Of a stretch of 58,079 bases of DNA, positions 1 through 58,079 are shown one piece after another (the stretch's first letter is position 1; the number at the start of each line of letters is the position of its first letter). Made by a program: the position numbers and the translations under genes. This stretch comes from Flavobacteriaceae bacterium (lineage in GTDB: Bacteria > Bacteroidota > Bacteroidia > Flavobacteriales > Weeksellaceae): the NCBI GenBank assembly GCA_031277475.1, contig JAITMJ010000074.1, positions 1 through 58,079 of the forward strand, read 5' to 3'. The notes beneath the pieces were generated by a model. It did no database searches. It saw only the letters and a list, made by a program, of their open reading frames with translations, and was not told where the DNA came from.

Positions 1-191
1 TCTTGTTGAGCGGTCGCCGCAGACAAAAGAGATAAACCGTTTTCCATATCTATCAACAGCAATCCATATCCATCGGTAGTTTTTTTTGAACCGACATAGG
101 TGTGCATTTCATCAAGTTCTACAACTTCTATTTGCTCGTTACGTGTGGGTAATTCCATTTGCGACCCCTTAATCCAAAGTTGCTTCAATGT
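1..191 (-). pseudogene. IS1-family transposase remnant, cut by window edge
   Basis: Read on the minus strand, this encodes the first part of an IS1-type catalytic domain: VVELDEMHTYVGSKK, then after a run of eight A residues (near 82-89) the frame slips and continues as NYRWIWIAVDRYGKRF and VCGDRSTR. The acidic residues of LDE and AVD look like parts of the IS1 DDE site. The 5' part is missing, because an in-frame stop lies at 192-194 and no zinc-finger/HTH half is found upstream. The slip could be programmed -1 frameshifting, which IS1 elements use, or a disabling mutation. The usual IS1 slip site lies further upstream, so decay is somewhat more likely. Confidence 0.7.
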
Positions 192-238
192 TCAAAGATA
201 AACATTTTGTTGGTCGCCGGATTTTTCAAAAAAAGAAT

Positions 239-269
239 TTTGTAAATCGCTTGAAAACCATTAAATTTG
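239..269 (+). promoter_or_regulatory. Bacteroidota-type promoter for the TPR-ribH operon
   Basis: TTTG at 239-242 is followed after 19 bp by TAAATTTG at 262-269. This matches the Bacteroidota consensus of a -33 TTTG and a -7 TAnnTTTG. It ends 24 bp before the chosen start codon at 294. Confidence 0.7.
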
Positions 270-293
270 CACCTCGAATTTATTAAAATAATT

Positions 294-992
294 ATGGCAT
301 TAACAAAAAAACAGCAGAAAGCGGGCAAAGAAACGGTAGAGATTTTTCAGGATTTGGACAAGTCTGCGCTGAATACCGAAAAATTTATTGAGAAACATTC
401 AAAGACGATTATCACTGTTTTTTCGGTGGCAATTGTAGTCGTTTTGGGATATTTTGCCTATCAACAATTTGTGGTGGAACCGAAAAATATCGAAGCCACA
501 AAATCTTATTTGGCAGCACAAAAATATTTATCCGAAGGCAAAGATAAAGAAGCATTGGGCGGAAAATCTGCGGCAAATCCCGGATTTTTGGGAACTTTTA
601 ATCAATATCCCGAAACCGATGCCGGAAAACTTTCCGCATTTCAAGCCGCCAATTTGAAATTTAAGGAAGGAAAATATCAAGAGGCGTACAATTTGCTCGA
701 AAAATTTTCCTCGAAAAACGAAATTCTGATGGCTCAAAAATACGGAGCAATGGCAGATTGCCAAAGCAATTTGAACAAAAACGACGATGCGCTTGCGAAT
801 TTTGACAAAGCGATTTCCGCTTCCAAAGATCCATACGTTTCCTATTATTTCACCAGAAAAGCGGGAATTTTGGCGTTGGCATTAAAGAAAAATGCAGAGG
901 CTAAAAAATATTTTGCAAGCATTGATGAAAAATATCAGGACTACGACAACGGAATGAGCGACGCTTATATTGAAATGACAAAATATTACTAA
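294..992 (+). CDS. TPR-containing membrane-anchored protein
   Basis: A protein of about 232 residues starting MALTKKQQ. A longer reading from 267 begins inside the promoter -7 element, so 294 is preferred. A basic cytoplasmic N-terminus is followed by one transmembrane helix near residues 36-58 (TIITVFSVAIVVVLGYFAY). The rest is helical with TPR-like units such as FKEGKYQEAYNLLEKF and LNKNDDALANFDKAI, placed outside the membrane. The layout resembles YfgM-type ancillary proteins of the secretion or cell-envelope machinery. It lies 3 bp before ribH and is probably cotranscribed with it. The precise role is unknown. Confidence 0.8.
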   Translation: MALTKKQQKAGKETVEIFQDLDKSALNTEKFIEKHSKTIITVFSVAIVVVLGYFAYQQFVVEPKNIEATKSYLAAQKYLSEGKDKEALGGKSAANPGFLGTFNQYPETDAGKLSAFQAANLKFKEGKYQEAYNLLEKFSSKNEILMAQKYGAMADCQSNLNKNDDALANFDKAISASKDPYVSYYFTRKAGILALALKKNAEAKKYFASIDEKYQDYDNGMSDAYIEMTKYY

Positions 993-995
993 AAA

Positions 996-1484
996 ATGGC
1001 AACCGTAAATCTTTCCGATTACAAGCCACTTCATATTGCAAATGCCGATGAATACAACATCGGCATTGTATTTTCCGAATGGAACTCTTTTGCTACGCAC
1101 CGTCTTCGCGATGCGTGCATCGAAATTTTGGAAAAAGAAGGCGTGAAAAAAGAAAACATCGGCGTGTTCCAAGTTCCGGGAACTTTTGAGTTGAGTTTTG
1201 CGGCGATGCAACTTTGCAAATCCAAAAAATACAATGCCGTAATTGCCATCGGTTGCGTGATTCGCGGCGAAACGGCGCATTTCGATTATATTTGTTCGGC
1301 GACTGCGCAAGGAATTAAAGATTGCAACATCCTCACGGAAACGCCTGCAATTTTTTGTGTTTTAACAGACGAAACGAAAGAACAATCTCTCGCCAGAAGC
1401 GGCGGAAATCTCGGAAACAAAGGCGTTGAAGCGGCGGTTACGGCGTTGCAAATGATTGAGTTTAAGGAAAAACTTGGAAAATAA
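996..1484 (+). CDS. ribH: 6,7-dimethyl-8-ribityllumazine synthase
   Basis: Lumazine synthase condenses 5-amino-6-ribitylamino-uracil with 3,4-dihydroxybutanone 4-phosphate, the penultimate step of riboflavin synthesis in the cytoplasm. The 162-residue length is normal. Visible family motifs are VPGTFELSFAA, the phosphate and active-site loop GCVIRGETAHFDYI with the conserved His near residue 95, and CVLTDETKEQSLARSGG near the C-terminus. It follows the TPR gene by 3 bp, so both probably use the promoter at 239-269. No other riboflavin gene is in the window. Confidence 0.95.
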   Translation: MATVNLSDYKPLHIANADEYNIGIVFSEWNSFATHRLRDACIEILEKEGVKKENIGVFQVPGTFELSFAAMQLCKSKKYNAVIAIGCVIRGETAHFDYICSATAQGIKDCNILTETPAIFCVLTDETKEQSLARSGGNLGNKGVEAAVTALQMIEFKEKLGK

Positions 1485-1654
1485 AGCAGCGAGTCGGGAA
1501 TCATTTTATAGAAATTTTTGCCAAAGTCATAGGTTTTTACAGGTTCAACCTGACAATGTAGAGAATGAATAAATTATAACCACTGTTACCCTGAACTCGT
1601 AGAAATAATATCTTCGGCAAAGTTCAATTAATAGTCAAAAGTCATCAGCAAAAA

Positions 1655-2266
1655 ATGTCCGTTTACAAAGATTTTTCAGTTGGCAATTCTAAAATTCTTC
1701 TGTGGAAATACGAAGAAGGTGAACATTTTGATGCGAAACAACTTTTGGAACCTGAAAATTACGAACGGCTGAAAGCATTTCATCCGAAAAAACTGCTGGA
1801 GACATTGATGGTTCGCAAAATATTGAAAGATATTCTCCCTGAACATAAAATTCTGTATAAAGACGGTGAACCTTATTTGCAACCGAAAGATTTTGAAATT
1901 TCCATTACCAATTCTTTCCCGCTCGCAGCTTTGGCTATTTCCGACGAGAAAATTGGGATTGATTTGGAACTTTTTAATCCAAAAATTTTACGCGTCAGAG
2001 ACAAATTTATAGTTCCTGAAGAACGCATATTCATCCCTGAAAATCGGGAAACAGAATATTTGACAGTGATTTGGAGCATCAAAGAAAGTCTGTACAAAAT
2101 TCATCATTCCAAATATTGGTCGCTGAAAGCGCATTACGAAGTAAAACCTTTTGATTTGGACAATCTTTCCACAATAGAGTGCCGCGTTCATGATGAATAT
2201 TTTTCGGATACATTTTCGGCGAAAGTATATCTTTTTGAAGAGTTCTGTTTTTCGGTGGTAGTATAG
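1655..2266 (+). CDS. 4'-phosphopantetheinyl transferase superfamily protein
   Basis: The 203-residue protein carries the two signature segments of Sfp/HetI-type transferases: IGIDLELFNPKI near residues 97-108, with the metal-binding acidic pair, and WSIKESLYKIHH near 140-151, matching WxxKEAxxK. Such enzymes move phosphopantetheine from CoA to a serine of acyl or peptidyl carrier proteins. The N-terminal third is short and poorly conserved, as is common in Bacteroidota. It is preceded by a 170-bp gap and stands alone. The carrier protein target cannot be inferred from this window. Confidence 0.85.
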   Translation: MSVYKDFSVGNSKILLWKYEEGEHFDAKQLLEPENYERLKAFHPKKLLETLMVRKILKDILPEHKILYKDGEPYLQPKDFEISITNSFPLAALAISDEKIGIDLELFNPKILRVRDKFIVPEERIFIPENRETEYLTVIWSIKESLYKIHHSKYWSLKAHYEVKPFDLDNLSTIECRVHDEYFSDTFSAKVYLFEEFCFSVVV

Positions 2267-2441
2267 AAATATGAATTTTGGAGTTGAGATATTCGCTTGA
2301 GCAAGCCGAACTGATTGAAAAGGATTGATTTGAATTATTTGAATTGTTTCCGAAATTATCGCTTACAACTTAAATCAAAACCAATCGGTTAACACTGTTT
2401 TATTAATCGAACTCCGGCTAATTTGAAATAGAAAATATTTT

Positions 2442-3398
2442 TCAAAAAACCGCCCTTCCGATTTGCAAAATATTGTCGCTTTTTCCCATTGAATAAAAGT
2501 GCAAAACGGGAACGCCGAATTTCAATAATTCTTTGCATTGGGCAATCGCCCATTCTATTCCCAATTCGCGGACTTCCGCATTGGTTTTGCATTTCAACAC
2601 TTCGTCTATCAACGTTTCTGGCAAATCAATTTTGAAAACCTGCGGCAAAAGTTGCAGATGATTTTTTGTGGCAATCGGTTTTATCCCCGGAATTATCGGA
2701 ACGTCAATCCCGATTTCGCGGCATTGTTTCACGAAATCAAAAAATTTCCGATTGTCGAAAAACATTTGTGTAACGATGTAATCTGCGCCGGTTTCCACTT
2801 TTTTCTTCAGCATTTTCAAATCGTAATTCATACTCGGTGCTTCGATGTGTTTTTCGGGATAGCCGGCAACGCCGATGCAAAAACTGTTTTCTTCATCAGA
2901 CTCGATTTTTCCGTGCAAATATTCGCCTTTTCCCAAATTATGAATCTGTTTCACCAAATCCGAAGCGTATTTATTTCCGCCTTTGGTCGGTTCAAAATAT
3001 TTTTCGCCTTTCATCGCATCGCCGCGAAGAGCCATTATATTGTTGATTCCCAAATACATACAATCCACCAAAAGATATTCGGTTTCTTCTTTCGTAAAAC
3101 CTCCGCACAAAACGTGGGGAACGGTATCCACATTGTATTTATGCTGAATTGCGGCGCAAATTCCTAAAGTTCCGGGGCGCATTCTGGTGATTTTTCGCTC
3201 CATCAATCCATTTCCTTTTTCTATGAACACATATTCTTCACGCGAAGTGGTTACATCAATAAACGGCGGTTTAAATTCCATTAAAGGATCGATGTTTTGG
3301 TAGATGTCATTAATTCCGGAGCCTTTTTGCGGCGGAATAATTTCAAACGAGAAAAGCGTTTTTCCGGCGGATTTTTTTAAGTGTTCGGTGATTTTCAT
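2442..3398 (-). CDS. metF: 5,10-methylenetetrahydrofolate reductase
   Basis: This enzyme reduces methylene-THF to methyl-THF with FAD and NAD(P)H, supplying methyl groups for methionine synthesis. The 318-residue length is typical of the bacterial TIM-barrel enzyme. Recognisable segments are FSFEIIPPQKG at the N-terminus with the catalytic Glu, VDCMYLGINNIMALRGD, FCIGVAGYPEKHIEAPSM, and ADYIVTQMFFDN. It lies downstream of the thiolase on the same strand with 207 bp between them, so it probably has its own promoter in 3399-3605. Confidence 0.95.
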   Translation of the reverse strand: MKITEHLKKSAGKTLFSFEIIPPQKGSGINDIYQNIDPLMEFKPPFIDVTTSREEYVFIEKGNGLMERKITRMRPGTLGICAAIQHKYNVDTVPHVLCGGFTKEETEYLLVDCMYLGINNIMALRGDAMKGEKYFEPTKGGNKYASDLVKQIHNLGKGEYLHGKIESDEENSFCIGVAGYPEKHIEAPSMNYDLKMLKKKVETGADYIVTQMFFDNRKFFDFVKQCREIGIDVPIIPGIKPIATKNHLQLLPQVFKIDLPETLIDEVLKCKTNAEVRELGIEWAIAQCKELLKFGVPVLHFYSMGKSDNILQIGRAVF

Positions 3399-3605
3399 TT
3401 TTTATTTCAGACATTGTGAAAATAAATTTTAACAAAAATAAGAAAAGTTGGGACGTGATGATGTCAGATGGTTTGAAATTCAAATCTTATAATGAGAACA
3501 TCGGCAATTTCAAAAATCTGTGGGAAATATTTAGAAATTCCCAATAGAGATTTCAATATAAGACCCTAAAAAAACTTGCACCTCGAGTTCCTAAAATCTA
3601 CGACT

Positions 3606-4787
3606 TTAAAAACAATTCTCAATCACGATCGCGGAAGCACCGCCGCCGCCGTTGCAAATAGCCGCCGCTCCGTATTTGGCGTTGTTTTGTTTCAAAACGT
3701 GAATCAGCGTTACGATAATTCTCGCGCCGGAACTTCCGAGCGGATGTCCGAGGGCAACAGCACCGCCGTTCACATTCACTTTGGAAGCGTCTAATCCCAA
3801 AATTTTATTGTTTGCCAAACCAACTACCGAAAAGGCTTCATTAAACTCAAAAAAATCGATTTCCGAAATTTGGAGATTTGCTTTTTTCAAAGCAATCGGT
3901 AAGGCTTTTGCAGGAGCAGTCGGGAAATTTTCCGGCTCGTGAGCGGCATCTGCGTAAGAAATAATTTTAGCCAATGGTTTCAAACCGAGTTCTTCCATTT
4001 TTTCTTTGGAAACCAGAATCAAAGCGGAAGCGCCATCGTTCAAAGTAGAAGCATTTGCGGCAGTTACCGTTCCGTTTTCTTTTTTAAAAACCGTAGGCAA
4101 CGCGGGAATTTTATCGAAATTTACGGATTTATACTCCTCATCTTCGGCGAAAATTATGGGGTCGCCTTTTCTTTGCGGAATTTCCACCGGCACGATTTCA
4201 TCTTTAAATTTCCCTTCGCTCCACGCTTTTGCGGCTCTTTTGTAAGATTCTATCGCAAAATTATCTTGTTCTTCGCGGGAAATTTGGTAATCCGCAGCGC
4301 ATTTTTCCGCACAAACGCCCATGTGTGTTTTGTTGTAAACATCGGTCAATCCGTCTAAAACCATTCCGTCTTGCATTTTCACATCGCCCAATTTCACGGA
4401 ATTTCTGGCATTGTAATAATGCGGAACCATCGACATATTTTCCATTCCGCCGGCGATGATAATTTCAGAATCTTCCGATTTTATGGATTGTGCAGCCATC
4501 ATCACGGCTTTCATTCCGGAGGCGCAAACTTTGTTAATCGTTGTGCAAGGCGTATTAATGGAAAGTCCCGCTCCCAAAGCGACTTGACGAGCCGGAGCCT
4601 GACCTTCGCCTGCCTGCAAAACATTTCCCATATAGATTTCCTGAATTAAATTCGGATTGAGATTGATTTTTTCCAATGCACCTTTCACGGCGGCGGAACC
4701 CAATTTTGTAGCCGGAATTGCTGATAAACTTCCCATAAAACTTCCCATCGGAGTTCTGGCTGCGGAAATGATGAATACTTCTTTCAT
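3606..4787 (-). CDS. acetyl-CoA C-acetyltransferase (thiolase)
   Basis: A type II biosynthetic or degradative thiolase that condenses two acetyl-CoA to acetoacetyl-CoA, or runs in reverse. The 393-residue length is standard. The nucleophilic Cys is near residue 88 in NKVCASGMKA. The catalytic His is near 348 in GGAVALGHPLGSSGAR, and the second Cys near 378 in CNGGGGAS. NEAFSV supplies the conserved Asn/Glu segment. No partner gene for ketone-body, PHB or mevalonate use is adjacent, so the pathway is open. The next gene on this strand is metF. Confidence 0.95.
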   Translation of the reverse strand: MKEVFIISAARTPMGSFMGSLSAIPATKLGSAAVKGALEKINLNPNLIQEIYMGNVLQAGEGQAPARQVALGAGLSINTPCTTINKVCASGMKAVMMAAQSIKSEDSEIIIAGGMENMSMVPHYYNARNSVKLGDVKMQDGMVLDGLTDVYNKTHMGVCAEKCAADYQISREEQDNFAIESYKRAAKAWSEGKFKDEIVPVEIPQRKGDPIIFAEDEEYKSVNFDKIPALPTVFKKENGTVTAANASTLNDGASALILVSKEKMEELGLKPLAKIISYADAAHEPENFPTAPAKALPIALKKANLQISEIDFFEFNEAFSVVGLANNKILGLDASKVNVNGGAVALGHPLGSSGARIIVTLIHVLKQNNAKYGAAAICNGGGGASAIVIENCF

Positions 4788-5174
4788 TTTTATTTAGATT
4801 TTAAAAGTAAAGACGCAAGATAAAAAACTTTAACTTTTTGATTTACAAATATTTATTCTTGCGACTGATTTAGTTTAGATTAATTAAAATAATTTTGATA
4901 CGCAATTTTTGATTAGCGGATATAGTTTTGTAATCTGATGCAGACGGAAAAGTCCGTCCATTCTTTGACAAGTTTATTCTGTTTATCAAACAGGAAATAA
5001 AACGAATCGGCATCCTTACTTCTGTACAATTTTAAAAACTTTTACTTTTTGCGCATTTAGAGCAAGATATAAAAAAATGCCAAAATGTACGTACGTTTTA
5101 TACGCATTCAAAGTCTTTTGGATTCTGTTAAATTTCTTGACATTAATTTTTTTCAAATTCCCAAAATCTCTGGA
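4788..5174. other. 387-bp intergenic region
   Basis: No convincing gene. It separates the divergent-in-function thiolase and DUF3127 genes, both on the minus strand, so it should hold the thiolase promoter. I see no clean TTTG-N19-TAnnTTTG pair. A short palindrome GTACGTAC lies near 5085-5095. Confidence 0.4.
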
Positions 5175-5585
5175 CTAAAACGGCAATCCGTCGTCTTCTC
5201 CTTCTTCTGTAAAAGGATTTTCGTTTTGTGTGGAAGTTTCCGAAGTTTGCGGAATGTCTGAAGTTTGGGTGGTTTGCGGAGCCGCGGCAACGGGTTCTGA
5301 AGCAGCATTATCAAAAATTTTTTCCAATCTCCAGCCGGAAATCGAGTTGAAATATTTCACTTCGCCTTGCGGATTTGTCCATTCTCTTCCGCGAATATTG
5401 ATCCCAATTTTCACGTTTTCACCTTCGGCAATATTATCAAGCAGGTGCATTTTTTCCGACAAAAACTCAATGCTAATGGGTTGCGGATATTGTTCTTGCG
5501 TCATCAAAATCATTTCCCTTTTCTGAAATCCTGTCGGAAAGGTTTGAATATCAAATATTTTCTTTACGGTTCCTTGTAATTCCAT
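5175..5585 (-). CDS. DUF3127 domain protein (OB-fold-like, SSB-like tail)
   Basis: The first about 90 residues match the DUF3127 family of Bacteroidota: MELQGTVKKIFD, FQKREMILMTQEQYPQPISIEF and GREWTNPQGEVKYFNSISGWRLEK. The fold is thought to be OB-like. After a Thr/Ser/Pro-rich linker (about residues 95-122), the protein ends in the acidic tip EDDGLPF. This resembles the C-terminal peptide of SSB that recruits partner proteins, so a role near single-stranded DNA is plausible but inferred. It stands alone on the minus strand, upstream of the tRNA cluster. Confidence 0.85.
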   Translation of the reverse strand: MELQGTVKKIFDIQTFPTGFQKREMILMTQEQYPQPISIEFLSEKMHLLDNIAEGENVKIGINIRGREWTNPQGEVKYFNSISGWRLEKIFDNAASEPVAAAPQTTQTSDIPQTSETSTQNENPFTEEGEDDGLPF

Positions 5586-5701
5586 AATTTAATAAAAATT
5601 AATTTCGTAAAAATATGAAAACGAAACCAATAAACCTTAAATTATGAACATAATGTGGAAACATTTTCTTGAAATTAATTTTTTAAAAATTAAAAAAAGC
5701 G

Positions 5702-5709
5702 TATATTTG
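5702..5709 (+). promoter_or_regulatory. likely -7 element for the tRNA cluster
   Basis: TATATTTG matches TAnnTTTG and lies 36 bp before the first tRNA. The upstream -33 element is only a T-rich run near 5679-5684, so the promoter is partly inferred from position. Confidence 0.5.
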
Positions 5710-5745
5710 CACTCACAAAAAAGCGAGGTGGTCTTTGTATAAATT

Positions 5746-5827
5746 GCGGATGTGGTGTAATTGGTAGCCACGCCAGACTTAGGATCTGGTGCCGTGAGGC
5801 GTGGGGGTTCGAGTCCCTTCATCCGCA
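5746..5827 (+). tRNA. tRNA-Leu(TAG)
   Basis: Acceptor stem GCGGATG pairs with CATCCGC. The anticodon loop in CAGACTTAGGATCTG gives TAG. A long variable arm (GCCGTGAGGCGT) is typical of class II tRNA-Leu. The T arm is GGGTTCGAGTCCC. CCA is not encoded. Confidence 0.95.
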
Positions 5828-5855
5828 CAATTTTATTTTTTTAATTTTAAAAAAT

Positions 5856-5928
5856 GCGAAAATAGCTCAGTTGGTAGAGCACAACCTTGCCAAGGTTGGG
5901 GTCGCGGGTTCGAGTCCCGTTTTTCGCT
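5856..5928 (+). tRNA. tRNA-Gly(GCC)
   Basis: 73 nt. Acceptor stem GCGAAAA pairs with TTTTCGC, the D arm is AGCTCAGTTGGTAGAGC, and the anticodon stem-loop ACCTTGCCAAGGT gives GCC. The T arm is GCGGGTTCGAGTCCCGT. CCA is not encoded. Confidence 0.96.
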
Positions 5929-5971
5929 CAAAAAATGGAAGTTTTTTTTAAAACTTCTTTTTTTTACCAAC

Positions 5972-6055
5972 GCCCTGGTGGTGGAACTGGTAGACACGCA
6001 GGACTTAAAATCCTGTGCCTCTTTTGGCGTACGGGTTCAAGTCCCGTCTGGGGTA
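5972..6055 (+). tRNA. tRNA-Leu(TAA), prophage integration site
   Basis: A class II tRNA with anticodon stem-loop AGGACTTAAAATCCT, giving TAA, and a long variable arm. Its last 17 nt lie inside the 24-bp prophage attL repeat. The phage therefore carries the 3' end of the tRNA and restores it on insertion, leaving a complete tRNA on this side. Confidence 0.95.
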
Positions 6056-6062
6056 CAAAAAA
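6039..6062 (+). other. attL, 24-bp core repeat
   Basis: Perfectly repeated at 50351-50374. The repeat starts AAGTCCCGTCTGGGG, covers the T-arm 3' strand and acceptor of tRNA-Leu(TAA), and ends in a run of A. Bases on both sides differ between copies (C/A before, G/C after), so the core is exactly 24 bp. Confidence 0.95.
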
Positions 6063-6079
6063 GCCTTAAAAAGGCTTTG
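6061..6079 (-). terminator. hairpin between attL and prophage
   Basis: AAGCCTT, AAA loop, AAGGCTT. On the minus strand it is followed by six T, so it best stops leftward phage transcripts before they run antisense into the tRNA cluster. On the plus strand only three T follow, giving a weak replacement terminator for the tRNAs. Confidence 0.6.
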
Positions 6080-6094
6080 GAATTTAACAAACGG
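6076..6094. repeat. 19-bp repeat shared by both prophage ends
   Basis: TTTGGAATTTAACAAACGG here is identical at 49528-49546. Both copies directly follow a terminator-like hairpin, and both are followed by a TTATT sequence. Confidence 0.8.
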
Positions 6095-6156
6095 TTTATT
6101 ATTAGTCGATTCTATTGATTAATAATTTGCCGTTTTTTGCTTTTTTGACACTAAGA

Positions 6157-6193
6157 TTGCCACCAAAAAAAACATTGGTGGCAATTGGTGGCA
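6157..6193. promoter_or_regulatory. putative integrase arm-binding sites, left
   Basis: TTGCCACCA at 6157-6165, its inverse TTGGTGGCA at 6175-6183, and a second inverse copy at 6185-6193, one helical turn further on. Two related copies TTGCCACAA lie near attR. Position between attL and the integrase gene, helical spacing and copies at both ends fit arm-type sites of a tyrosine integrase. Confidence 0.5.
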
Positions 6194-6227
6194 GAATTCA
6201 AAAAAGGCTTCAAAAAAACTTGAAGCA

Positions 6228-7406
6228 ATGTTAAAAACAATTTATCCGGAACTTGGCTTGCAAATATCTCCCAAAAGAATATTTGTACCAATGAACGTAA
6301 ATTTCAATCTGAAAAATTATATCAACAAAAGTGGGGAATCGCAGGTTTATATGATTCTTACTTCCGCAGGCAAAAGGAAACGCCTGCCGCTGGATGTCTA
6401 TGTAAGTCCCAAAAATTGGGATAAAGAAAAACAAAGGGCAAAACCAAAAACAGATAATCACGAAATGATTAATATGTTCATTGATCAGTCTTTTTCAAAA
6501 ATATCAAATATCAAAATTCATTACAGATTGTCCGGAACGCATTTGACTTTGGACAGACTTGGGGAGGAATTTAAAAACAAAACACCGAATTATGATTTTA
6601 TTGCTTTTATAAGGCATCATTCACAAAATATGGTTTTATCCGAAAGAACACGCATAAAGCACCGAAGCGAACTGAAAAAACTTGAGGAATTTAAAAAATA
6701 TATTCCGTTTTCCGAAATCACTTTGGAATTTGTAAATAATTATCGCGGGTGGCTTTCGCGAACAAAAAATAATGCAAGCACTACCATCGCAACATCAATG
6801 AAATTCATTAAAAAGTTTTTGAGACTCGCACGGAAATATGGCGTTTTTTTGAATGTTGATATTGATGAAATTGTGTCCGGAAATACAAACGGAAACCGCA
6901 TTAATCTTACATTAGATGAAGTCGCGAAACTTAGATCGTTTTATGAAAGCGGATTTATTAAAGAAAATCAAAGGCTTGCGTTGGGATATTTTCTGTTTTC
7001 GTGTTTTACTTCTTTGCGAATTTCGGATCTTAAGAATTTGAAAAGGGAAGATTTGGACGGCGAAACTCTAACTTTTCAAATTGAAAAAACAAAACAACTT
7101 CACTCAATTCCACTGATAAAAACGGCAAAAAAAATATTGAATCAAAATAAAGATTTATTCGTGCGGTGGATCAGTGAACAAAAAATAAATCAAGCGTTAA
7201 AAGAGATTGCTAAAATTTGCGGAATCCGAAAAAAAATACACTTACACGTTGCAAGACACAGTTTCGCAACCAATTTTTTAAGAGTAGGCGGAAAAATTGA
7301 AGAACTACAGGTAATTATGGCACATTCAAAAATTGAAACGACAATGATTTACGTTCACATCGTGAAATCCGAAAGCATCAAAAGTATGTATCTCTTGGAC
7401 GATTAA
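6228..7406 (+). CDS. int: prophage tyrosine-recombinase integrase
   Basis: Site-specific integrase of the Bacteroidota phage/conjugative-element type, 392 residues. The N-terminal part holds an arm-DNA-binding-like region (MNVNFNLKNYINKSGESQVYMIL), followed by a SAM-like core-binding domain at about 120-210 and the catalytic domain. Catalytic residues visible are Arg264 (CFTSLRISDL), Lys near 289, His340 and Arg343 (HVARHSF), His366 (MAHSK) and Tyr375 (MIYVH). An alternative start is Met22 at 6291. It lies 166 bp inside attL and is the only rightward gene at this end. Its stop codon overlaps that of the convergent tail gene. Confidence 0.95.
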   Translation: MLKTIYPELGLQISPKRIFVPMNVNFNLKNYINKSGESQVYMILTSAGKRKRLPLDVYVSPKNWDKEKQRAKPKTDNHEMINMFIDQSFSKISNIKIHYRLSGTHLTLDRLGEEFKNKTPNYDFIAFIRHHSQNMVLSERTRIKHRSELKKLEEFKKYIPFSEITLEFVNNYRGWLSRTKNNASTTIATSMKFIKKFLRLARKYGVFLNVDIDEIVSGNTNGNRINLTLDEVAKLRSFYESGFIKENQRLALGYFLFSCFTSLRISDLKNLKREDLDGETLTFQIEKTKQLHSIPLIKTAKKILNQNKDLFVRWISEQKINQALKEIAKICGIRKKIHLHVARHSFATNFLRVGGKIEELQVIMAHSKIETTMIYVHIVKSESIKSMYLLDD

Positions 7407-9277
7407 ACCACCGTTTCCGTAGTAATTTCGACATCATAAATATTGTCCGAGATTTTTTCTTTTGTCATTGATTTGATAATGTGGATGTTATTGTAGCAGA
7501 AAATATAATCCTTGATTGAAAAACCGGAAATCTGCTCTACAGTGCAAAAAAATTTCCAGTTATATTCCTGTCCGCTAATTCTTTGCCGAAGCCATTTCAG
7601 CCAATTATTGTAAAACAATTCGGGGAAATCACAGCCGGGCAAATAGACGGCATTGTTTTGTCCGAATTGCAAACCCGAATATTCCACTAATGCGACAACA
7701 TCTGTCGTGTCTTTCATTACAAACGCCGTATTATATCCGCCCGGCAACGGAAGTTTTAGTTGCATGGCGTAGCCGTTTATTTCGATGGTATTGGTTTCTT
7801 CGTTTCCGGTTCCGTTCAGTTTTTGCCCCTCAAAATCGTAGAACATACTGTCTTTTTTGTTATCGCCGTCCAAGTCCGTGAATTTTATTAAAAATGATTT
7901 TTTATTCAGCAGATTTCTTTTCGGAGTTGGCGATTCTAAAAATCGAAAATCTTCAACACCGCTCACCTCATTTTTCCCGATTCTATTCATAAAAATTGTT
8001 TTATCGACAATCTCAATATCGTAGTTAAACCAATTTTTAATCACGTTCACCAAATCACCGAAAGTAATATCCGGAACGGCTCTTTTCAAATCTACCTCGT
8101 TGAGATTTAGCACATATTGCGAATCTTCGCTTTCGCTATCTATGGGAAATCCTGTTAAATTGCCGTTAATAACAGTATCTGTCGCGGGTTCAAAAATTTT
8201 ATTTTCATATAAATAAGATTCAAATCTAATTACGGAAGCGTCTGAAAGTACATTAAACTCAATATCTATGGGGAATGTAGTCATAGAAATTATATTTCCC
8301 GCTTGTTTTATTTTTTCATACACCAACTGATTATTTAAGTAAATTCTAAAATATGCGTCCATCACTGAAATTCCATAAAACATAGATTTTTTATAACACC
8401 TCAAAACAAATTCACCGATAAAATGATATTCCCCCGCCTTTTCAATTTCTATGGCTTCTGAATATTTTCGGTAATTAACAAAATCGAAAAAATCCAAACC
8501 CGTTTTTACCTGAACTTTCTCTACATAATCATTATATTTAACGTCAATCGCCACTTGGTTTTGCCCCTGCAACGAAAAATATTCCGTGCCGGAAAACACC
8601 CATTTTTGTTGTAAATTTTCATCGGTCAATATATCGCCTTCGAGTTCAAAGCCGGCATCGGAAAATCCGGTTTTTAAGAGATACAAAATATGCGGACAAG
8701 GATGAATGATATTGACATTAAAAATATTCAAATCGTTGTCTAAATAATTCCTGCGCATTTCCGTTCCGTCCGGCTTCAAATCGTTGTAATAGCCGTCAAA
8801 AGTCTGCCATTGTTCGGAATCCGGCGAATATTTATCCGTGTAAATTCTTGGAAAATTAAAGTTGGTTGCCGGATATTTTTTTGCACAGATTTGCTTTGCG
8901 TAAATGTGAATGTCATCGACATTAAATTTTTCCAACGGCAATTCCGAGAGTTTTTTATCAAAATTCGGAAGTTCTTCAAAACCAAAGTCTAATTGAGCCG
9001 TAACTTTGTAGCCCTCAATACTTTGAATATACAAAACCGCATTGTGAACCTTGCCTTCAAGTTGCAAAAATCCCGAAATTTTGTTTTTGAGATTGGCGGT
9101 TTCATAGCTCACATAATCGCCGTATTTCTGTAAGAAATCCTGCGTTGCGTAGGTTTCAAAAGGAAGCGTGTATTTTGTAAACATCGTGTCGCTCACTTTC
9201 GAATTGTTTTCTTCTATCGAAATTTTAGCGTTGGTAAGGTCTAATTCGCCAAACTCTGATGTAAATTTTATTTCCAT
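7403..9277 (-). CDS. phage tail-tip/baseplate-type protein
   Basis: About 624 residues starting MEIKFTSEFGELDLTNAK. A reading starting seven codons earlier is possible but unlike a phage start. The product is rich in beta strands and aromatic residues with no signal peptide. It is the last late gene, after the tape measure and the 649-residue tail protein, where distal tail or tail-associated structural proteins normally lie. The N-terminal lines (ISIEENNSKVSDTMFTKYTLPFETY) look like a distal-tail adaptor. I do not recognise an enzymatic motif. The stop codon overlaps the integrase stop on the other strand. Confidence 0.6.
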   Translation of the reverse strand: MEIKFTSEFGELDLTNAKISIEENNSKVSDTMFTKYTLPFETYATQDFLQKYGDYVSYETANLKNKISGFLQLEGKVHNAVLYIQSIEGYKVTAQLDFGFEELPNFDKKLSELPLEKFNVDDIHIYAKQICAKKYPATNFNFPRIYTDKYSPDSEQWQTFDGYYNDLKPDGTEMRRNYLDNDLNIFNVNIIHPCPHILYLLKTGFSDAGFELEGDILTDENLQQKWVFSGTEYFSLQGQNQVAIDVKYNDYVEKVQVKTGLDFFDFVNYRKYSEAIEIEKAGEYHFIGEFVLRCYKKSMFYGISVMDAYFRIYLNNQLVYEKIKQAGNIISMTTFPIDIEFNVLSDASVIRFESYLYENKIFEPATDTVINGNLTGFPIDSESEDSQYVLNLNEVDLKRAVPDITFGDLVNVIKNWFNYDIEIVDKTIFMNRIGKNEVSGVEDFRFLESPTPKRNLLNKKSFLIKFTDLDGDNKKDSMFYDFEGQKLNGTGNEETNTIEINGYAMQLKLPLPGGYNTAFVMKDTTDVVALVEYSGLQFGQNNAVYLPGCDFPELFYNNWLKWLRQRISGQEYNWKFFCTVEQISGFSIKDYIFCYNNIHIIKSMTKEKISDNIYDVEITTETVV

Positions 9278-9287
9278 AAAATATATT

Positions 9288-11237
9288 TTAAAGCACAATT
9301 AAAAACTCCAATTCAAACTGAATCAAATTCAATTCAGAATCCTCTTCAATCAATTTTGTCGAAGTGCAAAAACACTTGTAAATTTTATCTTCAATTTTCA
9401 AAAAAGAAAGCGGACTTTTCACGATTTCCTTTATCAATCCGGATTCCTCTTTCAGTATGAATCCGGTAGAAATCGTAATTTTTGCGAGTTCTTTGCTGTC
9501 GTATTTTTTGCCGTCTTTTTGAAAATTGTCAAAAATTTGTTCGAAATCATCTTGAATTTTATAACTGCCGGAAAGTATCATCCATTCCGGAACTAAATTA
9601 TTATTAATCCATTGTAATACAGATTGTTTCTTAACTTTTGGAAACGGCAAAAACTCTAATCCGAAATTATTTTTAATGGCATTAAAATTCAAAATATTTT
9701 CAAAAGCAAGCGCGGTTTGAACCTCGTTATTTCCCGCCGGATTGTTTTGAACATTCGCATTTGTAAATTGTGAAGCGTTTGCCAAGCCCGTGAAATACGA
9801 AAAAATATGAACAGATCCGAAATATCGCCTACGGATTCCGAAATTTGTGAAAAGCGGAAAATTTTTAGGTTTATTTCCGGCAAAAAGCAAAATATCCGGA
9901 AGTGTTTTAGAGTTCAAAACTTCGTAATTCACGTCCAATTCCTCCACAGTTGCGGAAACTTTTATTGGTTTATAAACTAATTTGTTGTTAAAACCTTGAT
10001 TCGGCAGTAAATTGGATAATAAATGCTTTGCATAAATCGGGAAATAATTTTGAACCTTGGGTCCGATGTCAATCACCGCTTTTTCGTTAAAATACGGAAC
10101 AGAATAAACGGCATTGGTTGTGGAAGTTTCGGCTTCGGTAGTGATTTCCATCGCAAGGCTGACTTTTGCAAATACGCCGTTTTCAAACATTTTGCTGATG
10201 CTGAAATTCACGCCATCCAAGCAAAAATTGTAATCTTTCAAAGCCACATCCACGAATTTAGTAACCGACAAAGTAACCGGAACCGAAGTAACCACGATGT
10301 TGTTTACTTTAATGTCAATATTTCCGGTATAAAATCCGGTGTTCATCGTGTCGGAATTCACGGTTGTAACGGTAATGCTCACAGAATTGTTGCCGGAATT
10401 TGCACTCAAAATCAGCCAATTCGGAGCCGCAATCGTGAACGATTTTTGGAGTGGATTGGTGATTTGCAAAGCGGCGTTTTGGGTTTCATTAAATCCGTTT
10501 CGCAGTTGAAAAGCAAGCGATGTCGGATCGGCAAGAATTTCATCGGAATTGATGATTGTGAGCGTTATCGTGAAGTAGTAAAAATATTGTCCGTTATTTT
10601 TCAATCGGCAACTGACGACTACCGTTCCGTTTTGCGGCAAATTGGGATTGCTTCCGAGCGGTGAAGTCGGATGATTCAAAATATTGAATTGTGTCGCCGA
10701 ACTTTGCGGCGCGAAATACGTTCCGATGGTTTCCATCTCGAAAACTTTGTTCGCGGTATTGTTCAAAATTTGAACGAGCGTATCGCCGGAAAGTTGGTTT
10801 AAATTCCGAACAAAAAGAACATTGTAATTTGTTTTGTTTGTTTTTACGGCGTTCGGATCGTTTCCGGTGATCGATAAATTAATTACAGAAGTTAAAATCT
10901 TTGAAACCGACTGATCACTAATCGGATCGTAGCCGGAAAGTTCAAAAATCACGGTTGCTTTGTAATTGCTCCCTGTCAGTTGCTCCAGATTCTTAAATTG
11001 AAGTTGTAGATTTCCGTTGGTTCCGGAAAAATTGACATAGCCGCTCGTTGAGTTTCCGCTGTGCAACCATTCCACAGATGTATTTTCAAAAATAATGTTC
11101 CATGCTATAAATTGAACATTTGAGCCGATTAATTTAATCAGCAAATTTGCGATGCTTGGCGGAAGGTTCGCTCTGTCCCACGAAATGTTTTGAACTGTTG
11201 GCGTTACCATTCCTGTAACTTCTCCATATATTGGCAT
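9288..11237 (-). CDS. phage tail protein with BACON/Ig-like domain
   Basis: 649 residues, probably part of the distal tail. Residues about 255-330 form an Ig-like beta sandwich (KSFTIAAPNWLILSANSGNNSVSITV, then GNIDIKVNNIVVTSVPVTLSV), a pattern close to BACON and other viral Ig domains. In Bacteroidota phages these are thought to bind carbohydrates or mucin. The first 200 residues contain a second, similar Ser/Asn-rich beta region. The C-terminal 300 residues are unlike anything I recognise. It lies between tape measure and tail-tip genes. A host-recognition role is inferred. Confidence 0.6.
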   Translation of the reverse strand: MPIYGEVTGMVTPTVQNISWDRANLPPSIANLLIKLIGSNVQFIAWNIIFENTSVEWLHSGNSTSGYVNFSGTNGNLQLQFKNLEQLTGSNYKATVIFELSGYDPISDQSVSKILTSVINLSITGNDPNAVKTNKTNYNVLFVRNLNQLSGDTLVQILNNTANKVFEMETIGTYFAPQSSATQFNILNHPTSPLGSNPNLPQNGTVVVSCRLKNNGQYFYYFTITLTIINSDEILADPTSLAFQLRNGFNETQNAALQITNPLQKSFTIAAPNWLILSANSGNNSVSITVTTVNSDTMNTGFYTGNIDIKVNNIVVTSVPVTLSVTKFVDVALKDYNFCLDGVNFSISKMFENGVFAKVSLAMEITTEAETSTTNAVYSVPYFNEKAVIDIGPKVQNYFPIYAKHLLSNLLPNQGFNNKLVYKPIKVSATVEELDVNYEVLNSKTLPDILLFAGNKPKNFPLFTNFGIRRRYFGSVHIFSYFTGLANASQFTNANVQNNPAGNNEVQTALAFENILNFNAIKNNFGLEFLPFPKVKKQSVLQWINNNLVPEWMILSGSYKIQDDFEQIFDNFQKDGKKYDSKELAKITISTGFILKEESGLIKEIVKSPLSFLKIEDKIYKCFCTSTKLIEEDSELNLIQFELEFLIVL

Positions 11238-11243
11238 AATTTT

Positions 11244-11300
11244 TTGGCTTTTGGCGATTGGCGATTGACGAATAGCAAGAAGCCATTAGCCAAAAGCCAA
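11244..11300. repeat. intergenic inverted repeat, 12-bp arms
   Basis: TTGGCTTTTGGC at 11244-11255 and GCCAAAAGCCAA at 11289-11300, between the tape measure stop and the next tail gene. The same vocabulary (GGCGATT, AGCCATTAGCC) occurs in the 79-bp repeats at 25451 and 38179. No T-run follows. Confidence 0.7.
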
Positions 11301-11307
11301 CCGCAGA

Positions 11308-14300
11308 TTAATGTTTATTTTTATTTTCTAATTGTTGTAAATCTTTCAGCATTTTTGCCATTTTTTTAGCGTTTTTAGCATCTTCACCGATAATGGCAAT
11401 CACGCCCTCGTCATATAATTTTCGCAGAAAGTCCCGAACTTCAGACATCACAGATTGATAATCCGCATTGTTGGCATCTGCGGTTGTGGAGTTTCGAGGA
11501 TCGGAAGTTGGCGGATTGTCCGATGAAAATCCGCCGTTTGCCAATGGTTTTGTTTTTCCTTGCCGAACGCTTTCCAAATACTCAATCACCCGCGCCGTTC
11601 TCGGTTCCTCAAGCATCCATTTTGGCGCAACCCATTCTCGCTCGTGAACAATTCCGGCAGGTTTAAATCCGGAATTATCCGCAGAACCAAAACCTTTTCC
11701 GGTGAATCCGCCTGAAGCATAATTTGGTTTTTCCGGCAAAGGTTGGGCGGCGATTGTGCCAATTTGGATGGCTCCCATCGCCGCAACAATTCCTGCTAAA
11801 ACAAAATTCATCGGCGGCGGCGAGGAGGCAAGTGCGTTTGTAACGCCTACTGCTACGTTTCCGATAGCAGAAAATAGTTTAGATGTTTTTTCCGCTCTCG
11901 CCGCTTTATAATTGATTTCCGCTTCCTTATTCGCCAACTGAGCGTCCATCAACAGACTTTGCTTAGTATATTCCTCCCGCGTGATTAGTCCGGCTTTTAA
12001 TTGCTTTTCAAGTGTGCTTTTCTTTTTGTTTTGGACCGCCGTAAAATGCTGTAATTCTCTTTCGCCATGTGCTTTTACCAAATCTGCATACATTGTTGCA
12101 GCGTTGGAAAGTGCTTGCGAAACCATTTCAATGGCTTTTATTTTTCCTTCAACCGTGTCAAGATTTTTCCCTAATTCTTCCCAATCTTTCAGAGAAAACC
12201 CGAATAAATCAACCTTGTCTTTTGCTTTAGCATTATCTACATCTTTTTCTTCCTGCGTTCTTTTTCCTTTTTTGCCCGGTTCGTTTCCGGATTGCCCTTT
12301 CAGTTTGGCATCTATTGAGGAAACAACCGCTTCAAATTCAGCTAATTGTTCTTTAAATTTTTCGGCATTTTCGCCTGTGGCAAGCGCGAGGCTGTCTTTC
12401 AGTTGAGCAATAAGCGATTGAACATATTGTTTTTGATTATTGAGCATCTCAAGTTCGTTGATCTCAATAATTCTGTTTTTGGCATCCTCAATGGTTTTTA
12501 TTTTTTTGAGTTCCGCATCCTTTTCCGCTTCAGTAAGGTTTTTGCCTAATTTTTCACGGAGCAGTTGTTTTGCCTCCTCCAAAGTGGTAATGCTCGCTAA
12601 TTCATCTTCGTATTTTTGTTTTTGAAAATTGATGCTTTGGTTCATCAACTCGGTTTGTCGTTCTATTTCTTTGGCATCCCATTTTTCGTTGATTTTCCAC
12701 AGATTATAACTAAACGTTTCTTCGATGTTCGTGATAATCTGATTGTTGATGGTTATTGCTTCCGCTCTTTTGGCATTGGTATCTTCAAGAATTTTAATTT
12801 CATCGGCATATTTCTTTTTATCATCTTCAGATTTAGATTTTGCGGCGGCTTTTTCGAGTTCGGCAATTCGGTTATTAGCGGTTTCTATTTCTCGCTGTAT
12901 TTCTTCACCGTGCTGAACGAGACTTGCCTTTTCGCTTTCGTATCGCAAAAATTCCTGTTCTTGCTCTTTGTTTCTGGATTCTTCAATAATTTTTAACTCC
13001 TCCTCTTTTTGAGATTTCGTTAAAGCATTGATTTCTTTGAGGAATTTTTCGTATTCGGATTTGGCTTTGTCGAGTTCGGATTTTGTTTCGTTTTTTGCGG
13101 GGCGGTTTGGTGTTTTGGGAGCATCATCTACAGGAGTGTTTTTTTGTAATTCTTCAAGTTGTTTCTTCAAAGCTGTCTCTCTCGCTTCTTGGAGTTTTTT
13201 GGATTTTATTTCTTCATCGGCAATAGTTTTTGTCCAAAAACTATCTTCCTGTTTATCACGTGCTTTATTACTCCCTCTTTCTTTCCACAAATTATTAAGT
13301 CTCTCAAGACTTGCCTTATATAAGTCGGTATAATTCCATTCGACGTACACAGATTTTCCGTCTCCACTGTCCACTCTCTCAAATTCAGTTTTACCTTGCT
13401 TTCCCTGTAAATCATCTCTAATTCTCTTTTCCTTGTTAATTTCTTTTTCCAACTCGGCATCTCTTTCTAATCTTTTTGTCGATCTTTCTTTTAAAACTTC
13501 TTTTGCAGCCTCTACTCTCGCTGAAGCAATTATGGCATCTCGTAATTCGTAGTAATTCGCCGCTGCTTTTCCGACTAAAAAAGATTCCGTTGTCAAGTCA
13601 TCAAAATAGCCCGGATATTTTGCTTTTAATTCTGTTAAAAGTTTTATTCTTTCGGCTTCTGCTACATTTTTATCGGTAAGTTTTTTATAGGTTAAATCAA
13701 GATTTGTTATTTCGGCGGCGGCATTTTCTGCCGATTGTTTTTCGTATTCCGCCATTTCTTTTTTTAGTTTGGCGGATTTGCTGAACTCTTTATTATATAT
13801 TACAATAGCGGCAACGGCGGTTGTGAGCAAACTGATAAGTAAACCGATGGGATTAGCTTTTACTGCACTGTTATATGCAATCATTGCATTTCTTGCCCGA
13901 TTTGTATTTCCGGTAACGAGCGCAAGCGTAACGTGGTAGGTTAAGGCAATTCCATTGATGATTCTGTACCAATATGCTTTTGCTTTTTCTGCAACTGTTT
14001 GTAAAATTGTGGCTTTGGTAAGATTACCCATCAATTTTGCAGATATTGCAAGTCCTGCCTGATAACCAAATAATCCGGCAATAACAATCTTCATAATCTG
14101 CCATAAAAATGCCATTCTATCTTTAAATTCTTGGATTCCGTTTCCGGCGGATTTAGACACTCCCGTAATAGAACCAAGAAGTTGAATGATACTTTCAAAT
14201 AGGTTAATCATATTTGTGGAAGTAAAGAAATCGTTCCAAACGTTTTTTAATTTTTCTATAATGGCAGGCGCGTTGTTATTTTTTTCGTTGAACTCATTGT

Positions 14301-15504
14301 TAAGAGATGTCATTTTTTCCATCTCCACACCTGCGGTTAGCATAGATGCTCGGAACTCATTAGTTCTGTTGGCGGCGGCTCCTACCGCTTTTTGAACTTC
14401 CAAAGAACCGAGGCTCAAACTTTCCAGCACTTTTGTAGTTTCAGTGGCATCAAGTCCTTTCATTCCTGCCGCAAATTTTAAAAAGAATTCTTCCGGCTTG
14501 GTGTTAATCAACTCTTTGGTTTCTGCAACTCCCATGTGCATAGACTGGGCGAACTTGCCGATATTTTCACCGGCAGTAGTAATGAAATTTACAAATCCCG
14601 AACTTGCCACCCGCGCATCAACTCCGGATTCTTCAAAAGCGGCTCCCAAACCGAGAACTTTGTCAATGGATGGTTTCACAGCATCGGGCATCGCTCCGAC
14701 ACGCAACGCAAATTCCGAGATATTGCCTTCGGAAGCCACGCCTTGAGCCGCCAACGTATTCAGTGCGGAACCCACTCGGTTGATGGCTTCCGCATAGCTC
14801 ATTTCTTTGGTGGTTTCAAAAAGTCCTTTTATTTTTCCGAGTTGCTCAACCACACCTTCTAAACCTCCCTCGAAACTATCTCCCAAAGCAACGTAGGCTT
14901 TATCAATTTCCTGAACAAAACCCCGCATTTGTTCGATAGGAACGCCCAATCTTCCACCGACTTCCGCAATTTTCAGTCTATCGGTTTTGCTGGTTCGGGT
15001 GTCCATTTCATCGAATTGATCCCAGAGATTTTTTACTTGCTCCAAAGACATTCCGGAAGTTTTCTGAACATCCGTCATTGCATCAGAGATTTTTAGAAGT
15101 TCATCTACAGTTTTTTTTGCTCCACGCACAGCAAAATCAAAAAATCTTGAAATAGCATTGCTTAAAAAAATTCCGTTTATAATATTTCCAAATTTGAAAA
15201 CCTGATCACCAAGTCTTGCCCAAAATCCTTTTGCTGTTTGAAGTCTATCGTTTACCGATTCCACCAATACGGGAGTTTCTATAAGTTTTCCGTTTACGGA
15301 AGATATCTCTTGTTTCACGCGTTCAAAATGCGCACGCGCTTCTTTAAGAGCAGCAGCTTTATTTTGAAATTCTTCGGTTCCCGGAGCGAGTTTTTTCAAT
15401 CCGTTTTCAAGGCGATAAACTTCTTTTTGAATACTTCTAAAAGAATTTGTAACCTCTACACCGTTTATTTTTATAACCGCATTGGTAACTATAGAATTTG
15501 CCAT
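11308..15504 (-). CDS. phage tail tape measure protein
   Basis: At 1398 residues the longest gene, setting tail length. The N-terminal 450 residues match the TP901-type tape-measure domain (DAMTDVQKTSGMSLEQVKNLWDQFDEM, LGKIKGLF, IGKFAQSMHMGVAETKELI). Hydrophobic helices occur near 470-580 (IVIAGLFGYQAGLAISAKL, IGLLISLLTTAVAAIVIY). A long coiled coil rich in Glu, Lys and Ala spans about 590-1150. A Gly/Ala-rich hydrophobic segment near 1240-1280 (AIGNVAVGVTNALASS) follows. No contractile-sheath gene is seen, which points to a siphovirus-like tail. The start codon is inside an inverted repeat (15502-15540). Confidence 0.93.
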   Translation of the reverse strand: MANSIVTNAVIKINGVEVTNSFRSIQKEVYRLENGLKKLAPGTEEFQNKAAALKEARAHFERVKQEISSVNGKLIETPVLVESVNDRLQTAKGFWARLGDQVFKFGNIINGIFLSNAISRFFDFAVRGAKKTVDELLKISDAMTDVQKTSGMSLEQVKNLWDQFDEMDTRTSKTDRLKIAEVGGRLGVPIEQMRGFVQEIDKAYVALGDSFEGGLEGVVEQLGKIKGLFETTKEMSYAEAINRVGSALNTLAAQGVASEGNISEFALRVGAMPDAVKPSIDKVLGLGAAFEESGVDARVASSGFVNFITTAGENIGKFAQSMHMGVAETKELINTKPEEFFLKFAAGMKGLDATETTKVLESLSLGSLEVQKAVGAAANRTNEFRASMLTAGVEMEKMTSLNNEFNEKNNNAPAIIEKLKNVWNDFFTSTNMINLFESIIQLLGSITGVSKSAGNGIQEFKDRMAFLWQIMKIVIAGLFGYQAGLAISAKLMGNLTKATILQTVAEKAKAYWYRIINGIALTYHVTLALVTGNTNRARNAMIAYNSAVKANPIGLLISLLTTAVAAIVIYNKEFSKSAKLKKEMAEYEKQSAENAAAEITNLDLTYKKLTDKNVAEAERIKLLTELKAKYPGYFDDLTTESFLVGKAAANYYELRDAIIASARVEAAKEVLKERSTKRLERDAELEKEINKEKRIRDDLQGKQGKTEFERVDSGDGKSVYVEWNYTDLYKASLERLNNLWKERGSNKARDKQEDSFWTKTIADEEIKSKKLQEARETALKKQLEELQKNTPVDDAPKTPNRPAKNETKSELDKAKSEYEKFLKEINALTKSQKEEELKIIEESRNKEQEQEFLRYESEKASLVQHGEEIQREIETANNRIAELEKAAAKSKSEDDKKKYADEIKILEDTNAKRAEAITINNQIITNIEETFSYNLWKINEKWDAKEIERQTELMNQSINFQKQKYEDELASITTLEEAKQLLREKLGKNLTEAEKDAELKKIKTIEDAKNRIIEINELEMLNNQKQYVQSLIAQLKDSLALATGENAEKFKEQLAEFEAVVSSIDAKLKGQSGNEPGKKGKRTQEEKDVDNAKAKDKVDLFGFSLKDWEELGKNLDTVEGKIKAIEMVSQALSNAATMYADLVKAHGERELQHFTAVQNKKKSTLEKQLKAGLITREEYTKQSLLMDAQLANKEAEINYKAARAEKTSKLFSAIGNVAVGVTNALASSPPPMNFVLAGIVAAMGAIQIGTIAAQPLPEKPNYASGGFTGKGFGSADNSGFKPAGIVHEREWVAPKWMLEEPRTARVIEYLESVRQGKTKPLANGGFSSDNPPTSDPRNSTTADANNADYQSVMSEVRDFLRKLYDEGVIAIIGEDAKNAKKMAKMLKDLQQLENKNKH

Positions 15505-15540
15505 CTTGCTTCAATATTTGGTGCAAGATGTTTTTTTGTT
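15502..15540 (-). promoter_or_regulatory. inverted repeat over the tape-measure start codon
   Basis: CATCTTGC at 15502-15509 and GCAAGATG at 15533-15540 give an 8-bp stem on the minus-strand mRNA that includes the ATG. It may limit translation. Compare the start-codon hairpin at 29901-29929. Confidence 0.5.
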
Positions 15541-15557
15541 GGGTTTATGGAAAGGAC

Positions 15558-15590
15558 AAAAAAAAACAGGCAAAAAGCCCGTTTTTTTTT
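15558..15590 (-). terminator. terminator before the tape measure gene
   Basis: On the minus strand a short stem (CGGGC, TTTTT, GCCTG with one G-T pair, 15567-15581) is followed by nine or ten T. It would stop transcripts from the small membrane-protein gene before the tape measure gene, which then needs its own promoter. Confidence 0.55.
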
Positions 15591-15608
15591 ATTGTTTTTT
15601 ATTTCAGT

Positions 15609-15815
15609 TTACTTTTTTATTCTAAACATAAGGCGGAATATTCCAAGAATTATAAGAGCACCAAAAATAATATAAGTGAGGGTATCATCGGTTTCGAATA
15701 TAGAACTAATGGCGGCAAACACAAAGAAAAGTCCCGCCAATATAGCCGGACCTATCCATATTATAAGCCCCATTATTATAAAAAATCCAACGATATATCC
15801 CAATATTTTATCCAT
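15609..15815 (-). CDS. small membrane protein
   Basis: 68 residues with two or three hydrophobic helices: about 5-40 (ILGYIVGFFIIMGLIIWIGPAILAGLFF) and 47-63 (LTYIIFGALIILGIFRLMF), ending in basic RIKK. It sits between the tail-completion-like gene and the tape measure. No family recognised. It could be a membrane cargo protein or a second holin-like protein. Confidence 0.55.
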   Translation of the reverse strand: MDKILGYIVGFFIIMGLIIWIGPAILAGLFFVFAAISSIFETDDTLTYIIFGALIILGIFRLMFRIKK

Positions 15816-15829
15816 AATTTTGTTTTTTT

Positions 15830-16306
15830 TTAAATTTTACCTTGTTCTAAAGAGTTTTTAATATAAATTACCACGTTTTTCATTCGGATTTTAGCGACTT
15901 CTGTAGAAATAAAATTTAAAACATCTGACCGTTGTATTGCGCCATCGATCCAAGGCGTAGCTCTCATTTTGAAATTGTGAGGTTTTACGAAATAACTGGT
16001 TTTTTGTTGTTGTCTCCAGTGTCCTTCTCTCACATTATCAACGCCATAATGTTGCACAAAACCGGCTTTGTTCATTTTTACTTTTATTTCGTTAAGATAA
16101 AAAGTTTCTTTTCCGGCATTGGAAACACCATCTAATCTATTGGCGTATTTTCTCACCGTTGCCTTTACCACTGCATCTCGAAGTCTTTTTTTTCCTTTGT
16201 TGGTTTTTAAAATGTGTTCTTTAAAACTGGACGCGGCTTGACTTCGGAGTGAAGTTTGAAGCATTCTTTCCGCTTTTTGAGCCACATCTTTTTCATTGTC
16301 ATACAT
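15830..16306 (-). CDS. phage tail-completion-like protein
   Basis: About 158 residues from MYDNEKDVAQKAERML; a start 12 codons earlier at 16342 is also open. It is a basic protein with an N-terminal helix followed by a region with several charged motifs (HYGVDNVREGHWRQQQKTSYFVKPHNFKMRATPWIDGAIQ). Small basic proteins of this size with a minor beta domain just before the tape measure are often HK97 gp10-like or tail-completion proteins. That assignment rests mostly on position. Confidence 0.5.
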   Translation of the reverse strand: MYDNEKDVAQKAERMLQTSLRSQAASSFKEHILKTNKGKKRLRDAVVKATVRKYANRLDGVSNAGKETFYLNEIKVKMNKAGFVQHYGVDNVREGHWRQQQKTSYFVKPHNFKMRATPWIDGAIQRSDVLNFISTEVAKIRMKNVVIYIKNSLEQGKI

Positions 16307-16342
16307 ATTCAAAATTTTTAATAAAAATTCCCAAAAGCACAT

Positions 16343-16651
16343 TTACTTTAGATAAAGTTCCCACACAAATCTCCTTCCTGTTTCTTGTGTTTCGTATTCC
16401 GGCGGTAATCCTTTGCGTTTGTTTCCGACAAAAATACAAACTTTTTCATAGACGATTTCTTGTGCCTGCTCAAAATACATGGCTTTCATAATCTCGTAAA
16501 TATCGTGTTCGCTGACGGGTTCGCTTGGGATTACGCCGCGAACTTCCTGCAAAATATCGGCGGTGGTGCACCGGATTTTTTTGCTTTCATCGCCTGCATT
16601 CGTGTAGTATTTCAACAGCAGGTTTCGGATTTCTTCTTTGTAGTCTTCCAT
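16343..16651 (-). CDS. hypothetical phage protein
   Basis: 102 residues, acidic N-terminus and two predicted helices (YKEEIRNLLLKYY, EHDIYEIMKAMYFEQAQEIVYEK), ending VWELYLK. It abuts the next gene with no spacer, suggesting one operon. No family recognised. Confidence 0.5.
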   Translation of the reverse strand: MEDYKEEIRNLLLKYYTNAGDESKKIRCTTADILQEVRGVIPSEPVSEHDIYEIMKAMYFEQAQEIVYEKVCIFVGNKRKGLPPEYETQETGRRFVWELYLK

Positions 16652-16661
16652 TGCCTTGATT

Positions 16662-16964
16662 TTAGATTGATGTTGAATATTTTAGGTTAAACAAGCGTAT
16701 CAAATTCTGACAGGCACAACGAAAATTTCTACCATAAGCAAAAGTATGTCTTCCGGTTTTGGTGGATGAAAATGTTGCGTAGTAAGTTCCAAAGGATGTT
16801 CGGGATACGGAAAACGATCCGTGATTTTGTTTCAGAAAATTAAACCCGATTATGAGGTTTCTCTTTTGCAGAAAGATTTTTCTGCGGGCGGTTTTCGCAC
16901 CGATGGGCGCACACAAAACACTACTATTGTTCATGTTTTTGGTGGGTTTCATTGTTACTTCCAT
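16662..16964 (-). CDS. small basic protein of unknown function, with structured leader
   Basis: About 100 residues from MEVTMKPTKNMNNSS, highly basic and aromatic in the C-terminal half (FSVSRTSFGTYYATFSSTKTGRHTFAYGRNFRCACQNLIRLFNLKYS). I do not recognise it. A reading starting at 17021 is open, but the start at 16964 repeats a sequence found in the leader and is preferred. The promoter is predicted at 17146-17176. The leader between can fold so that the start codon is paired (see leader entry). A second small frame from a TTG at 17134 overlaps the leader and reads LEVTRFKAF; it may be a real leader peptide or gene. Confidence 0.45.
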   Translation of the reverse strand: MEVTMKPTKNMNNSSVLCAPIGAKTARRKIFLQKRNLIIGFNFLKQNHGSFSVSRTSFGTYYATFSSTKTGRHTFAYGRNFRCACQNLIRLFNLKYSTSI

Positions 16965-17137
16965 AAATGAAATTTTTAAAATAAAGAAAGACTGCCTTTC
17001 TCTGTTCTTTGGAAGTAACATTACTAAGCCTTACGGATTGGTAACTATCAGAAATCGGCAGCCTATTTTTTTTTGCTGAAAATTGGGTATAAAAAAATAC
17101 CACATCGCTAAAGGCTTTAAATCTCGTTACTTCCAAA
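16954..17137 (-). promoter_or_regulatory. leader RNA with alternative pairings over a start codon
   Basis: In mRNA order: segment A TTTGGAAGTAAC (17137-17126), segment B GTTACTTCCAAA (17019-17008), segment C ATGGAAGTAAC (16964-16954). B can pair with A over 12 bp or with C over 10 bp, and C contains the start codon. A:B encloses a second helix AAGCCTT:AAGGCTT and a hairpin GGTAT-T6-ATACC. This layout suits an on/off translational switch. It could also be a coincidence of repeated GGAAGTAAC sequences. Confidence 0.4.
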
Positions 17138-17145
17138 TAACGTAG

Positions 17146-17176
17146 CAAAGATAAACAAAAAAAATAAACTACCAAA
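17146..17176 (-). promoter_or_regulatory. Bacteroidota-type promoter for the leader and small gene
   Basis: On the minus strand TTTG (17176-17173), 19 bp, then TATCTTTG (17153-17146), a perfect match to the consensus. Confidence 0.65.
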
Positions 17177-17217
17177 AAATTGGCAGTTTATTTTTTCACC
17201 TTAACGGTTATTTTTTT

Positions 17218-17577
17218 TTAATATTCATCCTCTTCGTAATTTTCCATAAAATCATCATAATCAAAATCATCCGATGTATTTATATCAATATCTACAATTA
17301 CAGATTTTTGATTATTGTCTTTCTCTAAAAACTTCACTATTTTGGCATCAATACTAAAATGTTGTGGATGGTTGATATGAATTTTTAAATCATCGCTATC
17401 TTCCGAGAAGACTTCTCCGATAATTTCGCCGTTATTTTTTACAAAAACATCTTTATAGCCGTTTGGTTTTTGTAAAATTTCTAATTGCACGTTGTCTCCA
17501 AGATTAGATTTTTGGATTGCTTCTTGATAGTTAAAGAAGTTTTTTAAGTTAAGATTGTAGGATTCAATAGTTTTCAT
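17218..17577 (-). CDS. hypothetical acidic protein
   Basis: 119 residues with a strongly acidic tail (DDFDYDDFMENYEEDEY). No signal peptide or transmembrane segment. It follows the secreted-protein gene by 5 bp, so the two are probably cotranscribed. No family recognised. Likely lysogen cargo rather than a virion part, since it sits in a non-structural interruption between the lysis and tail genes. Confidence 0.5.
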   Translation of the reverse strand: MKTIESYNLNLKNFFNYQEAIQKSNLGDNVQLEILQKPNGYKDVFVKNNGEIIGEVFSEDSDDLKIHINHPQHFSIDAKIVKFLEKDNNQKSVIVDIDINTSDDFDYDDFMENYEEDEY

Positions 17578-17582
17578 AAAAT

Positions 17583-18119
17583 TTATTTTTTTAGTTTATC
17601 ATATAAAGAAAGAATTTTTAAAAGGTCTTTTTTAGATCCGTTTGAAAATTTACTGTCGCTATTTCCTTTGGTTCCCTCTAACCTATAATCTGCCTGTTTA
17701 GAAACAGCGATTTTTCTAAAAACATCTATGGTTTCCGGTGTGCATAAGAAATCAATAAACTCTCCTACACTGCCATAAAAAACCTCTGTTTTTGGTTCTA
17801 CATAAGGTATTTCATAACGCTCACCATCATACAAAAAGATAATTTTATTTGCGAAAATCCAACTATATCCGGAGTAATTTATCTTGTACCGAAAAAATAA
17901 CTGGTCTCCATCCAATACTAAATAGCCGTAGCGTGAATTGTTATTAACCATTGTCGGTGTAATGAAAACAATGTTTTCAAATTTATCTTCTTTAGTAAAA
18001 AAACCTTTTAAATCCTCTTTTGAAATTTCGGAAATTCTTTTTGATGCTACACTTTCAGAATCTTGCGCCCGGAACATTGCCACTACGAACACTAACGCAA
18101 ATAATAACAATTTTTTCAT
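17583..18119 (-). CDS. secreted or periplasmic protein, prophage cargo
   Basis: 178 residues with a clear signal peptide, MKKLLLFALVFVVAMFRAQ, cleaved after AQ as is usual in this clade. The mature part is small and mixed, with YGYLVLDGDQLFFRYKINYSG and YDGERYEIPYVEPKTEVFYGSVGEFIDFLC. No family recognised. A secreted host-style protein inside the late region is most likely a moron gene expressed by the lysogen. Confidence 0.6.
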   Translation of the reverse strand: MKKLLLFALVFVVAMFRAQDSESVASKRISEISKEDLKGFFTKEDKFENIVFITPTMVNNNSRYGYLVLDGDQLFFRYKINYSGYSWIFANKIIFLYDGERYEIPYVEPKTEVFYGSVGEFIDFLCTPETIDVFRKIAVSKQADYRLEGTKGNSDSKFSNGSKKDLLKILSLYDKLKK

Positions 18120-18159
18120 ATTTTTCTAATTTTCTGTAAAGATAGGAAAAAGGCGGGTT

Positions 18160-18187
18160 TTTGTAAAAAAGAAAAAATGTATTTTTG
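18160..18187 (+). promoter_or_regulatory. promoter of the prophage toxin-antitoxin pair
   Basis: TTTG at 18160-18163, 16 bp, then TATTTTTG at 18180-18187. The spacing is 3 bp shorter than usual. It lies 31 bp before the antitoxin start and points rightward, against the surrounding genes. Confidence 0.5.
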
Positions 18188-18218
18188 TGGTATTAAAACT
18201 TTAAAAAAAATCTGTCTT

Positions 18219-18416
18219 ATGGATGCCGTTCTTATAAGAGCCCGAAAAAAATCGGATGTTCAATCCCTACTTGATTTTTCCGAACAAATCGGGGTAAAAG
18301 CAAAAGTGGTTACTATTGAAGATATGGAGGATGAAATGCTTGCACATATCATTGAGTCGAGATTGGATTCGCCAAGTGTCAGCCGTGAGGAAATTATGAA
18401 AATCCTTGATGAATAA
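18219..18416 (+). CDS. antitoxin of RelE/ParE-type pair
   Basis: 65 residues from MDAVLIRARKKSDVQSLLDF. An in-frame start 14 codons upstream overlaps the promoter and is rejected. The N-terminal region looks like a short DNA-binding or dimerisation segment, and the C-terminal half (EDEMLAHIIESRLDSPSVSREEIMKILDE) is an acidic helix that would wrap the toxin. Its stop overlaps the toxin start by one base (TAATG), the usual layout for translationally coupled antitoxin then toxin. Confidence 0.75.
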   Translation: MDAVLIRARKKSDVQSLLDFSEQIGVKAKVVTIEDMEDEMLAHIIESRLDSPSVSREEIMKILDE

Positions 18417-18688
18417 TGAATATTGATTATAGAAATCCATTCGAGAAAGACTTAAAAAAAATTTTGGATAAAACGCTTAGATCCGAAATAAAAAGGGCTA
18501 TACGATCTGTTGAAGATGCAAAATCAAAATGGGACATTCCCGAACTGAAAAAACTAAGAGGATACAAAAAAGGTATTTTCTACCGCATAAAAATTGGCAG
18601 TTATCGTATTGGAATTACGATTGAAGGCGACTTGGTAACGTTTTACGCAGTGATGCACAGAAAAGACATCTACAAAAATTTTCCATAA
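18416..18688 (+). CDS. RelE/ParE-family toxin
   Basis: 90 residues with the RelE/ParE pattern: MNIDYRNPFEKDLKKILDKTLR, then PELKKLRGYKKGIFYRIKIGSYRIGITIEGD, and a final FYAVMHRKDIYKNF. The YRIKIGSYRIG core with conserved Arg and the terminal HRKDIY resemble mRNA interferase toxins that cut mRNA on the ribosome. Expressed from its own rightward promoter inside a leftward operon, it should stabilise the lysogen. Confidence 0.85.
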   Translation: MNIDYRNPFEKDLKKILDKTLRSEIKRAIRSVEDAKSKWDIPELKKLRGYKKGIFYRIKIGSYRIGITIEGDLVTFYAVMHRKDIYKNFP

Positions 18689-18712
18689 CATTCGAATTTG
18701 TAAAAATAAAAA

Positions 18713-18734
18713 AACCGCCCTTTTCAAGGCGGAT
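18713..18734 (-). terminator. terminator between toxin and tail genes
   Basis: Stem CCGCC at 18715-18719 with GGCGG at 18728-18732. On the minus strand seven T follow, so it mainly ends the leftward transcript of the 18773 gene. It may also mark the end of the toxin transcript. Confidence 0.65.
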
Positions 18735-18772
18735 TTTCGTTTGCCGTGCGAAAAAATCCTTACAAAAAAAAC

Positions 18773-19279
18773 TCACTGGCAAACGCTGTCTATATCTTGC
18801 CAATCCTCAATATTTACTTTCAGAAGTTGTTTGTTTTTTAGGTTGAAAAACACTTCCACGCCGAAATCGTTGGCGGAAAGTTCCACCGGATTGATGACTA
18901 CGGAATCCTTTAAAAACGAGTTCCAAAGGAAATGATCCTGCGTATTGCTGTCGAAATTGATTCGTGAAAGCACTTTTAACGCCAATTTTTCGGCAACATC
19001 AATGGCGGAATATTGTGCGGAAAAATCGTCCGGCTTTTCGGTTTTCAGCATAATGGCAAAAGCCACTTTTCGGACCGCCAACGCATTTTCATTCGGCGAA
19101 TCAAAACCCAATTCATAGCGAAACAACGCCAAAACCGGCGATTTAATTCCGGCGAAACTTGCCTTTTTTGTCGTCCATTCCCGCTCAAAAAATCCGATAA
19201 ATTCATTTAAAAAATTACTTTGATGAACGATGTTTTCAAAATAATTTTTGATTTTTAGGTAACTATTTTGCTTTGTCAT
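18773..19279 (-). CDS. hypothetical phage structural-type protein
   Basis: 168 residues, mostly helical, starting MTKQNSYLKIKNYFENIVHQSNFLNEFIGFFEREW. It overlaps the end of the preceding gene by 17 bp, which indicates coupled translation. Paired small genes at this position in Bacteroidota prophages are often neck, tail-terminator or tail-assembly proteins, but I see no diagnostic motif. Confidence 0.5.
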   Translation of the reverse strand: MTKQNSYLKIKNYFENIVHQSNFLNEFIGFFEREWTTKKASFAGIKSPVLALFRYELGFDSPNENALAVRKVAFAIMLKTEKPDDFSAQYSAIDVAEKLALKVLSRINFDSNTQDHFLWNSFLKDSVVINPVELSANDFGVEVFFNLKNKQLLKVNIEDWQDIDSVCQ

Positions 19280-20042
19280 ACGCTTTTTGTTTTTCTTTGT
19301 GATACAATATGGATTCGGAAAGCACGGACAAAAACTCGTAGATTCGGGTTTTGTTCACATCTTGTTTTTTGCCCAAAGGCTGAAGTTCGTCCATTGCAAT
19401 TCCGGTGATTATTTTTTCAAAGGGAATGTATTGCTGTTCCTTTTTTTTGAAAATCGGCTTTAGTTTTTCCTCTTCGGTTTCTTGTTTCGGTTTTGGGAAT
19501 ATCACCGGATATTTGTCCCAAATCAGCATCCGTGTAAATTGGTAAGCGAGTGCGATGCTTTCCATTTTTTTAACGGAAATTTTATCCGTGATTTCCGCAA
19601 CTTTCGGCAAATCCAATTCGTCAAATTTTTCTTTTATTCTGTAAAGCGAAGCCGTGAAGCGGCGGATGTTCAGTTCGGTTTTGTCTTTGGAATACGCATC
19701 GAAAAAAGTATCAATCACGGAAAATTGTTTGATGGTAATGTTTCCGAGCCTGTCCGAAGGTTTTATCAATCCTTTGATTTCGGGAAAAGAATAAAAGTCT
19801 GTGGTTTCAATTAAAAATCTCGCAAACGGCTCCAGAGAGGAAATCGGAACATTCCGCAGAAGCGAAAACAAACGAAGTTTTGCAAAAAATTTATCTCGTT
19901 TTTGAAACAAAATAAAAATCATTTGCAAGTAAGCACCTTCAAATTTTTCCGGATCTACGTGCAAATAGAGGTGTGCAATTTCTTCTCTTTGCCATTGGTT
20001 TAGTTCGCTCCACGATTTTGCGACAGTGATTTTTTTTGACAT
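19263..20042 (-). CDS. phage tail-assembly-type helical protein
   Basis: 259 residues starting MSKKITVAKSWSELNQWQREEIAHLYLHVD, an opening seen in tail-assembly-chaperone-like proteins of Bacteroidota phages. The middle is helical (KIKEKFDELDLPKVAEITDKISVKKMESIALAYQFTRML), with a charged C-terminal part. A tail-assembly role is inferred from position and the N-terminal style. No frameshifted extension is visible. Confidence 0.45.
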   Translation of the reverse strand: MSKKITVAKSWSELNQWQREEIAHLYLHVDPEKFEGAYLQMIFILFQKRDKFFAKLRLFSLLRNVPISSLEPFARFLIETTDFYSFPEIKGLIKPSDRLGNITIKQFSVIDTFFDAYSKDKTELNIRRFTASLYRIKEKFDELDLPKVAEITDKISVKKMESIALAYQFTRMLIWDKYPVIFPKPKQETEEEKLKPIFKKKEQQYIPFEKIITGIAMDELQPLGKKQDVNKTRIYEFLSVLSESILYHKEKQKAYDKAK

Positions 20043-20108
20043 TTTTTCTATCGGTATAGATATGAATGTTAGACATGATTAAAATAATTGTTGTTTTTTG
20101 CTTTAAAA

Positions 20109-20268
20109 AAATAAACAGGATGTAGCAGATTCCGATTAGAATTAATAAAACTATCAAGCAATGGGTTTAAACCCATTGTTTTAATTTTGGGCAATGGGAT
20201 GAATCCCATTGTTTATTAATGTGCACAGTTCATCCTCTTATTTTGATATTTCGAGGCATCCTGTTTAT
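20109..20268. repeat. structured intergenic region with two palindromes
   Basis: AATAAACAGGATG (about 20110) and CATCCTGTTTATT (about 20256) form 13-bp arms around the region. Inside are two perfect 20-bp palindromes, CAATGGGTTTAAACCCATTG (20159-20178) and CAATGGGATGAATCCCATTG (20192-20211). The right arm overlaps the endolysin stop codon. It may act as a transcript end; the palindromes are an intergenic repeat type that also occurs inside phage genes. Confidence 0.6.
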
Positions 20269-20876
20269 TTCAATTTTTTATACCACGCCGAAACTTCCGC
20301 AAAACCAAACGGATTATTGCCGTAGTTTCCGGCGATGACTTGCCTTGTTTTCAGCAACGAAGTTTTAAAAGATAGTCCGTGCGTTTTCCAAAAATCCAAC
20401 GCCGAAATAAATTTGTATTCATCGGTTTCCAAAAGTTCAGGCCGGTTCACAAAATCAATTCCGGTGCGTTTTGAAAGATTGGTATAGTTGTGTCTTCCGG
20501 TGATTTGAATCGCGCCGCGCCCGATGTATTTTGCGCCATCGCCGTCATATAGATTTCCAAGTCCTTTTTTGAAAAGCCTGTCGTCATAAACCAAATTTGC
20601 CAATTTTGCGGAATTATTCAGATACAAATTCGGATTATATTTTGCTTTGAACGCAGACGGAAATACGGCGATTAATCGCCCCGCTGTCGTATAGTTTAGG
20701 TTTTCTTTGAACACTTTAAAACCTCCGGTTTCGTTCAAACAATTTGCGAGAAATCGTTTGGAATCCTCCAACGAAACAACGCCGTATTTTTCCATTTGTT
20801 CCGCCAAATTTTGCGGAATCCTGCTTTGCGGAATCCCCGCTCTCGTAAGCATTTGGTTTAGTTCGGGCTGTTTCAT
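20265..20876 (-). CDS. endolysin, glycoside hydrolase family 19 type
   Basis: 203 residues that would cleave peptidoglycan or chitin-like polymer at the end of infection. The catalytic Glu is near residue 49 in ANCLNETGGF. The second family segment is YDGDGAKYIGRGAIQITGRHNY near 109-130, and FVNRPELLETDEYKFISALDFW follows. There is no signal peptide, so export depends on the holin. It lies next to two small envelope proteins and a holin-like gene, forming a lysis cassette. Confidence 0.9.
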   Translation of the reverse strand: MKQPELNQMLTRAGIPQSRIPQNLAEQMEKYGVVSLEDSKRFLANCLNETGGFKVFKENLNYTTAGRLIAVFPSAFKAKYNPNLYLNNSAKLANLVYDDRLFKKGLGNLYDGDGAKYIGRGAIQITGRHNYTNLSKRTGIDFVNRPELLETDEYKFISALDFWKTHGLSFKTSLLKTRQVIAGNYGNNPFGFAEVSAWYKKLK

Positions 20877-20894
20877 AATTTCTCAATTTTAGTT

Positions 20895-21143
20895 TCATTG
20901 AATCAGCATCAGGCTGACTTCTACTTTTCCGTTTTCGAGCGGTGTAATGTTTAATGCCTCACTTTTGGCAATTTCATCTTTCAAAAGCATAACCGCATCA
21001 TGCCTTTGCTGTTTTTCACTTCGGGTTTTGTTCGGTGTGAACGTGTCTGAAATCTCAATCGCATCGTATTTTCTTAATGTTAATCCGGCTAAAAAACCCA
21101 GAGTTAAGCAAACGGCGGCGGTGATTAAAAAAAATATCGTCAT
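20895..21143 (-). CDS. small membrane protein of the lysis cassette
   Basis: About 82 residues from MTIFFLITAAVCLTLGFLAGLTL. A longer reading from 21224 is rejected because it enters the previous gene without need. One N-terminal transmembrane helix is followed by a charged segment (RSEKQQRHDAVMLLKDEIAKSEAL). An Rz-type inner-membrane spanin subunit is possible, paired with the neighbouring lipoprotein, but this is inference. Confidence 0.5.
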   Translation of the reverse strand: MTIFFLITAAVCLTLGFLAGLTLRKYDAIEISDTFTPNKTRSEKQQRHDAVMLLKDEIAKSEALNITPLENGKVEVSLMLIQ

Positions 21144-21163
21144 AATTTCTAATTTTTTTGGAG

Positions 21164-21751
21164 TTATTTTTTTGGAAATTTGTATGTGAAAAACCATAAT
21201 CCGGCGATAATCAGAACAATCCATAAAATTAGAATTGTATTGTCTTCCCTATCGGATTCCTTTGATTTTGTTTTGGTTTCCGAACTTTGAATTTTGAACT
21301 CGGAACTTTGAATTTTCGCTTCTTGCTTTTGGCTTATGGTCTCGTCTTTGAGACGAGACTGTTGGCTCTCGGTTTTTGTGGTTTCCTGCAACTTTGAATT
21401 TTGAACTCGGAACTTTGAATTATTAATGTTTTCCGTAGTTTGCGTTTCGGATTTTATCGCACCGCTTTCGTAATATTCTTTAGTAGAAATCGTGCGGTTT
21501 TCGATATTTTGCATTTGGCTTTTGGTCTCGTCTTTGAGACGAGACTGTTGGCTTGTTTCCGAACTTTGAACATTGAACTCGGAACTTTGAATATCCGTTT
21601 CGCTTGAACCTTGAATTTTGAACTCGGAATTTTGAACAGTTTCCGTTTTTTCCTTTTCCACTTCGGTTTTCACTTTCCGGCTTCCGCAGGAAAAAAGAAG
21701 TAAAAAAACAAAAGCAAACGGTAAATTTTTAATTAATGATTTCATTTTCAA
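21164..21751 (-). CDS. repeat-built lipoprotein with C-terminal membrane helix
   Basis: 195 residues. The N-terminus MKSLIKNLPFAFVFLLLFSCGSRK is a lipoprotein signal with the lipobox ending at FSC. The middle is low-complexity and made of repeats: QSSEFKIQSSET-like units occur about four times and QQSRLKDET twice. A C-terminal helix (TILILWIVLIIAGLWFFTYKF) would cross a membrane. Both envelope anchors and its place beside the endolysin suggest a single-protein spanin, an inference. The repeats are encoded by sequence of intergenic-repeat type, including two hairpins GTCTCGTCT-TTG-AGACGAGAC at 21339-21359 and 21525-21545. Confidence 0.6.
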   Translation of the reverse strand: MKMKSLIKNLPFAFVFLLLFSCGSRKVKTEVEKEKTETVQNSEFKIQGSSETDIQSSEFNVQSSETSQQSRLKDETKSQMQNIENRTISTKEYYESGAIKSETQTTENINNSKFRVQNSKLQETTKTESQQSRLKDETISQKQEAKIQSSEFKIQSSETKTKSKESDREDNTILILWIVLIIAGLWFFTYKFPKK

Positions 21752-21790
21752 AATTCATTTTTTTTAGTTAAGCAGTTTTATTTAAAAAAA

Positions 21791-21870
21791 TAAGCAAAAG
21801 AGACATCATTTTTACAGGACAATGTCCCCATATACCCCCAGAGGTCGTCTTACAAATCTCTTTTGCTTAT
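21791..21870 (-). terminator. long-hairpin terminator-like element
   Basis: In minus-strand RNA, TAAGCAAAAGAGA pairs with TCTCTTTTGCTTA (13 bp), and seven T follow. Between the arms are about 53 nt with a hairpin GGAC-ATT-GTCC and a G-rich stretch. The 5' arm overlaps the stop codon of the 21867 gene. Such a large insert in the loop is unusual for a simple terminator. Confidence 0.55.
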
Positions 21871-22625
21871 ATCATTTTATAATAAATATTAATTTTAGCA
21901 CCATCACCGACTGTCAATACTTGAAGTTTTCCAAATGGTGCGGAAACTATTTGTTTCCCATTTATAGTTACCGCTATTCTGAATCTTATTTTTGTATATC
22001 CTTGTCTGTTACTACCCTTTGCGGATGCGGGGAAAATCAGACTTAAATTAGGGGAGAATCTGAAATATTTTTCCGGATCAAAAACAATTTCTTGTTTTGC
22101 CGATAATATCGGAATATCGGTAACCCTATTTGGCAATTCACGCCAACCGGCTTCAGATGAATATTTTGTTCGGATTTTCGCTTTTCTGTAACCTTCTATT
22201 TTCAGAATTGGCGAAAACGCTTGTATTTTCTCAAATTCGGGAATGGTCAGGTATAATCTTTTTCGCAAGCTTGGAACCGAAAATTCGAGGTCTTGTTGCG
22301 AAATATTTTTAAAAACTTCTATATCTTCCGGTAAATAGTAATGAATATTTCCGAATATATATTCCTCGCTGCTTGAACCTTTCCAACTAATCTTCGCTTC
22401 GGGAAAAATAATTTCGGGAAGCAAAGACGATGATGAAAACCCGATAACACATTCGGTTGCGGCACCGTTTTTTAGTTTCGAGGAAATAATCGCCGGATTT
22501 CCGTATTTTCCTTTTGCGATGTTGTACAGCAAAATCTTTTCGGCGGAAGTACCGAAATGTGCGTTTAAAACGATTTCCGGAGTATTGTCGCCGTCCGGAT
22601 TAATAAAGTCAAAAGTTAGTGCCAT
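21867..22625 (-). CDS. phage protein sharing a C-terminal domain with the 23292 tail gene
   Basis: 252 residues. The C-terminal half resembles the C-terminal part of the 400-residue tail protein encoded just upstream; compare FRIAVTINGKQIVSAPFGKLQVLTV with FRIRIQITVNNKRIVSPPLAWFKAVF. The N-terminal half (MALTFDFINPDGDNTPEIVLNAHFGTSAEKILLYN) is different and unrecognised. It is flanked by the holin-like gene and the lipoprotein. Probably a virion or tail decoration protein; confidence is modest. Confidence 0.5.
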   Translation of the reverse strand: MALTFDFINPDGDNTPEIVLNAHFGTSAEKILLYNIAKGKYGNPAIISSKLKNGAATECVIGFSSSSLLPEIIFPEAKISWKGSSSEEYIFGNIHYYLPEDIEVFKNISQQDLEFSVPSLRKRLYLTIPEFEKIQAFSPILKIEGYRKAKIRTKYSSEAGWRELPNRVTDIPILSAKQEIVFDPEKYFRFSPNLSLIFPASAKGSNRQGYTKIRFRIAVTINGKQIVSAPFGKLQVLTVGDGAKINIYYKMI

Positions 22626-22638
22626 TTTTATTGTTTGT

Positions 22639-23163
22639 TTAATCGTTTTTTATTGTATCAAATTCTTTTAAATTCAAATTTTCACTGAAAGAATTTAGTT
22701 TATCCATCCACGCTTTCGGCGGAAATTTTTCGCCGGAAAGCACATAAATATTTTTAAACGCCGATGATGCAGGATAAAGAAATACAATCAATCGGGTAAT
22801 AATGGTGAGCGTAACCACGAGAAAATCGGCTTCATGAACAATATAATGCAGTTCTTCAAACAAAATTCCCGCTCCGAATGTGAGGAATGTTTTTGTGATT
22901 AATCCTCGTGCATTGGCTCTGAATTCAAAAGTTTTTTTCTTTATGTGTTTCCACGTTCCAAATCCCCAATCCAAAATTATTGTCGAAATAACGATGAGAA
23001 TATAGACGTGGTTCGAAATCGTCCAGTCTGTAATTTTTTCCCAAATAATAAAAAACGGCGAACTTATAACGGATAACTGAAATGCCGAGAGCATTTTGAT
23101 TTTAAAGGTTCCTTCCGTCAAACCATTTATTAAAGTCATCATATATTTTTCGATGGTTTTCAT
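22639..23163 (-). CDS. phage holin-family protein
   Basis: 174 residues with three or four hydrophobic helices (about 29-43, 51-66, 88-105 and 112-132), including LIVISTIILDWGFGTWKHIKKKTFEFRANARGLI. This matches the style of TcdE/Phage_holin_4 holins, which open the inner membrane to let the endolysin out. It sits within the lysis cassette upstream of the endolysin. Length is typical of this holin class. The predicted structured element at 23180-23290 ends just before its start. Confidence 0.7.
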   Translation of the reverse strand: MKTIEKYMMTLINGLTEGTFKIKMLSAFQLSVISSPFFIIWEKITDWTISNHVYILIVISTIILDWGFGTWKHIKKKTFEFRANARGLITKTFLTFGAGILFEELHYIVHEADFLVVTLTIITRLIVFLYPASSAFKNIYVLSGEKFPPKAWMDKLNSFSENLNLKEFDTIKND

Positions 23164-23179
23164 TTACTTATTAAAAAAA

Positions 23180-23290
23180 ATGAGAGGTAGGGGATTATTT
23201 TAAACAGCACCCACAAAACATAGTAGAGGTGCGTTTTGGTATTTTCCCAAACAAATGGGTTATTATTGGACAACCCCCAAAACTCCTCTC
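23180..23290 (-). promoter_or_regulatory. structured RNA element between tail and holin genes
   Basis: On the minus-strand RNA the outer arms AATGAGAGG and CCTCTCATT (9 bp) enclose two branches. One is TTTTGG:CCAAAA with an inner GGGTT:AACCC, and the other is GCACC:GGTGC. Eight T follow the outer stem. The three-way junction plus T tract suggests an attenuator or a terminator with a large folded loop, placed to control holin expression. No known family recognised. Confidence 0.45.
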
Positions 23291-23291
23291 A

Positions 23292-24494
23292 TTATTCATA
23301 TTTATAACTTATTTTTCGTTCCGTTCCTTCAGTGGTAAAAACTGCTTTAAACCACGCCAAAGGAGGCGATACTATTCTTTTATTGTTCACCGTGATTTGA
23401 ATTCTAATGCGGAAATGTTGCCACGCTTTATTGACGGTTTCAATAAAACCATCTCCGTATTGTTGCGTTCCCGTAGTTCTTGCCTTGCTTCCCGATAACT
23501 TAAAAAATTGTTCGGGAAAAAAATCAACCACAGATTCTTTGGCATTCACCGGAAAAACAGAAGGTTTTTTTGAATCAAACGAACGCCGGAATCCGGACTT
23601 TCGGAAAGATTTTATCGTGAGCTGCTCATCTTTATATTCTCGAAATTTTGTAGGGCGATATCGCTCAAAAACCAATTCGGGATCGTAGTTTTTTATAGAA
23701 TCCCAATCCGGAAGATTCACAAACAGTTTGAAAATTTTTACGCTATCCAACATATCCGAAGGATTATTGATATCTACCAAATAAGCAGCTTCAGGATCGT
23801 AGGGTTCGTTGGATTCGGCTAATCTGCCCAGACCGCTTTTAAACATTAGTTTAAATTCATTTTTTCTCCAGAAAATATCCAGAGAAGTATAATTTATTTT
23901 TGATTCAATAGGTAAATCCATATCGTCTGAATTTAATGTATTATTTACTTCAACTACCGCAATGAGCGGCGAATTGGCGGAAACCGTAACCGAAAAGCCG
24001 GAATTTTCATCGTATTGTTTTCCGGTGCTTCCTTCCGCCGATGTCAAAACCGCCCGATTTCTCAAATTTCCCAAAAGCCAAAACGCACCTTCCGAATCTT
24101 CAATGCCAAATACCATCGGCTCGTTTTTGCATTTTTTAATGAAACCCGCATTTTTTTTATTGAATCCGAGAACAAAAAAATTTAATGTCGAGGTTTCTTT
24201 TTGTCGAAAATCGCCGCCGTCAATAGAGGTTTTCAGTTCGTTTTCATCTACCAAAACATCTATGTACGACCATGAAACGTTGCTTTGAAAAACCACATCG
24301 CTGTCCCAAATTTTCACCGATTGTTCATAACCCAAATTCTCATTCGGCAGTTTTATCAATTTGAAAAAAGAGACCGGAGCGTAGTACAACCGCGTTTTTA
24401 TACCCGATCCTAAATCTTGATTCGGGCAATGATCGATATCTTCAACAGCGAAGCCACCAAACGCATTGTTTCCGCTAATGCTAACACTTTCCAT
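23292..24494 (-). CDS. tail-tube-like protein with C-terminal extension
   Basis: 400 residues. The first about 190 match the tail tube protein at 34340-34897; compare IDHCPN, VLVDENEL, NAGF and TGKQYDENSG with VDHCPN, VMVDENEL, NIGF and TGKKYDDNSG. The rest carries a domain shared with the 21867 gene. It looks like a tube paralogue fused to an extra outer domain, perhaps a minor tail or tail-end protein. A TATTTTTG box lies only 5 bp before the start codon, after the GTCCTTT motif. Confidence 0.6.
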   Translation of the reverse strand: MESVSISGNNAFGGFAVEDIDHCPNQDLGSGIKTRLYYAPVSFFKLIKLPNENLGYEQSVKIWDSDVVFQSNVSWSYIDVLVDENELKTSIDGGDFRQKETSTLNFFVLGFNKKNAGFIKKCKNEPMVFGIEDSEGAFWLLGNLRNRAVLTSAEGSTGKQYDENSGFSVTVSANSPLIAVVEVNNTLNSDDMDLPIESKINYTSLDIFWRKNEFKLMFKSGLGRLAESNEPYDPEAAYLVDINNPSDMLDSVKIFKLFVNLPDWDSIKNYDPELVFERYRPTKFREYKDEQLTIKSFRKSGFRRSFDSKKPSVFPVNAKESVVDFFPEQFFKLSGSKARTTGTQQYGDGFIETVNKAWQHFRIRIQITVNNKRIVSPPLAWFKAVFTTEGTERKISYKYE

Positions 24495-24499
24495 TGCTC

Positions 24500-24534
24500 C
24501 AAAAATATTTTTAAAACCCCAAAAAGAAAAGGAC
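24500..24534 (-). promoter_or_regulatory. putative late promoter (GTCCTTT / TATTTTTG)
   Basis: GTCCTTT on the minus strand (24534-24528) is followed by TATTTTTG (24507-24500). It lies between the 24534 stop and the tail gene start. The same motif precedes other late genes, with the same 23-nt interval before terminase. Confidence 0.45.
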
Positions 24535-25424
24535 TAAAAAAGACTGATTCCAAAACCCGCGCTTCGCATTTGCATTGGCGGAATCGGTTCGGAATAGCAC
24601 GGAAATTCTGCGGAATTTTTTTTGATGAAATCGGTAATGATTTTCAAATTTTCATCGCCCAAGTCGCAGAATCGGTGTCCGAGTTTTGAGCGTTCAAGGT
24701 CCGATAAAATAATAGATTTCTGCCAGGGTAACTCTTCATATTGAATCGCTACGGCGTTTTGCAAAAACGTGAAACTTCGCAATTTGGCGGCATCGGACAG
24801 CGAATAATATGCCAACGCCTTTTTTAAATAAAGCAAAAGTTTAGGATTTTGTTTTACCAATTCCACACAATCATCGTTTAATATTCGTTTGATTTTTGTT
24901 TCCAACGATTGCTCAATCAACTGCTGAAGCATCACAAAAACTTCCGGCGAATGATTGATGGAGTAAATACTCTGAAATTCCGCAGGCGTGGAAATGATGT
25001 CGGAAACGTTTTGAAAAAACGGAAGTTCCGATTTAACACCCTCAATGGAAAAAGCCGTTGATAGGCTGTCGGAAACCAATTTGTCGGCGATTTTCACGAG
25101 CGAAATTCCCAAATCCCGAACATCCCACCAAGAGGAGGATTTCATTTTTTCCTGCGTGAACTCTTGTATCCCGAAATTCGTGATTTGCACCTTGATTCTC
25201 GGAAGCGAGAAAACAAATGCGTAATGAACCGCCGCTTTTGTAAGTTGCTCAAAAATAGTTTTGGCAATGGGATTAATCCCATTGTTTAAACTCAAATACA
25301 CTTCTTTCGGAAAAAACTCGAATATTTTGGAAAATCCCAAATCTTGATCCACCAAATCAAAATCAAAAGCAGACGGCAGTTTGAGATAATTTAAGGAATC
25401 CGGTTTGCTGATGTAATAGTCCAT
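24534..25424 (-). CDS. phage head-associated protein (DUF6712-like)
   Basis: 296 residues, largely helical, after the portal gene. Style and position fit the DUF6712-type protein found next to portal genes in Bacteroidota prophages, whose function is not established; a head-completion or connector role is guessed from order. The segment NNGINPIAK near residue 50 is encoded by a perfect 20-bp palindrome (25265-25284), which looks like an in-frame intergenic repeat. Confidence 0.5.
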   Translation of the reverse strand: MDYYISKPDSLNYLKLPSAFDFDLVDQDLGFSKIFEFFPKEVYLSLNNGINPIAKTIFEQLTKAAVHYAFVFSLPRIKVQITNFGIQEFTQEKMKSSSWWDVRDLGISLVKIADKLVSDSLSTAFSIEGVKSELPFFQNVSDIISTPAEFQSIYSINHSPEVFVMLQQLIEQSLETKIKRILNDDCVELVKQNPKLLLYLKKALAYYSLSDAAKLRSFTFLQNAVAIQYEELPWQKSIILSDLERSKLGHRFCDLGDENLKIITDFIKKNSAEFPCYSEPIPPMQMRSAGFGISLF

Positions 25425-25450
25425 ATTTTATTGTATTTTGCTTTTTGCTT

Positions 25451-25529
25451 TTGGCGATTATCCGATAGCAATTTGCCATAAGCCAATAGCCAAAAGCCAT
25501 TATATTTTTTTGTCTCTTTTTTAACCACT
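25451..25529. repeat. 79-bp dispersed repeat, copy 1
   Basis: Nearly identical to 38179-38257, with one difference near position 12 and a few near position 57. It contains GGCGATTATC, AGCCAATAGCC and TCTCTTTTTTAACCACT. It lies just after the portal stop. Confidence 0.85.
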
Positions 25530-25532
25530 TTT

Positions 25533-26867
25533 TTAGTTCACAATTTTGGTTTGTCCGTTCGGATTTTTATCCAAAGTCGTGAGATTCGTATTCGGAAATT
25601 TTCCGAAAAGAGTAGGATCCCAATCGTTCCAATATTTGATGTTCTCAAAAATCTGAAGCGTACGAATTTGGCGGATCGGAAATTTCGCACAAAGAATTGT
25701 CCACGCCTCTCGCTTGTCTGAACCCGAACCGCTCAAAGATTTTCCACCGAAAGCACCGCCGTTGATTAAACACGGATCAACGCCCATCGGCGTAAGTATT
25801 TCATAATTTGCGGCGGAACCATCCAATAAGAAATCGCCGTTGGATTGCGGTTGGCTGATGGTTTCAATAATAATTCCTTTGATTTCATTTCCGGTGTCCC
25901 GATCCCTGAAAAACGGCGATATGATTGATTTTCCCGAAGCCTTGTTTCCCCGCAATTCATTATCTACAAGATCGACCAATTCCGCTCGTTTTTTTTGCTG
26001 CTCTTCCGGTGTGAATGTTTGCCAAACGTCAAATCCGTAAACGTGTGAAAAATAATCATCGGCAACGTGAATTAAATATTTCACGTTGAGTTGTTGTGTA
26101 AACATCGCTTTTTTATATTCCGGCAACGATAAAACGACATCCACCCAACCGTTTTTAAACGATGAATGCCAACCGACAGACGGATAGGTTTTTTCGGCAA
26201 GAAGCGTATCAATCACCGGAATTGTAAATTTTAAAATTCCTTTTTGTTTGCAATAATCTTTGATTTCGTTAATCGGAACATTGGCATTAAAACAGGGAAC
26301 TACGGCTGTGTTTTCTTCTTTGAAATCTTCCCAATCGGTGTTCACGCCGATACTATTGATGATTCCGTTTTTATCCGGTTCCGCAAAACGAACATCGGCG
26401 GCTTTTATTCGGCGGATGGAAATCACTTTATCACCGTTCGGCGACAGCAAATATTCGGGAAACGCAAGCCCCCAAGTTTCAAAATCAAGGATGATTTCGG
26501 CGATTCCGATATTGAATTTGCATCGGGAAAAAAAATCGTTTATCTCCGGAAACGAGGATGCTAATCGCTCTTTGAATGTGATATCTTCGTCAGTTTCAAC
26601 ACCTTGATATAATTGAAATCCCGTTCCGAAATGCACCGCCGTCAAAACTTTTAATCCGCCGATGGCAACGCCTGTTTTGTCTAATTTTACAGCAAATTCT
26701 TGCGGATACAAATTGTTATCGCCCCAAGGCAACCACTTATCCCCGATGAGAGCATCGTTCCCTTTGCTGTATTTAAAATTGGAGTGTGTCGGATTTTTAA
26801 TTTTGTTAAAAACCATCACAGCACCGCCGCTACCTCCAACAGCAAAAATATCTTTGGCAATTTCCAT
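25533..26867 (-). CDS. phage portal protein
   Basis: 444 residues. The portal forms the dodecameric DNA entry gate at one vertex of the head. The order terminase large, small gene, portal, and segments such as DKWLPWGDNNLYPQEFAVKLDKTGVAIGGLKVL, RIKAADVRFAEPDKNG and LDGSAANYEILTPMGVDPCLING fit Bacteroidota siphophage portals. The C-terminal third (SGSDKREAWTILCAKFPIRQIRTLQIFENIKYWNDW) resembles the portal stem region. No frameshift is seen. Confidence 0.7.
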   Translation of the reverse strand: MEIAKDIFAVGGSGGAVMVFNKIKNPTHSNFKYSKGNDALIGDKWLPWGDNNLYPQEFAVKLDKTGVAIGGLKVLTAVHFGTGFQLYQGVETDEDITFKERLASSFPEINDFFSRCKFNIGIAEIILDFETWGLAFPEYLLSPNGDKVISIRRIKAADVRFAEPDKNGIINSIGVNTDWEDFKEENTAVVPCFNANVPINEIKDYCKQKGILKFTIPVIDTLLAEKTYPSVGWHSSFKNGWVDVVLSLPEYKKAMFTQQLNVKYLIHVADDYFSHVYGFDVWQTFTPEEQQKKRAELVDLVDNELRGNKASGKSIISPFFRDRDTGNEIKGIIIETISQPQSNGDFLLDGSAANYEILTPMGVDPCLINGGAFGGKSLSGSGSDKREAWTILCAKFPIRQIRTLQIFENIKYWNDWDPTLFGKFPNTNLTTLDKNPNGQTKIVN

Positions 26868-26886
26868 TTATTTTATAAATAATTAG

Positions 26887-27195
26887 TTACAACACAACAT
26901 CACAACCATTATATTTAATGATAAAAAAGATGTTTATTTTCTTTATTCCGGCATTGGTTTTTAAGTTCCTTGTGTGGTTTTCCCAATGGTTCGGATTTTT
27001 AAAATCAATATTTTGAGACAGTCGGATTTTTCCGGTATTTTTCGGAGCCTGCATCAACGTAGCATTTTCATAAGATACCAATCTTCCGCCGGATTTATTT
27101 TGCTGATTATAAGTCCGAATAGTAATATCAAAAGGAATTGGATTTTTTTTATCGTCCAATTTTCTCATCTCTTTGATAACTTCACTCAAAAACAT
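26887..27195 (-). CDS. small conserved phage protein before portal
   Basis: About 102 residues from MFLSEVIKEMRKLDDKKNPIPFDITIRTYN. An upstream start at 27228 is less likely, because the predicted promoter -7 box lies at 27212-27219. Small proteins with this opening commonly occur beside portal or terminase genes in Bacteroidota prophages. The function is not known. The rest is a small beta/basic domain (GGRLVSYENATLM, IFFIIKYNGCDVVL). Confidence 0.55.
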   Translation of the reverse strand: MFLSEVIKEMRKLDDKKNPIPFDITIRTYNQQNKSGGRLVSYENATLMQAPKNTGKIRLSQNIDFKNPNHWENHTRNLKTNAGIKKINIFFIIKYNGCDVVL

Positions 27196-27211
27196 TTGAT
27201 TTTGCACACGC

Positions 27212-27246
27212 CAAATATGATAATGCAAAAACCGAAAGAAAAGGAC
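27212..27246 (-). promoter_or_regulatory. putative late promoter before the 26887 gene
   Basis: GTCCTTT (27246-27240), then CATATTTG (27219-27212), in the 205-bp gap after the terminase stop. The TTTG falls at the same distance as in the terminase and tail copies of the motif. The -7 half is imperfect. Confidence 0.35.
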
Positions 27247-27433
27247 ACGTTTTTTTTATAGCAAAATACACCCTCGTTTCTCATATTTTTTTTAATATAA
27301 TTTTGAAAATCAATTTTTTAACGTTCTTAAAATTAAAATCTTTATCAAAAAATAACGTAGGGGACACTCGCAGCCTTATCCATTTCTACAATTTCCGTTT
27401 GTAAAAATCACGAAATATGTGAGGCTGTAATCA

Positions 27434-28981
27434 CTAAGTAGAAAGTTGAAGATTTGTAACCGGAAATGATGATTGAAAACGATAGTCTATCAAGTGCCAG
27501 AACTGCCAAAAGAGATTGTAGTCCAATGTATCAGAGAAGTGAGTAGCATGTTCTTGAAGCGTAACCTTGCTTCGTTCCGAAGATTTATCCTTCTCGAAAG
27601 CGTCATCGCCTTTTAGCGGTGCATTTTCCATTGAGATGATAAGATTCGGACAATTATCCGCATTGATGCGAACCAAGGGCAATCGAGCATCGTTTTCCGC
27701 AAGAATATAATTTATAAGTTTATATTTTGCCAAGTGTCCCGGATTGTTGGTGTTGGGTGTTTTATCAATCACTTTCCATCCGGCGGCGCGCAACTTATTG
27801 ATTACATCTTCAGCCAACGTGGTTTTGCTGTTCGCCTCTTTTTTGTTTCCGGATTTATCCCTGTAGATATGGACTTCATTGCAACTTGCTTTGTGCGGCT
27901 CGTAGTAATCAATGAAATCCTGAACCACATCATCCAAAATGTTCGGATGCTTGCGAAAGAATTCTTTAATAAAGTTCACCGTATTAATACTCTTGAGGAA
28001 TTGAGACACCGTCATACAATTAATATTGCCACCGAAATCGAGATTCATTTGCAAGGGAATCCCACGCACCAAATCACTATCGTATTTGCAACTTGGTTTG
28101 TAATCTTCAGCAACACCACCGAGCAAATCAATATTGTATTTGAATTGATAATAATGATGTTCCTTTAATTGGGCATAGAATCCATCTTGCACACCTTTGG
28201 GACGGATGTTGAGAATTTCGGCGTTAAATAAAGTTACCGACAACGCTTCCTTTTTCATATCATCAATCCATCCGCTTTTTAGATTGTGTGCGTTCACATA
28301 AGCATTGGCTTTGATAAAACAATACTTGACAGGATTCTCTTTTGAAAGTTTCTCGCGCTCCGTAAACCATTCGCCTTTTTTAGTCATTGCCACAGATGAA
28401 ACAAATACTTGTGCGTGAAGCATTGATGCTTTGCTGAATATTACTTTCTTTGCGCGGTTCGTAGCAATGACATTGTTGTAAAGTCTCTCGTAAGTAAGTA
28501 GAGCCGCCTCATCGCCGATAACCCAATAAGCATTGAGACCACGTCCGGAATTAGGATTGTCAAGCGAAACCATTACGGCAATCGTTCCATTTCGGAAATG
28601 AATAACGTTTGCCCACGAATCCGGAGCCTGAAAAGGCATCTCAAAACCGAGCTCCCTTCCGCATCTGCCGACTACATAATCAATACTTTCATAAAGCCCG
28701 AACATTTCCATACCTTCCTTTGTCGATGGCAGTGTTCGAGATTTAATCTGAACAAATGTTTCGCCGACAATGATTCCTGTCGAGCGCGGCATTTGTTTCA
28801 CCGCTTCTTTGATGAACCAACCGAGTACCGTTGATTTCCCGGTTCCGCGCGCCGCTTCGATATTGATGTTCGGAATTTTAAGTTTCTTATTGGAAAGCAC
28901 GGCGGCAGCCTGCATCAAATTCAACTCAATATTCCGAGTCGGCATGATATGATATTGCGAATTATGAAACATCTTCGTCAT
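27434..28981 (-). CDS. terminase large subunit
   Basis: 515 residues: the ATPase and nuclease that packages DNA into the head. The Walker A motif is near residues 44-51 (ARGTGKST). The Walker B acidic pair is in YWVIGDEAA near 157-158. The C-terminal half carries acidic residues suited to an RNase H-like nuclease (NLDFGG, EVHIYRDKSGNKKEANSKTTLAED). It overlaps the small subunit stop by 20 bp, and a start at Met13 would remove the overlap. In this genome terminase comes after the capsid genes rather than before them. Confidence 0.9.
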   Translation of the reverse strand: MTKMFHNSQYHIMPTRNIELNLMQAAAVLSNKKLKIPNINIEAARGTGKSTVLGWFIKEAVKQMPRSTGIIVGETFVQIKSRTLPSTKEGMEMFGLYESIDYVVGRCGRELGFEMPFQAPDSWANVIHFRNGTIAVMVSLDNPNSGRGLNAYWVIGDEAALLTYERLYNNVIATNRAKKVIFSKASMLHAQVFVSSVAMTKKGEWFTEREKLSKENPVKYCFIKANAYVNAHNLKSGWIDDMKKEALSVTLFNAEILNIRPKGVQDGFYAQLKEHHYYQFKYNIDLLGGVAEDYKPSCKYDSDLVRGIPLQMNLDFGGNINCMTVSQFLKSINTVNFIKEFFRKHPNILDDVVQDFIDYYEPHKASCNEVHIYRDKSGNKKEANSKTTLAEDVINKLRAAGWKVIDKTPNTNNPGHLAKYKLINYILAENDARLPLVRINADNCPNLIISMENAPLKGDDAFEKDKSSERSKVTLQEHATHFSDTLDYNLFWQFWHLIDYRFQSSFPVTNLQLST

Positions 28982-29543
28982 CTTCTTGGTTATCCGTTAC
29001 TTCTTTAAATTCCACATCTTCCGCATCCAGAGAGTTAAAATCCACCACTCCCGCCGAAAGCATTTTGCTGATTAATTTATTGGTATTTCTCGGAAGCCGC
29101 AGAATATAATTGGATGCCTCCAATTTTTTAGGATCGATTTTTTGAGACGTGTCAAGGAAATTATAAAGAGATTTGTAAGAATCAAGGCATTTGCGCGCCG
29201 TTTCCTCGTTCCCTTTTTTCAGCGACATTTGATAAAGATTCCAATAACTCTCAGCCAATACCATTCTTTCGGCGGCGATGTTCACATTGTCAATATCACC
29301 GAAAAGTTGCTGAGAAAGCATATAATCACGATAAGCCGTTGCCTGCGAAATTTTATGATCCCGCATTACAATTTGGATGACCTGATGCCGAGAATATTTA
29401 TTGTTAATTCTCAAGCCCCAAATATGCACCATTCTGTCTTTTTTCCGAATATCATCGCCGGAAAGTTGCACGGAATCTTCATCAATATACCACGCTTTTA
29501 TCCTTAAAAAGGCATTGTCTTTCGTGTATTTTACCATATCCAT
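28962..29543 (-). CDS. terminase small subunit-like protein
   Basis: 193 residues before the large subunit, the usual position of the DNA-recognising small subunit. An HTH-like segment is visible near 48-75 (KYSRHQVIQIVMRDHKISQATAYRDYML), followed by helices and an acidic tail (NQEDDEDVS). A start two codons later is also possible. The predicted -7 box ends 5 bp before the start codon, suggesting a very short or absent 5' UTR. Confidence 0.6.
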   Translation of the reverse strand: MDMVKYTKDNAFLRIKAWYIDEDSVQLSGDDIRKKDRMVHIWGLRINNKYSRHQVIQIVMRDHKISQATAYRDYMLSQQLFGDIDNVNIAAERMVLAESYWNLYQMSLKKGNEETARKCLDSYKSLYNFLDTSQKIDPKKLEASNYILRLPRNTNKLISKMLSAGVVDFNSLDAEDVEFKEVTDNQEDDEDVS

Positions 29544-29547
29544 ACAG

Positions 29548-29582
29548 CGAAAATATCTTTGTTAAAATTGCGGTAAAAGGAC
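29548..29582 (-). promoter_or_regulatory. putative late promoter for the terminase operon
   Basis: GTCCTTT (29582-29576) and, 23 nt on, TATTTTCG (29555-29548), just after a strong terminator. The arrangement matches that before the 23292 gene. Confidence 0.45.
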
Positions 29583-29587
29583 AAAAA

Positions 29588-29610
29588 AAAGCCCGAATTT
29601 ATCAGGCTTT
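29588..29610 (-). terminator. intrinsic terminator before terminase
   Basis: AAAGCC and GGCTTT arms around GATAAATTC-type loop. Eight T follow on the minus strand. A second stem TTTACTTG/CAAGTAAA lies just upstream at 29629-29653. Together they end the transcript of the 29668 gene. Confidence 0.75.
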
Positions 29611-29667
29611 GTGTAAATAATTAAATAGTTTACTTGACACTTTGACAAGTAAATTTTTTTTGACATT

Positions 29668-29913
29668 TCAGTTTAATCCCTGTTTATCGGCGATTTCAAT
29701 ATGCCGGAATTTTTCCAAATCTTCTACAAATTCGCTGACGGACGTTGCGCGGATGTCTTCATCGTTATTCAAAACCGCGCGCCTCGCATATTCCAACATA
29801 AATTTTTCAATCGTTGGCTCCTTCTGAAAAGAATTTTGCCAAAGAAACAACACCACATCGTAGTCGGAGATGGCTGTAAAAGTCTGATTGTTATCTCTAA
29901 TCTTTACCCTCAT
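29668..29913 (-). CDS. hypothetical small phage protein
   Basis: 81 residues from MRVKIRDNNQTFTAISDYDVVLFLWQNSF. A longer reading to 29991 overlaps the amidoligase end, so the internal start is chosen. It is acidic and helical (EPTIEKFMLEYARRAVLNNDEDIRATSVSEFVEDLEKFR). It lies between the amidoligase and a terminator, probably in the amidoligase operon. Its start codon is in the loop of a perfect 12-bp inverted repeat (29901-29929). No family recognised. Confidence 0.5.
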   Translation of the reverse strand: MRVKIRDNNQTFTAISDYDVVLFLWQNSFQKEPTIEKFMLEYARRAVLNNDEDIRATSVSEFVEDLEKFRHIEIADKQGLN

Positions 29914-29929
29914 AAGTTGAGGGTAAAGA
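29901..29929 (-). promoter_or_regulatory. 12-bp inverted repeat over a start codon
   Basis: TCTTTACCCTCA (29901-29912) and TGAGGGTAAAGA (29918-29929) with a 5-nt spacer. The ATG at 29913-29911 lies at the loop/stem edge. It could be an operator or a translational lock for the 29668 gene. Confidence 0.5.
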
Positions 29930-29941
29930 TAGTGATTTTTT

Positions 29942-30886
29942 TTATGCAAGTGCCAACTCGCGGTCCTCAACATATTCTTGTAAGTTTTCATCTAATATTT
30001 GATTTATATTCGTTAATAAAATGTTTTGTTTTGAAAATTCAACCAATCTCGCACAAATCAAAATCCAATTTTTTATTTTTAAAAAGTTAGTGCTTGCACC
30101 GTGTTGTCTGAATTCTACCGTTCCGTGTCTTTGATAACTTTGTAAATTCAATTTAAAATATCTTGAGTTGAAAAAACGTGCAAGTTCGGTTACGGTTTCT
30201 TTTGCGTCTATTTTTTGAAAAAACGTGTTTTGAGCGTTGTTTCTAAAACCTTGACAAAACCTGTTGTTATTTGCCCTTCTGCTTTTTGGCATTATTTTAT
30301 CAATTTGATTTTCAATTAAATATTGATTTTTTACAAGCGTTCTAAAATTCTCAATCGAATAATCGTTGGCATCGAGGTGAACGTGTACGCCGCAGGTAGT
30401 ATTTACTTGTGCGTTTGAAATTCTTAACGCTTTGCAGGCTTTTCTAAAATCTTTCAATCCTGCATTGCCTTGCAATATTGGGCTTACCAATTCTTTAGCG
30501 TTGAAACCGCTTATTGAACTGTCCGATACAAATTTCCAATGCGGTCTGGTGTCATGGTTATAGTTTTCGTTTCTTATTTCCAAACCTTCCGCTCTAAAAT
30601 TTTGTGTCAAGGTGTTGTTTTGTGCGCCAAAAAATTCAATCTCCACACCGAATTTTCTGCTAAATTCAAATTCAAAATCTATCGGGATGCTTGGTTGCGG
30701 TTGTGAAGTTCGGCGGTCATTCCATTTTTTCCAAATGTTGTATGCAAAACCATAATTTCCGCTTGTGATAAGTTCTGCAACCTGATGTCTGGTAAATCCT
30801 AAATCAAATAAGGCTTCCGCTTTTTTTGTTTTTGTCCAGTTACTGTTTAAAATTTCTTGCTGTGTCATTTTATTATTGATATTCAA
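29942..30886 (-). CDS. amidoligase-family enzyme with N-terminal HTH
   Basis: 314 residues. Residues about 78-270 match the COOH-NH2 amidoligase family (Amidoligase_2 type): FGVEIEFFG near 79-87, WKFVSDSSI near 117-124, KELVSPIL near 131-138, TCGVHVHLD near 164-172, and GTVEFRQHG near 255-263. These give the Glu, His and Arg/Gln residues of an ATP-dependent amide-forming site. Residues 7-50 form a helix-turn-helix-like segment. In phages such enzymes are thought to ligate an amine to a protein, peptide or modified-base precursor; the substrate here is unknown. It follows two adenine-type methyltransferases. Start at Met7 (30868) is also possible. Confidence 0.75.
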   Translation of the reverse strand: MNINNKMTQQEILNSNWTKTKKAEALFDLGFTRHQVAELITSGNYGFAYNIWKKWNDRRTSQPQPSIPIDFEFEFSRKFGVEIEFFGAQNNTLTQNFRAEGLEIRNENYNHDTRPHWKFVSDSSISGFNAKELVSPILQGNAGLKDFRKACKALRISNAQVNTTCGVHVHLDANDYSIENFRTLVKNQYLIENQIDKIMPKSRRANNNRFCQGFRNNAQNTFFQKIDAKETVTELARFFNSRYFKLNLQSYQRHGTVEFRQHGASTNFLKIKNWILICARLVEFSKQNILLTNINQILDENLQEYVEDRELALA

Positions 30887-30947
30887 TTATTTACACAGCA
30901 AAGTACGCTACATTAATTTTAACATGCAAGTTATATCTCATTTATTT

Positions 30948-31754
30948 TCAATAAATTACGAATAAAGTGTTTTGATGAATATTATAGTTCATCGTAAGGC
31001 ATTCTGTTTTCTTTTTTTCGGAACTTCCGCCTGCTGTTAAGTTCAATTCTTTATCGTCTGTTTTCCAATCAAAATCCTTTATATATTGCGAAAGTTGGTC
31101 ATTCGGATAACTGCTTAACATAAATTTACCTTTGATTTTTGATAAACACTCCAACAGTTGATTAAAATGTTCTTGAGTATAACCGCCGTAATGTCCTTGA
31201 TTTGCACCAACATAAGGCGGATCAATATAAAAAAACGCATTTTTATCATCTACACGCCGGATTATTTCTATGGCATCGATATTTTCAATGAAAACTTTAT
31301 CCAACCGATCGGAAAGTTCTTTGTTAAATTCTTTTCGTTTATTTGCTACCGAATTAGGTCTCTTCTCGGAAGTGCTTAAATTCCCTATTTGATTGTTGAA
31401 ACCGCAATTCGTAGCAACCCAAAACGCCCAAGCCTTACGAACAGGTTTGAAAATGTGCGGATTTTCATAAATTATAAGGGCGTTCCTGTATAAGTCTCGT
31501 GAAAAAGGAGTTGCATCAATAATTTTTTTTAATTTCTGAAAATTGCTTTTTATCTGTTCATAGAAATTAACCACCATTCCGTTATAATCATTAATGTATT
31601 CTCTCTTCGCAGGTTTTTTAGCCCAAAACACTGCACCGCCACCGAAAAACGGCTCGCAGTAAATTCGGTGTTCCGGCATCAAAGGTAAAATGCTTTTCAG
31701 CATACTTTGTTTTCCGCCGTAGTATGAAATCGGTGTTCTTAAATTAGCGTCCAT
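30948..31754 (-). CDS. DNA adenine methyltransferase, D12/Dam type
   Basis: 268 residues. The alpha-class order is visible: FXGXG-type SAM motif PFFGGGAVF near 35-43, a target domain in the middle, and the catalytic DPPY at 178-181 (YIDPPYVGANQGHYG). It would methylate N6 of adenine, the classical D12 family action. Start 3 bp after the ParB-methylase stop indicates cotranscription. No matching restriction nuclease is present, so self-protection from host restriction or a regulatory role is likely. Confidence 0.9.
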   Translation of the reverse strand: MDANLRTPISYYGGKQSMLKSILPLMPEHRIYCEPFFGGGAVFWAKKPAKREYINDYNGMVVNFYEQIKSNFQKLKKIIDATPFSRDLYRNALIIYENPHIFKPVRKAWAFWVATNCGFNNQIGNLSTSEKRPNSVANKRKEFNKELSDRLDKVFIENIDAIEIIRRVDDKNAFFYIDPPYVGANQGHYGGYTQEHFNQLLECLSKIKGKFMLSSYPNDQLSQYIKDFDWKTDDKELNLTAGGSSEKKKTECLTMNYNIHQNTLFVIY

Positions 31755-31757
31755 TGG

Positions 31758-33053
31758 TTATTTCAAACTTATTTCCTCAATTTGTTCCTGCGTTAATTTT
31801 TGTCCGTTTTTCCGAATATCAAAAGATAAATTATTGTCATTCATATATTTAATCCAACGCCGGATAATCACATCCGCAAAACGAGGATCCAACTCAACGC
31901 CTCGACATTGTCTCCAAGTCATCTCGCAAGCAATAAGCGTGGAACCGGAACCGAGAAAAGAATCGCCGACAATATCTTTTTGTTTTGATGAATTTTTTAT
32001 CAAATAACTAATGAGATCCAAGGGTTTCATTGTCGGATGTTCCTCGCTTCTTTGAGGTTTATCAAATTCCAAAATTGTTGATTGTTTCCTATCCGAATAC
32101 CAAGTGTGGGAAGCACCTTCTTTCCATCCGTATAAAATAGGCTCGTGTTTCCAATGGTAATCCTGCCGCCCCATAACAATGTGGTTTTTTGCCCAAACCA
32201 AACATTGAGACAATTTGAAACCCGCAGATGTTAATGCGGCTCGGAAATTAGAACCTCCCGAATCGGCGTGAAAAACATAAATCGGCGCGCCTAACTCGGA
32301 ATTGATAAAACACTCCTGATAAAATAGGTAAAGAAAACTGTAAAATTCATCATCAGACATATTGTCATTCTGAATTTTCAATCTCTCTTTCGTGCCTCCT
32401 TCATAATTCACGTTGTAAGGCGGATCCGTTACAATGAGATTAAATTTTTCGCCGGAAAGAATCCGCCGATAACTTTCCGATAAAGTAGAATCTCCACAAA
32501 GAACAACGTGTTTTATGCCCTTTTGAGATGATATTAATTCAAACAAATCGCCAATCGCCGACTTAGGTTCTACCGGAGGTTCGGGATCGAAATCACCTTC
32601 CTCTTCATCCGGAACAAAAGCATTTTCTTTGAGAAATTCCGAAAAGGCATCTACATCCATTCCGATACCTTCCAAATCAATATCCTGAAAAAACTCTTCT
32701 ATTTTGCTCCAATCAAATTCGCCGTTGTGGATGTTGCTTCGGAGCATATATTCCTTAAATTCCTCTTCCGTCAATTTTCGGTTTGGAATTCGGACATCTA
32801 TATCTTCACCTCCACGTCCGAGCAAAAACAATGCGGCAATCCTTTGATGTCCGGCAAGCAAAACATTGTCAATATCAATCGCCGGAATTTCGACAAGATT
32901 AAATCGCTCAAGACTTACTTTTAAGCGATTAAGTTCTTCTTCCGTAATTTGTCTCGGATTAAAATCGCAGGGAATCAAGTCCGATACTTTTCTTTTTACG
33001 GTGTACCACTCCAAAGGCGGTAAAATTTCGCGTTCAGATTTTTCTTTTCTCAT
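31758..33053 (-). CDS. ParB-domain fused DNA methyltransferase
   Basis: 431 residues. Residues 20-100 are a ParB/Sulfiredoxin-like domain (SDLIPCDFNPRQITEEE, VLLAGHQRIAAL). Residues about 165-410 are a beta-class amino-methyltransferase with DPPY at 210-213 before the SAM motif DSFLGSGSTLIACE near 375-388. The adenine or cytosine amino target is not certain, though N6-adenine is most common. Fusions like this are frequent in phages and mobile elements. It leads a group of two methylases and an amidoligase placed between tail and terminase genes. A long structured region lies just upstream. Confidence 0.9.
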   Translation of the reverse strand: MRKEKSEREILPPLEWYTVKRKVSDLIPCDFNPRQITEEELNRLKVSLERFNLVEIPAIDIDNVLLAGHQRIAALFLLGRGGEDIDVRIPNRKLTEEEFKEYMLRSNIHNGEFDWSKIEEFFQDIDLEGIGMDVDAFSEFLKENAFVPDEEEGDFDPEPPVEPKSAIGDLFELISSQKGIKHVVLCGDSTLSESYRRILSGEKFNLIVTDPPYNVNYEGGTKERLKIQNDNMSDDEFYSFLYLFYQECFINSELGAPIYVFHADSGGSNFRAALTSAGFKLSQCLVWAKNHIVMGRQDYHWKHEPILYGWKEGASHTWYSDRKQSTILEFDKPQRSEEHPTMKPLDLISYLIKNSSKQKDIVGDSFLGSGSTLIACEMTWRQCRGVELDPRFADVIIRRWIKYMNDNNLSFDIRKNGQKLTQEQIEEISLK

Positions 33054-33075
33054 ACTTTTAAACTAATTTTGCAGT

Positions 33076-33164
33076 TCTCAACTTTTAAACATAGATACTC
33101 CACCAAAGAAGACTTTTCGTCCCCCACTGGTGGAGTATTTATACTTCGAGTTTAAAAGTTGAGA
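33076..33164. repeat. nested inverted repeat before the methylase genes
   Basis: Outer arms TCTCAACTTTTAAAC (33076-33090) and GTTTAAAAGTTGAGA (33150-33164), 15 bp perfect. Inner arms ATACTCCACCA (33095-33105) and TGGTGGAGTAT (33128-33138), 11 bp perfect. The loop has CCCCC. No T tract follows. It may be a regulatory RNA hairpin or a small palindromic insertion. Confidence 0.7.
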
Positions 33165-33254
33165 TCTTTAGATTGAGTGGAGGACGTTTATTTCCTCCCG
33201 ATGAGAATTCCGGCAATTTTCATAAATATTCGCTTTTGAATAAAGGACATAAAA

Positions 33255-33950
33255 TCACATCATCAAATCTTTTATTTTTTCCTCATTCAAAATTAACTCC
33301 TCTAATTGTTCCTTTTTTCGGTTCAGAGACGATATTTTTTTTTGATAATTCGATGCCGATTTTTCCGGCAAATCGCTTTCCATTTTGGCGATGGTTTTTT
33401 TTCGCTTGCAGATTAAAGAGGCAAGATTACGGCGTTCTTTATCCAATTCCAATTCAGACAATTTGGAAAAATCCGCTTTGCTTTCAGTCGGTAAAATTCG
33501 TTTGGTTTCGTTGTAATGATCCAACGACTTTCGCATTCTCTCAAATTTTTGCAACTTTCCGAGCATCTCTGTTTGAATGTCGTAAGCGGCGGTTTCATCT
33601 TCGGAATGAATTTCGTTGAGTTTTATTTTCAAACTGCATAAATTCAACCACAAAGAAATGGCTTCATTGTAAGATGAATGCAATTCCACAGGATAATTGG
33701 CAATTAAACCTAAACGCCCCCTGTCCCCCGAAGGGGGAAAATTCCTAATAATTGGCGTTTCGGTTTTGCCATCTTTTCCCCCTTCGGGGGACAGGGGGCT
33801 TGATATTTTCGGTTTTAAATTAGAAATAAGAAAAGAAATTTTTGCACGATTAGCGAGCGATGGCACTTCATATTGTTTGCTAATTCGTTCAGAACCTCCG
33901 TTTTTAAGGTAGAGTTCAATATTTTGTTTATGTTTTTCTTCGGCAGTCAT
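33255..33950 (-). CDS. hypothetical coiled-coil phage protein
   Basis: About 231 residues from MTAEEKHKQNIELYLKNGG. The C-terminal 150 residues are charged and helical, with a coiled coil at the end (YQKKISSLNRKKEQLEELILNEEKIKDL). Residues about 50-82 are encoded by a perfect 25-bp inverted repeat (33717-33741 and 33774-33798), giving SPLSPEGGKDG and FPPSGDRG. The gene order suggests a minor structural or assembly protein. No family recognised. Confidence 0.55.
   Translation of the reverse strand: MTAEEKHKQNIELYLKNGGSERISKQYEVPSLANRAKISFLISNLKPKISSPLSPEGGKDGKTETPIIRNFPPSGDRGRLGLIANYPVELHSSYNEAISLWLNLCSLKIKLNEIHSEDETAAYDIQTEMLGKLQKFERMRKSLDHYNETKRILPTESKADFSKLSELELDKERRNLASLICKRKKTIAKMESDLPEKSASNYQKKISSLNRKKEQLEELILNEEKIKDLMM
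33717..33798. repeat. palindromic repeat inserted in frame
   Basis: Two 25-bp arms in perfect inversion, each built of CCCCCTGTCCCCC and GAAGGGGGAAAA, which are self-complementary as well. The 82-bp unit keeps the reading frame of the 33255 gene. GC content is far above its surroundings. Confidence 0.85.
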
Positions 33951-34008
33951 AACCATTAAAAAAACCTCTCGAATGAGAGAGGTAAAAAATTAAAAAACTT
34001 TAAAAAAA

Positions 34009-34320
34009 TCATACTTCAGCAAGGGGATTAATCCCCTTGTTACTTTTTGGTTTCGATAATTTTTTAAGCACCTTTTCCAAAATTTTCACATCCGAATCCA
34101 TTCCTTGAGATTTTCGCAGTTGCAAAAAGTTCTGCAATCGCTCTTTTTCCCAAGTCAATAAAATTTCTTCCGCATCGGAATTCAACTTTAAATAAGTGGC
34201 TCCCGATTCCAAAAGTTCGTAAGCGTTTTCGGGAACCGATGAAAGTGGTAAAGTTCCACCGGTTCTTAAAAACACTGTTGAACCAATCGCAACCGCTAAA
34301 ACAACGCCTGTATTATTCAT
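34009..34320 (-). CDS. hypothetical phage protein
   Basis: 103 residues. A hydrophobic N-terminus (NNTGVVLAVAIGSTVFL) is followed by a mostly helical region. The terminal residues NKGINPLAEV are encoded by the palindrome at 34020-34039, so the end of the protein seems to come from an inserted repeat. It lies between the tail tube and the coiled-coil gene. No family recognised. Confidence 0.5.
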   Translation of the reverse strand: MNNTGVVLAVAIGSTVFLRTGGTLPLSSVPENAYELLESGATYLKLNSDAEEILLTWEKERLQNFLQLRKSQGMDSDVKILEKVLKKLSKPKSNKGINPLAEV

Positions 34321-34339
34321 CAGATTTTGTTATTTATGG

Positions 34340-34897
34340 TTAAACATCCGGCTCTACCACGATGTCGTCCTGCAACGCATACAATTTGGTGTTCGCCGAA
34401 ATTTTTCCGGTGATTCCCGAATTGTCATCGTATTTTTTGCCGGTTTTCGCATCGGAAGTTTCAAACTGGGCGGGAGCGTTCAGCGTTCCGATTACCCATT
34501 TTTGACCTGTGGAATCGGCAACCGCAAAAATCATCGGCGTATTTTTGTGTGCATCTTGGAAACCGATATTTTTGGCTGTGAAATTCGGAATCAAAACATC
34601 CATTTCTACTTTGGATTTTTTGTTTCCTTTGTTACCGACTAAAGTGCTGGTAAGTTCGTTTTCATCAACCATTACAGATATTTTTTTCCAAGATTTTTGC
34701 GCCTTCAAAGTGATTGCGTTCGCCGGAAGCGAGATTCTTTCCACATACTTCGAGGAAGGTGTAACTACCGGAAGTAAATACGCATCGATGTGATCCTTCG
34801 GAACGTAAAACAAATCCACTGCGAGACCTCCGACAGATTCGTCATTCGGGCAGTGATCTACATTTTCAATTTTTGTGTCTTCAAAACAATTTGCCAT
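34340..34897 (-). CDS. major tail tube-like protein
   Basis: 185 residues, beta-rich, between capsid-region genes and terminase. It has clear similarity to the first 190 residues of the 23292 protein. Size and fold style fit a tail tube monomer, and a tape measure gene in the phage supports a long non-contractile tail. The name is inferred; the sequence alone could also be a head decoration protein. No signal peptide. The gene starts 5 bp after the stop of the 34902 gene. Confidence 0.55.
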   Translation of the reverse strand: MANCFEDTKIENVDHCPNDESVGGLAVDLFYVPKDHIDAYLLPVVTPSSKYVERISLPANAITLKAQKSWKKISVMVDENELTSTLVGNKGNKKSKVEMDVLIPNFTAKNIGFQDAHKNTPMIFAVADSTGQKWVIGTLNAPAQFETSDAKTGKKYDDNSGITGKISANTKLYALQDDIVVEPDV

Positions 34898-34901
34898 TTT
34901 T

Positions 34902-35327
34902 TTAAATTTTTTCGATTAAACCACTATTACCGCCAACCAATTGAAGTAATGCATCTTCATCTTTTACCAATTGGGCTTGAGTTTTCACACTGCCGTTCAC
35001 TCTGATTTTCTTGGGCGAAGAATCTTTGAATTTGTATTCTACACCTTCAAAAGTGAATTTTTTTCCCGGCTCCGGTTTTTTAACTTCAGAAGTTTTCGCT
35101 TCAGCAGTCAGAACTGCCGCTTCGCGTTCCTCCAAATCTTTTTCCTTTTGTTCCAAAGCAGCCGCAAGGTCCGCAAGTTCGGCGGATTTTTCTTCTTGTG
35201 CTGCTATTTCCGCATCAATCGCCGCTTGATGCTCGTCAAGTTGTGCTTGCATAGCATCAAGTTCGGCGTATTTTGCTTCTATTTCTTCCGGCGTTAAAGC
35301 ATCGGAAATTTCTTTTTTATTTGACAT
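34902..35327 (-). CDS. coiled-coil phage head protein
   Basis: 141 residues. Residues about 12-85 form a strong Glu/Ala-rich coiled coil (EIEAKYAELDAMQAQLDEHQAAIDAEIAAQ). The C-terminal 50 residues contain KFTFEGVEYKFKDSSPKKIRVNG, a small beta unit. It is placed right after the major capsid gene. A connector or assembly role is possible but not supported by a motif. Confidence 0.55.
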   Translation of the reverse strand: MSNKKEISDALTPEEIEAKYAELDAMQAQLDEHQAAIDAEIAAQEEKSAELADLAAALEQKEKDLEEREAAVLTAEAKTSEVKKPEPGKKFTFEGVEYKFKDSSPKKIRVNGSVKTQAQLVKDEDALLQLVGGNSGLIEKI

Positions 35328-35347
35328 AGTTAAAACGATTTTAAATA

Positions 35348-36358
35348 TTAACTGATTTTACTTTCGTTCGGGTAGAACAATTTGTTCATCGTAGAATCGT
35401 TCAATCCGAGATTTTTACCTCCGTCCGCAGTGTGAACATAAAGGTATTGGTCAATCGCAAAATCGTAAGCCAATGAAAATTCGCCGAGCAATTTTACAAT
35501 TCTGTTTTCCACCTGAATATCCGTAATTTTTGCCGGATTTTCCACAACGTCCACTAATTCAAGGAAGTTTTTGTCAATGGTGGCAAAAATGGTTCCTTTG
35601 GTTAGTCCCGGAATTCCTACGATTTCACGTTTGCCAAATCTGGTTTTGGTTGCTCCGTTTTGGTCAAAACTTGGTCGAAGTCCGTAAGCGTCATCATACG
35701 CTTCTTGATATTCTTCCACATCTTCTTGAGAGGTGAAGATATATTTCACTTTCGGTTTTGCCATTGACGGCAGATTTTTTTCAAAAGCCGTCATTTCCGT
35801 AAGAATGTTGTTTGCGGTTACGGCAGAACCCGGAATGAAATACGGTTGAGAAGCGGCAACGATGTTTGCCAAAACCTCGTTCAATCCGTCCATTGAAAAA
35901 CCAAATTCCGGCGGAGTGATTCCGACTTTATTGGCATCATAAACACCATTCACCGAGAGCCAATCGCAATCGTCAATGATTTTGGCAAGAACCATTTGCA
36001 CCATTTCTTTGGTAATGGCTTTGTCTTTCGGATTTTTGCCTTCATCGAATTTGTCGGCGTAAATCGTTCCGAGAATGTCTGCGGGATCAATTTGAAAATC
36101 CACCTTTTGGCGAAAAGTGTCCATTTTTTTTGCTTTGAAACGAACATCGGTGAAAGGCGTAAAAGTTTTTGAATAATACGCCTGCACAACGTGTCCCATC
36201 AAAGAGATGACGTTTCCGTATGCGCCGTTTACTTTTGAAATTCTCTGTGCGTATTTGCTGATAAAAATTTTATCAGAAAGCAACGCCGCCTGAAATGCTG
36301 TCGGATTGTTATTCAACCATCCAACAATCGCTTGTTTTATTTCCTGTGTATCAAACAT
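35348..36358 (-). CDS. major capsid protein
   Basis: 336 residues, between a scaffold-like gene and tail genes and after a head protease. Typical capsid features are a helical N-terminus (FDTQEIKQAIVGWLNNNPTAFQAALLSDKIF), a middle with YSKTFTPFTDVRFKAKKMDTFRQKVDFQIDPADILGT, and a C-terminal beta region (VKYIFTSQEDVEEYQEAYDDAYGLRP). Order and size carry most of the weight. It should form the head shell of HK97 type. Confidence 0.75.
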   Translation of the reverse strand: MFDTQEIKQAIVGWLNNNPTAFQAALLSDKIFISKYAQRISKVNGAYGNVISLMGHVVQAYYSKTFTPFTDVRFKAKKMDTFRQKVDFQIDPADILGTIYADKFDEGKNPKDKAITKEMVQMVLAKIIDDCDWLSVNGVYDANKVGITPPEFGFSMDGLNEVLANIVAASQPYFIPGSAVTANNILTEMTAFEKNLPSMAKPKVKYIFTSQEDVEEYQEAYDDAYGLRPSFDQNGATKTRFGKREIVGIPGLTKGTIFATIDKNFLELVDVVENPAKITDIQVENRIVKLLGEFSLAYDFAIDQYLYVHTADGGKNLGLNDSTMNKLFYPNESKIS

Positions 36359-36364
36359 AATTTT

Positions 36365-36814
36365 TTATTTTAGGGTTGGAAATTTGCTTCTGTCGTTCAA
36401 AACTTTTTCGTGGGCAAAAACTTCCGAATCGCCATCATCGCCTTTGTCGATTCCGTCTGTTTTTACAACGGTATGCGTTTCTTTTGAATCGCCGTACGTT
36501 TTGCACGTTTGTCCAATCAAGGCTACGGCATCGGTGATGCTTGCGCCTTCCGGTATTTTTATACCGTTCAATTCTAATGCTTGATTTACAGCATTTTCAA
36601 TCTCCGATTTTTCGGTATTTAAACCTTTAATCGTCTCTTCCTGCTCCGAAATTTTTTCATCCAAAGCGGAAGTGTCTTTTTCCACCAGATCATCTTCTAT
36701 TTTCTGAAGTTGATCCTCGTCAAACTTTGCAAATGGCTTTTTAGTTCCGAAAAAATTGCTGTGCAATTCAATCGAGCCAAGTACAAGCAACGCTGCCAAT
36801 TTTTGAAATTTCAT
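36365..36814 (-). CDS. scaffold-like phage protein
   Basis: 149 residues, acidic, with a coiled coil near 45-80 (EKISEQEETIKGLNTEKSEIENAVNQ) and an acidic C-terminal part. It lies between the S49 protease and the major capsid gene, the normal place for a head scaffolding protein that the protease removes. The N-terminal MKFQKLAALLVLGSIELHSN looks weakly like a signal sequence, which is odd for a scaffold. Confidence 0.55.
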   Translation of the reverse strand: MKFQKLAALLVLGSIELHSNFFGTKKPFAKFDEDQLQKIEDDLVEKDTSALDEKISEQEETIKGLNTEKSEIENAVNQALELNGIKIPEGASITDAVALIGQTCKTYGDSKETHTVVKTDGIDKGDDGDSEVFAHEKVLNDRSKFPTLK

Positions 36815-36831
36815 TTTTAAAATATTTATGA

Positions 36832-37647
36832 TTAAAATTTTTGCAATGCATCTTCTAAAGTTCCGAGTTCATCCACCAATCCGATTTTAAGCGCGTCCGC
36901 CGGTTTGTAAGTTCTTCCGGCAAAAACGTGTCCGTCATCTTTCAAATTTTCGCCGTAAAATCTTCTCATTTCCGAAATAAACAGATCTACACTTTCTTTT
37001 AAAGATTGTTCATACAATTTCTCGTTTCCCTTCATTAATTCCCGAAATTCAATATTTTTTTCGGAGGATTGCGGCGCGTATATTTCATAGTATTTTGCAC
37101 CGTATTTTTCAAATAATGCTGTGAAATCTTGAAATGAAATAAATGCACCGATACTTCCTATTTTGTCGGAAAATGGCGATGCCATTCTATGTTTGCAAGC
37201 GGCATAAATCCAATTTGCGGCGGAACAAACATAACCATTCGTAAATCCGATTGTTGGTTTTTCCATATTAAAGATGAAATTGGCAAGTTCCGAGGTTCCG
37301 GACAAAAATCCGCCGCCGGAATCTATATTTAAAACCACACCGGAAATGTTCTCGTTGGCTTCAAAATTTTTCAAAATCTGAATAATGGTTTGGGTTCCTG
37401 TGTACCACCAATCGGAATATTTTACAATTAAACCAATGATATCGATAATAACCGGATATTTATTGGCTCCGGAATTTTGTGCGGACAATATTTGAGCATT
37501 CAATTTTGCCTTAAATTCTGCGTCAATCTCATCGGGCGTTAGAAATGTCTTTTGTTGCGCTCCTATAATAAAATTAGGAATGGCGGAAAAGAGATAATCC
37601 CTATCCATACATAATGGCTGATTGAATATAAAATTCTGTCCGTGCAT
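36832..37647 (-). CDS. phage head maturation protease, S49/SppA type
   Basis: 271 residues in the ClpP/crotonase-like serine protease fold. The oxyanion region is NIDSGGG near 107-113, the nucleophile Ser142 is in YVCSAANWIYA, and Lys162 in SDKIGSIGAF is the general base. Such proteases process scaffold and capsid during head assembly. The position before scaffold and capsid fits. It starts 50 bp after the previous gene. A GTCCTTT motif precedes it. Confidence 0.85.
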   Translation of the reverse strand: MHGQNFIFNQPLCMDRDYLFSAIPNFIIGAQQKTFLTPDEIDAEFKAKLNAQILSAQNSGANKYPVIIDIIGLIVKYSDWWYTGTQTIIQILKNFEANENISGVVLNIDSGGGFLSGTSELANFIFNMEKPTIGFTNGYVCSAANWIYAACKHRMASPFSDKIGSIGAFISFQDFTALFEKYGAKYYEIYAPQSSEKNIEFRELMKGNEKLYEQSLKESVDLFISEMRRFYGENLKDDGHVFAGRTYKPADALKIGLVDELGTLEDALQKF

Positions 37648-37691
37648 CTTATTTATTTCACGGCAAACAAAAAAAAATATTGATGTTTTGG

Positions 37692-37698
37692 AAAGGAC
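37692..37698 (-). promoter_or_regulatory. GTCCTTT motif before the head protease gene
   Basis: Reads GTCCTTT on the minus strand and overlaps the stop codon of the preceding gene, 45 bp before the protease start. The following TA(T9)G stretch could serve as a poor -7 box. Confidence 0.35.
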
Positions 37699-38153
37699 TA
37701 CAAATTTTGTAATTTCGGATTGATGATGGTTTCACCGGTGATGGATAAAATATATTTATCATTTCCGGAATTATCATCTGTTTTTTCATCGAAAATCTCT
37801 ATTGTTAGCGGTTCACGATGGTTTCCGAGCAATGTTTTTTCGGTGTTGGAAATCAAAATCACTGCAAATTTTTTATCATTAAAATAACTTTGATATTTAC
37901 CAACATTGGCAGTATCTATCTTAAGCAACGGAAATTCAATATTGATTTCGTGATAATAGTTATCTGCCGTTTTTTTGCGTTTGATTTCTCGTGAAAAACT
38001 ATCGGGAACCACATCAAAAACATAAAGTGCTGTATTTGAATTTGGAAAAACACCGTTATAATTATCAATATATTGCACGGTTTCACTTTTGTAAATTTCT
38101 ATTTTTCGGATTTCCCGAAAAAAAGTCTCGGATTTGTTGTTAAATTGTTCCAT
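37698..38153 (-). CDS. hypothetical phage protein
   Basis: About 151 residues from MEQFNNKSETFFREIRK. A longer reading to 38207 enters the repeat at 38179-38257 and is not preferred. Mixed alpha/beta, with no motif recognised (YNGVFPNSNTALYVFDVVPDSF, KFAVILISNTEKTLLGNHREPLTIEIF). It is the first gene of the late-looking region before the head protease. Confidence 0.5.
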   Translation of the reverse strand: MEQFNNKSETFFREIRKIEIYKSETVQYIDNYNGVFPNSNTALYVFDVVPDSFSREIKRKKTADNYYHEINIEFPLLKIDTANVGKYQSYFNDKKFAVILISNTEKTLLGNHREPLTIEIFDEKTDDNSGNDKYILSITGETIINPKLQNL

Positions 38154-38178
38154 ATTATTTGTATTAATGTTTTTGTTA

Positions 38179-38257
38179 TTGGCGATTATCTGATAGCAAT
38201 TTGCCATAAGCCAATAGCCAAAAGCAAATATATTTTTTTGTCTCTTTTTTAACCACT
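38179..38257. repeat. 79-bp dispersed repeat, copy 2
   Basis: Second copy of the sequence at 25451-25529, in the same orientation. Its right end includes the stop codon of the 38249 gene, so part of the repeat is coding here. Confidence 0.85.
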
Positions 38258-38707
38258 AATTTTTTTAATAATCTGGGTTTTATTCCTGTTAAAATCTTTT
38301 CTCAAAGTTTCGTAAGGCAATTCATCTTCCGTGATGTCGTAACTGTCTAAAAAATTTTCGATGCTGATTTTATAATCAATCGAATAATTGATGTGATTCA
38401 AAACAGCGTGATAATACATTTCCTCTCGAAAATTTCTGTCGATCGATCGCACAATGCTTTTCATTTTATTTTCGGAAATGGAAAAACCTTTTTTCCGAGC
38501 CTTTTCATAACTTATTGTAAAACAAAAACATTCATCGTTATTTTCCTTTCGGAAATGATATTTGCTGTCCGATTTTCGTTGCAGAATATTAATCACCAAA
38601 ATTCCGAACCAATGATTTTCTTTGGCTTGATATTTTTCGCCAAATTTCACCAAAAGCACTTTTTTAAGGTATTTCGGAACCTGCAAACAAATTGATATTC
38701 TTTCCAT
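38249..38707 (-). CDS. hypothetical phage protein, possible regulator
   Basis: 152 residues, basic. MERISICLQVPKYLKKVLLVKFGEKY opens a mixed domain, and a helical C-terminal part follows (KMKSIVRSIDRNFREEMYYHAVLNHINYSIDYK). Single small basic genes between replication and head genes often regulate late transcription, which would fit the recurrent GTCCTTT motif. That is only a guess. It starts 1 bp after the stop of the 38709 gene. Confidence 0.45.
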   Translation of the reverse strand: MERISICLQVPKYLKKVLLVKFGEKYQAKENHWFGILVINILQRKSDSKYHFRKENNDECFCFTISYEKARKKGFSISENKMKSIVRSIDRNFREEMYYHAVLNHINYSIDYKISIENFLDSYDITEDELPYETLRKDFNRNKTQIIKKISG

Positions 38708-38708
38708 T

Positions 38709-39080
38709 TCAAATTTTTTTCAAAGTTCTTTCCATCACAAAAGCGTATTGCGATTGATCGTATTTACCATACCAAACTTCTGAGGTTTTATTGACGTATT
38801 CTTGAATCCTGTCCCAAGTCGGCGGAAAATATTTTTCTTGAATCTTCATAATATCTTCCGACTTCAAAGTGTCTCCAAAATAAGCGTGACCAACGAGTTT
38901 GCCGGAAAAATACAACGCATAAATATATTCTTTAGTTTTTTCGCCGTAAATCTGCAAAACATCCATTCCTTCAAAAAATTCGCACATCACCAATGGCGAA
39001 AATCCGATTCCTTTTCTTTCCATCTCTTTTAAAAGTGGATTTTCCGGATTGGGCAAAAGGTTATGTTTTGGTATTGGCAT
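38709..39080 (-). CDS. hypothetical phage protein
   Basis: 123 residues beginning MPIPKHNLLPNPENPLLKEMERKGIG, aromatic-rich, no motif recognised. It is the first gene after the putative origin region, next to the 38249 gene, and probably cotranscribed with it. Confidence 0.5.
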   Translation of the reverse strand: MPIPKHNLLPNPENPLLKEMERKGIGFSPLVMCEFFEGMDVLQIYGEKTKEYIYALYFSGKLVGHAYFGDTLKSEDIMKIQEKYFPPTWDRIQEYVNKTSEVWYGKYDQSQYAFVMERTLKKI

Positions 39081-39136
39081 AATTTTTTTATTTAATGTTT
39101 AATTTTTTTTTTCGGGGTAAAAACGCAAAAACGACT

Positions 39137-39374
39137 TCCAACAATCCAACAAATCCAACAATGCTGATTTTCAAATATTTACAAAGGCGGTTTTGTTTTT
39201 TCTGTTGGAAGTTGTTGGAAACAGGATACACGCTTCCAACAACTTCCAACAACTTCCAACAGGTTTTCCAACAAATTTAATACTTATTTTTTATTTAATT
39301 AATTGATTATTAGATATTTACATTTTGTTGGATTTGTTGGAAACTGAAAACGCTGTTTTTATGTGTTTCCAACA
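39137..39374. other. candidate phage replication origin (iterons)
   Basis: Twelve copies of TTCCAACA(A) or its complement lie at 39137, 39146, 39155, 39203, 39212, 39234, 39244, 39254, 39266, 39325, 39334 and 39367. Copies at 39202-39220 and 39244-39262 form a perfect 19-bp inverted repeat, CTGTTGGAAGTTGTTGGAA and its complement. An AT-rich stretch of about 50 bp at 39275-39322 separates the last three copies. The region is non-coding and directly follows the primase-helicase gene. Iterons plus AT-rich unwinding site is a classic origin layout. Confidence 0.6.
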
Positions 39375-39380
39375 TTTTTT

Positions 39381-42300
39381 TTAAAAAACAAAATCGTCAT
39401 CGTTTTTGCTTTCACTACTATTATTATAAGGGGTTGCAGGGGATTCGTATAAAGTTCCTACACCTGTATTTTTTTCATATTCGGTAATTCGTTGCCATTC
39501 TGTCGCAAATCTTATTTCTTCACTGTTCGGAATTTTATCCAAATTCAAAACATAAGCAGACGTGTTTACACTGCTTCCAAATCGTGTGGATTTTGTTTCC
39601 TCAATCCAATAAGATGACGTTTTCAGTTTTTCAGCAATCGTGGTTTTGTTTTGGCAAGATTCGCCGAAACGTGGAAACCATTCCGGCTGAATGCGGTTAA
39701 ACACTTCCGTAAATCTTATATACAGCAAATTTCCTTCAATTTTTATATCTCTGTCAAGTACCAATTTCATCGTTTCGTTGCCGCGCAAACACCATACAAA
39801 AACATCCCAGAACTTGGTAAGTACATTCGCGGAATCTAATTTTAATCTTAAATTTTGCACGAATTTGTCGAAAACGGCAAGCATTTCATTTGGCGTAAAC
39901 GGAAAAATAATATCGTTGGTTTCTCTCAAAATTTCGTGTGTGGCTCCGAGAATTGAATAGTTGGTAATGATTCTGTCAATGGCTCCTCTGAACGATTCTC
40001 GTAAACTCAAATTCTTTTTATACATATTGAATTTGTCTGAAAATTTTGCCTCAAACAATTTTCTGTGCCAAATTACTTTCTGCATGTAGCCGGTAACTTC
40101 ATCATTGGTCATTAAACTTAATTTTTCAAAATTTTGCTTTTCTTCCGGCGTGAATTGGTTTTTCATCATTTCGCCAAAAATTAATCTCGTGAGAACGGCT
40201 TCGTCTGTCGGCGATTGATTTCCGGTAACGATTCCCGCGCTTAAAATCGGGAATGAATCGGTAGAAACTGCGGAATCTATCGTTGCGCGTTTGTAGGAAC
40301 CTCGATCCCAAAGTCCTTTCAACATTCCGTCAATTTCTTTGTCGCCATTCGTGTATTCCGAAAGATGAACCACCATATTTGAAAATTCACCGAAACTCCG
40401 GAGTTTTGCTTTTCCGGTGGATTGTTTATTTTCGAGATTTATAAAATCGGTTTTGGAAATACCGAACATTTTTTTGATGCAACCGAACAATTCATCTTTT
40501 CCGGTGGACGGCGGTCCGAAGAGAAAATAAATCGGGAAACCTTTTGCCACATCTACTACGATGTCTTGATGCGCGCAAGCAAAGGCGAAAAGGATTCCGA
40601 TAATTCCAAAATCGCCGTGAACTTTCATAATCATATCCAAATATTCTTCCAAAGAATGTGTGGAATTTTTAAGCACAATTCGTTTTTGCTGTGCGAATTT
40701 CGTGGGGTTGTTTCGATAGATTTCATTCGCCGATGGAACGTAGTAAGTGTGGTTATCGTAGTGGAAAATTCCGTTTTTATCGATTTCAATGTTGGGATTT
40801 TCGGGAATGGTTACCGAATTGTTCCAACAATAAAATCCTTCAGTATTCCAACCCAAAACATCTACTTTTCTGCCAACGCCCATTTTATCGTATAAATACG
40901 CCGTGAGTTTGTCGAGTTCTTTGATGTTTCCGTTCCATTGGTAATTTCCCTGCCGCGCGCAAAGTTTTTTAAATTCGAGTGGAGCAGCCAAAGAATCTGC
41001 GGGAGCGTCAAAAATTCTTTCTTCGCCTTTGATGTTGCAAATTCGGAGGAGTTTCGCCGGATATTTTTCATCGTTCATGTGTTGCAGAATTTCCAACGAA
41101 AAATTGCTGATTGATTTGAAAAAATACGGCGGACTTCCGAGATTTTCGAGAACAAAAATTTGATTGTCCGAAACAAATAATTGGTATTTTTCAATAATCG
41201 GTATCAGTTGATCCTGCGGCGTTGTGATGTTGTTCGGAAAAATATAAGTTTCGTTTTCGGTATTGATTTTTCGGATGTTTTCGCTTTCTTGCTCTTTAAT
41301 TAATTGATTGATGAACGCCTGTTTTGTTTTGGATTCTTTGATTAATTTTTCCTTATAAATATTTTGAAGCGAAATGTCCGGAATTTTTGAAATTACTTTG
41401 ATGATTTCTTTGATGCCGTTGGATTTGTCGAGTTCATCGCCTTGAAGTTTTTCCAACAGCAAAACGTTGAATCCCGAAATAATGAAGGGTTGCAGGGAAC
41501 TTTCTAAAGAAACATTTTCGTTTATGTTTTCGGCATTTTGTCGGGTGAAATCGTCCGGATCGGTTTCCGGAAGTTGGCAAACTTCTACGGAAAAACCTTT
41601 GGAAATGAGAATTGGAACGTATTTTGAAATGGCGCGTTTTCCGGCAGAATCGCCGTCAAAACAGAGTGTAATTTTTGCAGTGAGTTTTTTCAGCATTTGG
41701 ATTTGCACTTCCGACAATGCGGTTCCCGAAACCGATACTGTGTTTTCTATTCCGAATTTATGAAAGGAAATCACATCATTATAACCTTCTACAATCCAAA
41801 CTCGGTTTTGTTTTACAATGGCATTTTTGGCGATGTTCAGCCCGAAAAGTATTTTTTCTTTTTGGTAGAGTTCGTTTTCCGGCGGATTCATCCATTTTGC
41901 AAAATCTGAAATTTCGTCTAAATTTCGAGTGGCAAAACCTGTGATTTTATCTCTGTCGTCAAATATCGGGTAAATAAGTTTGTTCCATAATTTGTCTTGA
42001 TTTTTATCGTTAATCAGTCCTAATTTTTTTCCGGCTTCTACATTTCCGGCATCTTTAAAAAGATTGTAAATAAATCCGTTTCCGGGGGCAAAACCGATTT
42101 TCCATTCTTCAATATCTTCGGAATTGTATTTTCGTTTTTCGAGTTCGAGCCACGCCGGATGACCGGGCGGAAGTTTTCTTAATTCTTCTTGAAATTTCAG
42201 AACCAATGCCTCTAAATATTTTCGGAGTTCGGCATTTTTTTTCTGCTTTTCCTGTATTTTTTCTGCGATTTCGGGGTTTTCATATTCGATTGATTTTCCT

Positions 42301-42578
42301 TGCAGTTTGGCTAATTCTTCGATGGCTTCCGGATATGAAATCGTTTTTTTCTGCATCAAATAGGAAATCACGTCTCCAAATTTTCCGCTACTGAAATCTT
42401 TGAATCGTTGTGTTTTTTGGCTGATTAAACAACTCGGTGTCTTTTCGGCGTTGAACGGCGAAGTGCAGAAATAGTTTACACCTTTTCTTTGTGGCTCATC
42501 GCCGAATCTTTGGAAAACATCCAAAATATCGGAATCCTGCAAAAGGCGATCAATGAAATCTTGTTTGATGTAAGGCAT
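39381..42578 (-). CDS. phage primase-helicase fusion protein
   Basis: 1065 residues from MPYIKQDFIDRLLQ; an earlier start at 42626 would overlap the previous gene. The N-terminus matches the DnaG CHC2 region (NYFCTSPFNAEKTPSC), but only the first Cys remains: the His is Asn and the later Cys pair is missing. A TOPRIM domain follows (VWIVEGYNDVISF and LCFDGDSAGKR). The C-terminal half carries a Walker A motif (FGPPSTGKDE near residue 690) and EFSNMVVHLSEYTNGD as a likely Walker B region. It should prime and unwind phage DNA. The putative origin lies right behind it. Confidence 0.85.
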   Translation of the reverse strand: MPYIKQDFIDRLLQDSDILDVFQRFGDEPQRKGVNYFCTSPFNAEKTPSCLISQKTQRFKDFSSGKFGDVISYLMQKKTISYPEAIEELAKLQGKSIEYENPEIAEKIQEKQKKNAELRKYLEALVLKFQEELRKLPPGHPAWLELEKRKYNSEDIEEWKIGFAPGNGFIYNLFKDAGNVEAGKKLGLINDKNQDKLWNKLIYPIFDDRDKITGFATRNLDEISDFAKWMNPPENELYQKEKILFGLNIAKNAIVKQNRVWIVEGYNDVISFHKFGIENTVSVSGTALSEVQIQMLKKLTAKITLCFDGDSAGKRAISKYVPILISKGFSVEVCQLPETDPDDFTRQNAENINENVSLESSLQPFIISGFNVLLLEKLQGDELDKSNGIKEIIKVISKIPDISLQNIYKEKLIKESKTKQAFINQLIKEQESENIRKINTENETYIFPNNITTPQDQLIPIIEKYQLFVSDNQIFVLENLGSPPYFFKSISNFSLEILQHMNDEKYPAKLLRICNIKGEERIFDAPADSLAAPLEFKKLCARQGNYQWNGNIKELDKLTAYLYDKMGVGRKVDVLGWNTEGFYCWNNSVTIPENPNIEIDKNGIFHYDNHTYYVPSANEIYRNNPTKFAQQKRIVLKNSTHSLEEYLDMIMKVHGDFGIIGILFAFACAHQDIVVDVAKGFPIYFLFGPPSTGKDELFGCIKKMFGISKTDFINLENKQSTGKAKLRSFGEFSNMVVHLSEYTNGDKEIDGMLKGLWDRGSYKRATIDSAVSTDSFPILSAGIVTGNQSPTDEAVLTRLIFGEMMKNQFTPEEKQNFEKLSLMTNDEVTGYMQKVIWHRKLFEAKFSDKFNMYKKNLSLRESFRGAIDRIITNYSILGATHEILRETNDIIFPFTPNEMLAVFDKFVQNLRLKLDSANVLTKFWDVFVWCLRGNETMKLVLDRDIKIEGNLLYIRFTEVFNRIQPEWFPRFGESCQNKTTIAEKLKTSSYWIEETKSTRFGSSVNTSAYVLNLDKIPNSEEIRFATEWQRITEYEKNTGVGTLYESPATPYNNSSESKNDDDFVF

Positions 42579-42597
42579 TTTGTTCTTTTTATATAAT

Positions 42598-42810
42598 TTA
42601 TGTGATGATATATCCTTGATTTTCAAACTCTTTTAAAGATTGTTTGAAATGTTCAATAAGTTTTTCCCGACATTCTGCTTCAGAAAAATTTTGATGTTTT
42701 ATGAAGCACTCGCGTTCAAATTCCAAATCCCATATATACCGATTCAGTGTATCAATCATACTGTAGGAGAGGTAAAACTCTCGCGGTTTTGTGAATTTTT
42801 TAATTTTCAT
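42598..42810 (-). CDS. hypothetical early protein
   Basis: 70 residues, basic start MKIKKFTKPREFYLSY then helical (AECREKLIEHFKQSLKEFENQGY). It overlaps the previous gene by 11 bp and is followed by the primase gene, so it belongs to the early operon. No family recognised. Confidence 0.45.
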   Translation of the reverse strand: MKIKKFTKPREFYLSYSMIDTLNRYIWDLEFERECFIKHQNFSEAECREKLIEHFKQSLKEFENQGYIIT

Positions 42811-43093
42811 CCCTCGTCTCGATTATATTTAAAAAAGTGTCGTATTGAATCTCGTGTCCGATAGCGCTCTTTATATACATTTCGGAATTTTTCTTAAAAA
42901 AATCTTCAAACATATTTTCCGCCGCTTCCAAAGCATCGGAATATGAAAAAGCAAGTACCAAAACAATGTACTTTTCGCTTTTGTATCTCGTGTTTCCGGA
43001 TGGATATTTTGAGATATTTACATTGATTTTGAACAATTTACTTTTTATGGTTACGCTTGGTGTTTGCGGTGGTTTTGGTTTGTTTTCCTTCAT
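42800..43093 (-). CDS. hypothetical early protein
   Basis: 97 residues: a Pro/Lys-rich N-terminus (ENKPKPPQTPSVTIK), a beta segment (KIVLVLAF-type stretch) and a helical tail. No transmembrane helix or known motif. Confidence 0.45.
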   Translation of the reverse strand: MKENKPKPPQTPSVTIKSKLFKINVNISKYPSGNTRYKSEKYIVLVLAFSYSDALEAAENMFEDFFKKNSEMYIKSAIGHEIQYDTFLNIIETRDEN

Positions 43094-43099
43094 ATCTCA

Positions 43100-43303
43100 T
43101 TATTTTGAATATTTAATTTTTATTGCTCGAACTATTATAAATATTACCATAAATAATAGCATTAACGCTACCGGAATCCATAAGGGACTTAACACCCACC
43201 ACCAACTCCAGCCAATGATTTTTATTAGTTTTAGCGTTATAAATACGAGAGTTAATAAGCCTAAAAAGCCTATTCCTTTGCTTGATGTTTGTTGTTTGCT
43301 CAT
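43100..43303 (-). CDS. small transmembrane early protein
   Basis: 67 residues with two hydrophobic helices, about 10-29 (GIGFLGLLTLVFITLKLIKI) and 37-58, joined by the Trp-rich GWSWWWVLSPLWIP, ending in basic IKIKYSK. This pattern resembles the small phage proteins annotated as transmembrane Fragile-X-F proteins. The function is unknown; superinfection exclusion is one possibility. Confidence 0.6.
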   Translation of the reverse strand: MSKQQTSSKGIGFLGLLTLVFITLKLIKIIGWSWWWVLSPLWIPVALMLLFMVIFIIVRAIKIKYSK

Positions 43304-43315
43304 ATTACATTGTTT

Positions 43316-43639
43316 TTAAATTAGTTTTATTAAGTGATTTTTTTGGGTAATTAGGTTTAGGTTTATCATTTTTTTTCGGTGGTAAGTGGCGTTTCCGCCA
43401 AAGTTTTCATTGATGATTTTATGAAAGTTTTTTTGTCCGATAAATTTTTGTGATGCAAAAACATTGGATAAAAGTTCTTCGTAATTCGGCTTATGGCTCG
43501 CGGATTCCTGCTTTTTTTCGGTGAAATTTTTGCTTTTGGAAAACGGTTGCTCATCAATGTAGCGTTGTGTTTTTTGAAAATTTTTTGCCTCGTCTGTCAA
43601 AATCCACGTGTGGGAATTTATTTTTTTAAAAGTTTCCAT
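43316..43639 (-). CDS. hypothetical early protein
   Basis: 107 residues, basic and Asn/Lys-rich, starting METFKKINSHTWILTDEAKNFQKT. No family recognised. Start lies 1 bp after the stop of the preceding gene, so the genes are coupled. Confidence 0.45.
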   Translation of the reverse strand: METFKKINSHTWILTDEAKNFQKTQRYIDEQPFSKSKNFTEKKQESASHKPNYEELLSNVFASQKFIGQKNFHKIINENFGGNATYHRKKMINLNLITQKNHLIKLI

Positions 43640-43640
43640 T

Positions 43641-43898
43641 TTATAAATCTGTTTTCGGATTTATTTCGGTAAGTGCTGTGATGTAAAAGCCTATTGCCTC
43701 GTGATTTTCGGAAGTGATGTTGGTATCTACGGAATTGAGTTTTTCCATTTGAAAATCAACAAACCTTTCGTAGCCGCTTTTTCTAAATTCGGCGATAATC
43801 TTTGTTTTTACGAGGTTTACTTTCTCTTTGTAAACCTCTCTCAATCCGGAATTTTCATAAGATTGCCGGAATTGATTTTTAAAAGTTTCGTAATTCAT
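43641..43898 (-). CDS. hypothetical early protein
   Basis: 85 residues, mostly one helical domain (MNYETFKNQFRQSYENSGLREVYKEKVNLVKTKIIAEF). No family recognised. Part of the early operon. Confidence 0.45.
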   Translation of the reverse strand: MNYETFKNQFRQSYENSGLREVYKEKVNLVKTKIIAEFRKSGYERFVDFQMEKLNSVDTNITSENHEAIGFYITALTEINPKTDL

Positions 43899-43914
43899 AA
43901 CGTTTCAATTTTTT

Positions 43915-44205
43915 TTATTTATATTCAATCGGTCGCCAGTGGGTTACTTTAACACCAAGTTCTTCCATCGTGAAACGCCCACCCTTCAATTCTCTTTTTG
44001 AAACCGTAAAACCAAAAGGTTCCATTTTCACAAGAACTTCCACGTCAAAATCCGGCAATTCATCTTCTACCGGAATCCAAGTTTGAGCGAAGTTTGCGCC
44101 TGAGATAAAACCATTTAAAAACGATTCTTCTTGGCTCGTGTCATCGGTTATTCTTCTATACCATTTTCTTATGGCGTCTGCCGCCGCTTGTTCAAATGTT
44201 TTCAT
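43915..44205 (-). CDS. DUF551 domain protein
   Basis: 96 residues. The C-terminal half has the DUF551 signature WIPVEDELPDFDVEVLVK with a terminal VTHWRPIEY. DUF551 proteins are common small phage proteins of unknown function. The N-terminal helical region (FEQAAADAIRKWYRRITDD) is extra. Confidence 0.8.
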   Translation of the reverse strand: MKTFEQAAADAIRKWYRRITDDTSQEESFLNGFISGANFAQTWIPVEDELPDFDVEVLVKMEPFGFTVSKRELKGGRFTMEELGVKVTHWRPIEYK

Positions 44206-44230
44206 ATCTCTTTTGTTTTTTCTTAATAAA

Positions 44231-44434
44231 TTATTTTATTTGTTCTGCATAAAATAAGTTGTCTCTGCCTATCGGATTCCGATGAAAAACACAAATGGTA
44301 TTTTCGTAACTGCTATAAACTACTCGGAACTTACCGTTCTCTATTGTAAAGTCCATAAAATTGTTTGAAATTATATCAAACGTATGCTCGTAGTCTTTTC
44401 CCTCGTAGGTGAATTTTATTGTGCGGTGTTTCAT
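44231..44434 (-). CDS. hypothetical early protein
   Basis: 67 residues, compact beta-rich (MKHRTIKFTYEGKDYEHTFDIISNN, FRVVYSSYENTICVFHRNP). It follows the cytosine methyltransferase stop by 4 bp. No family recognised. Confidence 0.45.
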   Translation of the reverse strand: MKHRTIKFTYEGKDYEHTFDIISNNFMDFTIENGKFRVVYSSYENTICVFHRNPIGRDNLFYAEQIK

Positions 44435-44438
44435 ATCT

Positions 44439-46136
44439 CTATATTTTTATGGTTCTAAAATTTTCTGCGACCAACGCCTCGCAAAGCACTCGCGCCATAT
44501 TTACTTCTACGGCGTTGCCGATGTATTTTTTTTGTTCCGCCTGCGTTCCGATGAGCGTATAATTTTGCGGAAAACCCATTATGAGTTTCAATTCCGGTAT
44601 TTTCAGCATCCGCATTTTGATATCGGCAATGCCGTAAATCGCCATAAATTCTTTGATTTTTCGCATCGGTTCGGTGTCGGTTTCGTAAACTTCTATTGCA
44701 ATTCCGTTTTCTGTGGAAATCAAATACGGCGGCTGTTTATCCATTCGGGCAATCAGCGTAAAGCACGGATTTTCCACGCTTCCGCCTTTGCTGAAATATT
44801 GCGGATTCAGCAAATAATGCCATTTTCTGTTAGCCGTTATTGTCTGCGCCGGCTCGTCTATTGAACTGCCGACATTTGAAAAATTGGTGTTCATAATCCA
44901 ATGTTTACAAGTGATTACGTTTTGTTTTGGATTATTTACAATCGTTCCGCAGGGATTTTCAATGCTTTGGCAGTTGTGTCCGTTGGAATAGTTGCTCATA
45001 ATAAACTTCGGCGAAATCAACGATAATCTGTCTTTTACCGTCAATGTCGGTGCGGGAACGTCCACAGAAACGGCGTTTATCTCTTGGTTTTGCTGTCCGT
45101 TGTATCTTCCGAGAAATTTTGCACTTACAAGCGAATGATGGTCGATCGTTGTAATTGTTCCGGCGGGTTCTTCGAGGCTGTGATTTTTTCCTTCCGGACG
45201 TCCGCTGTAATATTTTGATAGAAATTTTGCCTCTACTTTCGCAAACCGATTTTCAGTTGTGAGAACGCCGCAAGGTTCGTCTATTGATTTAGCCGTATCT
45301 TTTGGATTAACCGTGTTGTATCGAGATAGAAATGTTGTTTTTCCACCCGCTACAAATTTTATCAGTCCGGCGTAAATTCGTTCCAATGTTTTTTCGGAAA
45401 GTGGTTTTTTGCGGGTAAAAATGCTTTCGCCCTCATCGGAAAAATCCAAAACTTCTTTTACGGGTTTCCATTTTTTTAGATTGTCAAACAAATCTTCGCT
45501 TGCACTTTTGGCGTGTGTAGGATATGGAAAAACTATCGGCAAGCCGTGTTTTGCGAATATTCCGAAATATCGTTTGCGAGAAGTATATGCGCCGTAGTCG
45601 GCGGCGTTTAAAATCCGGTGGCTAAATTTGTAACCGTATTTTTTTATGGTATTAATCCATTGCAAATAAAGTCTGCCCTTGTCTTTGCTGATTGGTTTTC
45701 CGAGTTCGCACAAATCGCCCCAGCACATAAATTCTTCTACGTTTTCAATTTGGATGTAATCCGGATTGATGGCTTCAATATATCGGAATAAATGTTCTGC
45801 GAGTGTGCGGCTGTCGGCGTTTCGTGGCTGTCCGCCTTTTGCTTTGCTAAAATTCGTGCATTCTAAACTACACCATAAAACCACTTTTGCATCGGGATAT
45901 TTGGCTTGCATTTTTTCGATGTGCGCAAGCATCGGCGAGAGTTCCAACGTGCGAATATCTTCCGTGAAATGCAACGCTTCCGGATGATTTGCGGCGTGGC
46001 TTGCGATGGCGTTCTCATCGTGATTGACACAGGCGATTACTTTGGCGCATTTTTCGCCGTTGTGCCGTGCGGATTCTACGCCTGTGGATGTTCCGCCCGC
46101 GCCGCAAAATAAGTCTATGTATAATAAATTAATCAT
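44439..46136 (-). CDS. DNA (cytosine-5) methyltransferase with repeated target domain
   Basis: 565 residues. Motif I is DLFCGAGGTSTG (8-19). Motif IV appears as WCSLECTNFSKAKGG, so the catalytic Cys is probably Cys93 and the usual Pro-Cys-Gln is replaced. Motif VI is ENVEEF at 131-136, and motif VIII SRKRYF. The target region (about 260-480) contains about five tandem copies of an SIDEPxGTITT-like unit followed by an FLSKY or FLGRY segment. Motif X-like IGNAVEVNMARVLCEAL closes the protein. No restriction partner is adjacent, so it is probably an anti-restriction methylase. Confidence 0.9.
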   Translation of the reverse strand: MINLLYIDLFCGAGGTSTGVESARHNGEKCAKVIACVNHDENAIASHAANHPEALHFTEDIRTLELSPMLAHIEKMQAKYPDAKVVLWCSLECTNFSKAKGGQPRNADSRTLAEHLFRYIEAINPDYIQIENVEEFMCWGDLCELGKPISKDKGRLYLQWINTIKKYGYKFSHRILNAADYGAYTSRKRYFGIFAKHGLPIVFPYPTHAKSASEDLFDNLKKWKPVKEVLDFSDEGESIFTRKKPLSEKTLERIYAGLIKFVAGGKTTFLSRYNTVNPKDTAKSIDEPCGVLTTENRFAKVEAKFLSKYYSGRPEGKNHSLEEPAGTITTIDHHSLVSAKFLGRYNGQQNQEINAVSVDVPAPTLTVKDRLSLISPKFIMSNYSNGHNCQSIENPCGTIVNNPKQNVITCKHWIMNTNFSNVGSSIDEPAQTITANRKWHYLLNPQYFSKGGSVENPCFTLIARMDKQPPYLISTENGIAIEVYETDTEPMRKIKEFMAIYGIADIKMRMLKIPELKLIMGFPQNYTLIGTQAEQKKYIGNAVEVNMARVLCEALVAENFRTIKI

Positions 46137-46151
46137 TGTTTTTTTTAAAAT

Positions 46152-46186
46152 GAAAACACCCTGTTAAAGTTGGTTCGAGTGTTTTC
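46152..46186 (-). terminator. hairpin before the methyltransferase gene
   Basis: GAAAACAC and GTGTTTTC arms (8 bp) with a 19-nt loop. A weak T stretch follows on the minus strand. It may end the upstream early transcripts or attenuate the methyltransferase. Confidence 0.45.
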
Positions 46187-46266
46187 GGTTTACCTTAAAG
46201 CACGTTCCCTATTTTTTACTACTTGTCCAAAGCACCAACAGCAACGTATTTCGTCCTATGTTATTT

Positions 46267-46551
46267 TTATTGATCCTTAATATATTCGAGCATAAACATT
46301 TTATATTTAAAGTCTCCGGATAATGTTGTTTTCCAAACTTCAACGGACTTTTGATTTCGCTGAACAACTTTGTACAGCAGGTCTGCCGAAAAATTATTAC
46401 GGCACGAAATATCTTTTATCAGCCTCTTAAAATGATCTTCAAATTGTTCCGCAGAAACGGCATACGAATACTCAGCCATTTCCATTATTAAAGACTTTAC
46501 CACCACCTCTTGTCGCTGGACTTGATATTTAAAGGTTGTTACTTTCCACAT
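46267..46551 (-). CDS. hypothetical early protein
   Basis: 94 residues starting MWKVTTFKYQVQRQEVVVKSLIMEMAEYSYAV, mixed fold, no motif recognised. Followed by a 130-bp gap with a hairpin before the methyltransferase. Confidence 0.45.
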   Translation of the reverse strand: MWKVTTFKYQVQRQEVVVKSLIMEMAEYSYAVSAEQFEDHFKRLIKDISCRNNFSADLLYKVVQRNQKSVEVWKTTLSGDFKYKMFMLEYIKDQ

Positions 46552-46571
46552 AATTTTTCAAAATAATTCTG

Positions 46572-47063
46572 TTAAAAATCAAAAACTAATTGGATGTTTC
46601 GGTTCGGAACGTTGTAAATTTTAAAATACTTTTGCCGACAGATTTCTCTGATTTTTTCGCGTTCTTCTAAACTTACATTGTTGCTGTCTGCATTAAAGTT
46701 TTGCTGTAAAACGCTTTCAATATTGTGTTTTTCATCGATAAACATTCTGTAAATTGAATACATTCGATTTTGCTCCACTGCATCCGATTTTTCTTTTTCT
46801 GTCTGTTTTCGGACATAAACAATATGGTTTGAGCGGTTTATCCACCGGATTTCACATTCTTTGCAGTTATCATAAATCACATTCAGACATTGTTTTTTCA
46901 TTATTTTCGGCGTTAATTTTGAAAAAGTGTAGTAGCACAATAAATCCTCGTGCAACGGCTCTCTTGGTTTATCCAACTTTTTGTTTTCCTTTTTAATTAA
47001 CTCAATCAGTTGCTCGCTGTGGTTGTTTCCGAATACTTCTACCTGTGATTTTTCCATTTTCAT
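46572..47063 (-). CDS. hypothetical early protein
   Basis: 163 residues, charged and helical. A Cys pair (NCKECEIRW near residues 65-73) and the earlier Cys at CYYTF may bind metal, but no full zinc finger is visible. Overlaps the previous gene by 4 bp. No family recognised. Confidence 0.45.
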   Translation of the reverse strand: MKMEKSQVEVFGNNHSEQLIELIKKENKKLDKPREPLHEDLLCYYTFSKLTPKIMKKQCLNVIYDNCKECEIRWINRSNHIVYVRKQTEKEKSDAVEQNRMYSIYRMFIDEKHNIESVLQQNFNADSNNVSLEEREKIREICRQKYFKIYNVPNRNIQLVFDF

Positions 47064-47242
47064 TTTTTAAAATATTCTTTCAATAATTTTTTCCGGAACG
47101 TTTCTATTTTTACCACATCTTTTGCGGTTAAATCAAACCGCTTGTGTAGGTTTGGTTTTTCGGATAGTTCCATAAATGCTTGACCGAGTATGAAGTTTAC
47201 GACTTCTATTATCCGTCCGTCTGTTTTTAGGTTAAATTCCAT
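47060..47242 (-). CDS. hypothetical early protein
   Basis: 60 residues, basic helical (VVNFILGQAFMELSEKPNLHKRFDLTAKDVVKIETFRKKLLKEYF). Overlaps both neighbours, so translation is coupled. No family recognised. Confidence 0.45.
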   Translation of the reverse strand: MEFNLKTDGRIIEVVNFILGQAFMELSEKPNLHKRFDLTAKDVVKIETFRKKLLKEYFKK

Positions 47243-47420
47243 GTTGTTTTTGTTTTAAATATTTTGTTTGAATTTCAAGTTCCTCCCAAAAATTTCGTTT
47301 GTTACATTTTGCAAGATTTATCATAAATGGCATACAGCAGTAATTTACGCGTATGCCGTTCATCTTCACGGCAGCACTTCTATCGTTGTAGCCACACACA
47401 TCACAAGTTGTTTTTTCCAT
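47232..47420 (-). CDS. small Cys-rich early protein
   Basis: 62 residues with CDVCGYNDRS near the N-terminus and NYCCMPF later, suggesting a small zinc-binding unit. The rest is a basic helix. Function unknown. Confidence 0.5.
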   Translation of the reverse strand: MEKTTCDVCGYNDRSAAVKMNGIRVNYCCMPFMINLAKCNKRNFWEELEIQTKYLKQKQHGI

Positions 47421-47421
47421 T

Positions 47422-47682
47422 TTATTTTTGTTTTAAATCATCCATTGTAGCGTTATAGTACCATTTTTCAAATTCGCTTTTTGTCATCTTCTCCGGTATT
47501 TTTTTTAGCACTTCCCCAATTTTTTTCTCCAGTGCCATCCGAGTTATTTCCAATAGTGAAAATATTTGATAAATTTTCGTGGATTTATCCACGACTATTT
47601 CAGTATTGTTAATGTTTTTACCGTCGTTGGTTGCTTTAATTTTGATTTCTATGTCAAGCAACAATTCTTTTTTTGTTTCCAT
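47422..47682 (-). CDS. hypothetical early protein
   Basis: About 86 residues from METKKELLLDIEIKIKATNDGKN. A longer reading to 47733 overlaps the upstream gene and is rejected. Mixed fold with a helical C-terminal half ending MTKSEFEKWYYNATMDDLKQK. No family recognised. Confidence 0.5.
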   Translation of the reverse strand: METKKELLLDIEIKIKATNDGKNINNTEIVVDKSTKIYQIFSLLEITRMALEKKIGEVLKKIPEKMTKSEFEKWYYNATMDDLKQK

Positions 47683-47683
47683 T

Positions 47684-48016
47684 TTATGTTTGTTTAAATT
47701 TTTGTTCAAACTCAAATTTTCCCATTTCGCCAATGGCTTCCGCTACGTTATTGTAACCGCAACTTATGGCAAATTCAAGTTTTTTGTCGTAGATTTCTCT
47801 GTTTTCAATCTGTTTAATATTTTCCTTGCCCACAATTCCGATAGCAATTTCTTTGCTCTTAAAAGCGGTGGCAAGTTGAAGTGCAAGTTTGGCATTATTG
47901 ATAATTGCATTGCTGATTCCGGTGATTGCCTTCGCTTTTGCTACATCTATTTGTCCGGATTCCAAGCCGTCGAACGTGTCGAAAAGTTTTTTGTTTAAGT
48001 CTAAAATTGTATTCAT
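47684..48016 (-). CDS. hypothetical early helical protein
   Basis: 110 residues, almost all helical (IDVAKAKAITGISNAIINNAKLALQLATAFKSKEIAIGIVG). Similar helical proteins occur in the early regions of Bacteroidota prophages, but I know no function. Overlaps the 48013 gene by 4 bp. Confidence 0.5.
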   Translation of the reverse strand: MNTILDLNKKLFDTFDGLESGQIDVAKAKAITGISNAIINNAKLALQLATAFKSKEIAIGIVGKENIKQIENREIYDKKLEFAISCGYNNVAEAIGEMGKFEFEQKFKQT

Positions 48017-48438
48017 ATTTTTGATTTATTTTGTTCCCGCAATTTTCTTTTTAATTTTAGTTGAAGCCTGTATGTTTCAATTAATTCCGGATATTTTCGA
48101 ATGTCTTTTGCGGTGAGTTTTGTCCGTTGTTTTAACAACTCAACCGCGTAATTGTCTTTTATTTCTTTCCGCCTTCGGATTTTTCCGGCTTTCGTCCATT
48201 TTTCGATTTTTAATTGGTTTGCAGGATTTTCACGATATTGTTTTGCATAAGCCTTTCTTTGCTCGATATTTTTTTTATAATATATTTTCATCCGCCGGTT
48301 TGATTCATATCTTTGGCAGATTTTACAATAATTCTGAACTCTCATTTTTCCGCGTTCTTTCGAAAAATATTGCGAAAACTCTGAGACGGATTTTTCAATT
48401 TTGCAAATCGGGCAAGTTTTGGTTTTCATATCCTCCAT
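48013..48438 (-). CDS. zinc-finger early protein, possibly endonuclease-like
   Basis: 141 residues; a start at 48429 (MKTKTCPIC) is also possible. CPICKIEKSVSEFSQYFSKERGKM followed by YCKICQRYESNRR forms a CxxC...CxxC zinc site like that of HNH or endonuclease VII-type phage proteins, but no clear HNH triad follows. The rest is very basic and helical, suited to nucleic-acid binding. Confidence 0.55.
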   Translation of the reverse strand: MEDMKTKTCPICKIEKSVSEFSQYFSKERGKMRVQNYCKICQRYESNRRMKIYYKKNIEQRKAYAKQYRENPANQLKIEKWTKAGKIRRRKEIKDNYAVELLKQRTKLTAKDIRKYPELIETYRLQLKLKRKLREQNKSKI

Positions 48439-48802
48439 ATTTAAAATCTGTCCAATGGATTATTTTTCCTTTGAAATCTCGGTTGAACCATAACCAAAAT
48501 TCGAGGATATGGTGAAATCCGTCATTCCAAGCCAACTTTTGGATTTCTTCAAATGGTAACGCCCTTTCGTCCACTTTTATAATCGTTTCGTTGGCATAAT
48601 CGGATACTCGTATAATCTCTATTTCCTGCACACTTACACATTTTCCGGTTGCAAAACATTCATAAGATTTTGTTCTAACTCCGGTAGCAAAATGGATGAT
48701 GTTGCCCGCTTTCCACCGATTACTTTTATCTTCACGAATCGTGTGTATTTTCGATCCGTTTAGGATTTTTTCTTTAAACTGTTGTTTGAATGAAAGTGTC
48801 AT
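48395..48802 (-). CDS. ASCH-like phage protein
   Basis: 135 residues. The opening LSFKQQFKEKILNGSKIHTIREDKSNRWKAGNIIHFATGVRTKSY fits the ASCH/YqfB fold, a PUA-like beta barrel that binds RNA or modified nucleosides. It then has CVSVQEIEIIRVSDY and a helical tail. Overlaps the next gene by 44 bp. Role inferred from the fold only. Confidence 0.7.
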   Translation of the reverse strand: MTLSFKQQFKEKILNGSKIHTIREDKSNRWKAGNIIHFATGVRTKSYECFATGKCVSVQEIEIIRVSDYANETIIKVDERALPFEEIQKLAWNDGFHHILEFWLWFNRDFKGKIIHWTDFKYGGYENQNLPDLQN

Positions 48803-48987
48803 AAGTCTTTAATTAATGTTTTCAGAAAAACGTTCAGATATGGGAGGTAATCCGATGTATCGTCCTTATGGACTGCGGGCTTAAATTCTAATGTTAATTT
48901 TGTATCATCAACAATTTCAACAACTGCCTTTTGGTTCTTTTTGTCGTTGCTTTCAAATGTAATTTTTACTACTTTCATCGTTTTCAT
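48799..48987 (-). CDS. hypothetical early protein
   Basis: About 62 residues from MKTMKVVKITFESNDKKNQKAVVEIVDD. An earlier start at 49005 would overlap the previous gene. Probably a small beta-sheet protein. No family recognised. Confidence 0.45.
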   Translation of the reverse strand: MKTMKVVKITFESNDKKNQKAVVEIVDDTKLTLEFKPAVHKDDTSDYLPYLNVFLKTLIKDL

Positions 48988-48988
48988 T

Positions 48989-49264
48989 TTAAAAATATTC
49001 GTCAATTTCGTTTCCTTTTAAATTTCTTTCGTTTTCACAAATTTTAATACATTGCCCCAGCAAGGTTTCAAGATTTTTGGACATACTTTCATTGTCTATA
49101 TCAAGCAAATCGTACAGTTGAAAAATTTTTTTCGCATTTTCATCCGAAACACCCATTTTTACAGACAAATCTCTTATTTTGTAGGCTTCATTTCGTTTGT
49201 GGCAAAACAGGAGTATTTCAGTTGCTGTCTTTTTTAGTATTTCTTGTTCTTCTTTGAAATTCAT
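48989..49264 (-). CDS. hypothetical early protein
   Basis: 91 residues, helical (MNFKEEQEILKKTATEILLFCHKRNEAYKIRDLSVKMGVSDENAKKIFQLYDLL). The middle could be an HTH-like unit (LSVKMGVSDENAKKIFQLY). It overlaps the zinc-ribbon gene by 47 bp. Confidence 0.5.
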   Translation of the reverse strand: MNFKEEQEILKKTATEILLFCHKRNEAYKIRDLSVKMGVSDENAKKIFQLYDLLDIDNESMSKNLETLLGQCIKICENERNLKGNEIDEYF

Positions 49265-49457
49265 AATTTTTTAAAATTTTTAATTTCGTTCCGCACTCGG
49301 AACAATGTTCAGTTTTTCGTAAATCTTCCCAACATCCGCAGTTTGGGCATTGCCGCCAGATTTCGTGGTTTTGCTTTATGAAATCTTTTACAGTAGGATT
49401 GGGCGGTTGTGGCACTTTTTTATAAGTTTTCACAAAATCGTGGATTTCGGTAGTCAT
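49218..49457 (-). CDS. zinc-ribbon early protein
   Basis: 79 residues with CPNCGCWEDLRKTEHCSECG near 37-56, a rubredoxin-like CxxC...CxxC zinc ribbon, flanked by basic tails. The long overlap with the next gene suggests tight coupling, or that one of the two is not translated. Confidence 0.5.
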   Translation of the reverse strand: MTTEIHDFVKTYKKVPQPPNPTVKDFIKQNHEIWRQCPNCGCWEDLRKTEHCSECGTKLKILKNYEFQRRTRNTKKDSN

Positions 49458-49480
49458 ATTTTTAATTTTGAAAGGTTAAA

Positions 49481-49530
49481 AAAAAGCACTGCACGCCGCC
49501 TGCGCCGGCTGTAGCCCTTCGTGCTTTTTT
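49481..49530. terminator. bidirectional terminator after the first early gene
   Basis: AAAAAAGCAC and GTGCTTTTTT arms with a GC-rich 31-nt loop (GCCGCCTGCGCCGGC). T runs follow on both strands. It would separate the Cro-like gene from the rest of the early operon. Confidence 0.65.
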
Positions 49531-49546
49531 GGAATTTAACAAACGG
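49528..49546. repeat. 19-bp repeat, right copy
   Basis: Identical to 6076-6094. It lies between the terminator and the stop codon of the 49548 gene. Confidence 0.8.
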
Positions 49547-49547
49547 C

Positions 49548-49772
49548 TTATTCAGCCGATTTTTCGTTTGCTATATCAAAAATATCATCATCGGTATAGC
49601 CTTTTTCTTTGTAAAAAGCAATTTGCTCCGGAAGTCGCAAAATGTTGCTTTGTCTTTTTGCGGCTCGTATTATACTTTCTTGTCTTCTTTTTAGACGCTG
49701 GCTCAATTCCAGAGAAAACTCATTGTCGGAAAGAATTCTGTCTAAAATTTTTTGGCTTAGTAGATATTTCAT
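49548..49772 (-). CDS. first early protein, Cro-like position
   Basis: 74 residues from MKYLLSQKILDRILSDNEFSLELSQRLKRRQESIIRAAKRQ. An earlier start at 49853 runs through the promoter and is rejected. Residues about 15-50 look like a small helix-turn-helix (SLELSQRLKRRQESIIRAAKRQS). Being first after the divergent repressor, it is in the position of Cro or another lysis-lysogeny regulator. No firm family match. Confidence 0.6.
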   Translation of the reverse strand: MKYLLSQKILDRILSDNEFSLELSQRLKRRQESIIRAAKRQSNILRLPEQIAFYKEKGYTDDDIFDIANEKSAE

Positions 49773-49795
49773 ATTTTTACGCTTATTTTGTCCGT

Positions 49796-49868
49796 ATATA
49801 TCTTGTTGCGATTTTATACAGACAAAAATATATCTTATTTTAATATTATGCAAATATTTATATATCTT
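49796..49868. promoter_or_regulatory. lysogeny control region: early promoter and three repeats
   Basis: The leftward early promoter is TTTG (49854-49851), 20 bp, TATTTTTG (49830-49823), minus strand. Three direct repeats ATATATCTT lie at 49796-49804, 49828-49836 and 49860-49868, exactly 32 bp apart (about three helical turns), around the promoter. They are candidate operators for the divergent repressor. The repressor promoter itself is not clear. Confidence 0.6.
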
Positions 49869-49884
49869 TTTTTAATATTTTTAT

Positions 49885-50280
49885 ATGAAAAATGAAATTA
49901 GGTTGAGAATAAAGGAGTTAAGAGAGTACTTGGGATTGACACAGACGCAATTTTCTGAAAAAATAGGAGGGCAACAACCCAATTTATCTCATATGGAAAA
50001 AGCAGGAAAAAAAATTTCCATTGATATAATATATGAAATTATATCTAAATTTAATATTAGTCCGAATTGGTTAGTTCTTGGTATCGGAGATATGATTTTG
50101 TCAGAAGATGACAATTCTATAAATGTAGGAGGGTGTCAAAAGGTAGGAAATAACAGCCCCAACGCAACTCAAATAATGCACAGCAATAATATATTACTTA
50201 ATGAAAACGAATCATTAAAGCGGGAAAACGAATTATTGCGGGAAATGGTGGATATGCTAAAATCCGGCAATAAAAAATGA
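49885..50280 (+). CDS. prophage repressor, XRE family
   Basis: 131 residues. The N-terminal HTH (residues about 7-62) is of the Cro/CI type: RIKELREYLGLTQTQFSEKIGGQQPNLSHMEKAGKKI, then ISKFNISPNWLVLGIGDMI. A flexible middle is followed by a short C-terminal coiled coil (ENESLKRENELLREMVDML) that likely dimerises it. No CI-type peptidase domain, so induction is probably not by self-cleavage. It is transcribed away from the early operon and next to attR, the normal repressor position. Confidence 0.85.
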   Translation: MKNEIRLRIKELREYLGLTQTQFSEKIGGQQPNLSHMEKAGKKISIDIIYEIISKFNISPNWLVLGIGDMILSEDDNSINVGGCQKVGNNSPNATQIMHSNNILLNENESLKRENELLREMVDMLKSGNKK

Positions 50281-50284
50281 TAAA

Positions 50285-50304
50285 TTGCCACAATTTTGCC
50301 ACAA
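50285..50304. promoter_or_regulatory. putative integrase arm-binding sites, right
   Basis: TTGCCACAA at 50285-50293 and again at 50296-50304, one helical turn apart, between the repressor gene and attR. They match the TTGCCACCA copies near attL in seven or eight of nine bases. Confidence 0.5.
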
Positions 50305-50350
50305 TTTAAAAAGTATATAACTGATAAACAGATATTTAAAGCCGTTAAAA

Positions 50351-50374
50351 AAGTCCCGTCTGGGGTACAAAAAA
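50351..50374 (+). other. attR, 24-bp core repeat
   Basis: Perfect copy of 6039-6062. It is a displaced tRNA-Leu(TAA) 3' end; no tRNA body precedes it. Confidence 0.95.
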
Positions 50375-50404
50375 CACTGATAATTATTTGATTTTCAGTG
50401 TTTT
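50371..50404 (+). terminator. original tRNA-Leu terminator, displaced by prophage
   Basis: AAAACACTGA and TCAGTGTTTT arms with a 14-nt AT-rich loop, then six T. It begins within attR, so before integration it lay right behind tRNA-Leu(TAA). Confidence 0.75.
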
Positions 50405-50406
50405 TT

Positions 50407-50772
50407 ACTTTTTTACTCCCGTTTTTACACCCAACTTTCTTTTCGTCCTTATTGAAAAATCATTGATTTGCCTTAGTGAAACTAAAAAAACTTTTTCATT
50501 GTTATAAATCATTGCGTTCGTTGCGTTTTAAACATTTTTTGAACACTAAGCACGCAAAAGGGGTTTTTTAATTTTTTATCCTTTTTAAGTTTTGCAAAGA
50601 TTCATCTTTGATGAATTGCAAAAAACACAAAGCGACTATAATATTTGTAAAAGGGATAGGTCAATATCGTAATTTAAAAAATTTATTTCTTTAAAAATCA
50701 TGTTTAATATTAGCGGGTTAATGGTAAAAAATACCACATTTTTAATTGACTCACAAAACTTGTTTTATTGGT
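50407..50772. other. 366-bp intergenic region with repeats
   Basis: No gene seen. It holds a hairpin at 50590-50623 (TTTTGCAA and TTGCAAAA arms with an inner ATTCATC/GATGAAT) and AAGCACGCAAAAGG-like wording typical of intergenic repeats in this clade. It lies downstream of bshA, so a terminator for it may be included. Confidence 0.5.
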
Positions 50773-51912
50773 TTAAAATTCACCTCGAAAATCCTCAATC
50801 GTTTTTTGGTACATTTTTTCGTATTCGGGAAGGATGTTTTGCAAATCGAATTTCAGGGCTTGTTTTTTGGCGTTGATTTTCATTTGTTTAAGGAGATTCT
50901 CATCGCTCAAAAGCGTTACGGCAAAATGGCTCATCGTTTCCACATCGCCGATTTTTGCAAGAAAACCGGTTTCGCCGTGAATATTCACTTCGGAAATTCC
51001 GCCCGTATCGGAACTGATAACCGGCGTAGATGCAGCCATCGCTTCCAATGCAGCAAGCCCGAAACTTTCCTGCTCGGACGGCAAAAGAAAAACGTCTGAA
51101 ATCTGGAGAATACTGTATAATTCGCTGATTTTTCCCAGCAAACGAACTTTGGAAATCAGTTCCGGATGTTCTTCCAAAAATTGATTGATGATTTCCGTAT
51201 CGGGACCTTCGCCGATGATGAGAAGTTTGGATTTTATTTTGCTTTGAACATTTTTAAAAATCTGCAAAACGTTCTGAACACGCTTCACGGGACGAAGATT
51301 GGAAACGTGAATCAGAATTTTTTCGTCCGGCTGTGCAAATTGCAATCTTTGGCAAGCGGTGTTTTCGTTAAATTCGGAATTGTCGATAAAATTGGTAATC
51401 ACCTGAATTTCTTTTTTAATATTGAAAAATTGCAACGTATCTTTTTTCAGACTTTCGGAAACGGAAGTGATTGAGTTTGATTGATTTATGGAAAATTCTA
51501 CCGCGTGTTTGTAACTCGGATGTTGCCCGACCAAAGTGATGTCGGTTCCGTGCAAAGTGGTAACCAACGGAAGATCTTTGCCTTCTTCTTTCAACATTTG
51601 TTTTGCCGTAAACGCGGCGTAAGCGTACGGAATGGCGTAGTGCGCGTGCAGCAAATCCAAATTATAGAAATTCACGACTCGGTAAATCATCGAAGAAAGA
51701 GCGATGTCATAAGGTTCGTATTGAAAAAGCGGATAACTTTGAACGTTCACTTTGTGAAAAAGAATATTGGGATTGGTAATGTCTAAACGCGCCGGCAAAT
51801 TGCTGGAAATGAAATGCACTTCATAACTTTTTTTGGCGAGCGACATTCCAAGTTCCGTAGCAACAATGCCGCTTCCGCCGTATGTGGGATAACAAAGAAT
51901 TCCGATTTTCAT
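50773..51912 (-). CDS. bshA: N-acetyl-alpha-D-glucosaminyl L-malate synthase
   Basis: 379 residues, GT4 glycosyltransferase that joins UDP-GlcNAc and L-malate in the first step of bacillithiol synthesis. Recognisable segments are MKIGILCYPTYGGSGIVATELGMSL, HAHYAIPYAYAAFTA, LVTTLHGTDITLVG, IHVSNLRPVKRV, LLIIGEGPD and PSEQESFGLAALEAMA with the GT4 E-x7-E motif. Length is normal. It stands alone here; later bsh genes are not in the window. This thiol is common in Bacteroidota and Firmicutes. Confidence 0.93.
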   Translation of the reverse strand: MKIGILCYPTYGGSGIVATELGMSLAKKSYEVHFISSNLPARLDITNPNILFHKVNVQSYPLFQYEPYDIALSSMIYRVVNFYNLDLLHAHYAIPYAYAAFTAKQMLKEEGKDLPLVTTLHGTDITLVGQHPSYKHAVEFSINQSNSITSVSESLKKDTLQFFNIKKEIQVITNFIDNSEFNENTACQRLQFAQPDEKILIHVSNLRPVKRVQNVLQIFKNVQSKIKSKLLIIGEGPDTEIINQFLEEHPELISKVRLLGKISELYSILQISDVFLLPSEQESFGLAALEAMAASTPVISSDTGGISEVNIHGETGFLAKIGDVETMSHFAVTLLSDENLLKQMKINAKKQALKFDLQNILPEYEKMYQKTIEDFRGEF

Positions 51913-51924
51913 TTTTTGATTAAT

Positions 51925-52050
51925 TTATTTTAGTCTTTTTCGTATAAACGTTTTACTTCTTTTACCGTGATGAACGCCCAACACTAAAATAGTGTCGGAA
52001 TTTATGATACTGTAAAAAATTTTATAAGAAACTATTAAAGTCGCACATTT
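51925..52050 (-). pseudogene. remnant of a RelE/ParE toxin C-terminus
   Basis: An open stretch of about 41 codons reads TLIVSYKIFYSIINSDTILV and ends HHGKRSKTFIRKRLK, the C-terminal part of a RelE/ParE-type toxin with its typical YKIFY and HH..R segments. An in-frame stop precedes it and no N-terminal half is found. The matching antitoxin gene lies about 270 bp upstream at 52322, so the toxin was probably disrupted by deletion or repeat insertion. Confidence 0.65.
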
Positions 52051-52321
52051 TTATATAGGTTAAACGCGTTAAAAAATGTTACTCCGCCGTCTTTTTTTAA
52101 CGCAAAGTTCGCCATATTTTTATCTCGATTTTTCGAAAACGCAAAGGCATTTTATTTAGCAAAGGCTTGCGTTCTCTTAATACGTTTTTCCGTTTGCAGA
52201 GTGAAACGACTTTGCGTAAATATTTTCAAACCTTTTTAAAAATTCTTTGCGTTAAAATTATAGTTAAATATTTAGCAACTACTAAACATATTTAATTTAT
52301 TTGTTATAAATATTTAAAATT
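52051..52321. other. 271-bp repeat-rich gap inside a broken toxin-antitoxin pair
   Basis: Contains several variants of AACGCAAAG and CTTTGCGTTAAAA, a word common in intergenic repeats of this clade. It occupies the place where the N-terminal half of the toxin should be. Confidence 0.5.
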
Positions 52322-52549
52322 TTAATGCGTTTGACCTGTTTTTTTATATACCTTTTCTTTCAATTCATTCCACAACATTACGTCTGCAGGATTTGCCTCG
52401 TGTTCCGCGAGTCGCCGCTCAATAAATTCTACGTCTTCCATATTTAATTCATCTTCGCCTATTTTGTTCACGGTGTTCCAAAGCGTATTTGCCAAAATAA
52501 GTTTTTCTTCGTCCGGCAATGCCAATAATTCGCCCATATTATAAGACAT
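52322..52549 (-). CDS. addiction-module antitoxin (RelB-like), orphaned
   Basis: 75 residues from MSYNMGELLALPDEEKL. A longer reading to 52585 is less likely. The pattern LALPDEEKLILANTLWNTV and the later MEDVEFIERRLAEHEANPADVMLWNELKEKV match the addiction-module component family that neutralises ParE/RelE toxins. Its partner survives only as the fragment at 51925-52050, so it may be an orphan antitoxin. Confidence 0.75.
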   Translation of the reverse strand: MSYNMGELLALPDEEKLILANTLWNTVNKIGEDELNMEDVEFIERRLAEHEANPADVMLWNELKEKVYKKTGQTH

Positions 52550-52627
52550 AAAAATATTTTTTATAAAGATAAAAAAAAATTGCAACCTCGCGGTAAAACA
52601 AAATGTAATTGTTTATTTGCTTATATT

Positions 52628-52932
52628 TTAAAGTGTTACACTTAAATTCAAGTGTCCACCGAACCCGACTTGACTAATTCTCATTAAAGTCGAAAGTCTG
52701 ATGTCCGACACATTGTTTTCGATTCTCGAAATGTAGGTTTTTGTAGTTCCGCATTTGTCGGCGAGTTGTTCTTGCGTCAATCCTTTTTCTTTTCTTAATT
52801 CTTGCAACATCACGCCAAGTTTAAAGCTTTCAAAACCTTGTTCGTAAGCCTCTCTTTTGCAGTTCCTTTTTTGCCGTATTCTCGGTCTAAATGGTCTGCA
52901 AATGAAGTCAATTTATGTTCCTGTTTCATCAT
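52628..52932 (-). pseudogene. HigA-like HTH antitoxin, frameshifted
   Basis: The C-terminal 61 residues (MLQELRKEKGLTQEQLADKCGTTKTYISRIENN) are an XRE HTH of HigA type. Upstream, MKQEHKLTSFADHLDREYGKKGTAK reads in another frame. One missing base near 52853-52858, in an AAAAG run, breaks the join; restoring it gives KREAYEQGFESFKLG between the halves. It is either an inactive gene or a sequence error. No adjacent HigB toxin is found. The promoter is intact. Confidence 0.7.
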
Positions 52933-52945
52933 TGAAATTTCTCGG

Positions 52946-52976
52946 CAAAGTTAGCCAAATAGATAACATTGTCAAA
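52946..52976 (-). promoter_or_regulatory. promoter of the HigA-like gene
   Basis: TTTG (52976-52973), 19 bp, TAACTTTG (52953-52946) on the minus strand, 14 bp before the ATG. A perfect consensus match. Confidence 0.65.
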
Positions 52977-53283
52977 ACTATTTTTCTGTTTTTTGATTTG
53001 TTCCGCTTCCAAGTCCTAAAAACTTTTTTTGTTATATTTGTTCAAATTTGCAAAGGTTTTTACGGCATATTGGTTCCTCGTGTTGCTATGAACAGACAAC
53101 TTTCGTGCTTTGAATTTTTAGATGATTTGATGAAATCGTTTGATTACTCAACGCTGCGGCTCATCAGCAACCGTAGAAGGTATATGTTTTTAGCACGCCG
53201 CCTGCACCTTGAAATATCGAGTCACAAAATTTATCAGCGAATGGAAAAAAAATAAAACCCAATCGCGTGTTTTCTAAAAAACG
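52977..53283. other. 307-bp region without a convincing gene
   Basis: A plus-strand open frame (52857-53255) runs through here, but it starts antisense to the HigA-like gene and resembles no family. It ends in a basic segment (SNRRRYMFLARRLHLEISSHK). I treat it as probably non-coding. The tgt promoter should lie in this stretch. Confidence 0.35.
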
Positions 53284-54420
53284 ATGACACAGAATTTTTT
53301 TAAAATAGAAAAAACCACTTCCGGAAAAGCAAGAGCGGGAATTTTAACCACCGATCACGGAAAAATACAAACCCCGATTTTTATGCCGGTCGGAACTGTG
53401 GCTTCCGTGAAAACCGTTCATCAGCGCGAACTTCGGGACGATGTGAAAGCGCAAATAATTCTCGGAAATACCTATCATCTCTACCTTCGTCCGACTATGA
53501 ATGTGATGACGCAAGCCGGCGGTTTGCACAAATTTATGAATTGGGATTTGCCCATTCTCACAGATTCCGGCGGTTTTCAAGTGTTTTCGCTGTCGGATTC
53601 CCGAAAGATTACGGAAGAAGGCGTGAAATTCAAATCGCACATCGACGGCAGTTTTCACTTTATTTCGCCCGAAAAATCTATGGAAATTCAGCGGCAAATC
53701 GGGGCAGATATTTTTATGGCTTTCGATGAATGTACGCCGTTTCCATGCGAATATCATCAGGCAAAAACTTCAATGGAAATCACACATCGCTGGCTGAAAC
53801 GCTGCATCGATTGGTGCGAGAAAAATCCCGAAATCTATGGCTACAAACAGCATTTATTCCCCATTGTTCAAGGTTCGGTTTATCCCGATTTAAGAAAAAT
53901 TTCCGCAGAATTTATTTCCGAACAAAACGCTGCAGGAAATGCAATTGGCGGACTTTCCGTAGGTGAACCCGAAGAAAAAATGTATGAAATCACGGATGAA
54001 GTTACGAACATTCTCCCGAAAGAAAAACCGAGATATTTGATGGGTGTTGGAACGCCGTGGAACATTTTGGAAAGCATCGGTTTGGGAATTGATATGATGG
54101 ATTGTGTGATGCCGACCAGAAATGCCAGAAACGCAATGCTGTTCACTTGGAACGGAATTATGAACCTGAGAAACGAGAAATGGAAAAAAGATTTTTCGGC
54201 GTTAGACGAATCGGGGACGAGTTTTGTGGACAAAGATTATTCCAAAGCCTATCTCCGACATTTGTTCGTTTCCAAAGAATATTTAGCGAAACAAATTGCT
54301 TCCATTCACAATTTGGCGTTTTATTTGGATTTGGTAAAAACCGCGCGAGAGCGTATTTTTGCAGGAGATTTCTACGAATGGAAAAATGCCGTGATTCCGG
54401 TTTTGAAAAGGAGGTTTTGA
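53284..54420 (+). CDS. tgt: tRNA-guanine transglycosylase
   Basis: 378 residues. It exchanges guanine 34 for preQ1 in tRNAs with GUN anticodons, leading to queuosine. The catalytic Asp94 is in LTDSGGFQVFS, the nucleophile Asp270 in GLGIDMMDCVMPTRNARN, and AIGGLSVGEP is the conserved loop. The usual zinc site CxCxxC is absent: residues 308-316 read DESGTSFVD, while His342 (SIHNLAFYL) remains. From memory, other Bacteroidota Tgt proteins show the same loss. The length is otherwise normal. The next gene is 168 bp away. Confidence 0.93.
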   Translation: MTQNFFKIEKTTSGKARAGILTTDHGKIQTPIFMPVGTVASVKTVHQRELRDDVKAQIILGNTYHLYLRPTMNVMTQAGGLHKFMNWDLPILTDSGGFQVFSLSDSRKITEEGVKFKSHIDGSFHFISPEKSMEIQRQIGADIFMAFDECTPFPCEYHQAKTSMEITHRWLKRCIDWCEKNPEIYGYKQHLFPIVQGSVYPDLRKISAEFISEQNAAGNAIGGLSVGEPEEKMYEITDEVTNILPKEKPRYLMGVGTPWNILESIGLGIDMMDCVMPTRNARNAMLFTWNGIMNLRNEKWKKDFSALDESGTSFVDKDYSKAYLRHLFVSKEYLAKQIASIHNLAFYLDLVKTARERIFAGDFYEWKNAVIPVLKRRF

Positions 54421-54588
54421 ATTCATACGAATCAATTTTTTAGGTATTTCTAAATTGATATATAAAAATTGGAAAAACAAAAACAATTAAGAATCAATAA
54501 GTTATACTTTTCTAAATCAATTAAGATTTATATTACTACGAAAAATTAAATTTACACATTAAAAAAATACTAAAATATTTATTAGGAT

Positions 54589-55908
54589 ATGAAAAAAATA
54601 CATAACTACGCATTATTTACAATGCTCGCATTTTTTGGAAATTGGGTTAATGCGCAGGAAATCAAAACACTTACGCTGGACGAGGCGGTGGATTTGGGCA
54701 TTAAAAATTCCAAATATTTGAAAATCGACGAAGCAAAAATTGATGAAGCCACAGCCAACTACATCGCCGCGAAAAACAACCGACTTCCGGATTTTAACAT
54801 TTCTGCAAACACAATGCAGATGCCGTTTAGTGCTAAAATTAATTTAAAAATTCTGCAAAATCCGGGCGGAAATTCAGGAGCGAGCGCACCGGAAGTGCAT
54901 TCCGTGTATTACGGACAGGCGAATTTTTCTTTGCCGATTTATGCCGGAGGAAAAATAAAATACGGTATAAAATCTGCGGAATATTTGGCGGAAGCGGCAA
55001 AACTTTCGGCGGAAAACGACAAAACTGCCGTTGCCTACAATATTGCCGAAGCCTACAACAATCTCTACAAAGCGAAACAAACCATCCAAGTTTTAAAGGA
55101 AAATTTGAAAGCCGCTCAAGAACGCGACAAAACTTTTCTGAACCTCGAAAACAACGGCGTCATCGCACGAAACGACAGATTGAAAGCCAATCTTCAAACT
55201 TCCGACATCGAACTCCAACTTTTGGATGCGGAAAGCAATTTCGACATCGCCAACATCAATATGAATCTGCTTTTGGGACTTCCCGAAACCACAATAATAG
55301 AAGTGGATTCCGAGTATATTTCCGAAAATTTAGCGCAGGAAAATGTTTCTTATTATTTGGAACAAGCCGCGAAAAACAGAAAAGATCTCCAGGCTTTGGA
55401 CTATCAAAAAAAAGCGGCGGAACTCGGAACGAAAGCGGCGAAAGCGGAAAATCTCCCGACTGTTGCGATAACCGCCGGCTACATTGCGGCAGATGTTCCG
55501 AAAGTTTTAACGGTTTACAACGCTGTAAACATCGGGGTTGGCGTTCAATACAATCTCGGAAATCTTTGGAAAAAAAATTCGGCGTTGATGAATGCGGAAT
55601 CTCAAATTAAAAAAATTGATGCCAATAATGAATTGGTGAACGACCAAATAAAATTGGAAGTGAATCGCGATTTTCAAAGTTATATTTTGGCAAAAAGAAA
55701 AATCGAAGTTTACGAAAAAGCCGTAGTTCAAGCGAATGAAAACTATAGAATTACAAAAAATAAATACGACAACGGTCTGGAAACGGTTACCAATCTTTTG
55801 GATGCCGATGCCGCACAAATTTCCGCAAATGTAAACGTGCTGAATGCAAAAGCCGATTTCGCTTTGGCTTACCGAAAATTGCTGCAAACATCGGGGATTT
55901 TGGATTAA
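54589..55908 (+). CDS. TolC-family outer membrane efflux protein
   Basis: 439 residues. A signal peptide (KKIHNYALFTMLAFFGNWVNAQ) ends at AQ. The rest shows the two-fold TolC helical repeat: LTLDEAVDLGIKNSKYLKI, then KAENLPTVAITAGY and a second repeat with NYRITKNKYDNGLETVTNLLDADAAQISA. TolC trimers form an outer-membrane and periplasmic channel for RND or ABC efflux. The matching membrane-fusion and pump genes are not downstream here, so the partner is unknown. Confidence 0.88.
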   Translation: MKKIHNYALFTMLAFFGNWVNAQEIKTLTLDEAVDLGIKNSKYLKIDEAKIDEATANYIAAKNNRLPDFNISANTMQMPFSAKINLKILQNPGGNSGASAPEVHSVYYGQANFSLPIYAGGKIKYGIKSAEYLAEAAKLSAENDKTAVAYNIAEAYNNLYKAKQTIQVLKENLKAAQERDKTFLNLENNGVIARNDRLKANLQTSDIELQLLDAESNFDIANINMNLLLGLPETTIIEVDSEYISENLAQENVSYYLEQAAKNRKDLQALDYQKKAAELGTKAAKAENLPTVAITAGYIAADVPKVLTVYNAVNIGVGVQYNLGNLWKKNSALMNAESQIKKIDANNELVNDQIKLEVNRDFQSYILAKRKIEVYEKAVVQANENYRITKNKYDNGLETVTNLLDADAAQISANVNVLNAKADFALAYRKLLQTSGILD

Positions 55909-56029
55909 AAACTTGATGAACCAATGAGCAAAAAACCATCAAACCTATTAACCGATTTGGGAATTATTTACTCCCGTTCAATCTATAAAATTAAGTAAAT
56001 TTGCATGTCAAATTAAAAGAAAACTTATT

Positions 56030-56416
56030 ATGTTAATTCAACTTAAAACATTCAAGGGAAATGCCGTTGCGGTAGAACTCGTGGATTCGTTTACGGAAAC
56101 GGATGTGGAACTGCTGAAAAAACTTTTTGAGGAAAAACTTTCTCAAGGCTACAAGCATGTGAACATTCTCGTCAAGGTTCAAGATATGTCTCTGATGAAA
56201 AAGATGGATATGAAGGCTTTTGTGAACGGAGAAATTTGGGGGATCAAACATTTCGGAAAAATAGGAAAATGCGCGGTGGTATCACATTCGGATTTCATAA
56301 AAGCGGTGGTGAAAGTGGAGAATAAAATTCTTCATCTCATCAATCACGCATTGGAAGAAAGATATTTTGACATTTCGGAATTAGACGAAGCGTTGGAATT
56401 TATAAATCCGGATTAG
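56030..56416 (+). CDS. SpoIIAA-like (STAS-type) protein
   Basis: 128 residues. It matches the SpoIIAA-like family: LIQLKTFKGNAVAVELVDSFTETDVELLKKLFEEKL, then HVNILVKVQDMSLMKKMDMKAF and WGIKHFGKIGKCAVVSHSDFIKAV. These proteins have a STAS-like fold and an unknown role, perhaps lipid or ligand binding. It is a single gene ended by a strong terminator. Confidence 0.75.
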   Translation: MLIQLKTFKGNAVAVELVDSFTETDVELLKKLFEEKLSQGYKHVNILVKVQDMSLMKKMDMKAFVNGEIWGIKHFGKIGKCAVVSHSDFIKAVVKVENKILHLINHALEERYFDISELDEALEFINPD

Positions 56417-56431
56417 ATTTCGGGACACGAG

Positions 56432-56467
56432 AAAAAGCCGCACTCAAAATTTCAGTACGGCTTTTTT
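56432..56467. terminator. bidirectional terminator
   Basis: AAAAGCCGCACT and AGTACGGCTTTT arms (one mismatch), T6 after on the plus strand and A5 before it. It serves both the SpoIIAA-like gene and the convergent Lrp gene. Confidence 0.85.
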
Positions 56468-56485
56468 GTCTTGATTCTTGATTCC

Positions 56486-56965
56486 TTAAATAGTCAGTTG
56501 TCTACTGATGCTTTGTTCCAGCGAAATAAAAGTTTCGGTTTTTGCAATGCCTTTCAATTTTTGAATTTTGTTCAAAACTTCCATCAAATGGTCATTGTCT
56601 CTGCAAATTGCTTTCAGAAAAATAGTATAAATTCCTGTAGTACAATGCGCTTCCACAATTTCACTAATGCCTTTCATCGCCTTAATGGTTTCCTGATAAT
56701 GGTCGGGCTGCTCCAAAAATACACCAATAAAGGAAACAACTTTGTATCCTATTTTTTCGGGATTCAGTAGCGAAACTGACGTTTCAATAATGCCTGCTCT
56801 TTCCATTTTTTTGATTCTTTGGTGAATTGCCGTAGTCGAAATCCCGATCTTGTCGGAAATTACGGTTAAAGGCGATTTCACATTGTCCATTAACATATAG
56901 ATAATCTCTCTATCGATCTTATCCAAATTGTAACTCACTGTTGCTTTGGTTTTCACTTTGTTCAT
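56486..56965 (-). CDS. Lrp/AsnC-family transcriptional regulator
   Basis: 159 residues. N-terminal winged HTH: NLDKIDREIIYMLMDNVKSPLTVISDKIGISTTAIHQRIKKMERAGII. The C-terminal RAM/ACT-like ligand domain has VSFIGVFLEQPDHYQETIKAMKG and EAHCTTGIYTIFLKAICRDNDHLMEVLNKIQKL. Such regulators respond to amino acids. The ligand is unknown. A (TTCTA)6 tract lies about 30 bp upstream of its start. Confidence 0.9.
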   Translation of the reverse strand: MNKVKTKATVSYNLDKIDREIIYMLMDNVKSPLTVISDKIGISTTAIHQRIKKMERAGIIETSVSLLNPEKIGYKVVSFIGVFLEQPDHYQETIKAMKGISEIVEAHCTTGIYTIFLKAICRDNDHLMEVLNKIQKLKGIAKTETFISLEQSISRQLTI

Positions 56966-56995
56966 ATCACTAAATTTATTGATGTCTTTTCTATA

Positions 56996-57025
56996 TTCTA
57001 TTCTATTCTATTCTATTCTATTCTA
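56996..57025. repeat. (TTCTA)6 microsatellite upstream of the Lrp gene
   Basis: Six perfect units, flanked by near-units. On the coding strand it reads TAGAA and sits 31 bp before the ATG, in the promoter or 5' UTR. Slippage would change spacing by 5 bp per unit. Confidence 0.9.
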
Positions 57026-57622
57026 TATTCCATAATTCTTTTTTATTATCATTATTAATTTTAATTTAAATTACATAAAAAATAAATGCAAACTTCTTGA
57101 TTTCCTATTTTTTATATAAAAAAACTTTAATACCGAAGAGAAAATTCAGGTAAAAAATGTTAAACCTTGTTAAAAAATAACTGATCCATACAGATATAAA
57201 CGTAGAAAACACATTATTTCTTGCAACATCTTTTTGTTAAAATTTTATTAAAATTTTCGCCAAAAGTTAATTTTTTTAATAATTTATAATTACGGTTTGG
57301 AATGAAAAAAAATCAAAGCTAATTTTTCGGCAAAGACATCGGTTTTGCAGGAATTTTATATCATTGGACAGATTTTAAATTGAACTTTAAATTTGTCCAA
57401 AAATGTAACACGAATCATCATTTTTAACAATTTGGATTATCTGGAAAACATTTTGAGGAATGTGATTTGAAATAATTTGAATAGAAACATCATAAAATTT
57501 TAATCTTTAAATTTTTAAATCCTTCAATCTTTAAATCAAACCTACTTATTCCTATAATTCTCGCCCGTTGAAAAAAATTGCCCGAGCGAACAGAATTTCA
57601 CGGCTTCCGGCATTATAAATTT
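57026..57622. other. 597-bp AT-rich gap
   Basis: No gene recognised. Contains an inverted repeat TTGGACA/TGTCCAA at 57364-57400 with an inner TTTAAATT/TTAAATT pair, and short TCTTTAAAT repeats near 57510-57535. It separates the Lrp gene from the truncated gene. Confidence 0.45.
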
Positions 57623-57940
57623 TTATTTCTTAACTTCTGTAATCGGAATAAAACCCCCGTTTATATAATCAAGTTTTAGTTCAAATGGTACGGAATTAGA
57701 GCCGGAGGCTATTAAACCTCCTATAATACCAAAGAAAGCAGATGCCGCTACCACATTTCCGGTTTTGGCAGTAGATTTTATTTTTCCTGTAAAATAAAAA
57801 TCATTATCTCTTTTTGTTGCCTTAGTGAATAGGTTTTCAGTAGGGATATAAATATACGAAATGCCTTGATAAACAACAGAATAAACCTCATCTTTTTTGA
57901 TTTCTTTTTCTTTGCCGTCAATCAATTCATAGATTTGGTA
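57623..57940 (-). pseudogene. 5'-truncated gene next to an IS1 end
   Basis: The open frame continues upstream of the TTG at 57925 as QYQIYELIDGKEKEIKKDE and then meets a stop just where the IS1 transposase gene ends. The product has a hydrophobic segment (NVVAASAFFGIIGGLIASG) and no known family. It looks like the 3' part of a small envelope-type protein cut by IS1 insertion. Confidence 0.55.
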
Positions 57941-57943
57941 TTG

Positions 57944-58079
57944 TTAATTTAATATACATAATTCATTATTTAATTTCAGCATAAGTAAATTCAGAGAAAT
58001 ATCAATCATATTATCCGATTTGCTGTAGCATTTTCCTTTTCGTTTAAATCGAGCCAAATAATGCCGTATTCTACTATTG
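57944..58079 (-). mobile_element. IS1-family transposase C-terminus, cut by window edge
   Basis: Reads NSRIRHYLARFKRKGKCYSK then SDNMIDISLNLLMLKL and a stop at 57944, the typical C-terminal end of IS1 InsB. The gene continues beyond the right edge. With the fragment at 1-191 it shows the window is bounded by IS1 sequences in the same orientation. Confidence 0.8.

Follow-up and report, generated by a model that had tools for sequence, protein, structure and literature searches.

An iteron array behind a primase-helicase gene as the probable replication origin of a 44-kb temperate phage of Bacteroidota

In the 58,079-nucleotide stretch of Flavobacteriaceae DNA analysed here (the window), a compact array of short repeats lies directly behind the gene of a primase-helicase, and this array very probably serves a 44-kb temperate phage as its replication origin, with the primase-helicase encoded just upstream as the initiator. 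The best reading, by analogy, is that of a PICI/SaPI-like origin in which the iteron-flanked AT-rich module would be doubled and in which a fused protein, part DnaG-type primase and part Rep-type helicase, would be the reader. A sequence-only reading had taken the region for a probable origin to which the primase-helicase itself may bind, and this proposal is supported by sequence comparison and by a predicted fold; binding of the protein and origin activity at the array are what we infer from them. The phage is likely a 44.3-kb prophage whose att sites are 24-bp direct repeats (AAGTCCCGTCTGGGGTACAAAAAA), one at 6039-6062, which overlaps a tRNA-Leu gene at its 3' end, and one at 50351-50374. 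Between the repeats lie genes for a repressor, an integrase, a terminase, a tape measure protein and a head protease.

As had been noted earlier, the repeats occupy a gap behind the primase-helicase gene. This gap of 300 bp (39081-39380) is bounded by the primase stop codon (39381-39383) and the next open reading frame (38709-39080), and the array within it is composed of the following features:

39137-39160, minus strand: block D, with three GTTGGA iterons read on the gene strand, 9 and 8 bp apart
39161-39202, no strand: AT-rich spacer C/D, containing TTGAAAATCA on the gene strand
39202-39262, no strand: perfect 19-bp inverted repeat, its arms made of block C and a portion of block B
39203-39219, plus strand: block C, a pair of oppositely oriented iterons 10 bp apart
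39235-39273, minus strand: block B, with four GTTGGA iterons read on the gene strand, at spacings of 10, 10 and 12 bp
39274-39325, no strand: AT-rich spacer A/B, candidate unwinding element
39326-39341, plus strand: block A, a pair of oppositely oriented iterons 9 bp apart
39368-39374, minus strand: single extra iteron between the primase stop and block A, present likewise in L046 and L047

The core TCCAACA occurs 12 times in the window array, in both orientations and within 39136-39374: read on the plus strand, TCCAACA is found at 39137, 39145, 39154, 39235, 39245, 39255, 39267 and 39368, and TGTTGGA at 39203, 39213, 39326 and 39335. The earlier count of twelve copies holds for this core but not for the exact form TTCCAACA, which accounts for nine of them, the remaining three cores reading ATCCAACA. 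Chance can be excluded for the array, because 12 copies of one 7-mer per 350 bp compare with a mean of 2.3 and a maximum of 4 in shuffled sequence, and other 350-bp stretches of the 58-kb window hold at most 6 copies of any 7-mer. A whole-genome scan found no second copy of the array in the host genome. The perfect 19-bp inverted repeat (39202-39220 with 39244-39262) and the AT-rich stretches described previously are both real, the spacers averaging 79% AT over 30 loci against 65% for the whole loci, and the TTGAAAATCA of the C/D spacer resembles TTGATAATCA-like stretches at the same place in many relatives. GC skew, which shows no inflection at the array and is dominated by gene strand, was dropped as uninformative about the origin.

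Relatives were drawn from viral contigs, another genome of the host family, and Flavobacterium and other phages. With an alignment as the query, 75 primase-helicase loci were obtained from viral contigs; a search of genome contigs with a single primase-helicase sequence gave no match. The close set comprises 30 non-redundant loci (identity 34-100%), counted after removal of near-copies more than 92% identical and including the window and two Flavobacterium phages. The array lies directly behind the primase-helicase gene in all 30, so that absence from close relatives, which the sequence-only reading had named as a refutation when it asked for this comparison, is not seen. The loci share one order: two reverse copies, an AT-rich spacer, up to five forward copies, two reverse copies, a second AT-rich spacer and one to three forward copies. 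Across the set, block A consists of a reverse pair spaced by about 9 bp (7-10), block B mostly of four forward copies at the helical spacing of 11, 10 and 10 bp, block C of two reverse copies mostly 10-11 bp apart, and block D mostly of two forward copies 8-9 bp apart, with a copy missing or added in a few loci.

An unbiased scan places the densest 7-mer array of the whole locus behind the primase in 29 of the 30 loci, the exception being L055, which carries a denser second array (GGTTACA, eight copies) about 4 kb downstream of the primase. The 7-mer count exceeds every shuffle in 27 loci; for L055, L059 and L089, which have mixed words, the count of any single 7-mer does not exceed the shuffle maximum, and these three therefore rest on layout and not on count. 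Within about 5 kb, the primase-helicase is the sole protein family common to all 30 loci, the next commonest being a LuxR-type regulator found in 18 and absent near the window array. No known plasmid Rep domain (Rep_3, RepA) was found in the genes scanned beside the array, and the loci share no second protein.

The iteron word differs between lineages. GTTGGA is the word of the window and of six other loci, and the others use GTTGAA, GTAGTT, GTAGAA, GTTGAGA, GTTGGGA, GTGTGGA, GTGTTGA, GTAAGGA or GTCCGA, or a mixture (GTGTTCG with GTGTGGGA; TGTTGA with TGTTAGA). Assigned by eye from word counts, the 12 classes require 11 changes on the maximum-likelihood protein tree, which is the minimum, against 21.2 for shuffled labels. 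Inheritance of the DNA would by itself make the labels cluster; what matters is that the words hold constant between proteins of about 59-64% identity, while the spacers between the words have diverged. Since the word changes in step with the primase-helicase, the enzyme itself probably reads it.

The protein and its parts are encoded as follows:

39381-42578, minus strand: primase-helicase gene, about 1065 amino acids, DnaG-type primase plus Cch/SaPI-Rep-like helicase, proposed initiator
41547-42566, minus strand: DnaG-type primase part, with CHC2 zinc finger, DNAG_N and Toprim
39459-41252, minus strand: helicase half, Walker A GPPSTGKD, predicted to fold like SCCmec Cch and SaPIBov1 Rep, unmatched in Pfam
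39465-39746, minus strand: C-terminal domain, winged-helix-like element order b-b-a-a-b-b-a, candidate DNA-binding domain
39430-39442, minus strand: C-rich element CCCCTGCAACCCC, part of the 3' end of the primase gene and encoding SPATP in frame
39381-39413, minus strand: acidic C-terminal tail, ...SESKNDDDFVF, resembling the C-terminal tip of SSB

Translation probably starts at the ATG at 42578 (MPYIK..., common to relatives) and not at the TTG at 42626. The primase belongs to the DnaG type, having the CHC2 zinc finger, DNAG_N and Toprim and scoring above the TIGR01391 cut-off. Behind these domains follow about 620 residues without a Pfam match, inside which the Walker A motif GPPSTGKD is found. 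An AlphaFold2 model built on an alignment of 37 sequences (mean pLDDT 83) predicts that this C-terminal half folds like Cch and SaPIBov1 Rep, which are self-loading initiator helicases: the top Foldseek matches of the helicase half are SCCmec Cch (5dgk, E 6.5e-13) and SaPIBov1 Rep (8tch, E 8.1e-12), and DUF927 phage proteins are among its matches to viral models. Sequence profiles run against Pfam and the PDB gave no match to DUF927, Cch or Rep chains and only weak clamp-loader matches, and P4-alpha-type and D5-type Pfam domains are absent from the window protein and 36 relatives. The C-terminal domain, when taken alone, had no PDB match below E 0.3 in a fold search; its weak hits (all E at least 0.3) include winged-helix DNA binders and PriRep1 amid unrelated folds. 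A sliding-window search for the word reader favoured the ATPase/helical region, and when the domains were compared one by one, the C-terminal domain did not stand out. As for the acidic tail, relatives have C-termini such as DDDLPF, EDLPF and ELPF, 17 of 30 ending in PF, and an SSB encoded in the same genome as the window ends in TDDLPF; to judge by this resemblance, the tails may recruit host replication proteins.

Several known systems offer a standard of comparison. In SaPIs, Rep uses its C-terminal domain to recognise iterons directly downstream of its own gene, and apparently does so as two hexamers; in vitro, Cch2 binds direct repeats that follow closely on its operon, also via its C-terminal domain (PMC7581432). 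Every PICI origin has a pair of iteron sets, one on each side of an AT-rich region, located just 3' of rep, and plasmid replication is driven by a PICI rep-ori segment (PMC6092414). The window system resembles these elements (SaPIbov1 Rep-ori; the pri-rep-ori of the E. coli PICI EcCICFT073) in the predicted fold of its proposed initiator helicase, in an array that follows directly on the 3' end of the gene for this protein in all 30 close loci (kilobases downstream in distant ones), in iterons that flank AT-rich DNA, here twice as A-AT-B and C-AT-D, and in an iteron word specific to the element (PMC7581432, PMC6092414). It departs from them in that a CHC2-Toprim primase of the DnaG type is fused in front, a C-rich element lies alongside and no relation of the initiator was detected at the sequence level; furthermore, unlike a PICI, the window holds a full 44-kb temperate phage with head protease, terminase and tape measure and not a satellite. 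The best fold match of the model, Cch 5dgk, links it to the SCCmec Cch/Cch2 proteins of staphylococcal hosts, whose Cch2 site, unlike the window array, has three direct iterons only and whose primase is a separate polymerase pair. Another parallel is P4 alpha, a single protein with primase, helicase and origin recognition that acts on short iterons in both orientations. The P4 origin uses two separate sites (ori/crr), whereas the window has one compact four-block site and its protein lacks a P4-alpha/D5-type Pfam domain.

Drawing on the SaPI and PICI work, a mechanism can be proposed in which copies of the primase-helicase, in the manner of SaPI Rep, would bind the words that flank each AT-rich spacer and would thereby melt the spacers. 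Two oppositely oriented helicase rings would load at the near-symmetric dyad between blocks B and C, the fused DnaG-type primase would make the first primers, and host polymerase III would then take over, perhaps drawn by the SSB-like acidic tail.

Closer to the window, the Duneviridae phages laban6-1, 23T, 2A, 6H and Ingeline, compared for their replication module only, encode the same primase-helicase family. A four-block array is present behind the gene in laban6-1, 23T and 2A and downstream in Ingeline, with words that differ (GTTGAGA; TGTTTGAA and others). No origin or repeat is annotated at the array site in the Duneviridae records examined, the passages of the Ingeline paper that were consulted make no mention of one, and no description of a replication origin for these Bacteroidota phages was found in the open-access papers searched. 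In the records of phages 23T (L041, KU599888.1) and 6H (KC959568.1), the primase-helicase is annotated as several hypothetical proteins, a split that apparently stems from frame breaks in the deposited sequences.

Among the other explanations, one keeps the phage origin and has the iterons bound by another phage protein or by a host initiator, with the primase-helicase recruited afterwards. Plasmid iteron origins are usually read by a separate Rep protein of their own, which speaks for this view, as does the failure of sliding windows, domain comparison and fold search to localise a reading domain within the primase-helicase. It is nevertheless unlikely, given that no other protein within about 5 kb is common to the 30 loci and that the word follows the primase tree; a host initiator in particular fits poorly with the different words of prophages carried by hosts of one family, where G000 and G033 have GTTGGA and G030 has GTAGAA. 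That the array is a packaging (pac/cos) or recombination site can hardly be entertained. Such sites can hold clustered directional repeats, but the gene for the terminase large subunit is about 10 kb away (27434-28981), the att site is the separate 24-bp repeat at the tRNA-Leu gene, and the word tracks the primase lineage. An operator for a phage transcription regulator of the downstream genes is highly improbable as well: the repeats do lie ahead of those genes, and LuxR-type regulators are common upstream in Duneviridae (PMC8776804), but no such regulator was found within about 5 kb in 12 of the 30 loci (the window included), the downstream genes vary between loci while the array stays, and no promoter-like site was found in the array.

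The inverted words could also be taken for an RNA or single-strand element (an attenuator, a processing site or terminator hairpins in the 3' transcript of the primase gene) or for a DNA cruciform, the latter having been put forward for the 19-bp repeat. In favour of this very unlikely reading are the perfect inverted repeats of the window, namely that of 19 bp and another of 17 bp joining 39145-39161 with 39325-39341, as well as the mixed-word loci L040, L052, L061 and L069, where words that depart from the main one of their lineage recur in mirror image in blocks B and C. In single-word loci, however, the 4-base linker of block C mirrors a block B linker in only three of 16, the window included, and the linkers between words are unable to pair in the other 13. 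The 19-bp palindrome is thus not generally conserved as a stem among single-word relatives, and the long perfect stem of the window arises largely because its words are repeated; the cruciform claim is not supported, and a cruciform was dropped as a functional element. In the four mixed-word loci a cruciform may form, and their mirrored odd words suggest position-specific contacts around a dyad. An RNA element or terminator was rejected, there being no Rfam match above the gathering score and no terminator-like site; the direct copies are spaced helically, and the layout is retained where the array lies kilobases from the gene, so that its independence of the gene's 3' end argues against an element bound to the transcript.

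Returning to the proposed origin, a C-rich element accompanies the array in most relatives. In 24 of the 30 loci a loose C-rich pattern has a match no more than 150 bp from the stop codon, the case of L058 being probably due to chance, and the element is missing from the GTAGAA class and from L053. In 17 loci it is in frame and encodes P-A/V-T-P near the C-terminus, the first proline being CCT and the threonine ACC in all 17 (related loci and not 17 independent cases), as compared with 33% of proline and 27% of threonine codons elsewhere in the same genes. Directly past the stop codon it is found in L040, L043, L061 and L079, and in most of the distant loci it sits beside the array on the side away from the primase gene. 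This pattern suggests that the element acts in cis, as DNA or RNA, and is not a peptide motif; that it is a priming site is a guess.

Beyond the close set, ten loci whose proteins are 24-28% identical carry multi-block arrays of a similar kind, which lie 1-4.5 kb downstream of the gene, and other loci in the same range have no array within the DNA examined. A Porphyromonas gingivalis phage also has a GTTGGA array about 1.4 kb downstream, Cellulophaga phage Ingeline_1 an array 2.4 kb downstream and Microcystis phage Mea-Yong924-1 (L204, MZ447863.1) a TGTCCGA array 3 kb downstream, and in L077 the array lies 6.6 kb upstream. The primase and array of Mea-Yong924-1 are of a type otherwise found in Bacteroidota phages, and its stated host may deserve a check. 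Such distances of kilobases between array and gene in distant relatives count against the main reading.

A reverse search of viral contigs for three spaced GTTGGA words returned 52 stretches, against 43 with a reversed-word control. Arrays that were bidirectional and at the 3' end of an open reading frame of at least 450 amino acids made up 17 of the 52 and 6 of the 43, respectively, and four of the six control stretches are the same loci as GTTGGA matches; the scan is informative only by position, its numbers not being clearly enriched. A DNA pattern written for GTAGAA arrays gave no match, its spacing probably being too strict. Arrays also occur behind other primase-helicases, such as VapE-like proteins with Toprim, AAA_25 proteins with Prim-Pol or PriCT_2, and DUF3987 proteins; GTTGGA arrays of this kind were found at L207:3556, L225:3802, L228:8456, L240:7087 and L255:1024, several of the phages being GC-rich. 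An array behind a primase-helicase is thus a broader theme; the shared hexamer GTTGGA may merely reflect the search, which was made with it.

More tentatively, and with slightly less than even confidence, these loci may represent a widespread class of Bacteroidota phage replicon, in which one protein would combine primase, self-loading helicase, origin recognition and an SSB-like tail, the origin would be a doubled PICI-like one whose word drifts with the protein, and a C-rich, possibly priming, element would lie partly in the 3' end of the gene. The approximately 300-bp compact origin candidate and its protein are available in the isolated phages laban6-1, 2A, 23T and Ingeline as well as in prophages, and about a dozen natural words matched to homologous initiators make the specificity of initiator for iteron testable by swaps. 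A PICI-like origin in full temperate phages bears on the source of PICI replicons, and the gene plus array is a candidate compact vector replicon for Bacteroidota.

Two phage DNA methyltransferase genes of the window are also worth recording, one on the minus strand at 31758-33053 with an N-terminal ParB-like match, and the other, of the C5-cytosine type, on the minus strand at 44439-46136.
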